Shown here: positions 1 through 64,000 of the stretch, in pieces
How positions within the stretch are numbered: the first letter of the stretch is position 1
How the letters are laid out: each line of letters opens with the position of its first letter
Assembly (NCBI RefSeq): GCF_003957295.1
Contig: NZ_RQPJ01000002.1
Span: 496,001-560,000 of the forward strand
Direction of reading: 5' to 3'
Length of the DNA: 64,000 bases
Source of the DNA: Arenibacter aquaticus
GTDB lineage: Bacteria > Bacteroidota > Bacteroidia > Flavobacteriales > Flavobacteriaceae
Program-made: the position numbers and the translations under genes
Notes under the pieces: model-generated
Databases searched by the model: none
What the model was told of the DNA's origin: nothing
The model's input: only the letters and a program-made list of their open reading frames with translations

Positions 1-187
1 CCTTGTTCCTTACAACAACATTATGCCAATCTGTATTGGTAACCCTCTCACCTGTTTGCTTATTGGTATAGGTCTCGTTGGTTGCCAAGGGAAACCTCCC
101 TATACAGTTGCCACCATCAAAATAGTGGATTTTGACCTCATCTCCCAAATGCCCTATCAGCATTACCTTGTTTAGTGTTCCGCTCAT
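1..187 (-). CDS. ssb: single-stranded DNA-binding protein, partial (C-terminus outside window)
   Basis: The frame starts at the ATG at 187 and runs off the left edge, so about 62 N-terminal residues are visible. It begins MSGTLNKVMLIGHLGDEV and continues through a GRFPLATNE stretch and TDWHNVVV, which is the start of the SSB OB-fold (strands 1 to 3). SSB coats single-stranded DNA in replication, recombination and repair. It lies 24 bases behind mutY on the same strand, so the two are probably co-transcribed; mutY-ssb followed by gliding genes (gldE/gldD) is a common flavobacterial order, but the next gene is outside the window. The acidic C-terminal tail cannot be checked. Confidence 0.9.
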   Translation of the reverse strand, partial: MSGTLNKVMLIGHLGDEVKIHYFDGGNCIGRFPLATNETYTNKQTGERVTNTDWHNVVVRNK

Positions 188-211
188 AACTTCTTTATTA
201 GTTCAAAAGTA

Positions 212-1249
212 CTAAATTTTAAGCGTTTTAATGAAATCTGCGATTAAAACTGGAACGGGATACTTGTGCAATTCCCCAATTGGTATTCCCTCCTCTAGAT
301 TAGCGCTGGGCGTTACGATCCAAAACCTGGTATGCAAGTGCTGATGGGAAAGCTTGTGAACTATTTTATCCTCATTATGAAGATACACCTCTGACGGTTC
401 TTCCAACCCTTCATAATTTGCTAAATTTTCGGTAAGATCACCAACCTCTATATCCTTCCCTGTTTCCAGTAGCGGAAATTCATATAAATTTTGCCATATC
501 CCCTTCCCTCTACGTTGCCGTAGCATTGTTTTTTTATTTCCGTCTATGGGCACCAAATAATTAAAAAAGCGATGGCGAACCTTGTTCTTTTTTAATTTAA
601 CCGGCAAACTACCAACGCTATTTGTTGAAAAGGCAACACAGCTATCTTGAAGGGGACATTCCCTGCAATTGGGATTCTGGGGCGTACATTGCAAGGCCCC
701 AAATTCCATAATCCCTTGATTGTAATAACGTATATTGGCCGTATCCATGACTTTCGTGGCCTTTTCCTTAAAATAATGCACACCTTCCCTACTATTTATA
801 GGTAAGTCTATCCCGTAGTAGCGGGCCAAGACCCTGTAGACATTACCATCTACAACAGCTTTTGGCAAATTAAAGCAGATAGAGGCAATGGCACTGGCCG
901 TGTAATCGCCCACTCCCTTAAGACTTAAAAGCTCCTTATAGCTACTGGGGAACTTCCCGTTATATTCTTCGGTAATTATTTTTGCTGTTGCGTGTAAATT
1001 TCTTGCCCTGGAATAGTACCCCAACCCCTGCCAAAGTTTTAGTACCTCCTCCTCTTTGGCCCTGGCTAAATCTTGAACTTGGGGATAAGCCTTTACAAAC
1101 TTCAGATAATAGGGGATTCCCTGTGCCACCCGAGTCTGTTGCAACATTATTTCCGAAAGCCAAATACGGTATGGATCATTTGTTTCCCGCCACGGCAAAA
1201 GCCTCTTATTTTCCTTGTACCACTGTAAAATTAATCTAGAAAAATTCAT
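212..1249 (-). CDS. mutY: A/G-specific adenine glycosylase MutY
   Basis: This base-excision repair enzyme removes adenine mispaired with 8-oxoguanine. The 345-residue protein has family-typical length. The catalytic Glu is E33 in LSEIMLQQTRV, the helix-hairpin-helix GVGDYTASAI lies at about 112-121, and the catalytic Asp is D134 in VVDGNVYRV. The [4Fe-4S] ligands C188, C195, C198 and C204 have the C-X6-C-X2-C-X5-C spacing. The C-terminal third (about 230-345) corresponds to the NUDIX-like 8-oxoG recognition domain. The ATG at 1249 is preceded by a good -7 box at 1268-1275. The gene heads a probable mutY-ssb operon and is divergent from the HU gene. Confidence 0.96.
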   Translation of the reverse strand: MNFSRLILQWYKENKRLLPWRETNDPYRIWLSEIMLQQTRVAQGIPYYLKFVKAYPQVQDLARAKEEEVLKLWQGLGYYSRARNLHATAKIITEEYNGKFPSSYKELLSLKGVGDYTASAIASICFNLPKAVVDGNVYRVLARYYGIDLPINSREGVHYFKEKATKVMDTANIRYYNQGIMEFGALQCTPQNPNCRECPLQDSCVAFSTNSVGSLPVKLKKNKVRHRFFNYLVPIDGNKKTMLRQRRGKGIWQNLYEFPLLETGKDIEVGDLTENLANYEGLEEPSEVYLHNEDKIVHKLSHQHLHTRFWIVTPSANLEEGIPIGELHKYPVPVLIADFIKTLKI

Positions 1250-1267
1250 CTACTAAGGGATAATTTA

Positions 1268-1275
1268 CAAAAGTA
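1268..1275 (-). promoter_or_regulatory. -7 box of mutY promoter
   Basis: On the minus strand this reads TACTTTTG, an exact match to the Bacteroidota -7 consensus TAnnTTTG, 18 bases before the mutY start codon. No convincing -33 element is visible at the expected distance, so transcription from here is inferred. Confidence 0.5.
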
Positions 1276-1331
1276 ATCGTTTACTAACTTAAAATTAAGT
1301 TCCTTAGCGATGAAAGATAGAATTTAATTCA

Positions 1332-1339
1332 TATATTTG
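1332..1339 (+). promoter_or_regulatory. -7 box of HU gene promoter
   Basis: TATATTTG is an exact TAnnTTTG match 40 bases upstream of the HU start codon, giving a 5' leader of about 30 bases rich in A. The -33 region is weak. Confidence 0.5.
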
Positions 1340-1379
1340 CATCCCGAAAAAAAAATACTAAGAAATCTATTTAGTTAAA

Positions 1380-1670
1380 ATGACGAAAGCGGAAATTGTA
1401 ACGAGAATCTCAGAAAAACTGGGAATTGAAAAAGGAGATGTACAAGCAACTGTGGAATCTTTCATGGATGAAGTTAAAACATCTTTAGAGAGTGGCGACA
1501 ACGTATACCTAAGAGGTTTCGGCAGTTTTATTATTAAAACAAGAGCTGAAAAAACTGGTAGGAACATTTCAAAGAACACTACTATAAAAATTCCTGCGCA
1601 CAATATCCCCGCATTTAAGCCTGCAAAAGTTTTTGTAGAAGGAGTTAAGAGTAATGTACAAGTTAAATAA
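1380..1670 (+). CDS. HU-family DNA-binding protein
   Basis: This is a histone-like nucleoid protein that bends and compacts DNA. The 96 residues form one HU/IHF fold: N-terminal helices (MTKAEIVTRI to about 40), then the signature GFGSFIIKTRAEKTGRN at 46-62 leading into the DNA-contacting arm, with the arm's conserved Pro in IKIPAHNIPAFKPAK. It is followed after 30 bases by the tiny basic protein at 1701 and then RNase G, an arrangement common in flavobacteria. It could be called hup or himA-like; the sequence alone does not separate HU from IHF here. Confidence 0.95.
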   Translation: MTKAEIVTRISEKLGIEKGDVQATVESFMDEVKTSLESGDNVYLRGFGSFIIKTRAEKTGRNISKNTTIKIPAHNIPAFKPAKVFVEGVKSNVQVK

Positions 1671-1700
1671 AATAGTATTAATCTAAAAAAGTAGACCTCT

Positions 1701-1790
1701 ATGCCTAGTGGTAAAAAAAGAAAAAGACATAAGGTAGCTACCCACAAGCGCAAGAAGCGCCGGAGAGCTAACCGACACAAGAAAAAGTAG
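1701..1790 (+). CDS. 29-residue Arg/Lys-rich protein, conserved type in Bacteroidota
   Basis: An ATG at 1701 opens a 29-codon frame beginning MPSGKKRKRHKVATHKRKK and ending NRHKKK. About two thirds of the residues are Lys, Arg or His. I recall near-identical short proteins at this position (between HU and RNase G) in many Bacteroidota, usually left unnamed. The composition is that of a small rRNA-binding ribosomal protein, and a ribosomal role is an inference I cannot prove from the sequence. The stop codon forms part of the left arm of the terminator that follows, so the gene ends the HU transcript. It is easily missed by gene finders because of its length. Confidence 0.75.
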   Translation: MPSGKKRKRHKVATHKRKKRRRANRHKKK

Positions 1791-1812
1791 TTGTTACAAC
1801 TACTTTTTCGTT
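1782..1812 (+). terminator. intrinsic terminator overlapping the stop codon of the tiny basic gene
   Basis: A 12-bp perfect stem AAAAAGTAGTTG / CAACTACTTTTT (1782-1793 with 1797-1808) has a 3-base loop and is followed by CGTTTT. The stop codon TAG (1788-1790) lies inside the left arm. Confidence 0.8.
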
Positions 1813-1942
1813 TTATACGTTCCTTGACATAGAAATTCACAAAAGAATTTCGACGGGTTTATACAACCTGTAAAATTATTGTTTAATCATTTGTCCCCAC
1901 TTGATAGCTATTAAGTACTGGGATGAATATAAATTAATTCAG

Positions 1943-3490
1943 GTGAATAGAGAATTAATCGTAAGATCTAGTTCCAATGCCGTCGATTTTGCCTTGCTAA
2001 AGGATGGAAAACTCACTGAATTACACAAAGAAGAGGACAGTAACGACTTTGCCGTTGGCGATATTTTAATTGCCAAGGTCAGAAAGCCCGTTACCGGTCT
2101 TAATGCTGCCTTCGTAAATGTGGGGTATGAGAAAGATGCCTTTCTACATTACCACGATTTAGGGCCGCAACTAGCTTCTATGTTGAAATTCATAAAAAAA
2201 GTTAGCACTGGAAAACTTAAGGATTACTCTTTAAGTAATTTTCAGTTTGAAGAAGATATTGACAAAAATGGTAGCATCAATGATGTTATCAAAGCCAATC
2301 AATCCTTATTGGTACAAATAGTAAAGGAACCCATTTCCACCAAAGGACCTAGAATAAGCTCTGAACTTTCCATAGCTGGCCGTTACTTGGTCATGGTCCC
2401 TTTTTCCGATCGCGTATCCGTTTCGCAAAAAATAGAGAGCAAAGAAGAAAAAGATAGGTTAAAAAGACTCGTAAAGAGTATTAAACCTAAAGGGTTTGGC
2501 GTTATTATCCGAACAGTAGCAGAAGGCAAAAAAGTAGCAGAACTAGACAAAGATTTGCAAAATTTACTGAACAAATGGACAGTAATGTGCAATAAAATTC
2601 AAAGAGCACCGCATCCATCCAAAGTTTTGGTAGAGCTCAACAGGGCTTCCTCCATTCTTAGGGATGTCTTTAATGATTCCTTTACCGGAATTCATGTAGA
2701 TGACGAAACGCTATTTGAACAAGTAAAAGATTATGTGCACGAAATTGCACCTCAGAAAGAATCTATTGTAAAGTTGTATACGTCCAATGTCCCTATTTTT
2801 GAAAAATTTGGGATAGAAAGACAAATCAAAACTTCCTTTGGCCGAACGGCCTCCATGAGTAAGGGCGCCTATTTGATCATTGAACATACAGAGGCCCTTC
2901 ACGTTATAGACGTTAACAGTGGTAACCGCTCCAATAAGGCCAAAAATCAGGAAGATACTGCCCTGGAAGTAAACTTATTGGCCGCATCGGAAATAGCAAG
3001 ACAATTGCGCCTACGCGATATGGGAGGAATTATCGTAGTAGATTTCATAGATATGGGCAAGGGCGAACACAGGAGGCGACTTTTTGATCATCTTAGGGAT
3101 GAGATGAAAGACGATAGAGCCAAACACAAGATACTGCCTCCCAGTAAGTTTGGACTTATACAAATTACAAGACAACGGGTAAGACCCGAAATGAATATCA
3201 AAACAAGTGAGGAAAACCCCAATGGCACTGGCCAGGAGGTAGAAGCCCCAATTGTACTGATAGACAAGATAAACGCAGACCTAGAAAAGTTGTTAAAAGG
3301 CCCGGCAAAAGATAATAGTATTATATTAAATATACATCCATTTATTGCCGCGTATTTAACCAAAGGATTCCCCTCTATACGCTCCAAATGGTTTTTGGAA
3401 CACAAAAGATGGATTAGGATTCAACCTAGGGATGCATATACGTATCTTGAATACCGATTTAAGAATAAAGACGGTAAAACCATATACTAA
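1943..3490 (+). CDS. rng: Rne/Rng family ribonuclease (RNase G-like)
   Basis: This endoribonuclease processes rRNA and turns over mRNA. It has an S1-like RNA-binding domain at the N-terminus (RKPVTGLNAAFVNVG, with KDAFLHYHDLG) and the DNase I-like catalytic domain. The metal-binding Asp residues are visible in HVIDVNSGN (D323) and IIVVDFIDM (D367). I take the GTG at 1943 (VNRELIVRSSS) as start because homologues begin there; the frame is open from a TTG at 1901, which would add 14 unconvincing residues. The Zn-link cysteines (CPxC) of classical RNase E/G are absent: the stretch after ITRQRVRPEMNIKT has no Cys. There is no long RNase E-type scaffold tail. It ends in its own terminator. Confidence 0.93.
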   Translation: MNRELIVRSSSNAVDFALLKDGKLTELHKEEDSNDFAVGDILIAKVRKPVTGLNAAFVNVGYEKDAFLHYHDLGPQLASMLKFIKKVSTGKLKDYSLSNFQFEEDIDKNGSINDVIKANQSLLVQIVKEPISTKGPRISSELSIAGRYLVMVPFSDRVSVSQKIESKEEKDRLKRLVKSIKPKGFGVIIRTVAEGKKVAELDKDLQNLLNKWTVMCNKIQRAPHPSKVLVELNRASSILRDVFNDSFTGIHVDDETLFEQVKDYVHEIAPQKESIVKLYTSNVPIFEKFGIERQIKTSFGRTASMSKGAYLIIEHTEALHVIDVNSGNRSNKAKNQEDTALEVNLLAASEIARQLRLRDMGGIIVVDFIDMGKGEHRRRLFDHLRDEMKDDRAKHKILPPSKFGLIQITRQRVRPEMNIKTSEENPNGTGQEVEAPIVLIDKINADLEKLLKGPAKDNSIILNIHPFIAAYLTKGFPSIRSKWFLEHKRWIRIQPRDAYTYLEYRFKNKDGKTIY

Positions 3491-3491
3491 C

Positions 3492-3526
3492 AAAAAGCGA
3501 CTTCCAATACGGAGTCGCTTTTTTTG
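3492..3526 (+). terminator. intrinsic terminator after RNase G gene
   Basis: The stem AAAAAGCGACT / AGTCGCTTTTT (3492-3502 with 3513-3523) is followed by more T, starting one base after the stop codon. Confidence 0.9.
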
Positions 3527-3565
3527 TTAAAACACTTTTCTACTATCCTGGATTTCCATGGATAA

Positions 3566-4504
3566 TTAGTCTATCCTTGGGGTCACCACAATATTTCTAA
3601 ATTCTATTGGACCGTGATCCCCCTGAAAATATATTGGTCCCGGCTCACCTTCATAGCTATCCAACGCTCCACCAGTAATACCGGGAATTATCTGGTCACA
3701 GATGACCTTGGTTCCATTGGCTACCACTGTTACCCTTCTACCAATAAGGGTTATATCATACTCCTGCCATTCCCCAGCAGCCTTGGCCACCACCTCACTG
3801 GGTGTTAAAAAGCCATATACCCCACTGTATTCCACGTCCGAAGGCTCGGCCCCCTTACTATCGGTAATCTGTACTTCATAACGCCCACGTAGGTAAACAC
3901 CGCTATTACTTCCTTTTGGATACTTAAACTCCAAATGCAGTTTAAAATCCTTAAATTTTTCATCGGATACCAGGTTAGAACCAGATTTTGGACTTTTCAA
4001 TACTCCAGATTCCACCATCCATTGGTTTTCTCCCATTGCATGCCACCCCTTAAGGTTCTTGCCATTGAACAATTTAATTGGCTTACCCCATTTAGGGTTT
4101 TTGGTATACGCAAGTTTAGGTGCTCTTACAGCCTCCCAAGTATAAGTCTTACCATTGGTATATAACATGGTTCCACTTAATTTATCACCATTCATAGTGC
4201 CTTCAAATTCCATATCCCTATTCCCACTTTCCCATTGTGGTGGAATGGCAAAGCTAAATTTTCCATCCTTCATTTTTACCTCGGAAATTGGTCGCGCACT
4301 ACCCATGGCGTACACAAACCTACCAACCAAAGTACGACTTCCGGAATGACGGATCTCCAACCATGATGGCAGTTCCTTACCTTCTTGAGAAATTACCATA
4401 TCCCAGCGTCCTTCAATAGAATTAATTTTTTGTCCATAGGAAAAAGTCACCAATGCCACCAGCAAGTTCATCGCAAGGAAGCTCACTTTTAATTTGTTAT
4501 TCAT
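3566..4504 (-). CDS. exported DUF1080 (3-keto-disaccharide hydrolase family) protein
   Basis: The 312-residue protein has a Sec signal peptide (cleavage near SYGQ, about residue 25). An N-terminal beta-rich segment (about 30-130) carries EGRWDMVISQEGKELPSWLE and is probably a small lipocalin-like or DUF domain. The C-terminal DUF1080 domain (about 138-312) is recognisable from LFNGKNLKGWHAMG, LEFKYPKGSNSGVYLRGRYE, GEWQEYDITLIGR and GPIYFQGDHGPIEFRNI. DUF1080 is a concanavalin-like fold; characterised members cleave 3-keto glycosides. It is monocistronic, far from the related locus at 54-58 kb, so it may act on a different substrate. No sugar transporter is adjacent. Confidence 0.88.
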   Translation of the reverse strand: MNNKLKVSFLAMNLLVALVTFSYGQKINSIEGRWDMVISQEGKELPSWLEIRHSGSRTLVGRFVYAMGSARPISEVKMKDGKFSFAIPPQWESGNRDMEFEGTMNGDKLSGTMLYTNGKTYTWEAVRAPKLAYTKNPKWGKPIKLFNGKNLKGWHAMGENQWMVESGVLKSPKSGSNLVSDEKFKDFKLHLEFKYPKGSNSGVYLRGRYEVQITDSKGAEPSDVEYSGVYGFLTPSEVVAKAAGEWQEYDITLIGRRVTVVANGTKVICDQIIPGITGGALDSYEGEPGPIYFQGDHGPIEFRNIVVTPRID

Positions 4505-4899
4505 TTTGAAAAATAGTTTTTTTGTGAGGCATAAATATAATTACATTATAACTAGTTCACCAATTTAAGTCCCAAAATTAACCACACTAATCCCTTCTCT
4601 TTTTTAGGGTTTTGAACAAAATAAACCAGTAGATTTATCAATACCACAAACCAACATATATTTACAGTCTTACCAACTAGAAGAAATGGTAGGTTTACTA
4701 ATGTTAATGAGGTCATTGGACCAATACTCACCACTACGGAGCTGTTACGTCTTCCTTATAATGAGTTAATTTTTCATTCCTCATCCAGTCTCAAGCAAAC
4801 ACCTTCCTAAAATAATCCCTTAGAGGTATGAAATAATAATTAAACCACTTTAACACATCGGCAAAAAAAACATTACCCAATCATATACCCAACAATACC
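4505..4899. other. 395-base intergenic region between DUF1080 gene and recX
   Basis: It holds the probable promoters of the two divergent neighbours and one possible small gene or remnant on the minus strand (4552-4734, listed separately). Nothing else convincing is seen. A TATATTTA -7-like box sits about 30 bases before the DUF1080 start. Confidence 0.4.
4552..4734 (-). CDS. possible small membrane protein or gene remnant
   Basis: A 60-codon minus-strand frame (alternative ATG at 4716) encodes a hydrophobic protein with two potential membrane segments separated by QNPKKEKGLVW. This basic-loop arrangement resembles the short two-helix PLDc_N-type membrane proteins of Bacteroidota, but the second helix is cut short by the stop after GLKLVN. 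I see no promoter and cannot name a family. It may be a decayed copy of a longer gene or a chance frame. Confidence 0.22.
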   Translation of the reverse strand: MVSIGPMTSLTLVNLPFLLVGKTVNICWFVVLINLLVYFVQNPKKEKGLVWLILGLKLVN

Positions 4900-5385
4900 A
4901 TGAAATCCCCTAAAAACTCCTTTTCCGTAGATGAAGCCACCAAAAAATTGGAGGGATATTGTGCCTATCAGGACCGCTGCCACAAAGAGGTGATAGACAA
5001 GCTTAGGGAAATGCGCATGATTCCCCAAGCAATAGATCAAATCCTTGGACATCTGATTCAGGAAAATTATCTGAACGAAGAGCGATTTGCAAGAAGTTTT
5101 GCCAGAGGGAAATTCAACATAAAGAAATGGGGCAAAAAAAGAATCACAAAAGAGCTAAAACACCGGGATATATCCAAATACAACGTACAATTGGCCCTAC
5201 AGGAAATAGATCAGCAGGACTATTTAAATGTTTTTGATGAGCTAGCCAGGAAGAGACTGGCAGAGATAAAGGACAAGGAGCTGCACAAAAGGCGAAAGAA
5301 ATTGGCAGACTACCTGTTGTACCGCGGTTGGGAAAGTGAACTAGTATATGGTAAAGTATTTGAACTCCTCCCCACAACAAAATAG
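4900..5385 (+). CDS. recX: regulatory protein RecX
   Basis: RecX binds RecA filaments and modulates recombination and the SOS response. The 161 residues form three-helix-bundle repeats, with YCAYQDRCHKEVIDKLREM near the N-terminus, LIQENYLNEERFARSFARGKF in the middle (the hallmark LNDxRFA motif) and WGKKRITKELKHRDIS next. Length is normal. It is monocistronic and not next to recA. The region upstream has no clear promoter motif. Confidence 0.92.
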   Translation: MKSPKNSFSVDEATKKLEGYCAYQDRCHKEVIDKLREMRMIPQAIDQILGHLIQENYLNEERFARSFARGKFNIKKWGKKRITKELKHRDISKYNVQLALQEIDQQDYLNVFDELARKRLAEIKDKELHKRRKKLADYLLYRGWESELVYGKVFELLPTTK

Positions 5386-5388
5386 AAA

Positions 5389-5420
5389 CTCCCGCCAATT
5401 TGCCATAAAAAGGGCGGGAG
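5389..5420. terminator. shared terminator hairpin between recX and convergent outer-membrane gene
   Basis: An 8-bp GC-rich stem CTCCCGCC / GGCGGGAG (5389-5396 with 5413-5420) lies between two convergent genes. The T-run is better on the minus strand (TTTCTATTTTG follows), so it mainly serves the minus-strand gene. Confidence 0.65.
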
Positions 5421-5434
5421 CCTATAATTCTTTA

Positions 5435-5932
5435 TTAATTTAGGCTAAACGAAGCCCCTATACTAAAAACAAATTGATTGTTAAGTTCCTCGGCCAAGGT
5501 TAAAGTATCGGTGTTGTACTTTGCCAAAGGCGCGGAAATTTCGCTAAACAAACCAAATCCGTCCGTAAAAAAGTAGCGCACTCCCAAATGCCCGCCAAAA
5601 TTTTTAAGACCTAGGTCCAATCCAGGGTAGATATCGGCCTTGCCCCCTAATTGAAAAACAGAACCCAAATTGGCATTGAATCGCGCCCTTAGGTCAATTC
5701 GGTCCCCAAAATCGGCATTGATACTTTCCTCCACATCAAGAACATAGGAAGAGGAGAGGCCAATAGAGAAATTTTCACCCAGACCATAGTCATAAATAGC
5801 TACAATACCGGTACCATTATCCTGAAAATTGGCCCCTATCTGGAATTTCATATCTTCCCTACCTTCAAAGGCCTGTGCGTTAACAGAAGTAACGGCCAAT
5901 ACAAACACAAATACAAAAAGTAATTTTTTCAT
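5435..5932 (-). CDS. small exported beta-barrel protein (DUF6646-like)
   Basis: The 165-residue protein has a Sec signal (MKKLLFVFVFVLAVTSVNAQ) and an alternating hydrophobic/glycine pattern of a small 8-stranded outer-membrane barrel: FQIGANFQDNGTGIVAIYDYG, FSIGLSSSYV, GHLGVRYFFTDGFGLFSEI, and a C-terminal strand FSIGASFSLN. It resembles the flavobacterial family I know as DUF6646; the assignment rests on memory of length and pattern. It is a single gene with its own -7 box and terminator. Function is unknown, perhaps structural or adaptive in the outer membrane. Confidence 0.75.
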   Translation of the reverse strand: MKKLLFVFVFVLAVTSVNAQAFEGREDMKFQIGANFQDNGTGIVAIYDYGLGENFSIGLSSSYVLDVEESINADFGDRIDLRARFNANLGSVFQLGGKADIYPGLDLGLKNFGGHLGVRYFFTDGFGLFSEISAPLAKYNTDTLTLAEELNNQFVFSIGASFSLN

Positions 5933-5966
5933 TTTTTCCTAATAATATTATATTGATTAAAGGGCA

Positions 5967-5974
5967 CAAAGGTA
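5967..5974 (-). promoter_or_regulatory. -7 box of the small barrel gene
   Basis: It reads TACCTTTG on the minus strand, an exact TAnnTTTG match, 35 bases upstream of the start codon at 5932. Confidence 0.5.
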
Positions 5975-5995
5975 TTCCTTTCCTACAAAATACGC

Positions 5996-6901
5996 TTAAT
6001 ACACCTGCTTATTTGTTCTCTCAATAGCCTGTTCATTTTTCCAATCTATCCACTCCTGACCTTTTAGCTTACGCATAATATTATCATAATACCGCATCAC
6101 CAAGACATTGTAAAAAGCTTTTCCCAAATTCAGCGGATTCCTTGCCAAGGCTCTTAAGCTCATGGAAAATCCAGGAGTTATATATTTCATATAATGCCAA
6201 TACCCCTCTGGCATATAAAGCACTTCGCCGTGTTCCAAATGTGCCTTATATCCGGAGGCATTCTTCAGGGCCGGCCATTTTTCATAATCTGGATTGGAAA
6301 AATCTATGCTTTCATGCGTAATTAAAGAATGTGGCACCTTGTACAGATACTTATTCTCGGACTGAGGAAACAGTATTACCTCTTTTTTTCCCGCAAAATG
6401 AAAATGAAAAATATTGGCCAAATCAATGTCGTAATGCATAAAAGTGTGCGAATTGGCACCACCAAAAAACAACATGGGCAGCCCTTTCATAAGGCTAAGA
6501 CCAAAATCAGGGAAGGTAAAATCTTTCTGCAATTCCGGCACTTCTTTAAGTATGTTCCAAAGAAAGATACGATACTTGGTAGGTTGGTTTTGCAACAGGT
6601 CCAAATACTGTGACATTTTCATGGTAGCATGTGGCTCATTAAAGCCATCCTCATGGTGTACGGGCCTATCATCATATAAGGGCACCGTTTTATGCCCGGC
6701 CACTTGCCGCATATACTCAAAATTCCATTTGGTATAGGCGGGCCAGCCCTCAATGCACTTTTCTATGACCACAGGTTTCTGGGGCCTAAAATAGTTTTTG
6801 AGAAACTCTTCTTTGGCAATACTCCTTACCCTCGGAATTTCTTTTAAGTTCAAAGCAATATGGTTGTTTATTATATTATCCCCCGTTTTTGGACCTGCCA
6901 C
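5996..6901 (-). CDS. cupin-like (JmjC/Cupin_8) Fe(II)/2-oxoglutarate oxygenase family protein
   Basis: The 301-residue protein matches the cupin_8 family: a FLKNYFRPQKPVVIEKC opening, then the iron-binding HxD motif H156-Y-D158 in FMHYDIDLANIFHFHF, and the distal His H236 in YMPEGYWHYMKY. KKEVILFP follows the first motif as in the family, where a Lys often binds the 2-oxoglutarate carboxylate. Members hydroxylate proteins or other substrates; the target here is unknown. It is cytoplasmic, without a signal peptide. It lies downstream of bioB with a 197-base gap that carries its own -7 box, so it is probably not part of the biotin transcript. Confidence 0.85.
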   Translation of the reverse strand: MAGPKTGDNIINNHIALNLKEIPRVRSIAKEEFLKNYFRPQKPVVIEKCIEGWPAYTKWNFEYMRQVAGHKTVPLYDDRPVHHEDGFNEPHATMKMSQYLDLLQNQPTKYRIFLWNILKEVPELQKDFTFPDFGLSLMKGLPMLFFGGANSHTFMHYDIDLANIFHFHFAGKKEVILFPQSENKYLYKVPHSLITHESIDFSNPDYEKWPALKNASGYKAHLEHGEVLYMPEGYWHYMKYITPGFSMSLRALARNPLNLGKAFYNVLVMRYYDNIMRKLKGQEWIDWKNEQAIERTNKQVY

Positions 6902-7098
6902 AAATGACCGAATATTTGGATGACGCCTCTTATCACGGCCATACTAATCCAATACCCTAAACCATTCTACAAAATCGCTTAGCGGCATCAAAATTAACCC
7001 TAGCAACGACCCCATGGTAATACGGGCAATACCCCAATAGGCATCAGCAAAGTTAAAAAACCTATATCAATTCTCTTGAAATGTTGTACAGCCGTGTT
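6902..7098 (-). other. bioB-cupin intergenic region with a -7 box and a coding-like remnant
   Basis: On the minus strand TAACTTTG at 7055-7048 is an exact -7 box pointing at the cupin gene. A frame without its own upstream ATG is open from 7066 to a TAG at 6944 and reads plausibly as protein (FFNFADAYWGIARITMGSLL and on to DFVEWFRVLD). It may be the tail of a lost gene or chance. Confidence 0.3.
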
Positions 7099-8193
7099 TT
7101 ACTCCGCTAGATTGGCCTTCTTTTTTGCCGCCTCGTTACGATCAATGGTATGTCCGGGCCTTGTCCATTTTGGTTTTTCACCTTTCGCCTGGAATTGGGA
7201 CTCTTCGGCCTCCACGGTTTTAGGTTGCGATACCTTAGTAAAGGGTTTCTGGGGATTAAGCCCCAAAAGCTTAAACATCTCCATATCCTCATTTACATCC
7301 GGGTTGGGCGTGGTAAGCAATTTGTCACCGGCAAAAATAGAATTGGCTCCGGCAAAGAAGCACATGGCCTGTCCTTCCCTGCTCATTTGGGTTCTACCGG
7401 CAGATAATCGTACTTGTGTCTGCGGCATAATAATCCTGGTAGTGGCCACCATACGCACCATATCCCAGATAGGTATAGGAGGTAGGTCGGCCATTGGTGT
7501 ACCTTCAACGGCTACCAAGGCATTGATGGGAACGGATTCCGGTTGCGGATCCAAGGTAGAAAGGGCCACTAACATTCCTGCCCTGTCCTCCAAAGCCTCG
7601 CCCATACCTATAATACCCCCGCTACAAACGGTAACATTACTCTTACGTACATTATCTATAGTATCCAAACGATCTTTAAAGGCACGGGTAGAGATTACAT
7701 CCTTATAATAGTCCTCGGAGGTGTCCAAATTGTGGTTGTAGGCGTATAATCCGGCCTCGGCCAAACGCTGGGCCTGATTTTCTGTAATCATTCCCAGGGT
7801 ACAACATACTTCCATGTCCAACTTGTTAATGGTACGTACCATCTCCAACACCTGATCAAACTCAGGTCCGTCCTTAACATTTCTCCAAGCGGCACCCATA
7901 CACACCCTGGAACTACCAGAGGATTTAGCGCGCAAAGCCTGTGCCTTTACCTGTGAAACCGACATAAGGTCATTGCCCTCCACATTGGTATGGTAGCGAG
8001 CAGCCTGTGGACAATAGCCGCAATCCTCGGGACATCCGCCAGTTTTTATAGACAACAAAGTAGACACCTGCACCGTATTGGGATCGTGATACTCCCTATG
8101 TACTGTTGCCGCCTCATAGAGCAGCTCCATAAACGGTTTATTGTAAATATCCAGTATTTCCTGTTTGGTCCAATTATGTCTTACTTCGCTCAT
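7099..8193 (-). CDS. bioB: biotin synthase BioB
   Basis: This radical-SAM enzyme inserts sulfur into dethiobiotin in the last step of biotin synthesis. The [4Fe-4S]/SAM motif is C54-PED-C58-GY-C61 (C-X3-C-X2-C), followed by PQAARYHT. SRVCMGAAWRN and ASCC-equivalent CCTLGMI segments hold cysteines expected for the [2Fe-2S] cluster. The 364-residue length includes a C-terminal tail of roughly 45 polar residues after LLGLNPQKPF (rich in Lys, Glu and Ala) that lies beyond the TIM barrel. It is separated from the rest of the biotin cluster by 388 bases containing a palindromic repeat, so it may have its own promoter. Confidence 0.97.
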   Translation of the reverse strand: MSEVRHNWTKQEILDIYNKPFMELLYEAATVHREYHDPNTVQVSTLLSIKTGGCPEDCGYCPQAARYHTNVEGNDLMSVSQVKAQALRAKSSGSSRVCMGAAWRNVKDGPEFDQVLEMVRTINKLDMEVCCTLGMITENQAQRLAEAGLYAYNHNLDTSEDYYKDVISTRAFKDRLDTIDNVRKSNVTVCSGGIIGMGEALEDRAGMLVALSTLDPQPESVPINALVAVEGTPMADLPPIPIWDMVRMVATTRIIMPQTQVRLSAGRTQMSREGQAMCFFAGANSIFAGDKLLTTPNPDVNEDMEMFKLLGLNPQKPFTKVSQPKTVEAEESQFQAKGEKPKWTRPGHTIDRNEAAKKKANLAE

Positions 8194-8581
8194 ACTTTTT
8201 AGTTCTTATCTGGGGCTTCCCCCGGCTTCCTTGCCTTTCTCCTGCAAGGTGTAGACCTACAAGGTCTTCAAGACCTTGCAGGTCCTACTTGTAGGTGTTT
8301 GACGAGCAAGGAAGCCGGGGTCGGGCTAACCGCTATATCTTTTTGTAATTACTTCGCCATGGCTCCATAATCCCAAAAAGGATGTCGCTATTATCCCTAA
8401 GCCAACATTGGTTTAGGGGTCAAAAATAACCTATAATCCGCAAAAATTGCAATAAACCATTCCTTAAATTAGTGGATTACACTTTTAAAAGGCCTCAAAA
8501 TACGTTTCCTCTTATGGGAATCAACACTTCGGAAAAGAAACTTAACGCTTGGAGAGTTATCTATGGATAATACATATTCCG
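8194..8581. other. 388-base intergenic region between ketoacyl-synthase gene and bioB
   Basis: It contains the compound palindromic element at 8220-8320 (listed separately) just upstream of bioB. The remaining 260 bases show no open frame, RNA motif or clear promoter that I can support. Confidence 0.5.
8220..8320. repeat. REP/BIME-like compound palindrome upstream of bioB
   Basis: There are nested perfect inverted repeats: outer arms CCCCGGCTTCCTTGC (8220-8234 with 8306-8320, 15 bp), a middle pair CCTGCAAGGT / ACCTTGCAGG (8241-8250 with 8273-8282), a core AAGGTCTT-C-AAGACCTT (8261-8277), and a further ACCTACA / TGTAGGT pair (8255-8261 with 8290-8296) that competes with the middle one. Arms are more GC-rich than the surroundings. 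This is the form of interspersed extragenic palindromes spread by REP-associated transposases; no transposase is in the window. Confidence 0.75.
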
Positions 8582-9748
8582 CTATTTGCTTAGCAGAACA
8601 CTCACCGCATTCCCGCCAAAACCAACTGCATTCACCAATACTTTGTTAATCTGTTTTGGAACGGCATCATAGGTTACAAAAGGTACGCCTACAAACTCTT
8701 GGTGCCGCAACATTAAAACTGCCAATTCCAAACTTAACATCCCGGAGGTCCCAAATGAATGCCCCACCTTCCATTTATTGGTTGTCAAAGCCGGTACAAC
8801 TTCTCCAAATACTTTTTTTATGGCCCTAACTTCGGACAGATCCCCTTTAATGGTACCTGGAGCGTGCAACACTACAACATCTACCTCTTTAGGATCTATC
8901 CCTTCCAAGGCCATTTTCATGGATCGCTGAAAACAAACGGCATCAGAGGATATGCTAATATTGTGTTTTAGAATCTCGGTAGCATACCCCAATCCTTCAA
9001 TACGGGCAAGGGCATCCTTAACATTACCTCTTTCCAAACACGCCATGGAGGCCGCTTCGCCCAAAACCATGGTATTTTGTTTTTTATCCAAATCCAATGC
9101 CCTACAAGGGTAACCTCCGGGGTCGTTGGACGCAAACCGGGAATAAACTTTTAAAGCCTTCATCTGTGCAATGGTAAAGGGCGTTAAGGGTGCCTCGCTA
9201 CCCCCTACCAGAAATTTATTGGCCATACCACTTTTAAGCCAAGCTACCCCGTTCAAGAGGGAATGCAAGGCGGTGGAACAGGTAATGGAATGCGATATTT
9301 CCGGGCCTTGGGTCTGTAGGTCATGGGCCACCCAAGAAGAGATATTCCCCAAAGTGGTAGTAGGGGAAGACAAGGTAGAGGCCTCGCCATTTTCTACAAA
9401 TTCGGCATGATACTTCTCAAAAAGCCCTGTAGCCCCTCTGGAAGAGCCTATATTTACTCCAAAGTCGGCATCTTGCCAACCAGCTTCCGCAATAGCCTTC
9501 CTGGAGGCATGGAGCGCGTAAATCACCGTCTCGTCCAGATTTTGGTATTTGGGATCGGAATCCCTTACCGCTTTAACCTCTTTCATACATGATGCGGTCA
9601 AAGGGGCTACCCAAGCCATATGGGCACCAAAAGTTTTCTCCTGCAAACAATGTCCAGACTGCTTATAATTTTTCCAAGCCCCCTCTAGGGTTGTACCCAA
9701 TGGGGATACGGAAGACAAAGCGGTAATATAAATAGGTTGGTTCTCCAT
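8582..9748 (-). CDS. beta-ketoacyl-ACP synthase-like protein of the biotin cluster
   Basis: The 388-residue protein has the thiolase fold of KAS I/II. The nucleophile is C157 in HSITCSTALHSL. K325 and H330 (NKWKVGHSFGTSG) match FabF K335 and H340. The other catalytic His is not where it should be: the usual NAHGT reads HAPGT at 295-299, so Pro replaces the His before GT and a His sits two residues earlier. It lies 3 bases downstream of bioA, so co-transcription is near certain. With no bioC, bioH or bioZ in the window, a role in making or loading the pimeloyl precursor is an attractive inference. Confidence 0.88.
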   Translation of the reverse strand: MENQPIYITALSSVSPLGTTLEGAWKNYKQSGHCLQEKTFGAHMAWVAPLTASCMKEVKAVRDSDPKYQNLDETVIYALHASRKAIAEAGWQDADFGVNIGSSRGATGLFEKYHAEFVENGEASTLSSPTTTLGNISSWVAHDLQTQGPEISHSITCSTALHSLLNGVAWLKSGMANKFLVGGSEAPLTPFTIAQMKALKVYSRFASNDPGGYPCRALDLDKKQNTMVLGEAASMACLERGNVKDALARIEGLGYATEILKHNISISSDAVCFQRSMKMALEGIDPKEVDVVVLHAPGTIKGDLSEVRAIKKVFGEVVPALTTNKWKVGHSFGTSGMLSLELAVLMLRHQEFVGVPFVTYDAVPKQINKVLVNAVGFGGNAVSVLLSK

Positions 9749-9751
9749 GGA

Positions 9752-11020
9752 TTAAAAATTAGCCAGCACTTCCTTTATGCTACTGTAAATCTTTTGCATT
9801 TGCTCCTTGGTCGTGATATAGGGCGCCAAAATATAAATGGTATTCCCAAGAGGCCTAAGAAAAACCCCTGAGTCCATAAAATGCTTGAACAGTTTATCCC
9901 TAACATTTCCATAACGCTCCATGGCAATATTAAGATCCAAAGCGTAGATAACCCCAATTTGCCTAGTGGCCGCTACTTTTGGATGGTCCTTTATTTCGGC
10001 ATCAAACTCCTGGTGCCACTGTATTATTCGACTTATATTTTTTTGAATTGCCTCCGATTTTAGCAATTCTATTCCCGCCAAAGCCGCAGAACAGGCCAAG
10101 GGATTTGCCGTATAGGTATGCCCGTGAAAAAGCCCCTTTGCAATATCATCGCTATAAAAAGCATCGTAAACCTCTTGAGTACAGCTGGTCACCGCCATGG
10201 GGAGCATCCCTGCCGTAAGGGCCTTGGACATACATATAATATCGGGCTTCACCTCCATATAATCGGAAGCAAAGTGCTTTCCGGTTTTTCCAAATCCCGT
10301 CATCACCTCATCGGCTATGGCCAATACGCCATGGGACTTTATGAGCTTCAAAATTTTCTCCAAATGTTCCGCCCGGTGCATTTTCATGGCTGCTGCACCC
10401 TGCACTAATGGCTCGTAGATAAACCCGGCTATAAAACCAAGATCTATATTGTTTTCCAAATCATGCAAGAGGCTGCCAATATTGTCATCCGTGGGAACAG
10501 GAATCCTCTTTACCTCGATAAAATAATCCTCGAACGGACCATTATATACGGACAGGCTGGAGACCGACATAGCGCCAAAGGTATCACCGTGAAAACCATC
10601 TTCAAAAGCCAATAGAACAGAACGCTTTTTCCCTTTATTGTGGTGATACTGCAAAGCCATCTTTATCCCAATCTCGGTAGAGGTGGAACCATTATCCGAA
10701 AAAAACAATTTTTCCTGATTGGCTGGCAAGAGCGGAATCAATGCTTCGGACAACGCTACGGCCGGTTCATGGGTAAATCCACTAAAGACAACTTGGTCCA
10801 ATCGTTGCATTTGTTGATATACCCGATCAATAATCGCTTCATTGCAATGACCGTACATGGCGGTATACCAAGAAGAAATACCATCTATATACTCCTTTCC
10901 ATTTTCATCGTACAATACGGCCCCCTTTGCCTTGCTGATCCCAAGCATTTTAGGGTGCAGTTTGTGCTGGGTAAGCGGATGCCAAAGATGCTTCTCATCC
11001 CTTTCCGATAGACTTTTCAA
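9752..11020 (-). CDS. bioA: adenosylmethionine-8-amino-7-oxononanoate aminotransferase BioA
   Basis: This PLP enzyme converts KAPA to DAPA using SAM as amino donor. The 422 residues include the opening HLWHPLTQH, GISSWYTAMYGHCN, the PLP-phosphate region SDNGSTSTEIGIKMALQYH, the Asp of ADEVMTGFGKTG, and the Schiff-base Lys in CMSKALTAGMLPMA. EPLVQGAAAMKMH is typical of BioA rather than of other class III aminotransferases. It begins 138 bases after bioD ends, so an internal promoter is possible, and it is followed at 3 bases by the ketoacyl-synthase gene. Confidence 0.96.
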   Translation of the reverse strand: MKSLSERDEKHLWHPLTQHKLHPKMLGISKAKGAVLYDENGKEYIDGISSWYTAMYGHCNEAIIDRVYQQMQRLDQVVFSGFTHEPAVALSEALIPLLPANQEKLFFSDNGSTSTEIGIKMALQYHHNKGKKRSVLLAFEDGFHGDTFGAMSVSSLSVYNGPFEDYFIEVKRIPVPTDDNIGSLLHDLENNIDLGFIAGFIYEPLVQGAAAMKMHRAEHLEKILKLIKSHGVLAIADEVMTGFGKTGKHFASDYMEVKPDIICMSKALTAGMLPMAVTSCTQEVYDAFYSDDIAKGLFHGHTYTANPLACSAALAGIELLKSEAIQKNISRIIQWHQEFDAEIKDHPKVAATRQIGVIYALDLNIAMERYGNVRDKLFKHFMDSGVFLRPLGNTIYILAPYITTKEQMQKIYSSIKEVLANF

Positions 11021-11158
11021 TTGACTAAGCTTTTTAAATTGCGGTGCAAAGATGGGGAATAATGACTTAAAACACTACCCCTATCCGGTTTCATTTTAGG
11101 ATATCATACAAACCCATTCCCGTTAAAACACTAGGAGTGGCACCGGCAACCTAAGGTT

Positions 11159-11770
11159 TTACAAAGCCAACAATGCAGGACGTAGTTCTGCTGCGTATTT
11201 CTTTATCACCTCCTTGTTCAGGGTATCCTCATGGCCAATTCTGCCCAAAACCGGAACCCCTGTTGTCTTGGTTATAATTTCTTCAGAAGTAGGATTAGGC
11301 TCCCCATTATATAGAACGGCCACATCATAACCCTTTAATAATAACCATTTTATTGTCAGTAGCGAATGATTGATACTTCCCAAATAATGCTTTACCACTA
11401 CAATTACTTGATATGTAGGCATAATAATATCCAGAATAGTATCTGTATTATTTAAGGGAACCAATATACCGCCAGCCCCTTCAATAACCATATGATTTTC
11501 ACTTTTGGGCTCCTGTATTTTATTATGGTCTATATATACACCTTCTAAATCGGCTGCCGCATGTGGACTCATGGGAGCTTTCAAGGAATAACTACTCTTA
11601 TGCAAAACGGTTTTGGAGTTGGAAATTAATTCGGATATCGTTTCACTATCGGAATCATCCCCTGTTTGTACTGGTTTCCAATAATCTGCCTCCAAAGCTT
11701 CGACCATTACAGCCGAGGTAATGGTTTTACCTACGTCTGTAGATATTCCGGTCACAAAAAAATGTTTCAT
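11159..11770 (-). CDS. bioD: ATP-dependent dethiobiotin synthetase BioD
   Basis: BioD closes the ureido ring of biotin by carboxylating DAPA. The P-loop is GISTDVGKT (residues 8-16), the substrate Lys is in YWKPVQTGDD, and a second ATP-site motif is EGAGGILVPLN. At 203 residues it is slightly shorter than the E. coli enzyme, as is usual in Bacteroidota. It starts 1 base after the stop of the DUF2007 gene, so they share a transcript with bioF. Confidence 0.95.
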   Translation of the reverse strand: MKHFFVTGISTDVGKTITSAVMVEALEADYWKPVQTGDDSDSETISELISNSKTVLHKSSYSLKAPMSPHAAADLEGVYIDHNKIQEPKSENHMVIEGAGGILVPLNNTDTILDIIMPTYQVIVVVKHYLGSINHSLLTIKWLLLKGYDVAVLYNGEPNPTSEEIITKTTGVPVLGRIGHEDTLNKEVIKKYAAELRPALLAL

Positions 11771-11771
11771 T

Positions 11772-12158
11772 CTAATCTGGTTCTGTTATGAATTCACAAT
11801 TTAGACATTTATACTTTCTTTTTTCAAAAAAAGGAAAAAGTTTATAAAAAAGTCCTTTCCTGTTATAATAAATCTCCATTCTCCTTGCCTTGCAATTGGG
11901 GCAGACCCTAAGGTTACCTTGGTCATCCACAGCATAGGCCCGGACCTCATTGTAGATATCGGTGGCCCTCCCCCTATCTGAATAATACACCTGTAGTTTA
12001 ACTCCTCCTATGGCATTGCTGATCATCGGGTCCGAGTTAAGGGTATTCTCGTCCCTTAAAAATACTGGGATACCGTCCGACTCCAGTTGGCCCTTTAATA
12101 TTTGCACATCGGCTACATATTCAAAGGTAGCCAGGGTATAAAATTCCGGTATCGACAT
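11772..12158 (-). CDS. DUF2007 domain protein with C-terminal zinc ribbon
   Basis: The 128-residue cytoplasmic protein starts with a DUF2007 (GlnB-like, putative signal-transducing) domain: FYTLATFEYVADVQILKGQL through GIPVFLRDE, to about residue 80. A treble of cysteines follows, CPNCKARRM and YKCLNCEF, forming a CxxC...CxxC zinc ribbon at about 92-125. It sits between bioF (10 bases upstream) and bioD (1 base downstream), which makes it part of the biotin transcript, but the family has no known biotin role. Function is unknown. Confidence 0.82.
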   Translation of the reverse strand: MSIPEFYTLATFEYVADVQILKGQLESDGIPVFLRDENTLNSDPMISNAIGGVKLQVYYSDRGRATDIYNEVRAYAVDDQGNLRVCPNCKARRMEIYYNRKGLFYKLFPFFEKRKYKCLNCEFITEPD

Positions 12159-12168
12159 AAATAAGAGT

Positions 12169-13317
12169 TTATAATAATTTGGACAGGGCTAAAAGCACCT
12201 CTTTTATTTCTTTTTCGGTATTAAAACCATGCAGGCAAAACCGCAAACGCTCCTTGCCCTGGGGAACCGTGGGAGACATTATAGGTCTCACATCAAATCC
12301 CTTCTCTTGCAATTGCGAGGCGCAAGCCTTTACCTTTTCATTGCCCGCTACCACGCAACAGTGTACGGCAGAATTACTAGGTATAAAATGGGCCTCTAGA
12401 TCCAATGCCCTAAGTTGATCCTTAAAAAAAGTAATATTTTCTACTAACGACTGTTGTTCTGTTTGGGAACTCGACAAAAATTCAAAGGCCGCCTGTATAG
12501 TTGCCAAGGAATGCGGTGGCATGGCTGTTGTATAAATAAAACTACGGGCAAAATTTACCAAAAAACGTTTTAGTGCCTCATTACCCAATACAGCCGCTCC
12601 ATGACATCCCATGGCCTTTCCAAAGGTGACTACAGTGGCAAATACCCTGTCTTCCAAATTCAATTCATTTAGTAGACCTGTCCCCTTTTTACCAAAAACC
12701 CCAATGGCATGTGCCTCGTCCAAGACCAGATAAACTCCCTTGTTCTCACACAGTACCACCAAAGCTTCCAAATCCGGGGAATCCCCGTCCATGGAAAAAA
12801 CCGATTCGGTTACCACATAGATATCACTATCAACTTTAGACTGCTGCACCCGATCTATCTGCTTACTTAAATGTTCCAATTTGTTATGCCTAAACTTAAA
12901 GCTTTGGGCACGCCCCATGGCAATACCATCCCTTATACTGGCGTGGCACAACTCATCATAAAAAACTACATCAGTGCGTTGGGGAACAGCACTGAAGAAC
13001 CCTATATTGGCATCATATCCAGAGTTGAACAGAAGTGCTGCCGGATTGCCAAAATAGTCTGCCAAAAAAGACTCCAACTCCACGTGCAATGCCTTGTTGC
13101 CTGTTAACAGACGGGAACCAGTAGCCCCGTTGAAAACACCATTCCCGGTTTCCATAACCCTAATGGCTTCTTCAAGAATACCCCTCTTTCTGGCAAAGCC
13201 CAGATAGTCATTGGAAGAAAAATCTACCAGCCCATTGGGCACGGACAATTTTCGCAATGCATTGCCTGCCTCCCTAGCGGAGAGTTTTGCCATCAATTTT
13301 TTTGGAAATTCGGTCAT
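12169..13317 (-). CDS. bioF: 8-amino-7-oxononanoate synthase BioF
   Basis: This PLP enzyme condenses pimeloyl-ACP (or -CoA) with alanine to KAPA, the first committed step of the biotin rings. The 382 residues include VDFSSNDYLGFA, TGSRLLTGNKALH, the PLP-ring His in DELCHASIRDG, the Asp of LVLDEAHAIGVFG (D200) and the Schiff-base Lys K234 in VTFGKAMGCHG. It is the first gene of the biotin cluster. The ATG at 13317 lies only 4 bases after an exact -7 box, so the mRNA may be leaderless or nearly so. A second Met at residue 9 is an alternative start. Confidence 0.96.
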   Translation of the reverse strand: MTEFPKKLMAKLSAREAGNALRKLSVPNGLVDFSSNDYLGFARKRGILEEAIRVMETGNGVFNGATGSRLLTGNKALHVELESFLADYFGNPAALLFNSGYDANIGFFSAVPQRTDVVFYDELCHASIRDGIAMGRAQSFKFRHNKLEHLSKQIDRVQQSKVDSDIYVVTESVFSMDGDSPDLEALVVLCENKGVYLVLDEAHAIGVFGKKGTGLLNELNLEDRVFATVVTFGKAMGCHGAAVLGNEALKRFLVNFARSFIYTTAMPPHSLATIQAAFEFLSSSQTEQQSLVENITFFKDQLRALDLEAHFIPSNSAVHCCVVAGNEKVKACASQLQEKGFDVRPIMSPTVPQGKERLRFCLHGFNTEKEIKEVLLALSKLL

Positions 13318-13321
13318 ATTA

Positions 13322-13329
13322 CAAATGTA
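13322..13329 (-). promoter_or_regulatory. -7 box of biotin operon
   Basis: TACATTTG on the minus strand is an exact TAnnTTTG match, ending 4 bases before the bioF ATG. The implied start of transcription is at or next to the start codon. No BirA-type palindrome is visible around it. Confidence 0.45.
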
Positions 13330-13435
13330 GCATATCCTGTATTTAAATAGTATATTCGTTTTTAAAAGCTAATAAAATGGGAAGCAATTTTTGCTTACCG
13401 CTACATTATTTTTCAGAACCACTGTTTACAACAAA

Positions 13436-15244
13436 ATGAAAACCACAGTCCTTAGCCTGCTACTCCTTGCCTTGGCAATAAACGTATATGGCCAAACCAA
13501 CCGTTATACCATTTCCTTTGATAATGCCGTACATCATGAGGCAGAGATCACCGCCACCTTTCCCGATTTGGATCCAGGTCCCCTATCGGTTCGTATGGGC
13601 CGCTCCTCCCCTGGACGCTACGCCCTGCACGAGTTTGCAAAAAACGTTTATAATTTTAAGGCTACGGATAGCAAGGGAAAGGTCTTGGAAATCCTCAGGC
13701 CAAACCCTTATCAATGGGACATTAAAGACCATGATGGAGAAGTTAATATCAGCTACACCCTTTTTGCCAATCGCGGGGATGGAACCTATTCACAAATTGA
13801 TGAGACCCATGCACACTTAAATATTCCGGCCACCTTTATGTATGTCAACGAGCTGGGCAATCGGCAGATTGAAGTAGATTTTAATCCACGGGAAGACCTC
13901 AACTGGAAAGTAGCCACCCAGATGCCAAAGGTTACAGGCCACACCTATACAGCACCCAATTTGCAATATTTTATGGACAGCCCCACGGAAATTAGCGACT
14001 TTGGACAACGGGAATTTGTGGTAGACAACAACGGAAGTCCACAGACTATAGAATTTGTTCTGCACCATAATGGTACCCAAGCTGAACTGGACACCTATTT
14101 TGAACAGGTAAAAAAAGTGGTATTGGCCGAAAAGGACGTTTTTTCCCAATTGCCACAGTACGATTATGGCAAGTACACCTTCTTGGCATGCTATATGCCC
14201 AATGTCTCAGGCGATGGGATGGAACACCGGAATTCCACCATCCTTACCGATAGGGAGGGGCTGGCAGAAGGGGGCATGAAAAATAACATTGGAACCGTTG
14301 CCCATGAATTTTTCCACGGATGGAACGTGGAAAGAATACGCCCTAAATCCCTAGAGCCCTTTAATTTCGATCAGGCCAATATGAGTGGGGAACTATGGTT
14401 TGCCGAAGGTTTTACCAGTTACTACACCAACCTTACCCTATGCAGGGCCGGCATCATAAGCCCCAAAGATTACATAGAGGGCCTTAAGGGCACTTTCAAT
14501 TATGTGTGGAATTCCCCAGCCCTACAGTTCTTTAACCCCATAGAAATGAGTTATCAGGCACCCTTTGTGGACGCGGCAACCTCCGTAGATCCCGTAAATA
14601 GAGACAATACCTTTGTTTCCTACTATTCCTATGGCAGTGTATTGGGATTGGCCCTAGACCTATCGTTGCGACAAAACAAACTGGATTTGGATGATTTCAT
14701 GAAATTGGTATGGAAGACCTATGGCAAACAAGAAATACCTTATACCCTTAGGGATTTACGTGAAACCCTGATACAATATGCCGGTAAGGAATTTGGAAAT
14801 CATTTTTTTGATCGTTATATCCATAACAGTGATATGCCCAATTATGAGGAGTTGTTCAAATCTGTTGGCGTAGTCCTAAAACGCCAGACCCACCAACCCT
14901 ATTTTGGGGCCAGTGTTGGCATCAACCAATTTGGGTCAGGTACCATACAAAAGAACACCCCAATTGGAGGACCTGCTTACCAGGCAGGTCTGGAAAATGG
15001 GGATGTTATCACCGCCATTAACAACATCCCTCTGACAGCAAATCAAAATTTTAAGGAGCTTATAGGGCAGTTTAAGGTAGGTGAAAGTATAAAAATAGCT
15101 TATACCCGCTTTGGTATGCCCAAAAACACCACCGTTACATTAACGTCAGATCCAACTTACACCATAGAATTAATGGAAAAGCACGGAAACAAACCGAGCA
15201 AAAAAATGCTTAAAAACAGAAAGGATTGGTTAAAGGTGGAATAA
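13436..15244 (+). CDS. exported M61 family metallopeptidase (glycyl aminopeptidase type) with PDZ domain
   Basis: I use the ATG at 13436 because it opens a normal signal peptide (MKTTVLSLLLLALAINVYGQ); the frame extends upstream to a TTG at 13391. The 602-residue protein has an N-terminal beta domain, the M61 catalytic core with zinc motif H290-EFF-H294 (VAHEFFHGWN) and the third-ligand Glu in LWFAEGFTSYY, plus GMEHRNST, which matches the substrate-binding GMEN motif of the family. A PDZ domain lies at about 475-565 (GGPAYQAGLENGDVITAINN). Likely a periplasmic peptidase. The next gene starts 1 base after its stop. Confidence 0.9.
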   Translation: MKTTVLSLLLLALAINVYGQTNRYTISFDNAVHHEAEITATFPDLDPGPLSVRMGRSSPGRYALHEFAKNVYNFKATDSKGKVLEILRPNPYQWDIKDHDGEVNISYTLFANRGDGTYSQIDETHAHLNIPATFMYVNELGNRQIEVDFNPREDLNWKVATQMPKVTGHTYTAPNLQYFMDSPTEISDFGQREFVVDNNGSPQTIEFVLHHNGTQAELDTYFEQVKKVVLAEKDVFSQLPQYDYGKYTFLACYMPNVSGDGMEHRNSTILTDREGLAEGGMKNNIGTVAHEFFHGWNVERIRPKSLEPFNFDQANMSGELWFAEGFTSYYTNLTLCRAGIISPKDYIEGLKGTFNYVWNSPALQFFNPIEMSYQAPFVDAATSVDPVNRDNTFVSYYSYGSVLGLALDLSLRQNKLDLDDFMKLVWKTYGKQEIPYTLRDLRETLIQYAGKEFGNHFFDRYIHNSDMPNYEELFKSVGVVLKRQTHQPYFGASVGINQFGSGTIQKNTPIGGPAYQAGLENGDVITAINNIPLTANQNFKELIGQFKVGESIKIAYTRFGMPKNTTVTLTSDPTYTIELMEKHGNKPSKKMLKNRKDWLKVE

Positions 15245-15245
15245 T

Positions 15246-15779
15246 ATGGCGATAATATACAGCGGTAGCACCAAACTTAGCCAGTTACAACAAATTCTGG
15301 ACCTACAACAACAGAACCTTATCACTAATGTAACTGACAACGAAAAGGAAAAGGAAGGCTTTGTTACGGTAGCCCATACCCTGGAACAGTTGACGGCAAT
15401 GAATGCAGCTTGCCCACATATTATAGCCCAAGACCAAGGGAAAGTGGTTGGTTACGCCCTATGTATGCACCCCCAATTTGGGAGCGACATTAAAGTATTA
15501 AAACCCATGTTCAATGAAATATCAAAAGTAATACCTAGGGAAGCTTCGTACATAGTTATGGGGCAGATTTGCATAGACAAGACCTACCGGCGGCAGGGCA
15601 TCTTCAGAAAACTGTATGAAGCTATGAAAAGTGCGGTTCAGCCTAGATTTAAGCAAATTATTACGGAGGTAGACGCTAGCAACCAACGTTCTTTAAATGC
15701 CCATTACGCAGTAGGGTTTAGGGATTTAAAAACCTATAGTGCCGGCGGACAGGATTGGAAATTAATTGTTTTGGACTAA
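15246..15779 (+). CDS. GNAT family N-acetyltransferase
   Basis: The 177-residue protein has the GNAT fold: the acetyl-CoA loop is in GQICIDKTYRRQGIFRKLYEAM (Q/R-x-x-G-x-G/A variant RRQGIF) and the C-terminal motif is DASNQRSLNAHYAVGFRDL. The substrate cannot be predicted. It begins 1 base after the M61 peptidase stop codon and shares its transcript and terminator. Confidence 0.85.
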   Translation: MAIIYSGSTKLSQLQQILDLQQQNLITNVTDNEKEKEGFVTVAHTLEQLTAMNAACPHIIAQDQGKVVGYALCMHPQFGSDIKVLKPMFNEISKVIPREASYIVMGQICIDKTYRRQGIFRKLYEAMKSAVQPRFKQIITEVDASNQRSLNAHYAVGFRDLKTYSAGGQDWKLIVLD

Positions 15780-15887
15780 AGCATTTATAGGAAGGTCAGC
15801 ACCAAGGCTTGAAGAGACAGCCTTTAATGTCATTTGCATAGCTACCCATAAACAAAGTAAAAGGGACCAAACAGAAGTAAAAAAAAC

Positions 15888-15929
15888 AAAAGCGATCCAA
15901 TAAAACTAAGTTTATCGGATCGCTTTTTA
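15888..15929. terminator. bidirectional terminator between GNAT gene and TonB receptor
   Basis: The stem AAAAGCGATCC / GGATCGCTTTT (15888-15898 with 15917-15927) has a run of T on both strands (TTTTTAT to the right, TTTTGTTTTTTTT to the left), serving both convergent transcripts. Confidence 0.85.
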
Positions 15930-16009
15930 TAAATTACAACTAAAAATGATTTAGTTTTTCAGAGTCTGGTCAAAATACAGAGACTTTAATTTCTTTGCCC
16001 CATTCCTAA

Positions 16010-18574
16010 TTAGAAAGTATAACGCAGACTAAAGTTCCAGGTTCTACCATAACCAAATCTAACACGGTTCTCGGTATTTACACCGTTCCAAACGTCATCA
16101 CCAGCCTCGGCGTGTATATTGTCTCTAGAACTTTCCAAATACACCTCATCAAAGACATTGTTAATGTTTAAGCGGAATTGAATGGATTTGTTGTCTTCCG
16201 CACCTACTAACATACGATATGACAGTCCGGCGTCCATAGTGTCATAAGAAGGTAATTTAATGGCTCCTTTATTGTCTTGGGTAGAGAATTCAGAATCCCC
16301 AAAGTCTGTAGTACCGTACAGGTTATCATAAAGATTCCAGTTGGCATCTACCTTAAATCTGGGCCATATTTCATAATCTCCACTTAGACCGGCGGTGAAC
16401 TGTGCAGCCTGACCCACTTTTACCCCATCAATATAGCTGGGGTCTCCAGTAGAGAGTATGTTACCATTTTCATCAGAAGTAGTTGTGGTTACGTTACCAT
16501 CGTACTCCCAATTACCAATTGAGACAAATCCCTGAAAATTCAATCCGTCCGCAGGGCGTGTAAACACTTCCAATTCCACTCCGGAATGCACCTGTTTCAA
16601 CGGACTGGTTTGTGTAAACTCGTCCACAATATTATCATCATTGGTATCGTCAGAGCTATACTGTATCCTGTTGTCCCAAATGGTGTAATACACATTTAGG
16701 TTAGCTGATACTATATCACCCATAAACTTATACCCACCTTCCAATCCGGTAATTTTCTGATTTTCGGTAGCAAGTGGATTTAAATCATTTGAATTTCTAT
16801 CATCTATATACAAATCACTGTGATAGGGCTGGCGAGAGTAGTAACCTCCATTCGCAAATAGTACGTTTTGCTCGGATAATTTATATGCAAGTCCGGCCTT
16901 AACGTTAAAACCAGGGTTATTTACTTTTTCCGATTTTTCGGATTGTCCCTCGTTGGCCGCGTTCAAGAATTCTTCCCTAATATGTGATTGTGTGGAAGCC
17001 GCCCCCTGGAAGAAGGTAGAAAAAGAACCCTTACTATACTCCAGTTGCCCAAACACCCCTGCGTAGTTGATCTTTTCCTCATAATCATATCCAAATCTTT
17101 GGGAGTGATCATCATTGGGGTTAAATGTTATATTCCACGGATTAATGCCGCCATAGGCATTGGTAAGCTCGTAAGCGCCCCCGTTGTAATTGCTTGAAGC
17201 GGAGACAGCATCGACTGAAATAAACTCACGTACATCCCTAAAATGGATTCCGTTGTACAAGCGAATATCGGCACCCATATTAAAGTTCAGGTTTTCGTTG
17301 ATCTCCTTATTAAAATTGGTCACCAATCCACCCCAATTGTGGTTGTTGTTGGATCCCCTGGCATAAAGAGCCTCCCCAGAACTAGTTATTAACTGCGCAA
17401 AGCTCCCTCTTCCTATTGAACCGTACAAAACGGTAGACAGGGAAGCAGTTTCGTCAAAAGTCAAATCCCAACTAAGGTTGGCTACCGGTTTGTGGTAGAT
17501 ATTTCTGCCGCCCGGATAAGCCCCTCCATTTAGGGTATTGGGACTATTTACATTATCGGTGTTCCAAGAATTGTACTTTCTTCCGTTGTCCAAAAATGTT
17601 CTAAGATCATCAGTACCTGCCACCGCATGCCACTGTGGAGCACCGGTCAATATAAAGTTGAACACATTATTCTCATTTGGAACATAACCAAAGGACAAGA
17701 AATACGTCTGACCTTGGCCGTCTGTATTGTCTACATATCCATCACCTTGCCAGTGTCCCAACATGGCAGCAACAGACAGGCCATTATCCATTATTCCTGT
17801 AGAATAATACCCCATGGTTTTAATGTAGTTATCGTTCCCTAGCATTGTTTGAAAAAAACCGCCTTCACGCTTGTCCAAGGTCTTGGTTACGATGTTTACG
17901 GTACCTCCAACAGAGGAAATAGCCAATTTGGAAGACCCCAATCCACGCTGCACCTGAATAGCATTGGCAATATCCATTACCCCAGACCAGTTAGACCAGT
18001 ACATTTTTCCATCTTCCATTCCGTTGATTGGCTGTCCGTTTAATAAAAAAGCCGTATTGGTCTGATCAAATCCCCTTAGGAACATTTGACCGTCACCAAA
18101 CGCACCACCCTTTACGTTCTGAACAGAAGGAGTAGACTTTAAGACCTCTGGCAAATCCCAGTTACCGGCTTTCTCCCTAATTTCCTTAGCCTTAACCGTA
18201 GAAACCGCGATGGGTGTTTCTCTATCCTCGGCCAAATCTATAATCCCGGAACCTACTACTACCACACCTTCCAACTCTTGGGCGTCTGGCATTAAGGAAA
18301 TAGCTCCTATACTTCCTGTTTGGGTAAAGTTTACTTTTTTAGGAATAAAACCAATATAGGATATAACCAAGGTTCCAGCACTTTGGGGAACCTCTATGGT
18401 GAATTTTCCGTCAAAATCTGCTGCCACGCCAATAGCTGTGCCCTGCAGACTAACATTTGCCCCTGGCAATGGCCCGCCAATGTCACCATCAACTACGGTA
18501 CCTGTAATAGTTCCTTGTGAAAATCCAATGGCCGCACATAAGAATACGGCAAAAGCGAAGTACATTTTTTTCAT
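16010..18574 (-). CDS. TonB-dependent outer-membrane receptor with carboxypeptidase-regulatory-like domain
   Basis: The 854-residue protein has a signal peptide (cleavage near GFSQ), a carboxypeptidase-regulatory-like domain at about 21-105 (ITGTVVDGDIGGPLPGANVS, GKFTIEVPQSAGTLVISYIG), a plug at about 115-235 (TPSVQNVKGGAFGDGQMFLRG, LNGQPINGMEDGKMYWSNW, SVGGTVNIVTK) and a 22-strand barrel ending FGYGRTWNFSLRYTF. It is not a SusC type: it lacks the SusC plug signature and has no SusD partner. No neighbouring enzyme hints at the substrate. It is monocistronic. Confidence 0.9.
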   Translation of the reverse strand: MKKMYFAFAVFLCAAIGFSQGTITGTVVDGDIGGPLPGANVSLQGTAIGVAADFDGKFTIEVPQSAGTLVISYIGFIPKKVNFTQTGSIGAISLMPDAQELEGVVVVGSGIIDLAEDRETPIAVSTVKAKEIREKAGNWDLPEVLKSTPSVQNVKGGAFGDGQMFLRGFDQTNTAFLLNGQPINGMEDGKMYWSNWSGVMDIANAIQVQRGLGSSKLAISSVGGTVNIVTKTLDKREGGFFQTMLGNDNYIKTMGYYSTGIMDNGLSVAAMLGHWQGDGYVDNTDGQGQTYFLSFGYVPNENNVFNFILTGAPQWHAVAGTDDLRTFLDNGRKYNSWNTDNVNSPNTLNGGAYPGGRNIYHKPVANLSWDLTFDETASLSTVLYGSIGRGSFAQLITSSGEALYARGSNNNHNWGGLVTNFNKEINENLNFNMGADIRLYNGIHFRDVREFISVDAVSASSNYNGGAYELTNAYGGINPWNITFNPNDDHSQRFGYDYEEKINYAGVFGQLEYSKGSFSTFFQGAASTQSHIREEFLNAANEGQSEKSEKVNNPGFNVKAGLAYKLSEQNVLFANGGYYSRQPYHSDLYIDDRNSNDLNPLATENQKITGLEGGYKFMGDIVSANLNVYYTIWDNRIQYSSDDTNDDNIVDEFTQTSPLKQVHSGVELEVFTRPADGLNFQGFVSIGNWEYDGNVTTTTSDENGNILSTGDPSYIDGVKVGQAAQFTAGLSGDYEIWPRFKVDANWNLYDNLYGTTDFGDSEFSTQDNKGAIKLPSYDTMDAGLSYRMLVGAEDNKSIQFRLNINNVFDEVYLESSRDNIHAEAGDDVWNGVNTENRVRFGYGRTWNFSLRYTF

Positions 18575-18745
18575 TTGTCTTGAGTTAATTAGTTCTTAAT
18601 AATCGCTGCAAAAATGTAGTATTTTTTATAACAATATATTAAGGTAATGTTAAATTAATGGTGGCAAATTTAACATAAAAAACTCAACTATACACTGAAA
18701 AACAACACGTTAGACCATATACCGAGAAATACTCAAAATTTTAAT

Positions 18746-20383
18746 CTATTCCTTGAAGATATTTAATAGATTTAACGTAGATGAATCATGCTCCGCAATA
18801 TTACCCCCCTCAATATCGCCTAGAATAGCGGTTGCCAATTGTTTTCCCAATTCCACTCCCCATTGGTCATAACTAAAAATATTCCATATTACACCCTGAA
18901 CAAATATTTTATGTTCGTAAAGGGCTATTAGGGAACCAAGACTGGCAGGGGTCAATTTATTGATCAGAATGGTATTGGTGGGCTTATTCCCTTCAAAAAC
19001 CTTAAATGGCAATATTTCCGCCATTTGGGCTTCGGACAAGTCTTTACCGGCTAATTCCTCTTTTACTTCTCCCGCTGTCTTCCCGTTCATAAGGGCTTCT
19101 GTTTGGGCAAAGAAATTGGCCATTAATTTGTTGTGGTGATCTTCATCCCCGTGCAACGATTCCTTATAACCAATAAAATCGGCAGGAATCAATTTTGTAC
19201 CTTGATGGATTAATTGAAAAAAGGCGTGTTGGGAATTTGTTCCGGGTTCTCCCCAAATGATAGTGCCGGTCTGGTAACCAACCCTATGTCCGTTCCTATC
19301 CACACTCTTTCCATTACTTTCCATAATACCTTGTTGTAAATAAGCAGAAAACCTGCTCAAATATTGAGTGTATGGAATTATCGCTTCGGTCTCTGCACCA
19401 TAAAAATTATTGTACCAAATACTGATCAACGCCAAAACTACCGGGATGTTCTCGGAAAAACTCGCAGCTTTAAAATGTTCATCCATTTCATTGGCACCCG
19501 CCAACATATCATCAAAATTCTTGTACCCAACGGCCAAGGCTATGGAAAGACCAACCGCACTCCAGAGGGAAAATCTTCCTCCGACCCAGTCCCACATAGG
19601 GAATACGTTGTCCGAATCTATTCCAAATTCTGCTATCTTATCAGTATTGGTAGACACCGCAGCAAAATGCTTTGCCACGTCCTGTTGGGACGCATTTTTT
19701 AAAAACCATTTCTTAATGGTCATGGCATTGCTCAGGGTCTCTTGGGTTGTAAACGTCTTGGATACTACCACAAATAAGGTAGTCTCTGGATCTAACCCTT
19801 TTAGGGTTTCATAAACATGGTCCCCATCTACATTGCTTACAAAATGCATTTTTAAATGGTTGCCATAAAATTTTAAAGCCTCGGCCACCATGGCAGGCCC
19901 CAGATCCGAACCACCAATACCTATATTCACCACATCGGTAAACGCTTTTCCCGTATATCCTTTTTTAGAACCGGAAATAACCGCTTCTGTGAAGGTTTGG
20001 ATCTTGCGTTTAACCTCATAAACCTCAGGAACAATATTAACCCCATCTACCTTTATGACATCCGATTCCTTAGCCCTCAACGCCGTATGAAGAACTGCCC
20101 TGCCCTCTGTTTTATTGATAAGGCCACCCTCAAACTGTTTTTGAATAGCATCTTTTAACCCCACTTCATTCGCCAAATCCACCAATAAATCCAAGGTCTC
20201 TTGAGTAATTCTATTTTTAGAATAATCTACTAAAAAATCGTTCCATTGTATGCTAAGCTGTTTTGCCCTATTGGATTCTTGGCCAAATAACTCCTTTAAG
20301 GACGTATTATAGCTTTCCTCAAAATGCAGTGCTAGTTTTTTCCAGGCTTTGGTCGTGGTAGGGTTGGTATTTTGTAATGCCAT
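18746..20383 (-). CDS. pgi: glucose-6-phosphate isomerase
   Basis: This enzyme interconverts glucose 6-phosphate and fructose 6-phosphate. The 545 residues are of the E. coli-like length. [12 protein letters not shown] is the phosphate-binding loop, [15 protein letters not shown] the central signature, [19 protein letters not shown] contains the catalytic His, and [22 protein letters not shown] with the late catalytic Lys in VELGKQLA completes the site. It is the last gene of a four-gene operon, 4 bases after the M23 peptidase gene. Confidence 0.97.
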
Positions 20384-20387
20384 TATA

Positions 20388-21653
20388 TCAATTAAGTGTT
20401 AATAAGTCCTCTTTGGGAAAATCAGTGAATTCAATACAGTCCAATTGCACTTTTGTAGGTGCTATATGATCTAAAAATTTGGTTTTAAGACTGTCTGCTA
20501 TGGGTTCTGCTGCAGGCAACTTTTCCCTGAGTGGGTCTACCTGCACCCCGTTCTTCCAAAAACGGTAGCAAACATGCGGACCTCCCGTATTACCGGTCAT
20601 CCCAATCCAGCCTATTACATCTCCCTGTTTTACAAAATCGCCTTTCTTCACATTCTGGTCCTTCATGTGAAGATATTGGGTGCTATAGGTAGAATTGTGT
20701 TTTATTTTTACGTATTTGCCATTACCGCCCCTTCTGGTAGACTCAACTACCGTTCCATTGGCCGTGGCCAAAATTGGAGTGCCTATGGGAGCCGCATAAT
20801 CAGTTCCCCTGTGGGGTTTAAGTTTGTATCCGTAATAGGCTATCCTTCGCTTTAGATTGTAACGTGATGAAATTCTGCTAAACTGCACTGGCATACGCAA
20901 AAATGCCCTTCTTAGGTTATTCGCTGATTCATCGTAGTAATCCACTATACCTTTTGTGGAATCGGACATAAAATTAAAGGCATAAAACGGCTCTTTATTA
21001 TGCTCAAAATAAGCTGCTTTAATTCCTCCGATACCGGCATAGATGGTATCGTTAATATATTTCTCCTTGTAAATTACCTTAAACCTATCCCCCTTCTGAA
21101 GTCGGTTAAAATCTATGGTCCAGGCATATATATCGGCCATACTATTGGTAACATTATAATCTATCCCCTGGTCCAATATAGCCTCTGACAGGGATGATTC
21201 TATAACCCCGGAAACCTCTCTCTCTACAAATTTCACCTCTTTACTGTTCTTATAGGCAACCACACTGTCCCTGAAATCGATCACCGTATAGTTAATAGGG
21301 TCATTTTCATAAATAAAGACCTGAGCATCCTTCACGGTGTCTCTGGACTTTAATATCAGATATGGTTTCCCTACTACTATTTTACGAACATCAAAAGTAT
21401 CCCTGAACTGCTCGGACACTTTAGCTATCTTTGGATAATCTACCCTATTCTTCAACATTAGCTCTCCAAAGCTATCTCCGTTTTTAACGGTATCCCGAAG
21501 TACTTCAAAATCGTCCAGATTAAATCCGAACTGCTTTACTACAACAGGTTTTTCTATAGTTACCACCTCCGCCAACTCGTCCTTATTAGGCTTCTCATCC
21601 TTACAGGCAACGATAAAAATCAAACTTAAAACTAGCCCCAAATATTTTCGCAT
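20388..21653 (-). CDS. M23 family peptidase lipoprotein (LytM-like) with HxC variant
   Basis: The 421-residue protein has a lipobox (IFIVAC17) and so is membrane-anchored in the envelope. A long N-terminal part (about 40-260) contains LysM/OapA-like segments. The LytM domain is at about 275-385. The zinc ligands H281 and D285 (HRGTD) are present, but the usual HxH reads H360-V-C362 ([13 protein letters not shown]). I recall this HVC form in many Bacteroidota M23 proteins, so it is a lineage variant and not a mutation in this strain. It may still bind zinc through Cys, or be a regulator of cell-wall hydrolases. Confidence 0.88.
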
Positions 21654-21660
21654 TCTACTT

Positions 21661-22620
21661 CTAAACTTTTTCTGGGTTAAAGATATGGTCTACCCATTGT
21701 TTACCCCAATTATTTAACTCTTCTTTCGTATACAGTTCCGGAAAAAATACAATCTTTTGGAAACTAGGAGGCAAATACTCCTTCCAATTGGTTCCTCCGG
21801 TGGCATCAATTTGCTCGTTATCCTTGGTAAGATAACGGTATGCCGACCCCATATGCATTAATGGCCAATTTATATTGGCATTTACATCTAAAGCCTTTAA
21901 CGCTTCAACCAGTGTTTTATTACCCTTGCTCTTTTGGGGCAATTGCTGGTATTTATGATATATAGTACTGCCCTTCACCTCGTTGGCTATCCGTATTAGC
22001 CTTGGGGTGTATCTATACTCAAACTGTTTTAAGGTCAGTGTTTTTTCTCCTGTAACCACATCGGTCGCCCCTTTTTTCCAATATATATGTTCGTATAATT
22101 CCTCAATTGAGTTTTTGGAGGAAAAGTCAAGTCTTTCCGAAAAATGCACCAGGTTCTCCATGGGAGTGGCATATAGTTCAATCATTCTATATTGGGCAGA
22201 CTGGAAACCACTGGCCGGCAAAAGGGCCATTCTATACTGCATAAACTGCTCCCGCTGCATCCCCTTGATCATTACGCTAAATGAGGAAATCAACACCTTG
22301 TAATAGCTATTTATCCTATCTGCCTTTTCTATAAAAAAATCAACGTCCTGAGTCTTGTCGTCCACAAGCTGCTTTTGTTCGTGCAGGATTAGCTTAAAAT
22401 ATAGCTCGGTGATCTGATGGTACATGATAAAAATCTCCTCGTCCGGGAAATGCGTCCTGGGCACTTGGATACTTAGTAGGGTATCTAGGTGGATATAATC
22501 CCAATAGGTAAGATAACGCTGATAGAGGAGTCCGTCCAAATAAGAGCTTAGGTCTTGCCCAGAATCCTTGTATTTTTCTTGGAGTTTGGAAATCTGGGAA
22601 TCAATATGCTCTTTGTTCAT
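21661..22620 (-). CDS. tryptophan 2,3-dioxygenase family protein
   Basis: The haem enzyme opens the indole ring of tryptophan to N-formylkynurenine, the first step of the kynurenine path. The 319 residues contain SYLDGLLYQRYLTYWDYI, the family hallmark YHQITELYFKLILHEQK at about 67-83, and QSAQYRMIELYATP. LMHMGSAYRYLTKD near residue 256 carries the likely proximal haem His. This Bacteroidota subgroup is divergent, and tryptophan activity is inferred. It is in a tight operon, 2 bases after DUF3108 and 7 before the M23 gene; no other kynurenine genes are near. Confidence 0.88.
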   Translation of the reverse strand: MNKEHIDSQISKLQEKYKDSGQDLSSYLDGLLYQRYLTYWDYIHLDTLLSIQVPRTHFPDEEIFIMYHQITELYFKLILHEQKQLVDDKTQDVDFFIEKADRINSYYKVLISSFSVMIKGMQREQFMQYRMALLPASGFQSAQYRMIELYATPMENLVHFSERLDFSSKNSIEELYEHIYWKKGATDVVTGEKTLTLKQFEYRYTPRLIRIANEVKGSTIYHKYQQLPQKSKGNKTLVEALKALDVNANINWPLMHMGSAYRYLTKDNEQIDATGGTNWKEYLPPSFQKIVFFPELYTKEELNNWGKQWVDHIFNPEKV

Positions 22621-22622
22621 TT

Positions 22623-23450
22623 TTAATCCATTATAATTTTAAATTGATGCTTAAGGCCATTGTATCCGTCCAAATCTGCTTTGATAGACCCAACACTCAA
22701 ATCTGCCTGTATACGGATAGGGATTCTATTCTTGTCATTGGAGACCCATAAGGACAGACTTTCCTGCTCCTTAAACACCCTTCCAGATTGCACGTAAGGT
22801 CTAAATTTTAGGCATTCTACCTTACCGTATTTTGTCCTTAACACCTCTTTGCCCAAGTATTTGAGCTTAAACCTAAACACCCCATCATCATCATATAGGA
22901 GGTTTAATTCAATAGACTTTCCCACAACCAAATCCTCAACCTCATAATTGTTGCGGAGGAAATAAAAAGCGGAAACCAAATCCTGAATACCCTCTTGGAT
23001 GGTAAAATTAAACTTTTTATCCTTTTTTTTGTCGTTTAGAACAGCAATATCCTTGGTATAATCAAAATTTACCTCAATATCCTTGGTATAACCTCCTTCA
23101 TTGATCTTCCTGATAAATTTATACGGACGGCCATCCTTTTTATCAAAATAACTTTCATAGGTATCATCTACCTTGAAAAAAATACTGGCAAATCCGGTTG
23201 TTTTCCCATTTCCCACTACATGATATACCGGCACCCCATTTAAATTGGCCGAATTAACCTGTAAGGTAGCATAGCTGGCATTGAGAAACCCGTAATGTAT
23301 CCGAAACTTTAACCATTCTCCCGGTTTGAAGGTGGATTTATTATCCTTATCTTCCAATAAATCAAATTCCCCTCCATGCCCCAATTGATTGACTTGGGAA
23401 TTTATGGTGAATCCAAATATCAAAATAAGTATTAAGCAAATCTTTCTCAT
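22623..23450 (-). CDS. exported DUF3108 domain protein
   Basis: The 275-residue protein has a signal peptide (MRKICLILILIFGFTINSQ) and one DUF3108 domain covering nearly all of the rest: FKPGEWLKFRIHYGFLNASYATLQV, DDTYESYFDKKDGRPYKFIRKI, KVECLKFRPYVQSGRVFKEQESLSLWVS. DUF3108 proteins are periplasmic with unknown function, and their beta-rich fold resembles lipid- or polymer-binding scaffolds. It is the first gene of the DUF3108-TDO-M23-pgi operon. Confidence 0.87.
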   Translation of the reverse strand: MRKICLILILIFGFTINSQVNQLGHGGEFDLLEDKDNKSTFKPGEWLKFRIHYGFLNASYATLQVNSANLNGVPVYHVVGNGKTTGFASIFFKVDDTYESYFDKKDGRPYKFIRKINEGGYTKDIEVNFDYTKDIAVLNDKKKDKKFNFTIQEGIQDLVSAFYFLRNNYEVEDLVVGKSIELNLLYDDDGVFRFKLKYLGKEVLRTKYGKVECLKFRPYVQSGRVFKEQESLSLWVSNDKNRIPIRIQADLSVGSIKADLDGYNGLKHQFKIIMD

Positions 23451-23869
23451 ATGTTTAAAATTATCTGTCTTTATTAAGTCAGATGTACTTGCTGCCCATT
23501 ATCACAAAACAGGCATTAAACATGCAGTGGCATCCATAATCAGCTATGGCACAAACCTTTTACTGTTGTAAAATTAATAAAAACGATTATACTATTCTTT
23601 TATTTGATAATACTTAAACAATATTTGTTCCAAAATAAAACTCACAAAAAAAGCCCAGTCGTAAAACTGGGCTTTTCCTAAATAACCAACCAAACTTTAA
23701 ATTATGAAAAACCAATACTTAAAGTTGTAAGGGAACCACCCCTTACTGAGGACAAATTTAATACAAGATCTTTTTAAAAAATAGGATTTAACTTACTTTA
23801 ACGATTCTATTAACACTATTTAATAATTAGAAACCCAAAATTGGCAAAAAGTTAAGAAAAAGCACTATT
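23451..23869. other. 419-base intergenic region between DUF3108 operon and hppD
   Basis: The right half holds three consecutive hairpins (23646-23746, listed as a candidate RNA), the last of which is a good minus-strand terminator. The left half is the promoter area of the DUF3108 operon, with a weak -7-like TAATTTTA about 15 bases before its start. No convincing open frame is present. Confidence 0.5.
23646..23746 (-). ncRNA. candidate structured 3'UTR or small RNA downstream of hppD, ending in a terminator
   Basis: Reading the minus strand there are three stem-loops in a row: GTAAGGG / CCCTTAC (23727-23733 with 23740-23746), AACTTTAA / TTAAAGTT (23693-23700 with 23719-23726), then after GGTTGGTTA a strong terminator AAAAGCCCAGT / ACTGGGCTTTT (23649-23659 with 23666-23676) followed by seven T. 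It lies 124 bases after the hppD stop, so it can be the end of the hppD mRNA, a processed 3' fragment or an independent RNA. The terminator itself is firm; the RNA gene is speculative. Confidence 0.35.
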
Positions 23870-25009
23870 TTACAGCGTTCCCCTCGATGCTTGTTCCCTC
23901 TCAATAGCTTCGAACAAGGCTTTAAAATTCCCCTTGCCAAAGGACTTGGCACCCTTCCTTTGAATGATCTCTATAAACATGGTAGGCCTATCCAAAATGG
24001 GTTTGGTAAAAATTTGTAATAAATACCCTTCATCATCGCGGTCTATTAAAATCCCCAGATCACTCAGCGGCAACAAATCCTCATCTATAGACCCCACCCT
24101 GTCCAACACATTTTCATAATAACTTGCTGGTACGCTAAGAAATTCCACACCCCTATTTTTCAGTGCCGTTACCGTTTCAATGATATTATCGGTTGCCAAG
24201 GCCATGTGCTGCACTCCTGCTCCATTGTAAAATTCTATATACTCCTCTATTTGGGATTTCTTTCTACCGTCTGCCGGTTCGTTTATGGGGAATTTAATCC
24301 TGCCGTTACCATTGCTCATCACCTTGCTCATCAAGGCCGTGTATTCTGTAGATATATCCTTATCATCAAAGGAAACCAACTGCGCAAAACCCATTACCTT
24401 GGCGTAGAACTGACACCATTTGTCCATCTCGTTCCAGCCAACATTTCCCACCATATGATCTATATATTTTAGACCTACGTCAGATGGTTTATAAAACGGA
24501 TTCCACTCCTTAAAACCGGGCATAAACACCCCACTATATTTTTTACGTTCCACAAAAACATGCACTGTCTCCCCATAGGTATGAATACCAGACAAAACCA
24601 CCTCCCCATTATCATCCTTTAGGGCCCTTGGCTCCATATAGCTCTCAGCCCCCCGTTTCATGGTCTCTACATAACTATCCCGGGCATCATCTACCCATAA
24701 TGCAATTACCTTCACCCCATCGCCATGGGCATCTATATGTTTGTTAATGTCGCCCCCGGATTTAAGGGGGGATGTTAACACCAGTCTTATCTTGTCTTGC
24801 TGAACCACATAGGAAACCTTATCCTTGAGCCCTGTTTCCAGACCTGCATAGGCCAAAGGCTGAAAGCCCCAGGCCGACATATAATAGTGGGCGGCCTGCT
24901 TGGCGTTTCCCACATAAAGCTCCACATAATCGGTCCCAAGGAGGGGAAGAAAATCTGCAGCCTCCGTATTTTCCTTTGGTAGTTTTAAAGATGTCTTGTC
25001 TCTTGCCAT
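23870..25009 (-). CDS. hppD: 4-hydroxyphenylpyruvate dioxygenase
   Basis: This Fe(II) enzyme converts 4-hydroxyphenylpyruvate to homogentisate in tyrosine catabolism. I start at the ATG at 25009 (MARDKTSLKLPKENTEAADF), where homologues begin; the frame is open to 25153 but the extra 48 residues look non-coding. Two VOC domains are seen. The metal ligands are the His of YIDHMVGNVGWNEM, the His of GAGVQHMALATDNI and the Glu of TMFIEIIQRKG. The C-terminal gate helix contains GKGNFKALFEAIEREQ. No homogentisate dioxygenase is adjacent. Confidence 0.95.
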   Translation of the reverse strand: MARDKTSLKLPKENTEAADFLPLLGTDYVELYVGNAKQAAHYYMSAWGFQPLAYAGLETGLKDKVSYVVQQDKIRLVLTSPLKSGGDINKHIDAHGDGVKVIALWVDDARDSYVETMKRGAESYMEPRALKDDNGEVVLSGIHTYGETVHVFVERKKYSGVFMPGFKEWNPFYKPSDVGLKYIDHMVGNVGWNEMDKWCQFYAKVMGFAQLVSFDDKDISTEYTALMSKVMSNGNGRIKFPINEPADGRKKSQIEEYIEFYNGAGVQHMALATDNIIETVTALKNRGVEFLSVPASYYENVLDRVGSIDEDLLPLSDLGILIDRDDEGYLLQIFTKPILDRPTMFIEIIQRKGAKSFGKGNFKALFEAIEREQASRGTL

Positions 25010-25261
25010 AGATGTACTAATTTTTGAATTGATTGAAATGTTAAGCCCCCAAGGAATGGCCGAAGTGCTGCCCTCCTTCCTTGTATCTGACCTGTAAGAC
25101 AGCAAAATGTCCGGTAGATTACCACATTGCCCTAAGCTGGGAGGAAATATCAATTCTTGATCGTAGCATGCAATAAATCCTGTATATCAAATATCGGAAT
25201 AAATTTTGGCTTGTAGTGTTAAGATCAACACTTTTAGCCGACAATAAAAATTATATGGCAC

Positions 25262-27520
25262 TTAAAACCAATATCCTATACTAAAAAAGAAGTGGTTTTC
25301 CTTAATTTCCGGCGAATAGGAATAGAGCACCTGAATAGGTCCTATAAAAGATTCGAACCCGTAGCCCAATGCAAATCCTGAATACTCGGGGGCCACAAAC
25401 CAATCTGCCGTTCTAAAAAGGTCATCGCCCACATTGGCGAAATTTGCTGCAAACAACAGATGGTTCTTGGGATAAAACTCAAAATCCAATCTGCCATATG
25501 CCTTTACGTAACTATTCCCCACCAAACTTAAAAAATCGTACCCATAGAAAGGTATAAAATTATTGACCAGATTGGTGCCGAATCCGCCCAACACAAAATC
25601 CAAAGAAGTTACAGGTGAGATTCCCCATTTAAAACCTCCTTCCGTCTCCAAATTCAAGTACAGATTTCTAGCTAACGGAAACGCCCCTCCCATCCTTGCC
25701 TTCCCTATAGAAAACTCCTTAAAGTTGTTGTTAAAATCGGACGACACCAGATATAGATGAAAATCACCATCGAAAAACAGGCCTTTTGTAGGAAAGAACA
25801 CATCGTCATATGTATCAAAGGTCAATTGCCCATAGGCACTATAAAAATTGCTTTTTTCAAAATAGGTCCTTTTTTTGGGAATACTGGAGGCGTTGGAGAC
25901 CGTATCTACCTGAGCTAGGGTCTTGGTACTGAATTTTAGCAATTTGTGCTCCAATCCAAGGGTAAAGGCAAATTCCTCCTGTAAAACCGTCTGCAAATAC
26001 ACCTGGTTGGTTAGGTCGGTAGCACTAAGAGTAATAGTGCTAATATTGGAGCTATTCCCTACATCAAAATTAGACCTTATCAGGTCAAAATTAATTTCTT
26101 TATTAAAATCGTCCAATCTGGAATTTATGCCAAAACTCCAATAAAAACCCTTATCCACATAGTACTCCAAATTATACCGCAGATTATCGCCAATTATAAA
26201 GTCCAGGGAAGCTACATCATCATCCATTAAAAAGTTCTTCTTGGTAAAATTCACCATGCCTGCACTTTTGTACAGATCATCAAAATGAACCCCCAGCCTA
26301 ATGAAGGTCTTATTAGGATTCTCCTTTACGTTCAGAAGCAAACCTACCCCGTCCCCGTTGTGAAGAAGCTCATACTTAATGGCGCTAAAATTACCTGTAG
26401 CGGACAGATTGTTTATCCCCTCCTGCAGTTTTTCAAAAGTTATTTTATCCTCAACATTAAACCTCAACTTACCCCTAATATAGGCTCGGGAATAGTTGTA
26501 ATTACCTTGGATCATCAATTCATTGATCATCAGTGTATCCCTTACCATTGCCGCCCTGATCACGGGCCTATTGTCTTGCGCTTCTGTAGATATTTTGGTC
26601 AGCTCTGTTAATTTGGACCTTGCCGCCACCTCTCCCCTATCTATTATTTGCGCTCCCAGGTCAAAATCGATCACAGAAAAAGATTTTATGTCCGGGGTGA
26701 TATAGATATCGGTTTCCACCGATTTTTTTTCCATATCCTTAACAGTCCTATAATTGTTGATCTGCAGTAATATTTCTGTAGCACTGAGCAAAGCCTCCCT
26801 GTCCGATAGTCCATGCTGCACATCGACCCCAATTACGATATCGGCCCCCATTCTTTTCACCTCCTTAATGGGATAGTTATTTACCACGCCCCCATCTATT
26901 AAGATCCTACCATTTATTTCCACCGGTCTAAAAAGTGATGGGAAGGTACCACTGGCCAAGATGGCCTCTGGCAAGTAACCTTTATTCAGTAGCACCTCGT
27001 CCCCGGTTTCCACATCTGTTGCAATACAGGCAAAGGGAATCTGCAACTTATTAAAGTCGTTGATATCCTTTACATGGTACAACAACCTTACAAACTCATT
27101 ATAGATACTTTGCCCACCGGATAGGGCCTGGGGAATGGAGATCTTGAAATTGTTAAAGGGCAGGGTCAATGCATATCTTTCAGAGTCTTCCTTCTCGTAA
27201 AATGTTTTGGCGCTCCTAGGCACATTGTCCTGAATTAAGTTCTCAAAATCCGTGTTTTTAAAAATAGAGTCCAATTGCGCAGCAGTATAGCCAGAAGCGT
27301 ATAATGCCCCAACAATGGCCCCCATACTTGTACCGGTTATATAATCGATCTCAACCCCAGCCTCCTCTATTACCTTTAGGGCGCCTATATGGGCCAAACC
27401 CTTTGCTCCACCTCCGCTGAGCACCAACCCCACCTTGAGATCCTTTTTCTCTGTCAGCTGCTGGGCCCGGGACAAATGGCAGGTAAAAATCAGACAAAAT
27501 ATGACAACCGATCTAAGCAT
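25262..27520 (-). CDS. patatin-like phospholipase with POTRA and BamA-like barrel (type Vd-like)
   Basis: The 752-residue protein has a signal peptide and a patatin domain at about 28-230: oxyanion loop GGGAKG (36-41), nucleophile S65 in GTSMG and catalytic D209 in DGG. One POTRA-like segment follows (about 330-400, NYNYSRAYIRGKLRF), and then a surface-antigen/Omp85-type 16-strand barrel ends in FFFSIGYWF. This architecture is that of PlpD-type proteins, in which the barrel places a lipase at the outer membrane. In Bacteroidota the passenger may stay periplasmic. It lies 17 bases after uvrC on the same strand. Confidence 0.92.
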   Translation of the reverse strand: MLRSVVIFCLIFTCHLSRAQQLTEKKDLKVGLVLSGGGAKGLAHIGALKVIEEAGVEIDYITGTSMGAIVGALYASGYTAAQLDSIFKNTDFENLIQDNVPRSAKTFYEKEDSERYALTLPFNNFKISIPQALSGGQSIYNEFVRLLYHVKDINDFNKLQIPFACIATDVETGDEVLLNKGYLPEAILASGTFPSLFRPVEINGRILIDGGVVNNYPIKEVKRMGADIVIGVDVQHGLSDREALLSATEILLQINNYRTVKDMEKKSVETDIYITPDIKSFSVIDFDLGAQIIDRGEVAARSKLTELTKISTEAQDNRPVIRAAMVRDTLMINELMIQGNYNYSRAYIRGKLRFNVEDKITFEKLQEGINNLSATGNFSAIKYELLHNGDGVGLLLNVKENPNKTFIRLGVHFDDLYKSAGMVNFTKKNFLMDDDVASLDFIIGDNLRYNLEYYVDKGFYWSFGINSRLDDFNKEINFDLIRSNFDVGNSSNISTITLSATDLTNQVYLQTVLQEEFAFTLGLEHKLLKFSTKTLAQVDTVSNASSIPKKRTYFEKSNFYSAYGQLTFDTYDDVFFPTKGLFFDGDFHLYLVSSDFNNNFKEFSIGKARMGGAFPLARNLYLNLETEGGFKWGISPVTSLDFVLGGFGTNLVNNFIPFYGYDFLSLVGNSYVKAYGRLDFEFYPKNHLLFAANFANVGDDLFRTADWFVAPEYSGFALGYGFESFIGPIQVLYSYSPEIKENHFFFSIGYWF

Positions 27521-27537
27521 TGAGTTAAGTTAGGACT

Positions 27538-29325
27538 TTAATGGAAAGTTTCATAAATTTTCTTTGCTTTGGACATTCCAATGGTTTGGGCCAGACTGTC
27601 TATTGAGGCCTCTTTGATACGCTTAACCGACTTATACGTTTTCAGCAACTCTTCCACGGTTTTTTTTCCAATGCCCTCTATAGCTTCCAATTCCGAATTA
27701 ATGGCGGCCTTGCTGCGTTTATTTCGATGAAAAGTAATCCCAAACCTATGGGCCTCGTTTCTCAATTGCTGTATAATCTTTAAGGTCTCGGACTTCTTGT
27801 CCAAATATAGGGGTATTGGGTCCTGTGGAAAATATATCTCCTCCAATCTTTTGGCTATCCCCACTATCGCAATTTTGCCCCTAAGCCCCAAGGCATCCAA
27901 ACTTTTCAATGCCGAGGATAGCTGCCCCTTTCCCCCATCTATGACGATAAGCTGGGGCAAGGGCTCCTCTTCTTGCAAAAGTCGCTTATAACGCCTAAAA
28001 ACCACCTCTTCCATAGAAGCAAAGTCATCTGGCCCCTCTACAGTCTTAATATTAAAATGCCTGTATTCCTTTTTGGAAGGCTTGGCATCCCTGAACACAA
28101 CACAGGCTGCCACAGGATTGCTTCCTTGTATATTGGAATTATCAAAGCACTCTATATGCCTAGGCTCTCTGGAAAGTCGCAGATCTGCCTTCATTTGAGC
28201 CATTATTCTGTTGGTGTGCCTATCCGGATCAATTATCTTAATCTGCTTAAATCTATCCTGTCTGAAAAACTTGGCATTGCGCTCCGATAGATCCAATATT
28301 TTCTTCTTATCCCCCAGCTTGGGAACAACCACTTTAATATCCGGCTCCAAGGCCACTTCAAAAGGAAGATAAACCTCTTTGGACAATGAATTAAAGCGCT
28401 GCCTAATCTCTATTATGGCCAATTGCAGCAATTCTTCATCAGTTTCCTCCAATTTTTTCTTGATCTCCATGGTATGGGAACGAATAATGGAACCATGTGA
28501 AAGTTGCAGAAAATTAACGTAGGCAAAGGAATCATCCGAAATTATGGAAAACACATCCACATTATTGATTTTAGGGTTTACTATAGTGGTCTTTACCTGA
28601 TAGTTTTCCAAAACCTCTATCTTATCCTTGATCAGCTGGGCCTCCTCAAATTTCATCTCTTGGGCCAGGGCCTTCATCTGACTTCTAAAATAATGAAGGG
28701 AGGATTTAAAGTTTCCTTTAACAATTTCCCTTATCTCTTGTATCTGCCGGTGATAATCCTGTTGGGTCTGGTAGCCCTCGCAAGGCCCCTTACAATTTTC
28801 TAAATGATATTCCAGACATACTTTAAATTTTCCTGCGGCAACCTTTTCTGGTGCCAAGTCATAAGTACAGGTACGCAAGGGATAAACACTTCTAATTAAG
28901 TCCAATAGTGTATGTACAGTTTTCATACTAGTATAGGGCCCAAAATATTCGGATCCATCCTTGATCAGCTTCCGGGTGGGAAATATTCTTGGAAACCTTT
29001 CATTCTTAATACATATCCACGGATAGGTCTTGTCGTCCTTTAGCAATACATTGTACCTGGGCCGGTATTTCTTAATCAGATTATTCTCCAATAACAGTGC
29101 GTCCGACTCGGTAGGCACTACTATATGTTTAATAGACCGTATTTTTTTAACCAAAACACGGGTCTTTCCGTGATCATGCTTCTTGGTAAAATAGGACGAG
29201 ACCCTTTTTTTGAGATTTTTGGCCTTTCCTACATAAAGTATCTTTTCTTCCTGATCATAAAACTGATATACCCCGGGAGTGGTTGGAAGCGTACTCAACT
29301 GTACTTCAATGGGTATAGTGGACAT
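27538..29325 (-). CDS. uvrC: excinuclease ABC subunit C
   Basis: UvrC makes both incisions in nucleotide excision repair. The 595 residues show the GIY-YIG nuclease at 12-95 (TTPGVYQFYDQEEKILYVGKAKN), a UVR domain at about 210-245 (MKALAQEMKFEEAQLIKDKIEVL), the RNase H-like domain with ECFDNSNIQGSNPVAACVVF and IVIDGGKGQLSSAL, and a C-terminal tandem helix-hairpin-helix (LEAIEGIGKKTVEELL). It is the promoter-proximal gene of a probable two-gene unit with the patatin-like gene. Confidence 0.97.
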   Translation of the reverse strand: MSTIPIEVQLSTLPTTPGVYQFYDQEEKILYVGKAKNLKKRVSSYFTKKHDHGKTRVLVKKIRSIKHIVVPTESDALLLENNLIKKYRPRYNVLLKDDKTYPWICIKNERFPRIFPTRKLIKDGSEYFGPYTSMKTVHTLLDLIRSVYPLRTCTYDLAPEKVAAGKFKVCLEYHLENCKGPCEGYQTQQDYHRQIQEIREIVKGNFKSSLHYFRSQMKALAQEMKFEEAQLIKDKIEVLENYQVKTTIVNPKINNVDVFSIISDDSFAYVNFLQLSHGSIIRSHTMEIKKKLEETDEELLQLAIIEIRQRFNSLSKEVYLPFEVALEPDIKVVVPKLGDKKKILDLSERNAKFFRQDRFKQIKIIDPDRHTNRIMAQMKADLRLSREPRHIECFDNSNIQGSNPVAACVVFRDAKPSKKEYRHFNIKTVEGPDDFASMEEVVFRRYKRLLQEEEPLPQLIVIDGGKGQLSSALKSLDALGLRGKIAIVGIAKRLEEIYFPQDPIPLYLDKKSETLKIIQQLRNEAHRFGITFHRNKRSKAAINSELEAIEGIGKKTVEELLKTYKSVKRIKEASIDSLAQTIGMSKAKKIYETFH

Positions 29326-29676
29326 GTACTACCGTGAATTTTCTGAATTAATTAGCAATGGAAAATTACTATGTTTTTATCAAAGGACACAAAAAATATC
29401 ACTTTTTAACTTCCTGTTCAAGCACAGGAATTTGGGAGATTCAAAGTTAGCAGACAGAGCACTAACATTAAAATGAGCTAATAATTGGATGCAATAGTCG
29501 TGCTCTGAACCTATAAGACTCCACCAGACGAAAATACAATCGATAACATACCTATATCCTACAACGTACCACAACGCATAAAAATAGTAATACTCTGAAT
29601 TTCACTACTTTACAGTTAACAATTTCCTAAAATAGGCCTCAAAAAAATACTATACCAAAAAAAATTGTTAAAAAAG

Positions 29677-29728
29677 TGGTATTTCATCGATAAAACGCTA
29701 CCCTTTGTGGATGAAATACCATTTTTTT
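29677..29728. terminator. strong terminator-like hairpin in a divergent intergenic region
   Basis: The perfect 12-bp stem TGGTATTTCATC / GATGAAATACCA (29677-29688 with 29710-29721) is flanked by an A-run on the left and TTTTTTT on the right, and so can terminate on either strand. It is unusual in lying between divergent genes, so what it ends is unclear. Confidence 0.65.
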
Positions 29729-29761
29729 ATTTATATTTAGAAAAATTAAAACATTTAACGC

Positions 29762-29848
29762 ATGGACAACTATATAATAACCTTGGGAACATATTTAATT
29801 CTGATGCTTTTTTTCAAAATTTATGTTGCCGTGGCTTCTAAGGAGTAA
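29762..29848 (+). CDS. possible 28-residue single-span membrane protein
   Basis: An ATG at 29762 opens a 28-codon frame with a single hydrophobic segment (IITLGTYLILMLFFKIYVAV) and a charged end ASKE. An A/T-rich region with a -7-like TATATTTA is just upstream. It precedes the 5-FTHF cyclo-ligase gene by 51 bases and may be its leader gene. I do not recognise it, and length alone makes chance possible. Confidence 0.3.
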   Translation: MDNYIITLGTYLILMLFFKIYVAVASKE

Positions 29849-29899
29849 TTGTATCAACTAATTGTACAGTTCTTCAACTTCCCCGTATAACCAACTGCT

Positions 29900-30460
29900 A
29901 TGTTGAAAAAAGATTTGCGCCTTACCTATACAAAGCGCCGTGAAGATCTTTCCCCGCAAACCGTTTCCGATTTAAGCCTAGAAATAGCAAACCTGCTACT
30001 TAAATTACCTATTTGGGACCATTCTTTTTACCACTTGTTCCTCCCTATTACCCAAAAAAAAGAAGTAGACACCAGTTATATACTTTCCATATTACAAGGC
30101 AAGGACAAAAATATTGTTCTGCCAAAAATGCTCAACGATCAAGACCTTATCAATTATTTACTTACCGATAGTACCGTAATAAAACTCAATCAATGGAAGG
30201 TACCAGAACCCTTGGACGGGATTGAAATTCCAACCGAGAAGATAGACGTGGTAATATTACCACTATTGGCATTTGATTTAAACGGAAATAGAATAGGATA
30301 CGGAAAGGGCTATTATGACGTCCTATTAAGCAAGTGTAGACCCGATGTAATTAAGGTTGGTCTTTCCCTATTTGAAGCAGAAAAAAAAATATCAGATGTT
30401 TCTCCCCTAGACGTGCCCTTGGACTATTGTGTTAGCCCGAAACAAATTTATAAGTTCTAG
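29900..30460 (+). CDS. 5-formyltetrahydrofolate cyclo-ligase
   Basis: The enzyme makes 5,10-methenyl-THF from 5-formyl-THF with ATP. The 186-residue protein begins LKKDLRLTYTKRREDLS (substrate and ATP-binding Lys/Arg cluster) and has the family signature DLNGNRIGYGKGYYDVLLSK near residue 131, with PLLAFD before it. Its last 4 bases overlap the convergent lspA gene. Gene names ygfA/fau are used for homologues. Confidence 0.93.
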   Translation: MLKKDLRLTYTKRREDLSPQTVSDLSLEIANLLLKLPIWDHSFYHLFLPITQKKEVDTSYILSILQGKDKNIVLPKMLNDQDLINYLLTDSTVIKLNQWKVPEPLDGIEIPTEKIDVVILPLLAFDLNGNRIGYGKGYYDVLLSKCRPDVIKVGLSLFEAEKKISDVSPLDVPLDYCVSPKQIYKF

Positions 30461-31086
30461 TTGGTTTCGCTTGCCTTATCTCCAAACGCCTTTTTGTTAA
30501 ATACTATAAGGATTCCTACTCCAGTACTTATTGCCATATCCGCAATATTAAAAACAGGCTCAAAAAAGCGAAATGTATTGCCCCCCACTACCGGCACCCA
30601 TTCTGGCCAAATGGTATCTATCATTGGAAAATAAAGCATATCCACTACTTTTCCATGAAATATACTCCCATATGGATCGGAAGAAAAGGCTGTAGCCACT
30701 TGTGAGTAGCTATCATTAAAGATCATCCCGTAAAAAACCGAGTCCAGTATATTTCCCAAGGCCCCGGCAAATATTAGGGAAACCGATAGTATTAAGGTAC
30801 GGGACGAGTTCTTTTTAATGGTGTCATATAACCAATAACCAATACCTATAATGGCAAACAACCTAAAAATGGTCAGTATCAATTTTCCAATCTCGTCCGA
30901 AATAGGAAGTATATCGCTCAATTTGGTTCCCCAAGCAGCCCCTTCGTTTTCTATAAATAATATTTTAAACCAGTTAAAAACATCTACGGACTCACCTAGA
31001 ACAAAGTTTGTCTTAATGTAGATTTTACTTATTTGGTCAATGGCCAAAATTGCAATTATAATAATCAGGGATTTTTTTAAACTCAT
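30457..31086 (-). CDS. lspA: lipoprotein signal peptidase
   Basis: LspA is the inner-membrane aspartic peptidase that cuts prolipoproteins, of which this window encodes many. There are four membrane helices with the catalytic dyad D115 (AGALGNILDSVFYG) and D183 (FNIADMAISTGV). At 209 residues it is longer than the E. coli enzyme because of an insertion at about 121-170 between the dyad-bearing helices, usual in Bacteroidota. It is on the same strand as ileS and the traR/dksA-like gene, but a terminator and one extra gene lie between. Confidence 0.96.
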   Translation of the reverse strand: MSLKKSLIIIIAILAIDQISKIYIKTNFVLGESVDVFNWFKILFIENEGAAWGTKLSDILPISDEIGKLILTIFRLFAIIGIGYWLYDTIKKNSSRTLILSVSLIFAGALGNILDSVFYGMIFNDSYSQVATAFSSDPYGSIFHGKVVDMLYFPMIDTIWPEWVPVVGGNTFRFFEPVFNIADMAISTGVGILIVFNKKAFGDKASETN

Positions 31087-31119
31087 TTCTTACAAATAGA
31101 TGCGGTAAAAATAAACATA

Positions 31120-31740
31120 TTATTCGGTTTTTCTTATGCGGATATTTCCGGTAATGGTGTTAAGGGAAAATTGATTATCTCCATGTGGAATAAACTCCCT
31201 ATCCACTTTCCCATATTTGCTGGAGGCCTGTATTTCCGCCCCCGAGGTCAAAAGGGCAATATTACCACTTTGGCTGCTAACGGTAATATTTTCGCCTACT
31301 CTTTCCAATGAACAAGTGCCGTCTGTTAAGGCAATTTTTAAATTGTCATAAACACCCGTAGCGCTAACATTACTGTTGGTTCCGCTAACGGAAACATCAA
31401 GGTATTGGGGGATAGAAATTTTTAGGGAGATGGAAACCACTTTATGCGCACTTAATTTATCGTTGGGATCCCTAAAATTAGGCTGAAAACCCGCCCCAAT
31501 CCAAACGGTATTCCCTTCCCGAAGAACATTTAGCAATAAACTCTGCATATATTCCCCATCCATGTCAGATTCCACGTTTATACGTTTATCCGCTACGGTG
31601 CTCAATTCTACTTTAAAGCAATTTTCGGAATCGATCTGGACAAATGAGACCCCCTGGGCTTCCATGTTTTTATTTACCCTTTTTTGCGCACCCACAACAG
31701 ATACACCCAATAAAAAGATAATAACTAGAAGTTGTCTCAT
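31120..31740 (-). CDS. exported beta-solenoid protein, putative adhesin (DUF4097/DUF2807-like)
   Basis: The 206-residue protein has a signal peptide (MRQLLVIIFLLGVSVVGAQ) and then repeating short beta strands typical of head/putative auto-transporter adhesin domains: VSISLKISIPQYLDVSVSGTNSNV, LKIALTDGTCSLERVG, NITVSSQSGNIALLTSG, NQFSLNTITGNIRIRKTE. The family reads as an extracytoplasmic right-handed helix of unknown function. It lies between the traR/dksA-like terminator and lspA, 33 bases before the latter. Confidence 0.7.
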   Translation of the reverse strand: MRQLLVIIFLLGVSVVGAQKRVNKNMEAQGVSFVQIDSENCFKVELSTVADKRINVESDMDGEYMQSLLLNVLREGNTVWIGAGFQPNFRDPNDKLSAHKVVSISLKISIPQYLDVSVSGTNSNVSATGVYDNLKIALTDGTCSLERVGENITVSSQSGNIALLTSGAEIQASSKYGKVDREFIPHGDNQFSLNTITGNIRIRKTE

Positions 31741-31745
31741 TCCAT

Positions 31746-31771
31746 AAAAAAACGCCTATTTAGGCGTTTTT
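31746..31771 (-). terminator. terminator after the TraR/DksA gene
   Basis: The stem AACGCCTA / TAGGCGTT (31751-31758 with 31761-31768) extends into A and T runs, and TTTTTTTATGG follows on the minus strand. It ends the ileS-traR transcript just before the adhesin-like gene. Confidence 0.85.
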
Positions 31772-31776
31772 ATGTT

Positions 31777-32160
31777 TTAGGATTGCATATTCTTAGCCTC
31801 AATACTTAGGGTGGCATGAGGCACCAATTTAAGTCTTTCCTTACTGATAAGCTTTCCTGTAACACGACATATACCATAGGTCTTGTTTTCTATACGCAGC
31901 AAAGCATTCTTTAAGTCACGAATAAATTTCTCTTGTCTAATGGCCAATTGTGTATTGGCTTCTTTACTCATAGTTTCCGAGCCCTCCTCGAAAGCCTTGA
32001 ACGTTGGCGAGGTATCATCCGTACCATTATTACCGTCATTCATATAGGAGCTTTTCAGTAGTTCAAGGTGACTTTTTGCTTTCTCAATTTTTTCTTCGAT
32101 CAAGACTTTAAACTCGTTCAAGTCTTTGTCCGCGTACCTTACTTTTAATTCTTCGGCCAT
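31777..32160 (-). CDS. TraR/DksA family protein lacking most zinc-finger cysteines
   Basis: The 127-residue protein has an N-terminal coiled coil (about 10-95) and a C-terminal DksA-type finger region with TYGICRVTGKLISKERLKLVPHATLSI. DksA-type proteins enter the RNA polymerase secondary channel and act with ppGpp. Of the four zinc Cys only C98 remains; the others are T101, S119 and A122, so the finger must fold without zinc. This form is common in flavobacteria. It starts 4 bases after ileS ends, so it is translated from the ileS transcript. Confidence 0.9.
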   Translation of the reverse strand: MAEELKVRYADKDLNEFKVLIEEKIEKAKSHLELLKSSYMNDGNNGTDDTSPTFKAFEEGSETMSKEANTQLAIRQEKFIRDLKNALLRIENKTYGICRVTGKLISKERLKLVPHATLSIEAKNMQS

Positions 32161-32164
32161 AATC

Positions 32165-35100
32165 TTAATGTTTTACAATAAACAATCTGGTATTAACTTC
32201 GTCGAAAGCTATTTCTATTCCGTTATCCAAGCTTTCCTCGAAATTAAGTTCGGCTGCCAAGGTCTCGGTTTTTATGTAAGCAACGTTACTTTCTACCGCC
32301 TCCTCAACTAAGCCATTTTTCAATAATTTAATATCTATCTTATCTGTCACTTCAAAACCGGATTCCTTTCTTAGGTTTTGAATTCTATTTACCAACTCCC
32401 TCGCAATACCCTCTTTTCTGAGGTCGTCATTTATGGAGATATCCAAAGCTACGGTTATAGGACCGGAACTGGCCACCAACCAACCTTCTATATCTTGAGA
32501 AGAGATCGCTACATCCTGTAACTGTAAAGTAATACTTTTATTATTAAAATGCAGCACAATTTCGCCTTCTTGTTCAATTTTTTGGATATCATCCTGATTT
32601 AATTGGGCTACAGCTCTGGCAATCAACTTCATATCCTTACCATACTTTGGTCCCAAAGTTTTGAAATTTGGCTTTATTTGTTTAACCAAAATACCGGAAG
32701 CATCGTCCAACAGTTCTATTTCCTTTACGTTCACCTCAGATTTGATAAGTTCAGCTACCGCTTCTATCTCTGAACGTTGCTTATTGTCCAGAACTGGTAT
32801 CATAATCTTCTGCAAAGGCTGTCTTACTTTTATCTTTTCCTTTTGACGAATAGACAATACCAAAGAGGAAATGGTCTGCGCCTTGGCCATTTTGCTTTCC
32901 AATTCCTTATTTACCATGGCACTGTCATATTTGGGAAAATCGGCCAAATGCACGCTCTCAAAAGGCTCTTTCTTAGTGGTAGCGGCTAAATCCTTATACA
33001 GCCTATCCATATAAAACGGCGCTACCGGGGCAGAGAGTTTTGCTACCGTGCTTAAACAGGTATACAATGTTTGGTAAGCCGATATCTTATCCTGCTGATA
33101 ATCCCCTTTCCAGAAGCGCCTCCTACTTAACCTAACATACCAATTACTCAAATTTTCCTGCACATAATCCGAAATGGCCCTAGTGGCCCTAGTGGGTTCG
33201 TAATCATCATAAGCCTCATCCACAACTTTGATCAGGGAATGAAGTTCGGAAAGGATCCACTGGTCTATTTCCGGTCTTTCATTGAGCGGTATGTTGGCCT
33301 CACTATAATTAAAGCCATCAATGTTGGTATACAGCGCAAAAAAGGAATAGGTATTATACAATGTACCAAAGAACTTACGCTTAACCTCGGCAATACCCTC
33401 AACATCAAACTTAAGGTTGTCCCAAGGATTGGCATTGGAGATCATATACCACCTAGTGGCATCGGCCCCATGTTCTTCCATGGTTTCAAATGGGTCTACC
33501 GCATTACCCAATCGCTTGGACATTTTCTTGCCTTCCTTATCTAACACAAGTCCATTGGACACCACGTTCTTATAGGCAACAGAGTCGAATACCATGGTAG
33601 CAATAGCATGTAAGGTATAGAACCATCCACGTGTCTGATCCACTCCTTCTGCAATAAAATCTGCAGGAAAAGTCTTCCCTTCATCTATGAGCTCCTTATT
33701 CTCAAAGGGGTAGTGCCACTGGGCATAAGGCATGGAACCACTATCAAACCATACATCAATTAGGTCGCTCTCCCGTCTCATGGGCTTTCCTGAAGCGGAG
33801 ACCAATACTATTTGATCAACAATATTTTTATGAAGGTCAATTTTTTCATAATTATCCTCGCTCATATCCCCTACGATAAAATCAGAAAAAATATCGTTCT
33901 CCATCACCCCAGCAGCAACAGACTTTGTAATTTCTTCTTTTAGTTCCGCAACGGAGCCTATAATAATTTCCTCCTTACCATCTTCCGTTCGCCATATAGG
34001 CAGTGGTATTCCCCAATAGCGGGAACGCGAGAGATTCCAGTCATTGGCATTTGCCAACCAGTTACCAAATCTTCCTTCCCCTGTAGCCTTCGGCTTCCAA
34101 TTTATGGTTTGGTTCAAACCGAACATCCTTTCCTTGATATCGGTAACTTTTATAAACCATGAATCCAAGGGGTAGTAAAGGATAGGTTTATCGGTACGCC
34201 AGCAGTTAGGATAACTGTGGACATACTTTTCTACCTTAAAGGCCCTATTCTCTTCTTTTAGTTTAATAGCTATTTCTACATCTACAGAGCGCTCAGGAGC
34301 TTTTCCCTCGTCATAGTATTCATTTTTAACATATTTCCCGCCCAATTCCTTCATTTCAGGACGAAATCTACCCTGTAAATCCACTAAAGGAACCGGGTTT
34401 TTATTTTCATCCAGTACCAACATTGGAGGCACCTCTGGCTGGGCCAACTTGGCTACCAAGGCATCATCCGCCCCAAAAGTAGGCGCCGTGTGTACAATTC
34501 CCGTACCGTCCTCAGTGGTTACAAAATCCCCACTAATGACCCTAAAAGCATTTTCAGGGTTTTGATATGGCAATGCATAATCCAACAATTGCTCATACCT
34601 AGCACCTACAAGATCTACACCCTTGGCAGCAGCAACTATTTGAAATGGAATTTTCTTGTCCTTGGATGAATATTTTTCAAAATCCTCAATACTTTCGGCT
34701 TCGTAATACTTACCGCTAAATTGTTTCCCCACCAATGATTTGGCTACAACCACATGCATGGGCTCAAAAGTATACTGGTTGTACGTTTTCACCAGTACGT
34801 AATCTATTTTTGGCCCTACGGTCAAAGCCGTATTGGAGGGCAAGGTCCATGGAGTGGTGGTCCATGCCAAAAAGAAAACATCGCCCAAAACCTCTTGAAA
34901 AGTTTGTGGAAGTGTCTCTTTAAGGGTTTTAAATTGTGCTACTATAGTAGTATCCGTAACATCCTGATAGGTCCCGGGCTGATTTAATTCATGGGAGCTT
35001 AGCCCCGTCCCGGCCTTAGGGGAATAAGGTTGTATGGTATACCCCTTATAAATAAGTCCCTTACTGTATATCTGCTTTAGCAACCACCAAACAGACTCCA

Positions 35101-35566
35101 TATATTTGGACTTGTAGGTAATGTAAGGGTCATCCATATCTACCCAATACCCTACTTTTTCGGTCATGGCATTCCAGACATCCGTATACCTCATCACCGC
35201 CTTCTTACAGGCCGCATTGTAATCCTCCACCGATATCTTGGTGCCAATATCTTCCTTGGTAATCCCCAATTCCTTCTCTACCCCCAACTCTATGGGCAAG
35301 CCATGGGTATCCCAACCCGCTTTTCGCTTAACCTGATATCCCTTCATGGTCTTATAGCGGGGAAATATATCCTTAATGGTCCGGGCCATAACGTGGTGAA
35401 TTCCCGGTAATCCATTGGCGGACGGCGGTCCTTCATAAAAAACAAAACTATTTTTGCCCTCCCTACTACTTACACTTTTTTCAAAAACATCATGCTCTTT
35501 CCAATAGCGCAATATCTCCTCAGCTACTTTTGGCAAATCTAAACCCTTGTATTCTGCAAACTTCAT
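32165..35566 (-). CDS. ileS: isoleucyl-tRNA synthetase, type 2 with altered HIGH motif (GIHH)
   Basis: IleRS charges tRNA-Ile and edits valine. The 1133 residues are of eukaryote-like (IleRS2) size. The class I signature reads G55-I-H-H58 (NGLPGIHHVMARTIKD) in place of HxGH, and the second signature is KMSKR (GKKMSKRLGN) in place of KMSKS. The editing domain contains FVTTEDGTGIVHTAPTFGADD, and AGWDTHGLPIE follows the HIGH region. IleRS2 is intrinsically mupirocin-resistant, and the GxHH swap has been reported to raise resistance greatly. It heads the transcript with the traR/dksA-like gene. No second ileS is in the window. Confidence 0.97.
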   Translation of the reverse strand: MKFAEYKGLDLPKVAEEILRYWKEHDVFEKSVSSREGKNSFVFYEGPPSANGLPGIHHVMARTIKDIFPRYKTMKGYQVKRKAGWDTHGLPIELGVEKELGITKEDIGTKISVEDYNAACKKAVMRYTDVWNAMTEKVGYWVDMDDPYITYKSKYMESVWWLLKQIYSKGLIYKGYTIQPYSPKAGTGLSSHELNQPGTYQDVTDTTIVAQFKTLKETLPQTFQEVLGDVFFLAWTTTPWTLPSNTALTVGPKIDYVLVKTYNQYTFEPMHVVVAKSLVGKQFSGKYYEAESIEDFEKYSSKDKKIPFQIVAAAKGVDLVGARYEQLLDYALPYQNPENAFRVISGDFVTTEDGTGIVHTAPTFGADDALVAKLAQPEVPPMLVLDENKNPVPLVDLQGRFRPEMKELGGKYVKNEYYDEGKAPERSVDVEIAIKLKEENRAFKVEKYVHSYPNCWRTDKPILYYPLDSWFIKVTDIKERMFGLNQTINWKPKATGEGRFGNWLANANDWNLSRSRYWGIPLPIWRTEDGKEEIIIGSVAELKEEITKSVAAGVMENDIFSDFIVGDMSEDNYEKIDLHKNIVDQIVLVSASGKPMRRESDLIDVWFDSGSMPYAQWHYPFENKELIDEGKTFPADFIAEGVDQTRGWFYTLHAIATMVFDSVAYKNVVSNGLVLDKEGKKMSKRLGNAVDPFETMEEHGADATRWYMISNANPWDNLKFDVEGIAEVKRKFFGTLYNTYSFFALYTNIDGFNYSEANIPLNERPEIDQWILSELHSLIKVVDEAYDDYEPTRATRAISDYVQENLSNWYVRLSRRRFWKGDYQQDKISAYQTLYTCLSTVAKLSAPVAPFYMDRLYKDLAATTKKEPFESVHLADFPKYDSAMVNKELESKMAKAQTISSLVLSIRQKEKIKVRQPLQKIMIPVLDNKQRSEIEAVAELIKSEVNVKEIELLDDASGILVKQIKPNFKTLGPKYGKDMKLIARAVAQLNQDDIQKIEQEGEIVLHFNNKSITLQLQDVAISSQDIEGWLVASSGPITVALDISINDDLRKEGIARELVNRIQNLRKESGFEVTDKIDIKLLKNGLVEEAVESNVAYIKTETLAAELNFEESLDNGIEIAFDEVNTRLFIVKH

Positions 35567-35599
35567 AATAACAGCTTCTAATGCTACATTTTAAGTTTG

Positions 35600-35607
35600 C
35601 AAAACTA
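35600..35607 (-). promoter_or_regulatory. -7 box of ileS
   Basis: TAGTTTTG on the minus strand matches TAnnTTTG exactly, 33 bases upstream of the ileS ATG. No T-box-like leader fits in this short space. Confidence 0.45.
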
Positions 35608-35642
35608 GTGATTTTTAGCGTAAAAATGATTTAGATAAATAC

Positions 35643-35671
35643 AAAAAGCCCCTTTGAAAAGGGGCTTTTAT
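35643..35671 (-). terminator. terminator after the DUF4382 gene
   Basis: The hairpin AAAAGCCCC / GGGGCTTTT has a short AT-rich inner stem, with T-rich sequence following on the minus strand, 24 bases after the DUF4382 stop. Confidence 0.8.
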
Positions 35672-35694
35672 ACTTTTTAATAAATAGATTCAGT

Positions 35695-36642
35695 TTATTT
35701 GGTCCCAGTTATGGTTACATTGGCACTAATTTGAAGGGTCGAGCCAACCTCTACAGCTCCAAGATTTAATCCCGTAGTAGACTCAACGTTCAACAATGCA
35801 TTGAAGGAGAACCCATTATCCTCTGCCTCATTGTAGGAAGCAAAAATTAACTCATACTCTCCCTCTTCCAAGAAATCAAGGCTATAAGAGCCACTTAAAC
35901 CTGTAACTTCAGCACTGGTTACCGCATTGGCAAAAGTAACGCCACTTTCTCCTTTTCCCTGTGTTTCAACATCCGCATCAAAACTTCCTTTCTCGTATGC
36001 ATAGACAATTATCTTGTCCGATGTATCATTGGCATCGTTAACATTACCAGAAATTTTTCCTGTCAATTCTGCGTTTACCGTTCTAATTCCGGCAGATAAT
36101 TCGCTCATCGTTACAAAGTCAAAATCGCTAGACGCACCTTCTTTCTCTTCTTTGATTGTTTTCCTTAGGTCAAAATCAATCACAATTACGTTGGTAGCAT
36201 TTGCCAGAACCTCAAATTTGTCAGAGATGGTAATTTTGTTGGATGTGGCAACCAAAGCATCTTTTTCCCCATTGGCGCGCTCTACATAACATCCCGGAGC
36301 ATTACCGTCTACATCTTGGTCAAAATCCAATTCAAAAACAATATTTGAATACGATTTTGCCTGTAGGTCCAAATTACCCAATGCCTCGGTCTTTCCATTG
36401 ACCAAAGCTGCCAAATTTACTGTTGTTGCACTGAATCCTTCTAAAGACTTTCCGTCAACCGAAACATCGGCAATGGTAACAAATACCGCCTCTACATCAG
36501 CATTATCTATAGGCGCATCAGTAACTTCAAAGGAGGTATTGTAGGTTTCGGCCTCCATGGCAGAATCATCGTCTTTATTACATGACATCATCCCTACTAA
36601 AGCTATTAAAGCCAATCCTGAAATCTTTAAATAATTCTTCAT
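35695..36642 (-). CDS. DUF4382 lipoprotein
   Basis: The 315-residue protein has a lipobox (LVGMMSC21) followed by NKDDDS. The DUF4382 domain at about 34-190 is recognisable from TSFEVTDAPIDNADVEAVFVTIADVSV and LDLQAKSYSNIVFELDFDQD. A C-terminal carboxypeptidase-regulatory-like beta domain is at about 195-310 (GKISGNVNDAN, YSLDFLEEGEYELIFASY). Envelope location is clear; function is unknown. It is a single gene with its own terminator. Confidence 0.85.
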   Translation of the reverse strand: MKNYLKISGLALIALVGMMSCNKDDDSAMEAETYNTSFEVTDAPIDNADVEAVFVTIADVSVDGKSLEGFSATTVNLAALVNGKTEALGNLDLQAKSYSNIVFELDFDQDVDGNAPGCYVERANGEKDALVATSNKITISDKFEVLANATNVIVIDFDLRKTIKEEKEGASSDFDFVTMSELSAGIRTVNAELTGKISGNVNDANDTSDKIIVYAYEKGSFDADVETQGKGESGVTFANAVTSAEVTGLSGSYSLDFLEEGEYELIFASYNEAEDNGFSFNALLNVESTTGLNLGAVEVGSTLQISANVTITGTK

Positions 36643-36934
36643 AATAATTTAATTTTAGACATTTGCCTATATAACAATCAAGACCCTTCCTACCCTACCA
36701 AAAAAAACATCAAAAAAATTAAATTATATCATATAATACTGATTCACAGCATCATAAACGATTAATTTTCTTACATTTTTTTTAGGGACTGCACATCATT
36801 CTTCCAACCACATAAGTACCCATTGTTAAAATAAGCCCTTAGTTTCCCATTTATTACCCCTTAAAAAAATCCGTAAAGTCCTATACAACGTATTTTATTA
36901 TAGCAGTCACTAAATAAACCTTAAAATTAAAAAC

Positions 36935-37309
36935 ATGAAAAAAGTAATCTTTAGCGCTATCTTATTATTAACCATAGGTATTTCGCTTACATCTTGCCGG
37001 GATGCAAAAGACAAGGCCGAAGACGCTATGGAAAAGACCAATAAAGCCATAAAAGAGGTAGAAGAGGATTTAAACAATGTTGGGGAAGAGGTTAAAAATG
37101 CCGCAGACGAGGCCCTTGAAGAGGCCAAAGAAATTGGGGACGATATGAAAAAAGCTGGCACCGAAGCATGGGGCAAAGCTGGAGCCACAATGGATAGCGT
37201 TAAGGACGCCGCCAAAAAGCTTGGCACAGATGTGGAGAAAGCTACCCAGACGGCGGTAGACCAGACCAGAGAAGCTGCCAAGAAGGTAGAAGAGGAAATT
37301 GAAGAATAA
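36935..37309 (+). CDS. small helical lipoprotein, LEA/apolipoprotein-like
   Basis: The 124-residue protein has a lipobox (GISLTSC21) and is then entirely predicted helix, built of degenerate 11-residue repeats rich in Ala, Glu and Lys: KDKAEDAMEKTNKAIKEVEED, VKNAADEALEEAKEIGDDM, MDSVKDAAKKLGTDVEKA. It is amphipathic, like late-embryogenesis-abundant and YtxH-type proteins, and is likely periplasmic, bound to membrane by lipid. It may be a stress protein. The opposite strand is also open for over 130 codons only because of the biased composition. Confidence 0.8.
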   Translation: MKKVIFSAILLLTIGISLTSCRDAKDKAEDAMEKTNKAIKEVEEDLNNVGEEVKNAADEALEEAKEIGDDMKKAGTEAWGKAGATMDSVKDAAKKLGTDVEKATQTAVDQTREAAKKVEEEIEE

Positions 37310-37332
37310 AAATCCTTAAGCACATAAATTAT

Positions 37333-37368
37333 TAAGGGCCGGGATACAATACCTGGCCCTTATCTTTT
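37333..37368. terminator. shared terminator between helical lipoprotein gene and TonB receptor
   Basis: The stem TAAGGGCC / GGCCCTTA (37333-37340 with 37355-37362) is followed by TCTTTTTA. It touches the 3' end of the convergent receptor gene. Confidence 0.75.
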
Positions 37369-39776
37369 TAAAACAAATAGCCTACTCCCAAAATTAGATT
37401 AATACCGGGGGCCACAATACCCGAAGAATAAGAACGGTATCTTTGATCTGTAATATTCTCCAAATTAAGGGATAGCTTTAAGGTATTGCTGAGCTGATAT
37501 TGGGAACGAAAGTTCAACGTATACCAGGATGGCGAGTAGGGATTACCCTCTGCGTTCAATGCATAGATATAGTCTTTTGTTATTTCGGACATCGACATAT
37601 CATCATAGTCAATCTCTCCGTTAAAATTCAAAAACAGGTCGGTTTTTAGTTTCTGATTTTTCCAAATAAGATGAAAATCCCCAAAGGTAGGTGCTACGTG
37701 CCTTCCCGGACTATTGGTACCATCATCCTCTTCCTCTATACCTTCTGTAAGGGTAAGGTTGGCATTGACCGATACGCTTTCCGTAAGAAAGGCATCCAAG
37801 CCAAATTCAAAACCATAGACATAGGCTTTGGCCGCATTTTGAATGGCCTGTACATTGCTCAGCTCCCCATTGTATTCCATTTCAGAACTTCCATTGAACT
37901 GAAAATCACGGCGCACCAAGGCATCTACCAAATAAGTATAAAAAGCAGCGCCCTTTAGCATGAGCTTATCATTAAAATTTTTCTGGACGCCGATCTCCAG
38001 ATTATAGGCGTACTCCGGTTCCAACTCTGGATTGGGCACTACTACGGAGCCCGGTTCCGAATCAAATATTTTCCCTACATCATCTATATTGGGGGCCCTA
38101 AATCCTGTAGAGCCATTAAAGGTCAGCTGCAGATCCACCTTGGGAAACCAACTAAACCCTATACTCCCAGTTAATGCCCCAGTACTTAAATCTGCATTCT
38201 TAAAGGGAAAAGAATAGTAGGTCTGATCAAAAACAGCATCTATCCACACGTGACTATAACGCAAACCTGACAAAAAGGTAAAGTTGGGCTTTGCCTTTAG
38301 CTCACTGTTTATATAGCCTGCCAGTGTTTGCCAAGTAGCATCGTCGGGATAACGGGAAGCCGAACCTAACTGCTCCGTAGTCTCTATATTTAATTCTGTT
38401 CCCTTAGAACCAATTTTATTAAAAACGTATTCGCCCCCATAATACAACCGCAGGTTGCCTATACGTTTGTTTTCAAAATCAACATTGGCAGAAATAGCAT
38501 CTACCTTCTCTTTGGTCATATATTTTATGGGATCTTGAAAACTCCTATCGTTTCTACTTTCTTCAAATTTTTGATAGGCCGTGGTAATTTTTAAGCCGTC
38601 ATAAAACTTACTTTTTCCATTTTTATAAAATTGAAGATTGGCCATAAACCATTTTTGCGGCCCATAATACCATTCGGCAGACCGCAGGCCCGTACCGTCC
38701 TTGGAAGGCCTTATCAATCTATCATATCTGGCGTAATCCGAGGTCTCCGAATAATAGGTACTTAAATTGGCATTCCAATTATTATTGGGCTTAAACGCCA
38801 CTTTCTGCATTAGATTTATTTGGTTGTATCCTGTTGGAGTTTGCTCTTTGGGCGACGGGTTCTGCACCAGTCTATCCTCCCCTTCCACTATGGTTACAAA
38901 ATGGTCTCTTAAATAAGATGTGGGACCATGGGAGCCCATTTTTAGATCGTCAAAATCGTTATAGGTTATATTAGTTAAAAATGCCCAATTTTTCTTGCCC
39001 AGATTAAAATCTACATGAACTGTATTCTCCATATTGGCTGTGGAAAACCTATAATTTCCCTTACCAAAGAAGTTTATACTGTCTGTTTTTGAGAATTGTG
39101 CGTCCTTGGTATAAAAGTTCATTACCCCACCTATAGCGTCCGAACCATAGATTACAGAGCCCGGACCAAAGATTATTTCGGTACTCCTTATAGCATAGGG
39201 ATCAATAGAAATAACATTCTGAATATTCCCCCCCCTAAAAATGGCATTGTTCATTCGCACACCATCTACCGTAAGCAACAGTCTATTGGTAGCAAAGCCC
39301 CTTATCATGGGACTACCTCCCCCTAACTGACTTTTCTGCACAAATACTTTTCCACTATTCTGCAGCAAGTCCGCAGAAGTCTGAGGGGCGGTAAAATCTA
39401 CCGTTTTGGCATTGATCACAGCAATTTTCTGAGGAATATCTTTTCTTTGTTGCTCCCATTTAGAGATGGACATCACCACCTCATCTAGCTGCTCTGCCGT
39501 TAATTCCAGATACAATCTACCCTTCTTTAGCAGTGCCCCTTTGGTTGCCCTAACCGTTTGATACCCTATATGCATAAGGGCTATTCGCTCTCCTTGGCCA
39601 AATTTGGACAGATCACATTTACCGTCCAAGTCGGATAGTGAGGTTTTGGACTTATCGGTATTGTACGCAATAACATTTGGAATGGGCCGGTGGTTATCCC
39701 CGTCCAAAACAACAATCACCTGCCCCATACCTACCTGAAATACCAGGAAAATGATTATGAAAGTAATTTTCTGCAT
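37368..39776 (-). CDS. TonB-dependent receptor, haem/haemoglobin-receptor-like
   Basis: I start at 39776 (MQKITFIIIFLVFQVGMGQ), which gives a clean signal peptide one base after the recO stop; the frame is open 18 bases further. The 802-residue protein has a carboxypeptidase-regulatory-like domain, a plug (LGGGSPMIRGFATNRLLLTVDG, IIFGPGSVIYGSDAIGGVMNF) and a barrel ending INLILGVGYLF. FRAPNIDD and VPNPELEPEYA match the FRAP and NP[ND]L boxes of haem receptors, but no His lies between them, so haem as substrate is uncertain. It is translationally close to recO, an odd pairing. Confidence 0.88.
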   Translation of the reverse strand: MQKITFIIIFLVFQVGMGQVIVVLDGDNHRPIPNVIAYNTDKSKTSLSDLDGKCDLSKFGQGERIALMHIGYQTVRATKGALLKKGRLYLELTAEQLDEVVMSISKWEQQRKDIPQKIAVINAKTVDFTAPQTSADLLQNSGKVFVQKSQLGGGSPMIRGFATNRLLLTVDGVRMNNAIFRGGNIQNVISIDPYAIRSTEIIFGPGSVIYGSDAIGGVMNFYTKDAQFSKTDSINFFGKGNYRFSTANMENTVHVDFNLGKKNWAFLTNITYNDFDDLKMGSHGPTSYLRDHFVTIVEGEDRLVQNPSPKEQTPTGYNQINLMQKVAFKPNNNWNANLSTYYSETSDYARYDRLIRPSKDGTGLRSAEWYYGPQKWFMANLQFYKNGKSKFYDGLKITTAYQKFEESRNDRSFQDPIKYMTKEKVDAISANVDFENKRIGNLRLYYGGEYVFNKIGSKGTELNIETTEQLGSASRYPDDATWQTLAGYINSELKAKPNFTFLSGLRYSHVWIDAVFDQTYYSFPFKNADLSTGALTGSIGFSWFPKVDLQLTFNGSTGFRAPNIDDVGKIFDSEPGSVVVPNPELEPEYAYNLEIGVQKNFNDKLMLKGAAFYTYLVDALVRRDFQFNGSSEMEYNGELSNVQAIQNAAKAYVYGFEFGLDAFLTESVSVNANLTLTEGIEEEDDGTNSPGRHVAPTFGDFHLIWKNQKLKTDLFLNFNGEIDYDDMSMSEITKDYIYALNAEGNPYSPSWYTLNFRSQYQLSNTLKLSLNLENITDQRYRSYSSGIVAPGINLILGVGYLF

Positions 39777-39777
39777 A

Positions 39778-40497
39778 TTAGCTAAACACTTCATTTAACA
39801 CGGCCAAGGACCTTGGTTTTCTAAAACCCTGCAAATGTAATTCAAAATACAGAACAAGGGTTTTTAGGAGGTCCTGACGGTTCTTTTTATTGAACTTAAT
39901 CGTTGGTAAGGCATCAAAATTTATGCCTAAAAGCGATTTAAACAATTTTAAATCATCCCCTGTAAGACCAGGGTTTAATGAAGGAATCTCCAAGAACTCG
40001 CCTTCCAAAAGATCAAAGTAGGGTAAATGGGAATAGGTGGTATCTGGATAGAACCCCAAATACTTGGTCAAAGAAATCAGAAAGAAAAGGTGGAAATTGG
40101 CAAATTTCCCATGGGTATCCAACCATTGTAGGGAAGCCTCCAGAAAATTGAACAGTCCCTCATTGGGCTCTTCCTCGTGGATACTATTGGCCAACATTTC
40201 GGCCAAAAAAAACGCTATGGCATTTTTGGCAATATCAGTATGCAGGGTCTGGTAGTGATAACAGACCTTAACATCTGTAATAGATTCCAAGGTACCTTTA
40301 TTCTTATGGGAGGCAACCATTTCCAATTGGGAAAGCGGCTGAAAATAGGCCGGTTTCAACTTCCTCTTTTTTGAGGAAAGCACCCCCTTCAACATATAGG
40401 TCTTTATTCCATCAGTCAATGTATAAATTTTGACGATTAAACTGGTGTCCCCATATTTTAGCGAGGTAAGAACAATGGCCCTTGTAGTTAGCTGCAT
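39778..40497 (-). CDS. recO: DNA repair protein RecO
   Basis: RecO loads RecA on SSB-coated DNA with RecR. The 239 residues have the N-terminal OB-fold (TTRAIVLTSLKYGDTSLIVKIYTL) and a helical C-terminal domain; MLKGVLSSKKRKLKPAYFQPLSQLEM is typical of the Bacteroidota form. The zinc-binding Cys of many RecO proteins are not seen. The TonB receptor gene follows directly, and gdhA lies upstream beyond a terminator. Confidence 0.93.
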   Translation of the reverse strand: MQLTTRAIVLTSLKYGDTSLIVKIYTLTDGIKTYMLKGVLSSKKRKLKPAYFQPLSQLEMVASHKNKGTLESITDVKVCYHYQTLHTDIAKNAIAFFLAEMLANSIHEEEPNEGLFNFLEASLQWLDTHGKFANFHLFFLISLTKYLGFYPDTTYSHLPYFDLLEGEFLEIPSLNPGLTGDDLKLFKSLLGINFDALPTIKFNKKNRQDLLKTLVLYFELHLQGFRKPRSLAVLNEVFS

Positions 40498-40533
40498 AGG
40501 AATTTATATCTAGGTACAAAGATAACACAAAGA

Positions 40534-40564
40534 GACCCGTAGGTTTCACAGAAACGTACGGGTC
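40534..40564 (-). terminator. terminator after gdhA
   Basis: The stem GACCCGTA / TACGGGTC (40534-40541 with 40557-40564) continues inward with GTTTC / GAAAC pairing, and TCTTTGTG follows on the minus strand. Confidence 0.7.
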
Positions 40565-40620
40565 CCACAAATTATAAAAAAGAACTTTGGCAATCTTCTT
40601 GTCCGAAGATTTATAGAGAC

Positions 40621-41964
40621 TTAAATAACCCCTTGTGCCAGCATGGCGTCCGCAACTTTTACAAACCCGGCAATATTTGCCCCCTTCACATAATTGCAGT
40701 ACCCATCTTCTTCTTGCCCGTATTCTACACAAGCGTCGTGTATATCCTTCATTATTTTTTGCAGTCGCTCATCCACCTCCTCACGTGTCCAACTTATACG
40801 CAGCGAGTTCTGTGACATTTCCAAGCCTGAGGTAGCTACACCGCCCGCATTGGAAGCCTTACCGGGCGCGAACAAAATTTTTGCATCGTGAAAGGCGTGT
40901 ATCGCCTCTGGGGTAGAGGGCATGTTGGCCCCTTCCGCCACACATATACATCCATTTTCCAACAAGGTTTTGGCATCGTTGCCATCCAATTCATTTTGGG
41001 TGGCACATGGCAGGGCCATTTCACATTTAACGTCCCAGGGTGTTTTCCCCTCATGAAATACTGCGGAGCTATATGTTTTGACATATTCCGAAATTCTGCC
41101 ACGTTTATTGTTCTTCAAATCCATCACAAATTCCAATTTCTCTTCAGTGATACCCTCCTTGTCATAAATATACCCCCCGGAATCGGAAAGGGTAACTACC
41201 TTTCCACCTAGCCTAATTACCTTTTCTGCAGCATACTGGGCCACGTTTCCAGATCCGGAGATCACCACTGTCTTACCCTTAATCTGGTCATTTTTGGATT
41301 GCAACATACTCTGTGCAAAATACACAGTCCCGTATCCTGTTGCCTCTGGCCTAATTTTAGATCCTCCCCAAGAAAGCCCCTTACCTGTTAAAACACCGGT
41401 AAATTCATTTCTAATCTTTTTGTACATCCCGAACAAAAATCCAATTTCCCGGGCACCAACCCCAATATCCCCGGCAGGTACATCGGTGTTAGGCCCTATG
41501 TGCCTACACAATTCCGTCATAAAAGCATGACAAAAACGCATAATCTCATCATTGGATTTCCCTTTTGGATCAAAGTCAGAACCCCCTTTACCACCTCCCA
41601 TGGGCAATGTGGTTAGGCTATTTTTAAAAACTTGTTCGAAGGCCAAAAATTTTAGGACGCTGGCGTTTACAGTAGGGTGAAACCTTAATCCTCCTTTATA
41701 TGGACCTATGGCGGAATTCATCTGAACCCTATACCCTCTATTTACATGGATTTCTCCTTGGTCATCTACCCATGACACCCTAAAGGAAATCAACCTTTCT
41801 GGCTCTACCATCCTTAACAAAATGTTCTTACCACTGTAAATTTCATTATTGAGGATATACGGAATCACAGTTTCTGCCACTTCTTGAACAGCTTGGATGA
41901 ATTCCGGTTCATGGCTATTACGACCCTTCACCTCCTCCATAAATGCATTTATTTTATCTTCCAT
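40621..41964 (-). CDS. gdhA: NADP-specific glutamate dehydrogenase
   Basis: It assimilates ammonium by reductive amination of 2-oxoglutarate. The 447 residues match the hexameric bacterial NADP enzyme in length. The catalytic region is LPMGGGKGGSDFDPKGKS, with PAGDIGVGAREIG, and the Rossmann loop is VVISGSGNVAQYAAEKV. SDSGGYIYDKEG after beta-2 fits NADP(H) preference. It is monocistronic with its own -7 box at 42011-42018 and a terminator. Confidence 0.97.
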   Translation of the reverse strand: MEDKINAFMEEVKGRNSHEPEFIQAVQEVAETVIPYILNNEIYSGKNILLRMVEPERLISFRVSWVDDQGEIHVNRGYRVQMNSAIGPYKGGLRFHPTVNASVLKFLAFEQVFKNSLTTLPMGGGKGGSDFDPKGKSNDEIMRFCHAFMTELCRHIGPNTDVPAGDIGVGAREIGFLFGMYKKIRNEFTGVLTGKGLSWGGSKIRPEATGYGTVYFAQSMLQSKNDQIKGKTVVISGSGNVAQYAAEKVIRLGGKVVTLSDSGGYIYDKEGITEEKLEFVMDLKNNKRGRISEYVKTYSSAVFHEGKTPWDVKCEMALPCATQNELDGNDAKTLLENGCICVAEGANMPSTPEAIHAFHDAKILFAPGKASNAGGVATSGLEMSQNSLRISWTREEVDERLQKIMKDIHDACVEYGQEEDGYCNYVKGANIAGFVKVADAMLAQGVI

Positions 41965-42010
41965 AATAACTTGCTAATTGCTGATTATTGATAAATTTTG
42001 AGTTTAACGG

Positions 42011-42018
42011 CAAAATTA
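42011..42018 (-). promoter_or_regulatory. -7 box of gdhA
   Basis: TAATTTTG on the minus strand, an exact TAnnTTTG match, 47 bases before the start codon. Confidence 0.5.
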
Positions 42019-42065
42019 TAGCTTTTATATAATTTAAACCCTCTTTTTTTTAAAATTTGATAAAA

Positions 42066-43223
42066 TTAGTGTTCTATAGCCCTCCTAAGGTCTGCTATTA
42101 AATCATCACTATCCTCTATCCCTACACTAAGCCGAATCATTGCATCTACCACCCCACTTTTTTCGCGCTCTTCCTTGGGAATTCCAGAATGGCTCATACT
42201 TGCGGGATGCCCTGCCAGGCTCTCCACGCCTCCTAAGGACTCTGCCAAGGTAAATAGCTGTAGTCTTTCTACTATTTTTATGGCATCCTGGTAGTCTCCC
42301 CCTTTTGGCACAAAGGATATCATGGCCCCAAAATCTTTCATTTGTTCTTTGGCCACCTCATGGTTGGGGTGGTCCGGGAAACCTGGCCAATACACTTTGT
42401 CAATTTTAGGATGATCTGCCAGAAACTGGGCCACAGCCCGTCCGTTCTCACAGTGACGCTGCATTCTTACATGCAAGGTCTTTATACCCCTAAGCACCAA
42501 AAAACTGTCCATAGGGCCACATATGGCACCACTTGCATTTTGTATAAAATATAATTGGTCTGCAAGGTCTTTATCCTTAACCACCAATGCTCCCAAAACA
42601 ACATCACTATGTCCTCCCAAGTATTTTGTGGCAGAGTGCATTACTATGTCGGCCCCCAGGTCCAAAGGTAACTGCAAATATGGGGTTGCAAAGGTATTGT
42701 CTACGGCAAAAAGGATATGGTGCTTTTTTGCCAATTGGGAGACCCTCTTAATATCAACAATATTCATCATGGGATTGGTGGGCGTTTCTACCCATATAAG
42801 CTTTGTGTTAGAGTTGACCTTGGCTTTTATTTCCTCCAAATCCTGCATCCCAACAAAATGAAAAACAACACCGTATTTTTCGTATATCTTCCTAAAGATT
42901 CTGTAGCTACCCCCGTAGATATCACTGGTAGCGATTACCTCGTCTCCAGGATTCATCAGTTTCATTACAGCATCTATGGCCGCTATTCCGCTTCCAAAAG
43001 CCATACCAAAAGTTCCATTTTCAATACTGGCCAACGAATCCTCCAAAGCCGTCCTAGTTGGGTTGGCACTTCTGGAATACATATAACCCATATGACCTCC
43101 TGGGGTAGTTTGGGCATAGGTGGAGGTTTGGTAAATAGGTGGCATTACCGCCCCATAAGCCTTGTCCGGAGCTTGCCCACCATGAATTGCTTTGCTATTG
43201 AATTTTAATTGTCTTTTGTCCAT
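42066..43223 (-). CDS. metB: cystathionine gamma-synthase (Cys/Met metabolism PLP enzyme)
   Basis: I start at the ATG at 43223 (MDKRQLKFNSKAIHGGQ); an upstream ATG at 43241 would overlap the -7 box. The 385 residues have the family pattern: YSRSANPTRTALEDSLASIE, SSDIYGGSYRIF-type loop (TSDIYGGSYRIFRK), VDNTFATPYLQLP, and the Schiff-base Lys in SATKYLGGHSDVVLGA, ending SVGIEDSDDLIADL. This family includes cystathionine gamma-lyase and homocysteine-forming lyases, so the exact reaction is not fixed by sequence. Monocistronic. Confidence 0.9.
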   Translation of the reverse strand: MDKRQLKFNSKAIHGGQAPDKAYGAVMPPIYQTSTYAQTTPGGHMGYMYSRSANPTRTALEDSLASIENGTFGMAFGSGIAAIDAVMKLMNPGDEVIATSDIYGGSYRIFRKIYEKYGVVFHFVGMQDLEEIKAKVNSNTKLIWVETPTNPMMNIVDIKRVSQLAKKHHILFAVDNTFATPYLQLPLDLGADIVMHSATKYLGGHSDVVLGALVVKDKDLADQLYFIQNASGAICGPMDSFLVLRGIKTLHVRMQRHCENGRAVAQFLADHPKIDKVYWPGFPDHPNHEVAKEQMKDFGAMISFVPKGGDYQDAIKIVERLQLFTLAESLGGVESLAGHPASMSHSGIPKEEREKSGVVDAMIRLSVGIEDSDDLIADLRRAIEH

Positions 43224-43240
43224 GTAAAAATATCTATACA

Positions 43241-43248
43241 CAAATGTA
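43241..43248 (-). promoter_or_regulatory. -7 box of cystathionine gamma-synthase gene
   Basis: TACATTTG on the minus strand, exact match, 18 bases before the ATG at 43223. It decides against the upstream in-frame ATG at 43241. The leader is too short for a SAM riboswitch. Confidence 0.55.
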
Positions 43249-43311
43249 CCTTTATCTTTTGGGGATTACAATGATATTGTAGCTTTACAGCTTACTAATA
43301 CCTATGCGTTT

Positions 43312-44061
43312 ATGAAGTCTACATTGGCCTGTTGTATATTATTAACTCTTCTAATTTTGAATTGCAAAAGCAATGGGGATATGCTTACTTTTGAGCCCAC
43401 GGAATATGTTGCAGAAAGCTGTGGAAATTGTCCCAAAACAGTTATTAATATTCCCAAGGTACTGGACAAAAAGTCCATTGGCAGCACCATAAACAATGCC
43501 ATTAGGGAAGAGGTCATTTCCCTGCTCATCTATGACGACGAAACTGAGGCTGCCACTATAGAAGAGGCGATGGACTCCTTTAAAAACGGGTATTTAGAAC
43601 TTAAAAAATTATATCCGGATGAACCTGTAGGCTGGGAAGCCAATATTGAAGCAAGCGTTACCTATGAGGATAAAAATATAATATCAATTCAGATAAACTC
43701 CTATTCCTTTACAGGAGGTGCCCATGGGTTTTCATCTACCCGATTCCTGAATTTTGACAAGAAAAAAAATAAGGAACTAGAGACCATGGAGTTGTTCAAA
43801 GACCCTTTGGGTTTTGAAAATTTTGTAGAAGATAAATTTAGGAAACAGGAAAACATACCGGCAACATCATCTATAAATGCTACCGGATTTATGTTTGAGA
43901 ACGATCAGTTTTACCTCCCTCTTAACATTGGTTTTACAGCGGAGGGGCTGAAGCTTTTCTATGAACAATACGAGGTAACCTCCTATGCTGAAGGACCCAT
44001 TACCTTAACGCTCCCCTTTGCGGAAATAAGGCACTTTCTAAATGTTAAATTGGAGATTTAA
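43312..44061 (+). CDS. DUF3298/DUF4163 lipoprotein (RsiV-like fold)
   Basis: The 249-residue protein has a lipobox (LLILNC18). A DUF4163-like N-terminal part (about 30-130) precedes the DUF3298 domain (about 140-249) with INSYSFTGGAHGFSSTRFLNFD, the hallmark GGAH motif, and PLNIGFTAEGLKLFYEQYEV. In Firmicutes RsiV this fold binds lysozyme; in Bacteroidota the role is unknown. It stops 2 bases from the convergent DinB gene, with no room for a separate terminator. Confidence 0.88.
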   Translation: MKSTLACCILLTLLILNCKSNGDMLTFEPTEYVAESCGNCPKTVINIPKVLDKKSIGSTINNAIREEVISLLIYDDETEAATIEEAMDSFKNGYLELKKLYPDEPVGWEANIEASVTYEDKNIISIQINSYSFTGGAHGFSSTRFLNFDKKKNKELETMELFKDPLGFENFVEDKFRKQENIPATSSINATGFMFENDQFYLPLNIGFTAEGLKLFYEQYEVTSYAEGPITLTLPFAEIRHFLNVKLEI

Positions 44062-44063
44062 TA

Positions 44064-44525
44064 CTACTTGTCCAAGACCTTTAGTAGCGAAATAATGGTG
44101 CCAAGATGCAAGCCCTGATGGTACACATTGAACATAATGGCATCCTCTACAGATTTTAAGGTAACATTGGCACTGGTTGTATACTCATTATACCCATTAA
44201 AAATACCTTTTCCATAATCTTCCCGCATCCAGTCTACTGTAGACAACAACAGCTCTGCCACTTCTTGAAGTTCTTCTTCTGTTGGGGCTCCGCCAGGCTG
44301 CGTTCCCTTTTTATACTTATCTACAAGGGTCCCATCCAAGCGCATGGGCTGCCCGCCAAGTTTGTAAACCAAGAGTTGCTCGGTTACAAGCACATGGGCT
44401 ATATTCCACCAAATATTGTTTCGGAAGCCATCAGGCACTGCCAGAAGTTGTTCCTTTGGGGTATCCTTTAGTATCTGGTAGAGTTTTTTTCTATTCTGAA
44501 GGGTAATTTCAAATGCGTGTTCCAA
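44064..44525 (-). CDS. DinB family protein
   Basis: The 153-residue four-helix bundle protein belongs to the DinB/YfiT-like superfamily, whose members are metal-dependent thiol or hydrolytic enzymes. The metal-binding His are likely those in NIWWNIAHVLVTEQLL and VYHQGLHLGTIISLL. The frame starts with TTG at 44525, directly after an in-frame stop, and no ATG is available near, so TTG is used as start. Substrate unknown. Confidence 0.85.
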   Translation of the reverse strand: MEHAFEITLQNRKKLYQILKDTPKEQLLAVPDGFRNNIWWNIAHVLVTEQLLVYKLGGQPMRLDGTLVDKYKKGTQPGGAPTEEELQEVAELLLSTVDWMREDYGKGIFNGYNEYTTSANVTLKSVEDAIMFNVYHQGLHLGTIISLLKVLDK

Positions 44526-44741
44526 GGTCTATGAATTTTCTATTATTAATTATTTACAAACGGCCTTAAAAATAGTACAATTCAATTGAAATGGGTTTCT
44601 TTGCATGGCAAATATTATCTTGGGAATAGATTTACAAAAAAAAAAATCGATACGATTAAAATAACCCTCACCTTAAAAAGGCAACCGTTATCTTAATCCC
44701 CAAATGTTAGATGACACCTGTTAAAGCAACAAAAAACAGCT

Positions 44742-45095
44742 ATGAAAAAGATATTTTATCTCAGTACTTGTGACACCTGCAAAAGAATTTTAAAGGAATT
44801 GGCCCCGTCCAGTGATTTTATACTTCAAGACATTAAACAAGAGGCCATCACCCCTGAGGATCTAAAAATTATGGCAGATTTGTCCGGTAGTTATGAAAGC
44901 TTATTTAGCAAGCGTGCACGGCTCTATAAAGAACGTAATCTAAAAGAGCAAAACCTAAGTGAGGCCGATTACAAACAATTGATCCTGGAACACTATACAT
45001 TCTTAAAAAGGCCGGTAATCCTTATGGACAACCAAATTTTTGTAGGAAATAGCAAGGCGGTAGTTGCCAAGGCCAAAGCCAGCATTAACCCGTGA
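44742..45095 (+). CDS. ArsC/Spx/YffB-family thioredoxin-fold protein
   Basis: The 117-residue protein has the CxxC motif C11-DT-C14 near the N-terminus (FYLSTCDTCKRILKEL), and KRPVILMDNQIFVGNS near residue 90, matching the C-terminal part of the ArsC/Spx family. It is cytoplasmic. It lacks the layout of the ArsC arsenate site (HxCxTSR), so it is more like YffB or Spx than a true arsenate reductase. Its last 4 bases overlap the EamA transporter gene. Confidence 0.85.
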   Translation: MKKIFYLSTCDTCKRILKELAPSSDFILQDIKQEAITPEDLKIMADLSGSYESLFSKRARLYKERNLKEQNLSEADYKQLILEHYTFLKRPVILMDNQIFVGNSKAVVAKAKASINP

Positions 45096-45985
45096 GCAAA
45101 CGAACCCTAGCTATCTTGGCCGCCTTGGGGGCCACCACTATCTATGGCATTAACCATACCATTGCCAAAGGCGTTATGCCCAACTATGTAAGGCCATTTG
45201 GATTTATATTCCTAAGACTCTTTGGCGCCACCCTACTATTTTGGGCCATTTCATTTTTTGGTCCCAAGGAAAAATTGGAAAAACGGGATTGGAGCCGGAT
45301 TTTTGTTTGCGCCATATTTGGAATGGGCATAAACATGCTTTCCTTTTTTAAAGGGCTGGAACTTTCAACTCCCATCAATAGCGCCGTGCTAATTACCATT
45401 ACCCCAATCCTGGTAGTTATATTATCCGCATTATTTATAAAGGAAAAAGTCTCCCTACAGCGAGGAATTGGCGTTTTTCTAGGCTTGATAGGTGCCTTGG
45501 GATTGGTACTTTTTGGAGCAGAAGTACGGCAAGATGCAACTAATATCCCCTTTGGCAATCTACTCTTTATTGTCAATGCCACGTCCTATGGCCTATATCT
45601 TATCCTAGTGAAAAAACTACTGGAAAAATACCATCCTTTTACCCTTATGAAATGGCTGTTCGGTATTGGACTTATACTGACCTTACCGGTTACCTATTCG
45701 GATTTTATGAAAATAGAATGGCAACAAATGCCTATGGAGGCGTTAGGGGCCGTTGCCTTTGTGGTGATAGGAACAACCTTTTTAACCTATTTGTTCAACG
45801 TTTTCGCTCTAACCCAATTAAAGGCCTCAACAGTGGGTGTTTTTATGTACTTACAACCCTTGATAGGTATCGTATTTGCTATATTATCCGGTAAGGACCA
45901 CCTGAATTTCATAAAATTCACAGCAATAGTATTGGTGTTGATGGGCGTATATCTAGTAAGCAAAAAAGCTAGACCAAATCCATAG
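45092..45985 (+). CDS. EamA/DMT family transporter
   Basis: The 297-residue protein is a ten-helix drug/metabolite transporter with two EamA repeats (about 5-140 and 150-290), with EKVSLQRGIGVFLGLIGALGLVLFG and FMYLQPLIGIVFAILSGKDHL. The start is a GTG at 45092 within the stop of the previous gene (GTGA overlap), so translation is probably coupled. The substrate is unknown. The 3' end overlaps the convergent thioesterase gene by 17 bases. Confidence 0.9.
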   Translation: MSKRTLAILAALGATTIYGINHTIAKGVMPNYVRPFGFIFLRLFGATLLFWAISFFGPKEKLEKRDWSRIFVCAIFGMGINMLSFFKGLELSTPINSAVLITITPILVVILSALFIKEKVSLQRGIGVFLGLIGALGLVLFGAEVRQDATNIPFGNLLFIVNATSYGLYLILVKKLLEKYHPFTLMKWLFGIGLILTLPVTYSDFMKIEWQQMPMEALGAVAFVVIGTTFLTYLFNVFALTQLKASTVGVFMYLQPLIGIVFAILSGKDHLNFIKFTAIVLVLMGVYLVSKKARPNP

Positions 45986-46445
45986 GACGTACCTCAAACT
46001 TACGCGTGTCCGCTTTGGTTAGGACCTTAAACCCCTGAGGTCGAGGAATACTATTAAAGGCCTCCAACAACTCTCCACCTAAAGAGGTTAAGCTTCTTGT
46101 ACGAAGATTGATCCAAGCCCCCATTACTTGACAGTGTGCAAAGTTGCGACCATTATGATCGTAAAAATTGTGATGAAATTCAAAGAACGTACCATCCTCA
46201 CTTAACCCCATTAATTCCAAAGAAACCTGTATGGGTTTCCCCAGAAATGCCTCCTTAAAATAATACACATGTTCATGGAACACTACGGGGCCTATATTAT
46301 GATCGGCCATTGTATTTTGATTAAACCCAAGTTCCAATAAAAATGACATACGGGTATGGCTCATAAAATTTATATACGCCGAATTGGCCATATGCCGATT
46401 GGCATCAACATCGCTCCAACGAATCTCGAAATCTTTTAAAAACAT
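45969..46445 (-). CDS. acyl-CoA thioesterase (4HBT hotdog)
   Basis: The 158-residue protein has the hotdog-fold 4HBT signature near the N-terminus, RWSDVDANRHMANSAYINFM, where the Asp (D17 in SDVDANRH) is the expected catalytic residue, and the follow-up HTRMSFLLELGF. Members hydrolyse acyl-CoA or acyl-ACP thioesters. It reads away from the paired promoter region at 46457-46505. Confidence 0.87.
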   Translation of the reverse strand: MFLKDFEIRWSDVDANRHMANSAYINFMSHTRMSFLLELGFNQNTMADHNIGPVVFHEHVYYFKEAFLGKPIQVSLELMGLSEDGTFFEFHHNFYDHNGRNFAHCQVMGAWINLRTRSLTSLGGELLEAFNSIPRPQGFKVLTKADTRKFEVRPMDLV

Positions 46446-46456
46446 GCTTTATTATT

Positions 46457-46505
46457 TAGTATATTTGAAAATATTATGCGTGCATAGCAAATTCCAAATA
46501 TACTA
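46457..46505. promoter_or_regulatory. inverted pair of -7 boxes in the thioesterase / oxidoreductase divergent region
   Basis: An 11-bp perfect inverted repeat TAGTATATTTG / CAAATATACTA (46457-46467 and 46495-46505) places one exact TATATTTG box on each strand, pointing towards each other. The plus box would serve the nitronate-monooxygenase-like gene and the minus box the thioesterase gene; their transcripts would overlap at the 5' ends. Confidence 0.5.
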
Positions 46506-46585
46506 TAGTTATATGGAATAGATAACTAATTAGATTACATTGTTCGCTATCACCAGTTATTTTTAATTCAGTAAACCCAAATGCC

Positions 46586-47560
46586 ATGAGCCTAAAGCCA
46601 TCATTTTTCAAAGAGTTATCACTGCCCGCCATAGCTGCGCCCATGTTTCTAATATCCGGCCCGGAATTGGTCATTGAATGCTGTAAAAATGGGATTGTTG
46701 GAACATTCCCGGCCTTGAACCAACGCACTACGGAGGGTTTTGAGGAGTGGCTGGTAACGATTAAGACCGCCTTGGAGAAATTTGAAAAGGAAACGGGAAA
46801 AAAGGCTGCCCCATTTGGGGTAAATCTCGTAGTACACCCTACCAACCCCAGATTGGAAGAAGATGTTAGGGTGTGTATAAAACATAAGGTCCCTTTGGTA
46901 ATTACTTCTCTTGGCGCTGTTGCAAAAGTAGTTGATGCCATTCATAGCTATGGGGGATTGGTATTCCATGACATCATAAAAAAAAGACATGCTGAGAAAG
47001 CGGCCGAGGCCGGGGTAGATGGTTTAATTCTTGTGTCCGCAGGGGCCGGTGGCCATGCCGGGACCTTAAACCCTATGTCATTGATAGCAGAGGTAAAGAA
47101 ATTCTATCATAAAACCATAATACTTTCCGGTTGTATCAGTACAGGCCAAGATATTGCGGCTGCCCTTCAAATGGGGGCAGACATAGCCTATATGGGCACA
47201 CGGTTTATCAATACCAAGGAAAGCCAGGCACCGGAAGAGTACAGAAAAATGATTATCGACTCAGGAGCGAGTGACGTGGTGTATACCGCCGCCATATCCG
47301 GGGTACACGCCAATTTTCTGGGCGCCAGTTTAAAAGCGGCCGGAATCAGCGAGGAAGATCTAAAAAAGGATACCAAAATAGATTTTGGCAAGGAGCTTGA
47401 TACCGAGGCCAAGGCATGGAAGACCATTTGGTCTGCCGGACAAGGGGTAGCTACCATTGAAAATGTACCAGCTGTTTCGGAATTGGTGGCCGATTTAAAA
47501 TCTGAATTCACCGCTGCTGTAGAAAAACAAATAAAAGTATTGGATACTTACCCCAAATAA
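46586..47560 (+). CDS. NAD(P)H-dependent flavin oxidoreductase / nitronate monooxygenase family
   Basis: The 324-residue TIM-barrel FMN protein carries the family motifs IAAPMFLISGPELVIECCKNG at the N-terminus, HDIIKKRHAEKAAEAGVDGLI, the FMN-binding SAGAGGHAGTLNP and the late ADIAYMGTRFINTKES. Members oxidise alkyl nitronates or act as enoyl reductases; the function cannot be fixed here. The start at 46586 gives LKPSFFKELSLPAIAAPM. It ends before the long leader of susC. Confidence 0.9.
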   Translation: MSLKPSFFKELSLPAIAAPMFLISGPELVIECCKNGIVGTFPALNQRTTEGFEEWLVTIKTALEKFEKETGKKAAPFGVNLVVHPTNPRLEEDVRVCIKHKVPLVITSLGAVAKVVDAIHSYGGLVFHDIIKKRHAEKAAEAGVDGLILVSAGAGGHAGTLNPMSLIAEVKKFYHKTIILSGCISTGQDIAAALQMGADIAYMGTRFINTKESQAPEEYRKMIIDSGASDVVYTAAISGVHANFLGASLKAAGISEEDLKKDTKIDFGKELDTEAKAWKTIWSAGQGVATIENVPAVSELVADLKSEFTAAVEKQIKVLDTYPK

Positions 47561-47949
47561 GTCTGACTTTAAGCTGTTTTCCTAAATTTGAAATTAAGCT
47601 AGTCCTTATATTGCATAACCTTCCTTCATCTGACCTGAGAATTAAACCTTAATGGATTCTAGGGCCAATCCTTTAATATACCAAACCATAAAAGATCCTT
47701 CTCACTGATAGTCTGGCATTTAGATAAAACTACCCATCATATGTCTACCCGCCGCAATGTTTTAAGTTAAATTAGGTTAAAATTCCATTATATGTCAATG
47801 AAACTGCCAAAATATTGACAATCCCAATTGACAATGCCTACATAATTATTAAATTTCTTTTTTTTATTAAAAATGAATATCTATATTCGTTAACGTTAAC
47901 GATGACTCTTGGAGTTAACAAAATCAACTAACAAATTAAAACTCTAATT
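47561..47949 (+). other. 389-base upstream region of susC
   Basis: It holds the LacI-type operator at 47887-47902 and a -7-like TATATTCG at 47883-47890. Two direct copies of ATTGACAAT at 47814-47822 and 47827-47835 are 13 bases apart. No open frame or tRNA is seen in the first 250 bases. Confidence 0.5.
47887..47902. promoter_or_regulatory. LacI-family operator in front of susC
   Basis: TCGTTAACGTTAACGA is a perfect 16-bp palindrome with the central CG step typical of LacI-family sites. It overlaps the 3' end of the -7-like box TATATTCG, so bound repressor would block transcription. The same sequence occurs at 58491-58506. Confidence 0.8.
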
Positions 47950-50900
47950 ATGAAAAAAAGATTTAAGGAGCTATTTCAAGTGCAGGGTAGTATTCCTGTA
48001 TGGAAGAACATCTTCCTGAAAATATCCCTTGTGGCATGCTTGGGTATTTTCAACACATCCTATGCTTTTGAGGATGTTGACCCACCTTTTCAGAAACAGG
48101 TAAGTGGTGTGGTAACCGATACGGAGGACATTCCTCTAGCAGGAGTTAGTGTGGTAATAGTTGGAACTGTTACCGGAACCGTTACGGATTTTGACGGTAA
48201 ATATAGCATTACCGCAGAAGAAGGACAGACATTGGAATTCTCGTATATTGGAATGAGCTCTAAAAGTGTAGTCGTTGGTAGTAGTAGTATCATCAACGTT
48301 ACAATGGAAGAGGATTTACAATCTTTGGACGAGGTAATCATTACCGGATACGGTACACAGAAGAAAGGTGAAGTTACCGCGGCCATCTCCTCGGTAGACG
48401 CCTCAGCTATTGAAAAAATAGCAACTTCCAGTAGTATTGACGCCATTAAAGGACAAGTGGCCGGTGTGGATATTCAGGCCGATGGCGGAAGACCAGGTGA
48501 AAACTCAACGGTCCGCATCAGGGGTAGACGCTCTATAGGGGCTTCCAATGATCCGCTGTATGTAATTGATGGAATTCCACAGATAAGTGGAACCGAGTCC
48601 GTATCGGACATCAATCCACAGGACATCCAATCCATGCAAATATTGAAAGATGCTGCCGCAACGGCCATTTATGGATCTAGAGGTGCAAACGGGGTGATCT
48701 TAATAACCACAAAAAGAGGTAGGGTAGGAAAGACCAAAGTTACCTACAGCAGCCATATAGGTACTACTTCGGCATCGCGATTGGTAGACATGATGGACGG
48801 AGAGGAATTTGCCGATTTAAAAAGGGAGTCTAGACGTACCTCTTGGAACGGGACCATCCCCACCGATGATCAAGTATTTCTTGACCCCATTGAACTGGAA
48901 TCTATTGAACAAGGTCGTTCTACAGATTGGCTAGACCTGGTACTGGACAACGGATGGCAGACAAATCACCAGTTCGGAGTAAGTGGCGGTTCGGAAAAGA
49001 CCACCTTTAATGCTTCCCTAGGCTATTTTAATGAGCAGGGTATTATTAGCAATATGGACTTTGAGCGCTTTACCGGTAGGATTAATTTAGACCATAGGAT
49101 TAACGACATATTTAAGGTAGGGGTATCTTTCTCTATATCCAACTCTATACAAAACTGGGGTTCATCGGCAACCATGGGAGAAGCCTTGGCCAACAACCCA
49201 TTAGGTGTTCCTTATGATGAGGCAGGCGAACTTCTATTCTTGCCTACCAATGACGGTATACGAACCAATCCATTGAACGAACTTGTGGACGGCGCCTATA
49301 TTGATGAGCGCAAAACCACCAGAATATTTGCCCCAGTCTATCTGGACATCAATATTAATCCAGAATTAAAATGGACCACTACTTTTGGACCGGATATACG
49401 ATACAGAAGACGTGGACAGTTTAGGGGAAGTTTAACCAATGATAATAGGGGAGGCCCAGGAGATGCTTCCATAGAGCACAATGACAACTTTGGGTACACT
49501 TTGGAGAACCTATTGACCTTTAACAAAGCGGTTACCGACAATCAAAACCTTAAAGTAACCCTATTACAGAGTATCCAGAAATCAAGACAGGAAAACTCCT
49601 ATACCGCAGTGGCGAATATTCCTTATGAATCACAGCAGTTCTATAATATGGGGTCGGCCTCTGTTAAGGGGGATATCTCCTCTGGACTAGTAGAATGGAC
49701 CTTGTCTTCCTTCATGGGTAGGGTAAATTACGACATAGACGGCAAATATCTGTTCCAAGGATCCCTTAGGGCAGATGGTTCATCCAGATTGGCCGAAGAA
49801 AACAAATGGAATTATTTCCCTGGATTTTCTGCCGGTTGGAGAATTTCCGAAGAGGATTTTATGATCGACAGCAGTACTATTTCCGAGCTTAAGTTAAGGG
49901 CTTCCTACGGTGAGGTAGGTAACACTTCAGTTGATCCGTATCAAACCGCTGGTAGATTGGAAGGAACTGCCTATGCATACGGAGAATCCACAGCACTTGG
50001 CTTTGGCTTAAACGAAATACCTAACTCTGATTTGGGATGGGAAGTATCAAAAACCATCGACATTGGATTAGACTATGGATTATTCAACGGACGTATTAGT
50101 GGTGCTTTGGACTATTATAGCACCAAGACAACCGATATCCTTTTGAACAGAAGTTTACCTTACACCTCAGGGTATCAGAGTATTCTACAGAATATTGGAG
50201 CCACCGCATCCTCAGGTCTGGAATTTAATGTAAATGCATACATTTTAGATAACCCAGATGGACTTAGCTGGGACATTGGCTTTAACATAGCCGGATTAAA
50301 AGAGGAAATCACAGAGTTGGCACTAAAAGATGAAAATGGAAACTCTATAGATGATGTAGGTAACCAATGGTTTATTGGTCAACCAATCAATGTATTCTAT
50401 GATTATGAGAAAATTGGAATTTATCAAACTTCAGAGGAAGCCTTGGCCAATTCTGCAGAAGGTAAGGTACCTGGAGAAATAAAACTTAAGGACCAAGATG
50501 GAGACGGAGTCATAACTCCGGACGATAGGATTATATTAGGTTCCGACGTACCCGATTTTTACGGAGGTATTACCAACAACTTTTCCTATAAGGGCTTTGA
50601 TTTTAGCTTCTTCTTCTACTTCCGCCAAGGACAGATGATCAGATCGCGTTTTCACGATAGCAACAACTCCCTGTTTGGAAGGTACAACAATTTAGATGTG
50701 GATTATTGGACGGTGGACAATCCTACCAATGCCTATCCTAGACCAAACGAAAATCAGGAAAGTGCCAAAAATGCTTCCACCATGTCCTATTTTGACGGTA
50801 GCTATGTTAAATTAAGGAACGTTAGCCTGGGGTATAATTTCCCAAAATCTATTACGGAGAAGTTAAAATTGTCTAATTTAAGACTTTATGTTGCAGGGCA

Positions 50901-51036
50901 GAATTTGTTTTCCATAACGGACTATGACACCTTTGACCCTGAATCATCAGAAACCGATCAAGAAGATGGTGGTCTGTCCTCCAGTACCGTACCCAGCAAC
51001 AAAATGTTCTCACTGGGGTTGAACGTAACTTTCTAA
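47950..51036 (+). CDS. SusC/RagA family TonB-linked outer-membrane transporter
   Basis: The 1028-residue outer-membrane barrel imports oligosaccharides or other nutrients with SusD as lid. It has an unusually placed signal segment (hydrophobic stretch at 23-40, ending TSYAFED), a carboxypeptidase-regulatory-like domain at about 50-130 (VSGVVTDTEDIPLAGVSVV, FDGKYSITAEEGQTLEFSYIG), then a plug with the SusC signature (VRIRGRRSIGASNDPLYVIDG, DAAATAIYGSRGANGVILITTK). The barrel ends MFSLGLNVTF. It is followed by susD and controlled by the operator at 47887. Confidence 0.96.
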   Translation: MKKRFKELFQVQGSIPVWKNIFLKISLVACLGIFNTSYAFEDVDPPFQKQVSGVVTDTEDIPLAGVSVVIVGTVTGTVTDFDGKYSITAEEGQTLEFSYIGMSSKSVVVGSSSIINVTMEEDLQSLDEVIITGYGTQKKGEVTAAISSVDASAIEKIATSSSIDAIKGQVAGVDIQADGGRPGENSTVRIRGRRSIGASNDPLYVIDGIPQISGTESVSDINPQDIQSMQILKDAAATAIYGSRGANGVILITTKRGRVGKTKVTYSSHIGTTSASRLVDMMDGEEFADLKRESRRTSWNGTIPTDDQVFLDPIELESIEQGRSTDWLDLVLDNGWQTNHQFGVSGGSEKTTFNASLGYFNEQGIISNMDFERFTGRINLDHRINDIFKVGVSFSISNSIQNWGSSATMGEALANNPLGVPYDEAGELLFLPTNDGIRTNPLNELVDGAYIDERKTTRIFAPVYLDININPELKWTTTFGPDIRYRRRGQFRGSLTNDNRGGPGDASIEHNDNFGYTLENLLTFNKAVTDNQNLKVTLLQSIQKSRQENSYTAVANIPYESQQFYNMGSASVKGDISSGLVEWTLSSFMGRVNYDIDGKYLFQGSLRADGSSRLAEENKWNYFPGFSAGWRISEEDFMIDSSTISELKLRASYGEVGNTSVDPYQTAGRLEGTAYAYGESTALGFGLNEIPNSDLGWEVSKTIDIGLDYGLFNGRISGALDYYSTKTTDILLNRSLPYTSGYQSILQNIGATASSGLEFNVNAYILDNPDGLSWDIGFNIAGLKEEITELALKDENGNSIDDVGNQWFIGQPINVFYDYEKIGIYQTSEEALANSAEGKVPGEIKLKDQDGDGVITPDDRIILGSDVPDFYGGITNNFSYKGFDFSFFFYFRQGQMIRSRFHDSNNSLFGRYNNLDVDYWTVDNPTNAYPRPNENQESAKNASTMSYFDGSYVKLRNVSLGYNFPKSITEKLKLSNLRLYVAGQNLFSITDYDTFDPESSETDQEDGGLSSSTVPSNKMFSLGLNVTF

Positions 51037-51086
51037 TTTGATACAAGTTAAATACGTTACACTGTAAAATGTCTAAACAAAATATT

Positions 51087-52745
51087 ATGAAAAGAATAAC
51101 ATATAAAATCTTGGCTTTATCACTGATCGTCTCCATGGTATCATGTGATAAGTTTTTAGAGGAAGAGCTGGTTACCGATGTATCGGCTGCCTCCTATTAC
51201 ACTACCGAAAAAGGTTTCGGTGATGCCGTCAACGCAACCTATGCCCAATTAAAACCCTTTTACGGACAAGAAAGAGGTTTTGCCATGACAACCATGGGTT
51301 CGGATATCTGGACCAATGGCTCAGATGGTGGACATAAGGTATTTAACACCTATGATGTAGGTCTGAACAGTGCCGAAAGCTATGTCCGTGATGCCTGGAG
51401 GGACTGGTACAAAGGTATTAACCAAGCTAATGCCGTTATTGCCAGATCTGAAGGATTGGAAATGGATGAAGAAATAAAAACTATACGTTTGGCGGAGGTA
51501 CGTTTTCTTAGGGCCTTATTTTATTTTGATCTCACCAACACTTATGGTGATGTTCACCTTAGTCTGGAAGAAACCGTTGGAATTGAAATTGAAGCCAACC
51601 AAACATCTAGGGCCGATATTTATAGTCAGGCTATTGTACCAGATCTGGAATATGCAATTGCCAATCTTCCCGAGACACAATCGCCTTATGGCCGTGCTAC
51701 AAAAGCCGCCGCAGAATTCTTATTGGGGAAAGCTTTATTGACTAGAAGCTATACTTCTTGGGCTGAGTCTACAGATGCCTCTAGGGCAGAAACCTTGTTC
51801 TCCAATGTAATTAACAATTATGGCTTTTCTCTTTTGGACAACTACGCCGACTTATGGGACATTGACAACCAAGAGAATAGCGAAATTGTCTGGAACATTA
51901 CCAATTCCAAGACTCAGGTAGATGACGGCACGGATGGTTATGGTCATCGAGGGCATCTATACTTCCTTATGGAATACGATGTACAACGTGGAATGACCCG
52001 TGATGTTACCAATGGCCGTCCTTGGAAAAGACATCGCCCAACAGAATTCATGCTTACCCTTTGGGACCGTAGTCTAGATATCAGGTACGATGCCTCGTTT
52101 AAGCATGTTTGGTATGCCAACAAAGATGAACCTGCCACGGAAGCCAGTGCCAGTGAACCAGCTAGGGCAGCCCTTTCTATAGGTGACACCGCCATTTACA
52201 TTCCTGGACCTGGAAAGGATATAGAATGGCCACAAAGCAGACAGGATACCAAAGCCTATATGACCATCACAAATGATGAATATACGGAACGATTGTTCCC
52301 GTCAATGAACAAATGGATAGACCCTACACGTCCAGATCGCCAAAAGACCCAAGGACAGCGCGATTTTGTTTTAATGAGATTGGCAGATGCCTACCTTCTT
52401 AGAGCAGAAGCCAGATTACAGCAAAGCGATGCAATTGGTGCTGCCGAAGACATCAATGAGGTAAGGGTTAGGGCTGCTCTTCCCGGTATGGAAAGTGCTA
52501 TGGAAATTACCCCTGCAGAGGTTGATTTAGACTTTTTATTGGATGAAAGGGCCAGGGAGCTCGCAGGAGAAGGACATAGATGGTGGGATTTGGCCAGAAC
52601 TGGGAAACTTGTTGAAAGAACAAGACTGTACAACCCGGTTGCTGCTCCAAACATTCAAGATTACCACATAGTTAGACCTATACCACAAGATCAAATTGAT
52701 AGGACCTTGGGAGGATATCCTCAAAATGATGGTTATCCGCAATAG
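51087..52745 (+). CDS. RagB/SusD family nutrient-binding lipoprotein
   Basis: I start at the ATG at 51087 (MKRITYKILALSLIVSMVSC), which gives a clean lipobox ending at C20; an ATG at 51069 would add six residues. The 552-residue protein has the SusD pattern of TPR helices and loops, with EVRFLRALFYFDLTNTYGDV, LMRLADAYLLRAEARLQQ and the C-terminal DERARELAGEGHRWWDLARTG. It binds substrate at the cell surface over SusC, 50 bases upstream. The following hairpin ends the transcript. Confidence 0.95.
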   Translation: MKRITYKILALSLIVSMVSCDKFLEEELVTDVSAASYYTTEKGFGDAVNATYAQLKPFYGQERGFAMTTMGSDIWTNGSDGGHKVFNTYDVGLNSAESYVRDAWRDWYKGINQANAVIARSEGLEMDEEIKTIRLAEVRFLRALFYFDLTNTYGDVHLSLEETVGIEIEANQTSRADIYSQAIVPDLEYAIANLPETQSPYGRATKAAAEFLLGKALLTRSYTSWAESTDASRAETLFSNVINNYGFSLLDNYADLWDIDNQENSEIVWNITNSKTQVDDGTDGYGHRGHLYFLMEYDVQRGMTRDVTNGRPWKRHRPTEFMLTLWDRSLDIRYDASFKHVWYANKDEPATEASASEPARAALSIGDTAIYIPGPGKDIEWPQSRQDTKAYMTITNDEYTERLFPSMNKWIDPTRPDRQKTQGQRDFVLMRLADAYLLRAEARLQQSDAIGAAEDINEVRVRAALPGMESAMEITPAEVDLDFLLDERARELAGEGHRWWDLARTGKLVERTRLYNPVAAPNIQDYHIVRPIPQDQIDRTLGGYPQNDGYPQ

Positions 52746-52773
52746 CCCATATTCATAGAATACAAAATGTTTC

Positions 52774-52812
52774 AAGGCCTCGACTTTATCAAAGTCGAGG
52801 CCTTGCTCTTTT
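52774..52812. terminator. terminator between susD and lacI-type gene
   Basis: A perfect 14-bp stem AAGGCCTCGACTTT / AAAGTCGAGGCCTT (52774-52787 with 52791-52804) has a 3-base loop and is followed by GCTCTTTTTG. It can serve both convergent units. Confidence 0.9.
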
Positions 52813-52878
52813 TGAACAACTATGATTTCAATAAAAGATATGACTGCTTAAAGTGCGGTAAGTAGTAGGTAAAAAAAA

Positions 52879-53928
52879 CTATAAGGCTTGGCAGTTTTCC
52901 TTAACAATGATTTCCACGGGGATATCTATATTTAAATCAGAAGAATCATCCTCCGTTAGATATTTAAACATACTCTTAATTGCTGTATATCCCTGAAACT
53001 CTGGCTTTTGATTGATAAGGAAATGAATTTCATTATTCCTAAGACATTCCAAATTGTCCTTATGTAGGTCAAAGCCAACTACCGATACATTGGATACCTT
53101 ATGGGCCTCAAGAATCTTGGGAATAAGATAAGATCGGGCATTTGTTACAAATATCCCTTTTGGCCGCTTGTCCTTAAACCACTTTTCCAATTCATCGTTT
53201 ATTCCCAACGCCCCTCCTATTGGGTGGTTTATGGTTATAATGGTTATGGGGGTGTCCTTAAAATTAGTTTTAAAAAATTCCCTAAAACCATTTTCACGTT
53301 GCTCGTTGTTTACGTGCATTCCCCTATCGGTAATAATATTGAAAACAAAATACAGGCCCTCTTCCCCAACGAGGCCGTGCAAGAGTCTTCCAGCCACCCT
53401 TCCCGCATCATAGGAGTTCTGACGAATAAAAAAAGCAGGGTCATCCAATTGAATCTCCGTATCCAAAAACAGTACGGGAATCTTGTTTTTCTTGGCATTG
53501 CCCAACAGACAATTACTTTCCTCCTTAAAAAAAGGCACGGTTATAATACCATCAATATCTTTTTTCAAGACCAATTTAGCCTGACTTTCAAAAGAATCCG
53601 GTCCGGTAAAATAAAAGTAAGTAACCAAAATTCCCAAATCGCTCAGCTCCTCTACTGCGTCATCTATTCCTTTTTTGGGTACCTCCCAATAGCTCCAATT
53701 ACTAGTGGCCTCAGGTATCAGCACCGCTATTTTCACCTTTTTCCTCGCTGCCAAATTCAGCCTACTGGCCACTGCATTTTTTTTATAGCCGGTTTCCTTT
53801 ATGATGGCTAGAATTTTTTCGCGTGTAGTTTTGGAAACACCTGGCCTATCATGCAATACCCTGTCTACGGTACCAATGGACACCTTGGCCAGTTTGGCTA
53901 TCTGTTTTATTCCTATAAGCTCATTCAT
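52879..53928 (-). CDS. LacI family transcriptional regulator of the DUF1080/SusCD locus
   Basis: The 349-residue protein has a LacI helix-turn-helix at 4-25 (IKQIAKLAKVSIGTVDRVLHDR), the hinge helix region SRLNLAARKK, and a periplasmic-binding-protein-type sensor domain (about 68-345) that would bind a sugar effector. The hinge leads to CG-centred palindromes, matching the operators at 47887-47902 and 58489-58508, so I infer that it represses or controls both arms. It is the last gene of the minus-strand cluster, 72 bases after the small DUF1080 gene, and has its own -7 box. Confidence 0.93.
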   Translation of the reverse strand: MNELIGIKQIAKLAKVSIGTVDRVLHDRPGVSKTTREKILAIIKETGYKKNAVASRLNLAARKKVKIAVLIPEATSNWSYWEVPKKGIDDAVEELSDLGILVTYFYFTGPDSFESQAKLVLKKDIDGIITVPFFKEESNCLLGNAKKNKIPVLFLDTEIQLDDPAFFIRQNSYDAGRVAGRLLHGLVGEEGLYFVFNIITDRGMHVNNEQRENGFREFFKTNFKDTPITIITINHPIGGALGINDELEKWFKDKRPKGIFVTNARSYLIPKILEAHKVSNVSVVGFDLHKDNLECLRNNEIHFLINQKPEFQGYTAIKSMFKYLTEDDSSDLNIDIPVEIIVKENCQAL

Positions 53929-53976
53929 ATCAGGTCTTCCCTATATTCTCCAATAACTCATCACTGCAAAAAGCGG

Positions 53977-53984
53977 CAAAATTA
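53977..53984 (-). promoter_or_regulatory. -7 box of lacI-type gene
   Basis: TAATTTTG on the minus strand, exact match, 48 bases upstream of the start, inside the gap after the DUF1080 gene. No operator copy is present here, so the regulator may have constitutive expression. Confidence 0.45.
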
Positions 53985-54000
53985 CGATTAAGCAATGATA

Positions 54001-54606
54001 CTATAGCACTGCCAATCGTATTTTTCTAAATTGTATTTCCATTTCCCTGTTTGGGTGCAATTGAATCCCAACGGGGCCTTCTAGATTGGCATTCGGCATA
54101 GTGTAATTCATTACCTCCTCACCGTTTAACCAAACGGTATAGGAGTTTCCTATGGCTCGAGCCGTTATGGTATTCCATCCTTTTAAACGAAGTAGTTTTT
54201 TTACGTTACTGGCCTCTACGGGGTAACCCAAACCAGGCACATAGGGAGACCCGGTCATATCCCGCTTTAAGGATCCGGAAATACCTATTTGAATCTGTGG
54301 GCTCTTCTTATCATCGCCCCTCATAAATATTCCCGAATCTATATTTCCTTCTATAAGCTTAAAATCCAGTTGGACTATAAAGTCCTTGTAAGTATCTTGG
54401 GTCCATAAAATGGAACCTTTCTTTTCCGCGTTATTCTTGGCTGTAATCTTCCCTTTCTTTATAGACCATTCGTTGCCATCAGGCACCTTCCAATTCTCCC
54501 AAGTCTTTCCATTAAAAATAGTATTCAGTTTGGTTTGCTCGTATCCTTGGGCTACACAGCTGGTACCAATAAACAACAGAATGGACAACAAAGAAATACA
54601 TCTCAT
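54001..54606 (-). CDS. exported single-domain DUF1080 protein
   Basis: The 201-residue protein has a signal peptide with a Cys near its end (FIGTSC17VAQ; lipoprotein or Sec cleavage at AQ) and then a lone DUF1080 domain: TIFNGKTWENWKVPDGNEWSI, LDFKLIEGNIDSGIFMRGDD, GWNTITARAIGNSYTVWLNGE and VGIQLHPNREMEIQFRKIRL. The family includes hydrolases/lyases of 3-keto glycosides. It is 11 bases after the DUF6807 gene. Confidence 0.9.
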   Translation of the reverse strand: MRCISLLSILLFIGTSCVAQGYEQTKLNTIFNGKTWENWKVPDGNEWSIKKGKITAKNNAEKKGSILWTQDTYKDFIVQLDFKLIEGNIDSGIFMRGDDKKSPQIQIGISGSLKRDMTGSPYVPGLGYPVEASNVKKLLRLKGWNTITARAIGNSYTVWLNGEEVMNYTMPNANLEGPVGIQLHPNREMEIQFRKIRLAVL

Positions 54607-54617
54607 ATTAGCTTATA

Positions 54618-55682
54618 TTAGTTTTTAGCAAAATCAGAAAAATAATTTTCGAACGCATTTTTATCCAAAGGATCGCCACTATGTACCAATACGGCATATT
54701 TAAAAGCAACCGTTTCCCCTTTGGCCAAGGAAAAGTTTAATTTCTCCTTCCCGTCCGAAAACACTTCCTGCCCCAATGGATTGGCCGCAAACAGACCATA
54801 ACCACGGGCGTGCCAATAGGTAGGATAGCCTACGTTTTTTGGGTGATCCATTATGGTCACCGAAACGGGTTCCTGATCTACTTCACCATATAATGTTGTC
54901 CATTTGGCACGGGTGCCCCAGGCATCTTCACCTGTTTTTCCCTCACTTGTTAAATAATCGCCCTTAACACCTTCATTGTTCAAGGCTTTAACCTCTGTAG
55001 GAATACCGTTAGCATCCGTAAAGATAGATGGCTTGTCTGAAGGCAGCTCCAGTCCCCTAGTTACCCGAATGGCTATCATCCCTTCTTTATTGTCCTTAAA
55101 AGAAACGTCCTCCAAGGCTTTTAAAGTGGTATTCCTAATAATTTTTCTCATAGATCCTTCCTGACCAAAAGTAAAGGTGGTGGTTTCTTCCAGTAGCGTA
55201 TTATTATCTGGACCATTCCAGTTTGCCTTTATGGTCAGGGTACCCTCGTCCGCATTCGTATCCAAGATTTCCTGATGCTCAATAGTACCAAACTTATGCT
55301 TTTCCTCATCTGGAATGGCATAAGAATTGTTCCAAAAATCCAATCCGTTAACATCCCCATAGTTAAACCAAATACCAACATGATGCGGATGGTCTACCCT
55401 TTCTCCAGGCGTTGGTTCCAACGGAAAGCCCCTTGTTATTTTTTTACCACTATTGGTAATAACCGGATAGAGTACAGGTTTAGGGGTAGTACCGTCATAT
55501 AAATAACTGGTAAACAATTTACCATCCATAAGCACATCTACCTTTTGGTTTTCTTCATCGTTTATAAAGCTTATGGCATTCGTCTTAGGTTCCACATTGG
55601 CAACTACGTCCTTTTTTGCTTTCTCCTTACAGGAGCATAGTACTACAAGAACAAGAATAATACTGGGTTTAATTATAGACAT
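54618..55682 (-). CDS. DUF6807 (PmoA-like) lipoprotein
   Basis: I start at the ATG at 55682, which gives a lipobox (VLVVLCSC); the frame is open to 55754 but that would overlap the previous gene. The 354-residue protein has the features of the family often labelled PmoA: GFPLEPTPGERVDHPHHVGIWF, a His-rich motif at about 92-105, GLDFWNNSYAIPDEE, VTIMDHPKNVGYPTYWHARGYGLFAANPLGQ. The link to methane oxygenase is only historical. Such proteins often sit beside Gfo/Idh/MocA and DUF1080 genes, as here. The activity is unknown; a beta-sandwich with a metal or sugar site is likely. Confidence 0.87.
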   Translation of the reverse strand: MSIIKPSIILVLVVLCSCKEKAKKDVVANVEPKTNAISFINDEENQKVDVLMDGKLFTSYLYDGTTPKPVLYPVITNSGKKITRGFPLEPTPGERVDHPHHVGIWFNYGDVNGLDFWNNSYAIPDEEKHKFGTIEHQEILDTNADEGTLTIKANWNGPDNNTLLEETTTFTFGQEGSMRKIIRNTTLKALEDVSFKDNKEGMIAIRVTRGLELPSDKPSIFTDANGIPTEVKALNNEGVKGDYLTSEGKTGEDAWGTRAKWTTLYGEVDQEPVSVTIMDHPKNVGYPTYWHARGYGLFAANPLGQEVFSDGKEKLNFSLAKGETVAFKYAVLVHSGDPLDKNAFENYFSDFAKN

Positions 55683-55701
55683 TGGAATACAATTTAAGAG
55701 G

Positions 55702-57060
55702 TTAGTATTTAAAAACAGTGTTGCCCGCCAGAACATCCTGTGCCTTTTCATCAAAGGTAGATTTGAGTCCGGTCCTTAGGGCTGCTGTTGTCATTATATT
55801 GGCTATGGAATGATTATATGCCGCATCAATAGGCCCATTGGTTTCCTTTCTACTCCTAACACATTCCATCCAGTTCAACATATGCAAAGAAGTCATATTA
55901 TCGGCACCTGTATTGGCCGAAGTAACCACCTTGGTAGCCGACTCCGAAAGGTCAAATTCTTCCAATTGATTGGCCTGCATCCCCATTTTATTGGCATGGG
56001 AAGCTTTTAAGCCTCCATTGGGACTTACCTTATTGGTATCAAGATTTAATTCGCCTCCATTGGAATAATAAATTTCCTTGGTTCCCCCTGCAGAATTGGT
56101 GAATCTTGATGAATAAACAACCTGAAAACCTTTGGAAAGGTCATCCAAGGGGCCATAATCAAACACCGCGGTCATGGTATCATAATTCTTTCTACCGTCT
56201 TTCCAGAGGTATATTCCGCCGTTTGCCGCTACACTTCTGGGGTGGTTTAAACCCGTAAACCAATGCACGGTATCAATCTGATGGGACATCCATTGTCCGG
56301 GAATTCCTGAGGAAAAAGGCCAGAATAACCTATATTCCAAATATTTGCGTGGATCCCAAGCTTCATAAGGCCTGTTCATAAGATAGCGTTTCCAATCGGT
56401 ATCCGACTCCTTTATTTCACTGGTCAGTTTTGGTAAGCGCCATCTATCAGGTTGGTTTACGTTCCAACTCATTTCAACCATCACAATATCTCCGAATTTC
56501 CCGGATTTTATATAATCGTTGGCTGCGTGATAATTCTTGCCACTTCGCCTCTGGGACCCAATCTGAAAAACTATTCCGGATTCCTCAACGGCTTTTTTCC
56601 CCACTCTGGCATCTTCCATTGTTTCCGCAAAGGGTTTTTCTACATACACATCTTTCTTGGCATTGGCCGCCTGTACCGTATGAAGGGCATGTTGAAAATC
56701 TGGGGTGGAAATGATAACCGCATCAATTTTATTTTCCTCGTACATTTCATCGTGATTCCTCCAGGCCTTCACCTTGTTTCCGGTTTTGTCCTTTAAGAAA
56801 GCTGCCCCTTCGTCCCTTCGCCTGTTCCAGATATCAGAAACACCTACTATTTCAAAATTCTGTTTCTTATGATGACCTAGGAACGCAGGTATCAAGGCCC
56901 CTTTGGCCCTATTGGAAAAGCCGGCTATACCTACCCTTACCCTGTCATTGGCACCCAGGATCCGTCCATAACTCTTGGCGCTCATCGTATGCATGCCCAA
57001 TGCAATACCTCCGCTTGCCAAGGCCGTATTCTTGATAAAAATTCTACGTCCCTTACTCAT
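55702..57060 (-). CDS. Tat-exported Gfo/Idh/MocA family oxidoreductase
   Basis: The 452-residue protein begins with a twin-arginine signal (GRRIFIKNTALASGG), so it folds with its nicotinamide cofactor before export. The Rossmann domain starts RVRVGIAGFSNRAKGA, followed by VIISTPDFQHALHTVQAA and the family Lys in YVEKPFAETMEDARVG. The C-terminal alpha/beta domain contains SGIPGQWMSHQIDTVHWFTG. Members with this leader oxidise sugar hydroxyls, notably at C3, using a tightly bound cofactor. It lies between the double DUF1080 and the DUF6807 genes with gaps of 25 and 19 bases. Confidence 0.93.
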   Translation of the reverse strand: MSKGRRIFIKNTALASGGIALGMHTMSAKSYGRILGANDRVRVGIAGFSNRAKGALIPAFLGHHKKQNFEIVGVSDIWNRRRDEGAAFLKDKTGNKVKAWRNHDEMYEENKIDAVIISTPDFQHALHTVQAANAKKDVYVEKPFAETMEDARVGKKAVEESGIVFQIGSQRRSGKNYHAANDYIKSGKFGDIVMVEMSWNVNQPDRWRLPKLTSEIKESDTDWKRYLMNRPYEAWDPRKYLEYRLFWPFSSGIPGQWMSHQIDTVHWFTGLNHPRSVAANGGIYLWKDGRKNYDTMTAVFDYGPLDDLSKGFQVVYSSRFTNSAGGTKEIYYSNGGELNLDTNKVSPNGGLKASHANKMGMQANQLEEFDLSESATKVVTSANTGADNMTSLHMLNWMECVRSRKETNGPIDAAYNHSIANIMTTAALRTGLKSTFDEKAQDVLAGNTVFKY

Positions 57061-57085
57061 AATATGTCCTTTTAATTAATACTAT

Positions 57086-58468
57086 TTAAAACTCACGCAC
57101 TTTAATACTTCTAAAAAACACCTGATCACCGTGGTCCTGTAGTAGTATCCTTCCTTCTGGAATAACGCCGAAGTCTTTCCATTTTTCGTATTTACTTTTT
57201 TCTACCAAAGCTTTAAACGCTTGACTCCAACGGTCGTACTCCACTACTTTTACATTGTTTAGCCAATGTTCTACATGCCCATCTTTTACCACAATTCTAG
57301 CATTGTTCCACTTTCCAATTCCATTAAAATTCTTTCCTCTGGAATTTTCAAAGTTTTCGGCTCTTATAAGATCGTATAATGAACCTACCGTCCTATTTCC
57401 GTTTTTACCCTTCTTGGCGTCTGGATGTTTTTTATCGTCCAAAATTTGGAACTCCAAACCAATGGCAGAGCCTGCTCCCTTATTTAGGCTTGGGTCTACA
57501 AAATACTTGATGCCGCTATTACCCCCTTCGGTCAATTTAAAATCTACACTTAGTTCAAAATCACTAAAGGCCTGGGTAGTAACTATATCACCACCATTTG
57601 TAGATTCCCCGCCATCCGAGGCAGAAACACTCAGTATTCCATCTTCTATATTCCATCCTTTTTGTGGAAAGCCATCCAGTTTGGCCCCGCGCCATCCTTT
57701 GGTGGTCTTACCATCCCATAATAAACGCCAGCCTTTCCTAATCTCATTAGGCGTCAATTCATTTTGAAGATAGCTTATCTCAGGGGCATGATCGGCCACC
57801 CTATTTCGCTCATTTTCTAAATCAGAGGTCTTTATTTTAATATTTTTCCATTTAACAATTTTACCCTCTAAAGCCTCATCGTGGATAGAGTGTACCTGAA
57901 ATGCTATAAAACCTTCAGAGGTAAGGTCATCTACCAGATTGGCACATTGTACCCCATTGATATAGGTTCTTATAGTATTGCCAATAGCCTCTATCCTATA
58001 ATGGTTCCATTCCCCAGGTTTAAAGGCATTTCTACCTTCTTCATTTCTGGACAATGGGTATAGCCAGCCCCTACGGGCCTCATCATAAATGCCTCCGGCC
58101 CATTTCCTATCACTGGTTTCAATCTCACATTGATAGCCATGAACCCTTCCATCCCTATAAGATGGCAGACTTAAACTCCTAAACTGAACACCGGAATTCA
58201 ATCCGTTTTCCACATATACTTCAAACTCCAAAATAAAATCACCATACTTTTTTTTGGTTGCCATAAAACTATTGGGCGTATTCAAGCGGGAAGTGCCGAC
58301 CATTTCCCCGTTTTCAACTTTATACTTGGCATTGCCGTTCAATTGCTCAAAATTGGAAAAGTCTTTTCCGTTAAAAAGCATTTCCCAACCGTCTTGGGCG
58401 AATGATGAAGAAATAGTTCCACATAGAAGTAATGCCAGAAACCATTTTGTTGATTTGATAAATCCCAT
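57086..58468 (-). CDS. exported protein with two DUF1080 domains
   Basis: The 460-residue protein has a signal peptide (cleavage after SSFAQ) and two tandem DUF1080 domains: about 28-212 ([54 protein letters not shown]) and about 240-460 ([56 protein letters not shown]). It is the first gene of the minus-strand arm and has the operator-overlapped promoter. The two domains may act on different linkages or one may only bind. It belongs to the 3-keto-glycoside hydrolase family. Confidence 0.92.
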
Positions 58469-58488
58469 AATTTATTGTACTTATTAAT

Positions 58489-58533
58489 TTTCGTTAACGT
58501 TAACGAAAGTAAAAAAATATCTTGAAACCCCAA
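58489..58533 (-). promoter_or_regulatory. LacI-family operator and promoter of the DUF1080 arm
   Basis: The 20-bp palindrome TTTCGTTAACGTTAACGAAA (58489-58508) contains the same 16-mer as at 47887. On the minus strand a -7 box TACTTTCG (58511-58504) runs into it, and 19 bases further upstream TTG (58533-58531) is a -33 element at the consensus spacing. Repressor binding would cover the -7 box and start site. Confidence 0.8.
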
Positions 58534-58740
58534 GCAAAAGATTAGCATTTTAACAACCTTGCGCTCTAAAAGCCATGTATTTTATATTAAAAGGCAAAAT
58601 ACAATGACATATTAGGAATAAATCTTCCTATTCCTTTTACTTTAAGCATAAGCTCCCTAGTACTAATTAAATTTTAAATATAGTATCTTAGTGAAGTAAT
58701 TCTTTTACATACCTAGACACCCCTTTTTTAACTGTTGCCC

Positions 58741-59703
58741 ATGCCCATAATTCCATCCTTATACAAGCCTCCTATTCTTTTTAGGAACGCTCATGTTGCA
58801 ACGATATATTCTGGGGTTCTTAGAAAGGTTAACTCACTACTGCAGCAACGTGAAAGATTGGAATTGGCAGATGGGGATTTTTTGGATTTGGATTGGAGTT
58901 TTGCCACTATCCCAACTACACAGGTAGCCATACTTATACATGGTCTTGAAGGTAATGCCCAACGGCCTTATATAACCGGAAGTGCAAAGCAGTTTATTGC
59001 CCATGGCATAGATGTCTGTGCCATAAATCTTAGAGGGTGCAGTGGGGAAACCAATAGATTGTTCAGATCTTATCATTCCGGGGCCACTGAAGATTTGGAG
59101 GCCGTAATAAACCTTATTTTAACGAAAAAAAGCTATAGTCATATCTATTTAAAAGGCTTTAGCCTAGGTGGCAATTTAATCCTGAAATACCTGGGCGAAG
59201 CAAGAACGGTTCCCAGACAGGTTAAAGCCGCAGTCGCCATATCTGTTCCCTGCAACCTATACAATTCTTTGGTAGAACTCTTAAAGCCCAAGAACATTGT
59301 GTACTCCCAACGTTTTAAGAAACATTTGAAAGAAAAGCTGAGATTAAAACAGCTAGTTTTCCCAAACAGAATAACAGATAAGGATATAGCCAATATTAAT
59401 ACCTTAAAAGATTTTGATGACATCTATACTAGCAGAGCACACGGATTTAAGGATGCTCTTGACTATTATCAAAAATGTAGTTCCCTACAGTTTTTAACCA
59501 ATATTACTGTACCTACCCTAATTATAAATGCAAAAAATGATTCCTTTTTAGGGAAGCAGTGTTACCCCTATAAGGAAGCCCAATTAAATAAGGCCATCCA
59601 TTTCGAAGTTCCAAACTACGGCGGCCACGTTGGATTCTATGGTCAGAAAAATATAACTTATACCGAAAAAAGAGCATTAAAGTTCATTGAAGAACTACAT
59701 TAA
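58741..59703 (+). CDS. alpha/beta hydrolase, YheT-like
   Basis: I start at the ATG at 58741 (MPIIPSLYKPPILFRNAHVAT); a TTG two codons earlier is an alternative. The 320-residue protein belongs to the YheT/ABHD1-3 group: HGLEGNAQRPYITGSA, nucleophile S141 in GFSLGGNLILKYLGE, an Asp in NAKNDSFL and the His in YGGHVGFYG. Members are lipases or esterases of unclear substrate. It precedes the cytochrome gene by 42 bases on the same strand. Confidence 0.92.
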   Translation: MPIIPSLYKPPILFRNAHVATIYSGVLRKVNSLLQQRERLELADGDFLDLDWSFATIPTTQVAILIHGLEGNAQRPYITGSAKQFIAHGIDVCAINLRGCSGETNRLFRSYHSGATEDLEAVINLILTKKSYSHIYLKGFSLGGNLILKYLGEARTVPRQVKAAVAISVPCNLYNSLVELLKPKNIVYSQRFKKHLKEKLRLKQLVFPNRITDKDIANINTLKDFDDIYTSRAHGFKDALDYYQKCSSLQFLTNITVPTLIINAKNDSFLGKQCYPYKEAQLNKAIHFEVPNYGGHVGFYGQKNITYTEKRALKFIEELH

Positions 59704-59745
59704 AATAATCTATTTACTATATTAGTACCATAATTAAAAAAAACG

Positions 59746-60225
59746 ATGAAAAAAGTACTTATCCCTTTGGCCTTGGCTGGATTGATTATTGGCTGTGGCG
59801 AGAAAAAAGAAGAAAAGAAGGATGGTTTTGAAATGAACCGCACCAAAAAGGAAGTGAAGGCAGAACCTGTAAGTGAAGGGGTTCCCGTGGATATGGACAA
59901 TAAAGGTGTTGGCCCTATTAAATCCGTGACCTTTGCAGATGAAATAGATACTGAATTGGCTGCTAAAGGTCAAAAAACATTCAGCACTATTTGTGTTGCC
60001 TGCCATATGGCGGAACAACGTTTGATAGGACCTGCTTTAAAGGGCGTTTTTGATAGAAGAAGTCCAGAGTGGGTAATGAATATGATTTTAAACCCTGATG
60101 GAATGCTTAAGGAGGATCCTATTGCAAAAGCCTTGCTTAAAGAATACAATAACGCCGTAATGCTTAATCAAAATCTTTCTGAGGAAGATGCGCGAGCGGT
60201 AGCTGAATATTTACGTACTTTATAA
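59746..60225 (+). CDS. c-type cytochrome lipoprotein
   Basis: The 159-residue protein has a lipobox (LIIGC17) and a Lys/Glu-rich linker to about 70. A single mono-haem cytochrome c domain has the CxxCH motif C83-VA-C86-H87; the later PDGMLKED with Met is the likely axial ligand. It is anchored in the envelope and probably carries electrons to a terminal oxidase or accepts them from a periplasmic dehydrogenase. The proximity to the Tat-exported oxidoreductase locus may be chance. It is followed by a terminator. Confidence 0.92.
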   Translation: MKKVLIPLALAGLIIGCGEKKEEKKDGFEMNRTKKEVKAEPVSEGVPVDMDNKGVGPIKSVTFADEIDTELAAKGQKTFSTICVACHMAEQRLIGPALKGVFDRRSPEWVMNMILNPDGMLKEDPIAKALLKEYNNAVMLNQNLSEEDARAVAEYLRTL

Positions 60226-60252
60226 TAAGGTAGACCCTTAGCATATATCAAT

Positions 60253-60297
60253 AAAGCGTATATATCAACACTATAGTTGTTGTTATATACGCTTTTT
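60253..60297 (+). terminator. terminator after the cytochrome gene
   Basis: The stem AAAGCGTATATA / TATATACGCTTT (60253-60264 with 60284-60295) is extended by a TCAACA / TTGTTG-type inner pairing and ends in TTTTTT. Confidence 0.9.
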
Positions 60298-60648
60298 TAG
60301 TACGCTACTTTCTATGGCAAATAAATACAGCAGGTAAACAACGCTTTATACTTCAATACGCGGCTCCCATTTTGTAAATACACAACTATAACAATGATAG
60401 CACTATTACAAGTACTTGGAAGGGGGCTACATATGGCCTATGACACATTACACAATCCAAACAGGAACTTCAAACCTATTCTGTTCCATATCTAATTTAA
60501 GACGGATCATTAGTTAAAGAGGACTGAACAATATTGCAAAGCACACTACAATAGTCCATTTTCACAGGGCTTGTACCACTTAAACACTTTAAATACTATT
60601 TGTGCTTTAGGGATTGGTTCTCCAACTAAGGCTCAGGTTTCCTAATGC
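60298..60648. other. 351-base intergenic region, nothing supported
   Basis: No open frame with protein-like composition, no tRNA-like fold, and no repeat was seen. The SulP gene ends at 60649 without an obvious terminator hairpin close by. Confidence 0.5.
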
Positions 60649-62184
60649 CTATTTATTGAGCATAACCCTATAAGTGGGGTCTTCAATAATATTTACCTCA
60701 ATAACACTTTCGGCGTTGGTCAACAACTTTAAACAGTCTGGACTCAAATATCTAAGGTGCAGTGTTTTGCCTTCGTTCTGATATCTAGCCGTAATTTTAT
60801 TCAAGGCATCTATGGCCGACATGTCTACCACCTTACTTTCCTTAAAATCTATTACAACTTCATCCGGGTCGTTTTCAACATCGAACTTTTCAATAAAGGT
60901 GGTGGTGGACCCAAAGAAAAGTGGCCCATATATTTCATAATGTTTAACTCCGTTTTCATCAATATGCTTTCTTGCCCTAATACGTTTTGCACTTTCCCAA
61001 GCGAAAACCAGCGATGACACAATAACGCCGATTAACACCGCTAGAGCTAAATTATGTAATACTACGGTAACTACCGCAACCAATATCAAAACAAAAATAT
61101 CGTGTTTTGGCATCTTATTGATTACCCTAAAACTAACCCACTCAAAGGTTCCTATGGCCACAACCATCATTACCCCCACCAAAGCAGCCATCGGGATTTG
61201 TTCTATAACGGGACCTCCAACTAAAATAATAAGCAAAATAGTCATCGCACCAATTATGGCCGATAGTCGGGCTCTTGCTCCCGAACCCACATTTACCAAA
61301 GTTTGGGCTACCATGGCACATCCTCCCATACCACCAAAGAATCCGTTGGCAATATTCGCTATACCCTGTGCAGCGGCTTCTCTATTGGATTGACCTCTTG
61401 TTCTGGTAATTTCGTCCACCATATTTAGGGTTAAAAGAGTCTCAATAAGTCCCACACCCGCCATTACCAAGGAATATGGAAAAATAACTTTAAGTGTATC
61501 CCAACCAAAAGGAACATCCGGTATATGAAATGAGGGCAAAGAACCACTTACCGAAGCAATGTCCATCACCTTTTTGGTATCTATATTAAAGAAATAAACA
61601 ATTCCAAATACAACCAATATGGCCACTAAGGAAGCTGGAAGCGCCTTGGTTATTTTAGGAAATAAAGCCACTATAGCAATGGTCAAAAGGGTAAGTCCTG
61701 CCATTATATATAGTGCGGGACCTTGCATCCACACCTCAGCACCGTTATCCAAAATCTTAAATTGGGCAACCTGGGCCATAAATATAATCACTGCCAGTCC
61801 ATTTAAAAAACCATACATTACCGGTTGCGGAATAAGACGAACAAATTTTCCCAATTTAAAGATACCAACCAAAAATTGTAGCACTCCGGCTAAAGCAACA
61901 GCTGCAAATAGGTATTCCACACCATGGGACGAAGCCAGAGCAATTAAAACCACAACTGTAGCTCCAGCACCACCAGAAACCATTCCAGGCCTTCCTCCTA
62001 AAATAGCTGTAACAATCCCCATCAGAAAGGCGGCATAAAGTCCCGTTAAAGGTGACAACCCTGCTAAAATAGCGAATGATAGCGACTCTGGGATCATAGT
62101 CATGGCTACCGTGAGCCCAGCCAACACTTCATTCTTGTAGTTTATCTTTTGTTTAAAATCAAACAGATTTAAATACTTCTTCAC
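60649..62184 (-). CDS. SulP family inorganic anion transporter
   Basis: The 511-residue membrane protein has a SulP transport core of about 12-14 helices (signature MTMIPESLSFAILAGLSPLTGLYAAF, and the AMVAQTLVNVGSGARARLSAI loop) and a C-terminal STAS domain at about 405-511 (FKESKVVDMSAIDALNKITARYQ). It may carry sulfate, bicarbonate or dicarboxylates. The start is a GTG at 62184 directly behind a -7 box at 62203-62210, giving a leader of about 13 bases. No carbonic anhydrase gene is adjacent. Confidence 0.94.
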   Translation of the reverse strand: MKKYLNLFDFKQKINYKNEVLAGLTVAMTMIPESLSFAILAGLSPLTGLYAAFLMGIVTAILGGRPGMVSGGAGATVVVLIALASSHGVEYLFAAVALAGVLQFLVGIFKLGKFVRLIPQPVMYGFLNGLAVIIFMAQVAQFKILDNGAEVWMQGPALYIMAGLTLLTIAIVALFPKITKALPASLVAILVVFGIVYFFNIDTKKVMDIASVSGSLPSFHIPDVPFGWDTLKVIFPYSLVMAGVGLIETLLTLNMVDEITRTRGQSNREAAAQGIANIANGFFGGMGGCAMVAQTLVNVGSGARARLSAIIGAMTILLIILVGGPVIEQIPMAALVGVMMVVAIGTFEWVSFRVINKMPKHDIFVLILVAVVTVVLHNLALAVLIGVIVSSLVFAWESAKRIRARKHIDENGVKHYEIYGPLFFGSTTTFIEKFDVENDPDEVVIDFKESKVVDMSAIDALNKITARYQNEGKTLHLRYLSPDCLKLLTNAESVIEVNIIEDPTYRVMLNK

Positions 62185-62202
62185 GTCGTAGATTTAAGGC
62201 GG

Positions 62203-62210
62203 CAAAAGTA
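62203..62210 (-). promoter_or_regulatory. -7 box of the SulP gene
   Basis: TACTTTTG on the minus strand, exact TAnnTTTG match, 18 bases before the GTG start. Confidence 0.5.
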
Positions 62211-62384
62211 GTGGATTTTCTTGTTTTTATGGCTATGATATACGTAAATGTGATATATACAACAAATTACCACCAGAAAATTTCGCTAAATATATTTGAG
62301 CGGATCAAAAATGAAGTGGTAATGAGATGCATCCCATCCAATTTCTAGCAGTTACTTCCAACCCTTACATTACGGCCAACATAT

Positions 62385-62418
62385 AAAAAAACCGCCTCGG
62401 TCAATTATCCCAAGGCGG
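62385..62418 (-). terminator. intrinsic terminator of an unidentified minus-strand RNA
   Basis: The stem CCGCCTCGG / CCAAGGCGG (62392-62400 with 62410-62418, one mismatch) is followed on the minus strand by seven T. No certain gene reads into it from the right; the motif GGTTGGTTA lies just before the stem, as at 23680-23692. Confidence 0.75.
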
Positions 62419-63021
62419 CCTTTAACTAATTAACCAACCAAAAACATTTTTTATTGTGTAGTGGGATTGCTCCCGTATAAACATAATTTTTATTTCTCCG
62501 CTAAACCCTTTATAGGCCCATATAGCAGCATCTATTGGACTATTCAAAGGATAATCCATTATAAAAAGTCCAAATGGCCTTTTCCTCAAAGGCGTAGGAC
62601 TTACCATCACCTGAATGTACCTGCTTCATTGTACTATCATTATTAACGCACAACCTTAGGCATTCATTGTCCTACCAATCACAAGCCAATGTTAAAGTTT
62701 TGAGCATTTTATCGTTAATTATAACCTATACCCATTGCCCCCATCCCAATGCCATGTAATTTCCTGTTTTAATTGAATTCCAGGGCACTATAAAAATTAT
62801 TTATTGTACATGCTTTAAATAAAAAAGTAACCTGAGTTTTTACTACCTATACCTAACCCTACGCGGCAAGACCTTGTGTTCTAGTTTTGAATCTCCGAAA
62901 AACAATCCTACATTGCCAAGGATTTTAAAATCTATGTACATTCCGTAGTACCTAAGCATAATATATAGGATCCCATTGTAAAGGCTATTGTACATAGAGA
63001 GGAAAAACAGAAAGTTTAAAC

Positions 63022-64000
63022 ATGAAAAACAATGTAAAATTTGCCGTGTTGGGTGGAGGCAGTTGGGCAACTGCGATTGTAAAGATGATGACAGAGAATG
63101 CCGACATCGTAAATTGGTATATGCGAAATACCGATGCCATTGACCACATAAAGAAGCAAAGGCACAATCCAAATTACCTTAGTTCTGTTGAGTTTCACAC
63201 AGAACAACTTAACCTAACAAATAATATAAACGAGGCCGTTGCTGCGGCCGATGTACTTATTTTCGCAATACCCTCCGCTTTTTTGGAAGGTGAATTAAAG
63301 CAATTGACCGTTGATATAAAGGATAAAATCATCTTTTCGGCCATAAAGGGAATTGTTCCGGAATCCGGTTTGATAGTAGGCGAACATTTTCATGATAATT
63401 ACAATATACCCTTTAAGAATATTGGTGTTATTACGGGACCTTGTCATGCTGAAGAGGTTGCCTTGGAGCGCCTGTCCTATTTAACCATCGCCTGTGCGGA
63501 TATGGAAAAGGCCGAATTGGTAGCCAAGCACCTTAGTAGCGATTATATAAAAACAAAGATTTCCGATGATATCATTGGTACGGAATATGCCGCCATGCTG
63601 AAGAATATTTATGCAATTGCCGCTGGTATAGCCCATGGTCTTGGGTACGGGGACAACTTTCAATCTGTTCTGATGAGCAATTCCATCAGAGAAATGAAAC
63701 GCTTTATAAAGCATGTACACCGTATGAAACGCAATATAAACGACTCTGCTTATTTGGGGGATTTATTGGTAACCGGATACTCTGTTTTTAGCCGCAACCG
63801 GATGTTTGGTAACATGATAGGTAAAGGATATACCGTAAAAAGCGCCATGATGGAAATGAAAATGGTTGCCGAAGGCTATTACGCCACCAAAAGTGCCCAT
63901 ATTATAATTTCCAAACTCAATAAAAAATCCAAAACACCTATCCTAAAAGCCGTTTATGCCGTATTGTACGAACATAAAAACCCTAAAAAGGTATTTAAGG
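63022..64000 (+). CDS. gpsA: NAD(P)H-dependent glycerol-3-phosphate dehydrogenase, partial (3' end outside window)
   Basis: The enzyme reduces dihydroxyacetone phosphate to sn-glycerol 3-phosphate for phospholipid synthesis. About 326 residues are visible from the ATG at 63022, open to the right edge. The Rossmann loop is VLGGGSWATAIVK, FAIPSAFLEGEL follows, and IKGIVPESG and GPCHAEEVALERL are family motifs. The catalytic Lys is in YAAMLKNIYAIAAGIAHGLGYGDN, and SVFSRNRMFG matches the glycerol-phosphate binding stretch. Nearly the whole protein is present. Confidence 0.95.
   Translation, partial: MKNNVKFAVLGGGSWATAIVKMMTENADIVNWYMRNTDAIDHIKKQRHNPNYLSSVEFHTEQLNLTNNINEAVAAADVLIFAIPSAFLEGELKQLTVDIKDKIIFSAIKGIVPESGLIVGEHFHDNYNIPFKNIGVITGPCHAEEVALERLSYLTIACADMEKAELVAKHLSSDYIKTKISDDIIGTEYAAMLKNIYAIAAGIAHGLGYGDNFQSVLMSNSIREMKRFIKHVHRMKRNINDSAYLGDLLVTGYSVFSRNRMFGNMIGKGYTVKSAMMEMKMVAEGYYATKSAHIIISKLNKKSKTPILKAVYAVLYEHKNPKKVFK

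Follow-up and report, generated by a model that had tools for sequence, protein, structure and literature searches.

The BT2157–BT2160 operon of Bacteroides thetaiotaomicron, a 3-keto-glycoside locus, combines a DUF1080 hydrolase with a Gfo/Idh dehydrogenase. Its regulator BT2160 is classed as SusR-like (SusR4) in the available part of the regulon survey (PMC3878776). For sugar-acid use in Bacteroides, the LacI-family regulators KdgR, UxaR, UxuR, and UxmR have been predicted (PMC3878776); according to excerpts of two reports, their predicted targets are genes for the use of glucuronate, galacturonate, or mannuronate, and some proteins encoded in the KdgR and UxmR regulons are periplasmic or extracellular (PMC3878776; PMC4052901). 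In the Gramella pectin locus, a LacI gene was drawn beside the genes for UxuA, UxuB, UxaC, KdgK, and KdgA (PMC4891872), and D-glucuronate TRAP transporters with UxuA/UxuB/UxuC neighbours, for example STM3169, have been described (PMC7660916).

The Arenibacter locus analysed here, within a 64-kb stretch of DNA (the window), resembles BT2157–BT2160 in its DUF1080 and Gfo/Idh proteins; however, it has a LacI-type regulator instead of a SusR-like one, and an extra double DUF1080 protein, a DUF6807 protein, and susCD. Compared by description with the Bacteroides regulators, the window LacI belongs to the same family and phylum but falls in a Flavobacteriaceae/Saprospiraceae clade, and its predicted regulon adds SusCD, the DUF1080/Gfo-Idh/DUF6807 module, and a TRAP transporter. 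The Gramella locus is likewise a case of a LacI gene in a uronic-acid polymer locus of Flavobacteriaceae, whereas the portion of its description at hand gives neither operator nor regulon (PMC4891872). As in the D-glucuronate TRAP systems (PMC7660916, in part), the host DctP is nearest to hexuronate-binding DctPs and its gene adjoins uxuA and a mannonate oxidoreductase gene; unlike in those systems, dctPQM is tied by a common operator to SusCD and a 3-keto-glycoside locus. A literature search of limited scope, with sources available in part, returned no account of this regulon. The preliminary description of the locus had remarked that Bacteroidota sugar loci more often use SusR, hybrid two-component, or ECF/anti-sigma control; given the sugar-acid LacIs predicted in Bacteroides (PMC3878776) and the LacI gene of the Gramella pectin locus (PMC4891872), as far as the excerpts of these sources go, LacI control is nothing unusual in this phylum.

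Organization of the Locus

The 16-bp perfect palindrome TCGTTAACGTTAACGA occurred exactly at 47887–47902 on the plus strand (operator 1, core 47888–47901) and at 58491–58506 on the minus strand (operator 2), and a scan of the 64-kb window found no further match at three or fewer mismatches. Both copies were intergenic and oriented toward the susC ATG at 47950 (plus strand) and the ATG of the double-DUF1080 gene at 58468 (minus strand), as first described. In 100 shuffles of the window, a mean of 0.08 matches at three or fewer mismatches was obtained and two were never reached, and base composition predicted 0.00002 exact 16-mers in a window of this size and 0.002 in a 5.23-Mb genome; a chance origin of the pair was thus ruled out. 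The palindrome lies near promoters, as expected of a LacI-family operator, and shares with most motifs of that family an even length and a central CG (PMC4052901, as excerpted). Each operator was overlapped by a −7-like box of the flavobacterial TAnnTTCG type, namely TATATTCG at 47882–47889 (plus strand) and TACTTTCG at 58511–58504 (minus strand), also in agreement with the preliminary description. Provided that its −7 box is used, operator 1 covers about −7 to +9.

Operator 1 precedes the genes of a SusC-type TonB-dependent outer-membrane transporter (47950–51036, plus strand; NCBIfam TIGR04056, E 8.6e-269, above cut-off) and a SusD-type lipoprotein (51069–52745, plus strand; Pfam SusD_RagB, E 2.3e-35). 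Operator 2 heads a minus-strand run that encodes the double DUF1080 protein (57086–58468; PF06439 in two stretches, E 9.1e-88), a Gfo/Idh/MocA oxidoreductase with a twin-arginine-like signal recognized by eye (55702–57060; Pfam, E 1.8e-17), a DUF6807 protein (54618–55754; PF14100, E 1.3e-78), a single-domain DUF1080 protein of the 3-keto-disaccharide hydrolase family (54001–54606; PF06439, E 2.3e-31), and, after a gap of 72 bp, the LacI-family regulator (52879–53928). This last protein, correctly placed between the two arms from the outset, had the LacI/GalR architecture (Pfam LacI, E 1.6e-13, 50.6 bits against a cut-off of 27; Peripla_BP_4, E 1.5e-29, 103.8 bits against 35.1). Since lacI seems to close an operator-led arm, it is probably autoregulated.

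PF06439 in two window proteins accords with the hydrolase step of a 3-keto-glycoside pathway. The nearest solved chain to the double DUF1080 protein was 4jqt (E 1.3e-169), and no PDB relative of the DUF6807 protein was found at E 0.01. The Gfo/Idh protein matched the BT_2158_fam glycoside 3-dehydrogenase only weakly, at 91.6 bits and below the cut-off of 750, and scored 31.2 bits against a cut-off of 650 for BT_2159; the proposal that it works like the enzymes of a BT2157/2158-type pathway remains, but membership in either family does not.

Four Promoters Carry the Palindrome

Genome-wide, four exact copies of the 16-mer were found (two in the window, one upstream of the TRAP operon, and one within a Zn-dehydrogenase gene), with one 1-mismatch copy ahead of a second Gfo/Idh gene, so the many unrelated copies that would have spoken against the original proposal were not found. 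The 14-bp core CGTTAACGTTAACG had five exact copies in the host genome, one intragenic and four in the promoters of susCD, the DUF1080/Gfo-Idh/DUF6807/lacI operon, the TRAP transporter adjoining uxuA, and the second Gfo/Idh gene. The design first described as two-armed therefore has four promoter arms, with the additional inner-membrane transporter and oxidoreductase gene. The intragenic copy, in the Zn-dehydrogenase gene, sits in the uxaA neighbourhood of the host, and the core also occurs inside uxaA in two other genomes (G201 and G373). Coding sequence such as that for V-N-V-N can produce the core, as seen in genes assigned by eye to thiolases and SDRs. At two or fewer mismatches, the core was found at 15 places, comprising the five exact copies, one place overlapping an exact copy, and nine others; these nine were rejected as promoter sites, all lying within stop-free frames of at least 235 aa in the 3-kb stretches read.

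The four sites were conserved among Arenibacter genomes with this LacI. Upstream of susC, the operator was found in 8/8 loci (six exact, two with two mismatches), and it was absent from all four loci that lack susCD. Operator 2 was present in every LacI-bearing locus (the window and 11 others), and the dctP promoter carried the core in 12/12 genomes with this LacI, against best matches of 5–6 mismatches out of 16 in the 6/6 without it. The second Gfo/Idh gene was present in 12/12 of the former and 0/6 of the latter, each time with the operator at zero or one core mismatch.

The promoter layout bears on the mode of action. The TAnnTTCG box overlaps the operator at all 8 susC and all 12 DUF1080 promoters in Arenibacter, and a site on the −7 box at 20 of 20 promoters is a repressor layout. 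The second Gfo/Idh promoter differs in most of the 12 genomes: there the site does not overlap a TAACTTTC-like box but precedes it by some 16–18 bp, as might be expected if the LacI were an activator or the palindrome belonged to a global catabolite regulator; we consider this highly improbable, since just four promoter cores in 5.2 Mb indicate that the system is not global.

Co-occurrence of the Site and the Regulator

The palindrome was present in 12/12 Arenibacter genomes with this LacI and in 0/6 without it; the two groups look like two clades, so that this contrast may reflect few events. Among 397 genomes of the family, the exact core occurred in 16 of 22 with the LacI versus 8 of 375 without (Fisher p 4e-18, with species counted though not independent). 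Seven of these eight carried it only inside coding frames, and G264 was the one with an intergenic copy. By coordinates, 15 of the 16 had a site no more than about 6 kb from lacI, and the single exact core of G350 was distant from its lacI. Seven sampled genera included genomes both with and without the LacI: five fitted the rule, two were without an exact core throughout, and none showed the opposite. Of the 15 sampled genera having the regulator, 12 also had the operator. Six of the 22 LacI-bearing genomes lacked the exact core; G050, G244, and G398 had 1-mismatch forms, and G094, G119, and G169 had no site at two or fewer mismatches in the loci read, despite the same recognition helix. The exact core was found in 14/15 genomes with both the LacI and the Gfo/Idh module, in 0/6 with the module alone, and in only 2/7 with the LacI alone (G313 and G350); thus, the core tracks LacI plus module better than LacI alone.

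The orthologues formed one clade of 34 rows (SH-aLRT 100, short tree search); the recognition helix reads VSIGTVDRV in the window LacI, with SIGTVDRV in 33/34 rows. The host genome has 11 LacI genes, and SIGT is shared by the paralogue L012 and some others, which leaves room for one or more paralogues to read the palindrome instead of, or together with, the window LacI. We consider this improbable, because Arenibacter genomes without the window LacI retain 4 to 7 LacI genes and yet have no 16-mer at one or fewer mismatches. Furthermore, at the loci of 14 related LacIs (30–38% identity), the site was missing at three or fewer mismatches from 13, and one had a 3-mismatch match. A second LacI near dctP (L014 type) was rejected as the reader of the dctP site; it occurs in all 18 Arenibacter genomes, operator or not. 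Comparative evidence is accordingly strong for the original suggestion that the window LacI is paired with the palindromes and would place import and enzymes under one signal.

Link to Hexuronate Use

In the host, the site at the dctPQM promoter lies between uxuA and dctP, and none was found ahead of uxuA itself; judged by site position only, dctPQM is the one candidate member of a hexuronate regulon among these host genes. This arrangement, together with the neutral glycosides so far assigned to DUF1080 enzymes (3-ketotrehalose for BT2157 and, as a proposal, 3'-ketolactose in Caulobacter; PMC9007349, in part), would suit a regulator whose signal is a sugar with no relation to uronic acids, such as a neutral 3-keto sugar; the association with TRAP/uxuA would then be incidental. 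We regard this as unlikely, although less so than the paralogue and activator explanations. In G201 and G373, the exact core leads a mannonate oxidoreductase–uxuA–...–dctPQM run, and in G244 and G398 the 1-mismatch form leads uxaC-lacI. The host DctP is closest to glucuronate/galacturonate binders, with the Arg, Arg, and Asn positions retained (by eye), and three of the six genomes that have the module but not this LacI carry homologues of SDR or uxuA at most about 5 kb away from it.

Proposed Regulon and Its Implications

We propose that the window LacI is very probably an autoregulated repressor of four promoters acting through TCGTTAACGTTAACGA, with a sugar acid or early product as the likely inducer; the best reading is a hexuronate-use repressor, one branch of whose regulon is the 3-keto-glycoside locus. 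A LacI dimer would bind TCGTTAACGTTAACGA, which at the susC and DUF1080 promoters overlaps both the −7 box and the presumed transcription start, and would there block RNA polymerase. The arms would provide outer-membrane uptake (susCD), periplasmic glycoside oxidation and hydrolysis through a 3-keto intermediate (DUF1080-Gfo/Idh-DUF6807-DUF1080-lacI, presumably co-transcribed), sugar-acid import across the inner membrane (dctPQM), and a second secreted Gfo/Idh protein. Release of the repressor would most likely be caused by glucuronate, fructuronate, mannonate, or KDG.

More tentatively, and with somewhat less than even confidence, we suggest that the double-DUF1080/Gfo-Idh/DUF6807 module is a periplasmic C3-oxidation route that splits uronic-acid glycosides in place of lyases or ordinary glycosidases, and that a single LacI and a single operator connect it in flavobacteria with the import of glucuronate and with the UxuA pathway, in a chain that reaches from outer membrane to cytoplasm. 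Regulons of this kind are already known; the link of DUF1080 modules to uronic acids is a new prediction. The regulon positions the module between uptake by SusCD and the import of sugar acids and gives it a testable substrate class, and the high-information LacI operator can help to assign regulons in marine flavobacteria. As judged from the sequences, one switch may link outer-membrane uptake, unusual sugar-oxidizing enzymes, and a sugar-acid transporter in marine Arenibacter; switches of this type are well known, and what is new is a testable guess at the substrate of orphan enzymes.

A Shared Operator and Its Promoters

Both copies of the 16-bp perfect palindrome, at 47887-47902 upstream of susC and at 58491-58506 upstream of the double-DUF1080 gene, were exact and intergenic, and no other match with up to three mismatches was found in the window, confirming the preliminary description of identical operators at both promoters. 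The left arm comprises susC and then susD; the right arm, on the minus strand, comprises the double-DUF1080, Gfo/Idh, DUF6807, DUF1080, and LacI-family regulator (lacI, 52879-53928) genes, with short gaps or overlaps. Because lacI lies within this compact operator-led arm, it is probably under its own repression. Each palindrome shares bases with a TAnnTTCG box that resembles the -7 consensus of flavobacteria, TAnnTTTG, described at -12 to -5 (PMC9723704). If these boxes are used, transcription would start near 47894 (+) and 58499 (-), so that both operators would span about -7 to +9, a layout that predicts repression by occlusion. The box and operator overlapped at 8/8 susC and 12/12 DUF1080 promoters within Arenibacter; outside the genus, TAnnTT lay immediately 5' of the core (the inner 14 bp) in 15 of 24 sites hand-picked from the loci read. 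At the susC promoters of five genomes, a second operator-like site lies 21 bp (two helical turns) downstream of the first (L213:2763, L214:2937, L218:15724, L068:15470, and L197:15514/15535).

Between the convergent ends of susD and lacI, a GC-rich inverted repeat (52776-52808) resembles, by eye, a shared terminator. The DUF6807 protein (54618-55754) recurs alongside DUF1080 and Gfo/Idh genes, and a search of solved structures (E 0.01) gave no relative for it.

Four Promoter Arms in the Host Genome

The core occurs five times in the 5.23-Mb host genome: at the two window sites, upstream of the TRAP transporter genes dctPQM, which adjoin uxuA and a mannonate oxidoreductase gene, upstream of a second Gfo/Idh gene, and within a Zn-dehydrogenase gene near uxaA/uxaB (L008:9623; C19:38623). 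Nine further nonoverlapping places with one or two mismatches all lay within long open frames. Thus, the regulon proposed as two-armed from the window has four promoter arms. Exact cores were also seen within uxaA of two other genomes, about 100 nt or more past the gene start (L196:7180 and L201:7029); together with L008:9623, these may be intragenic operators serving the altronate branch or a coincidence of coding sequence.

Co-occurrence of the Site and LacI

The nearest named LacI orthologues were Arenibacter records (71-75% identity). An orthologue was present in 12 of 18 Arenibacter genomes, and the 16-mer with at most one mismatch occurred in exactly the same 12. SusCD was missing from 4 of the 12 LacI loci (the window and 11 named), as was the left site in the same four; all eight loci with SusCD carried it (six exact, two with two mismatches). 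The dctP promoter bore an exact core in 12/12 LacI-containing genomes versus a best match of 5-6 mismatches of 16 in the 6/6 lacking LacI, and another LacI (L014 type) neighbored dctP in all 18 genomes (17 read and L014 itself), with or without the site. The second Gfo/Idh gene (E 1e-150) was likewise found in the 12 genomes with LacI (0/6 without), headed by an operator in 12/12 (0-1 core mismatch). Since dctP identity was 86-91% in the 12 versus 78-82% in the six, the two sets look like two clades, and these patterns may reflect few evolutionary events. Upstream of dctP in the six genomes without LacI (L149-L154), a different conserved inverted-repeat-like stretch, about GCTAAGGTTGTTATCTTTAGC, was noted by eye and may be the site of another regulator.

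Across 397 family genomes, LacI (E 1e-80 or better) was found in 22, two of them Arenibacter. The exact core was present in 16/22 genomes with LacI versus 8/375 without (Fisher p 4e-18, relatedness ignored). In seven of these eight, every copy lay within a coding frame (thiolase, leuC, atpG, SDR, and others, as judged by eye); in the remaining one (G264), the copy was intergenic. Among seven sampled genera with both kinds of genome, the core was limited to those with LacI in five and absent as an exact match from both kinds in two, and the reverse pattern was seen in none. Six genomes with LacI lacked an exact core: three carried one-mismatch forms, at a DUF1080 promoter (G050) or upstream of uxaC-lacI (G244 and G398), and the loci read from the others (G094, G119, and G169) had no site with up to two mismatches.

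Gfo/Idh orthologues (E 1e-150) were found in 21 of the 397 genomes, and the exact core in 14/15 that also had LacI versus 0/6 without it; the loci of these six had no site better than two mismatches. Only two of seven genomes with LacI but without the Gfo/Idh module had the exact core (G313 and G350); therefore, LacI together with the module is the best predictor of the core. In G350, an exact core away from lacI, between sulfatase-like genes by eye (L202:6947), may mark another regulon branch. The LacI sequences formed one clade (34 rows versus 21 others, SH-aLRT 100, short tree search), and the recognition helix SIGTVDRV was kept in 33/34 (SIGTIDRV in G050), including genomes without the site, so the helix does not explain site loss there. 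Taken together, the shared operators are real, and a LacI regulon with four promoter arms is well supported comparatively, with DNA binding, repression, and inducer as predictions.

Signal and Substrate

In two genomes of a related genus, G201 and G373, the core heads DUF1080 genes and a run of mannonate oxidoreductase (above the NCBIfam cut-off in G373), uxuA, a further gene, and dctPQM. The further gene encodes a KDPG aldolase in G201 (above cut-off) and, in G373, a PfkB-family kinase resembling KDG kinase (below the KDG kinase cut-offs). The core also heads a run that contains a third Gfo/Idh gene, accompanied by DUF6807 in G373 and dctPQM in G201, as well as the second Gfo/Idh gene in G373; in G201 alone it heads susC, with two sites spaced by 21 bp. 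The first dctP of G201 matched in two pieces. In G244 and G398, the one-mismatch form precedes uxaC and then lacI; the G398 uxaC was above the glucuronate isomerase cut-off, and the G244 lacI has an internal stop. The closest solved proteins to the host DctP were 4N8Y (galacturonate), 4X8R and 4N91 (glucuronate), and 4MHF (both), with ligands as reported, and by eye the alignments show it to retain the Arg pair and the Asn residue described for glucuronate-binding proteins. SDR or uxuA homologues also lay within about 5 kb of the DUF1080/Gfo-Idh module in 3 of the 6 genomes that carry it without LacI (L282-L284). These site-headed runs, DctP features, and neighboring genes point to a hexuronate as the predicted inducing signal. 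The 3-keto module itself may cleave a hexuronate glycoside; most DUF1080 substrates established or proposed are neutral keto-disaccharides (PMC9007349).

LacI regulators of hexuronate use have been predicted in Bacteroides (PMC3878776; PMC4052901), and a Gramella pectin locus lists a LacI gene (PMC4891872); given these similar precedents, the device is ordinary for LacI. In contrast, the described regulator of the B. theta 3-keto locus, BT2160, is SusR-like (PMC3878776), whereas the 3-keto locus of the window has LacI. The literature listings searched did not show this regulon combination and substrate prediction, and the regulon thus described offers a useful prediction of the substrate for the module.
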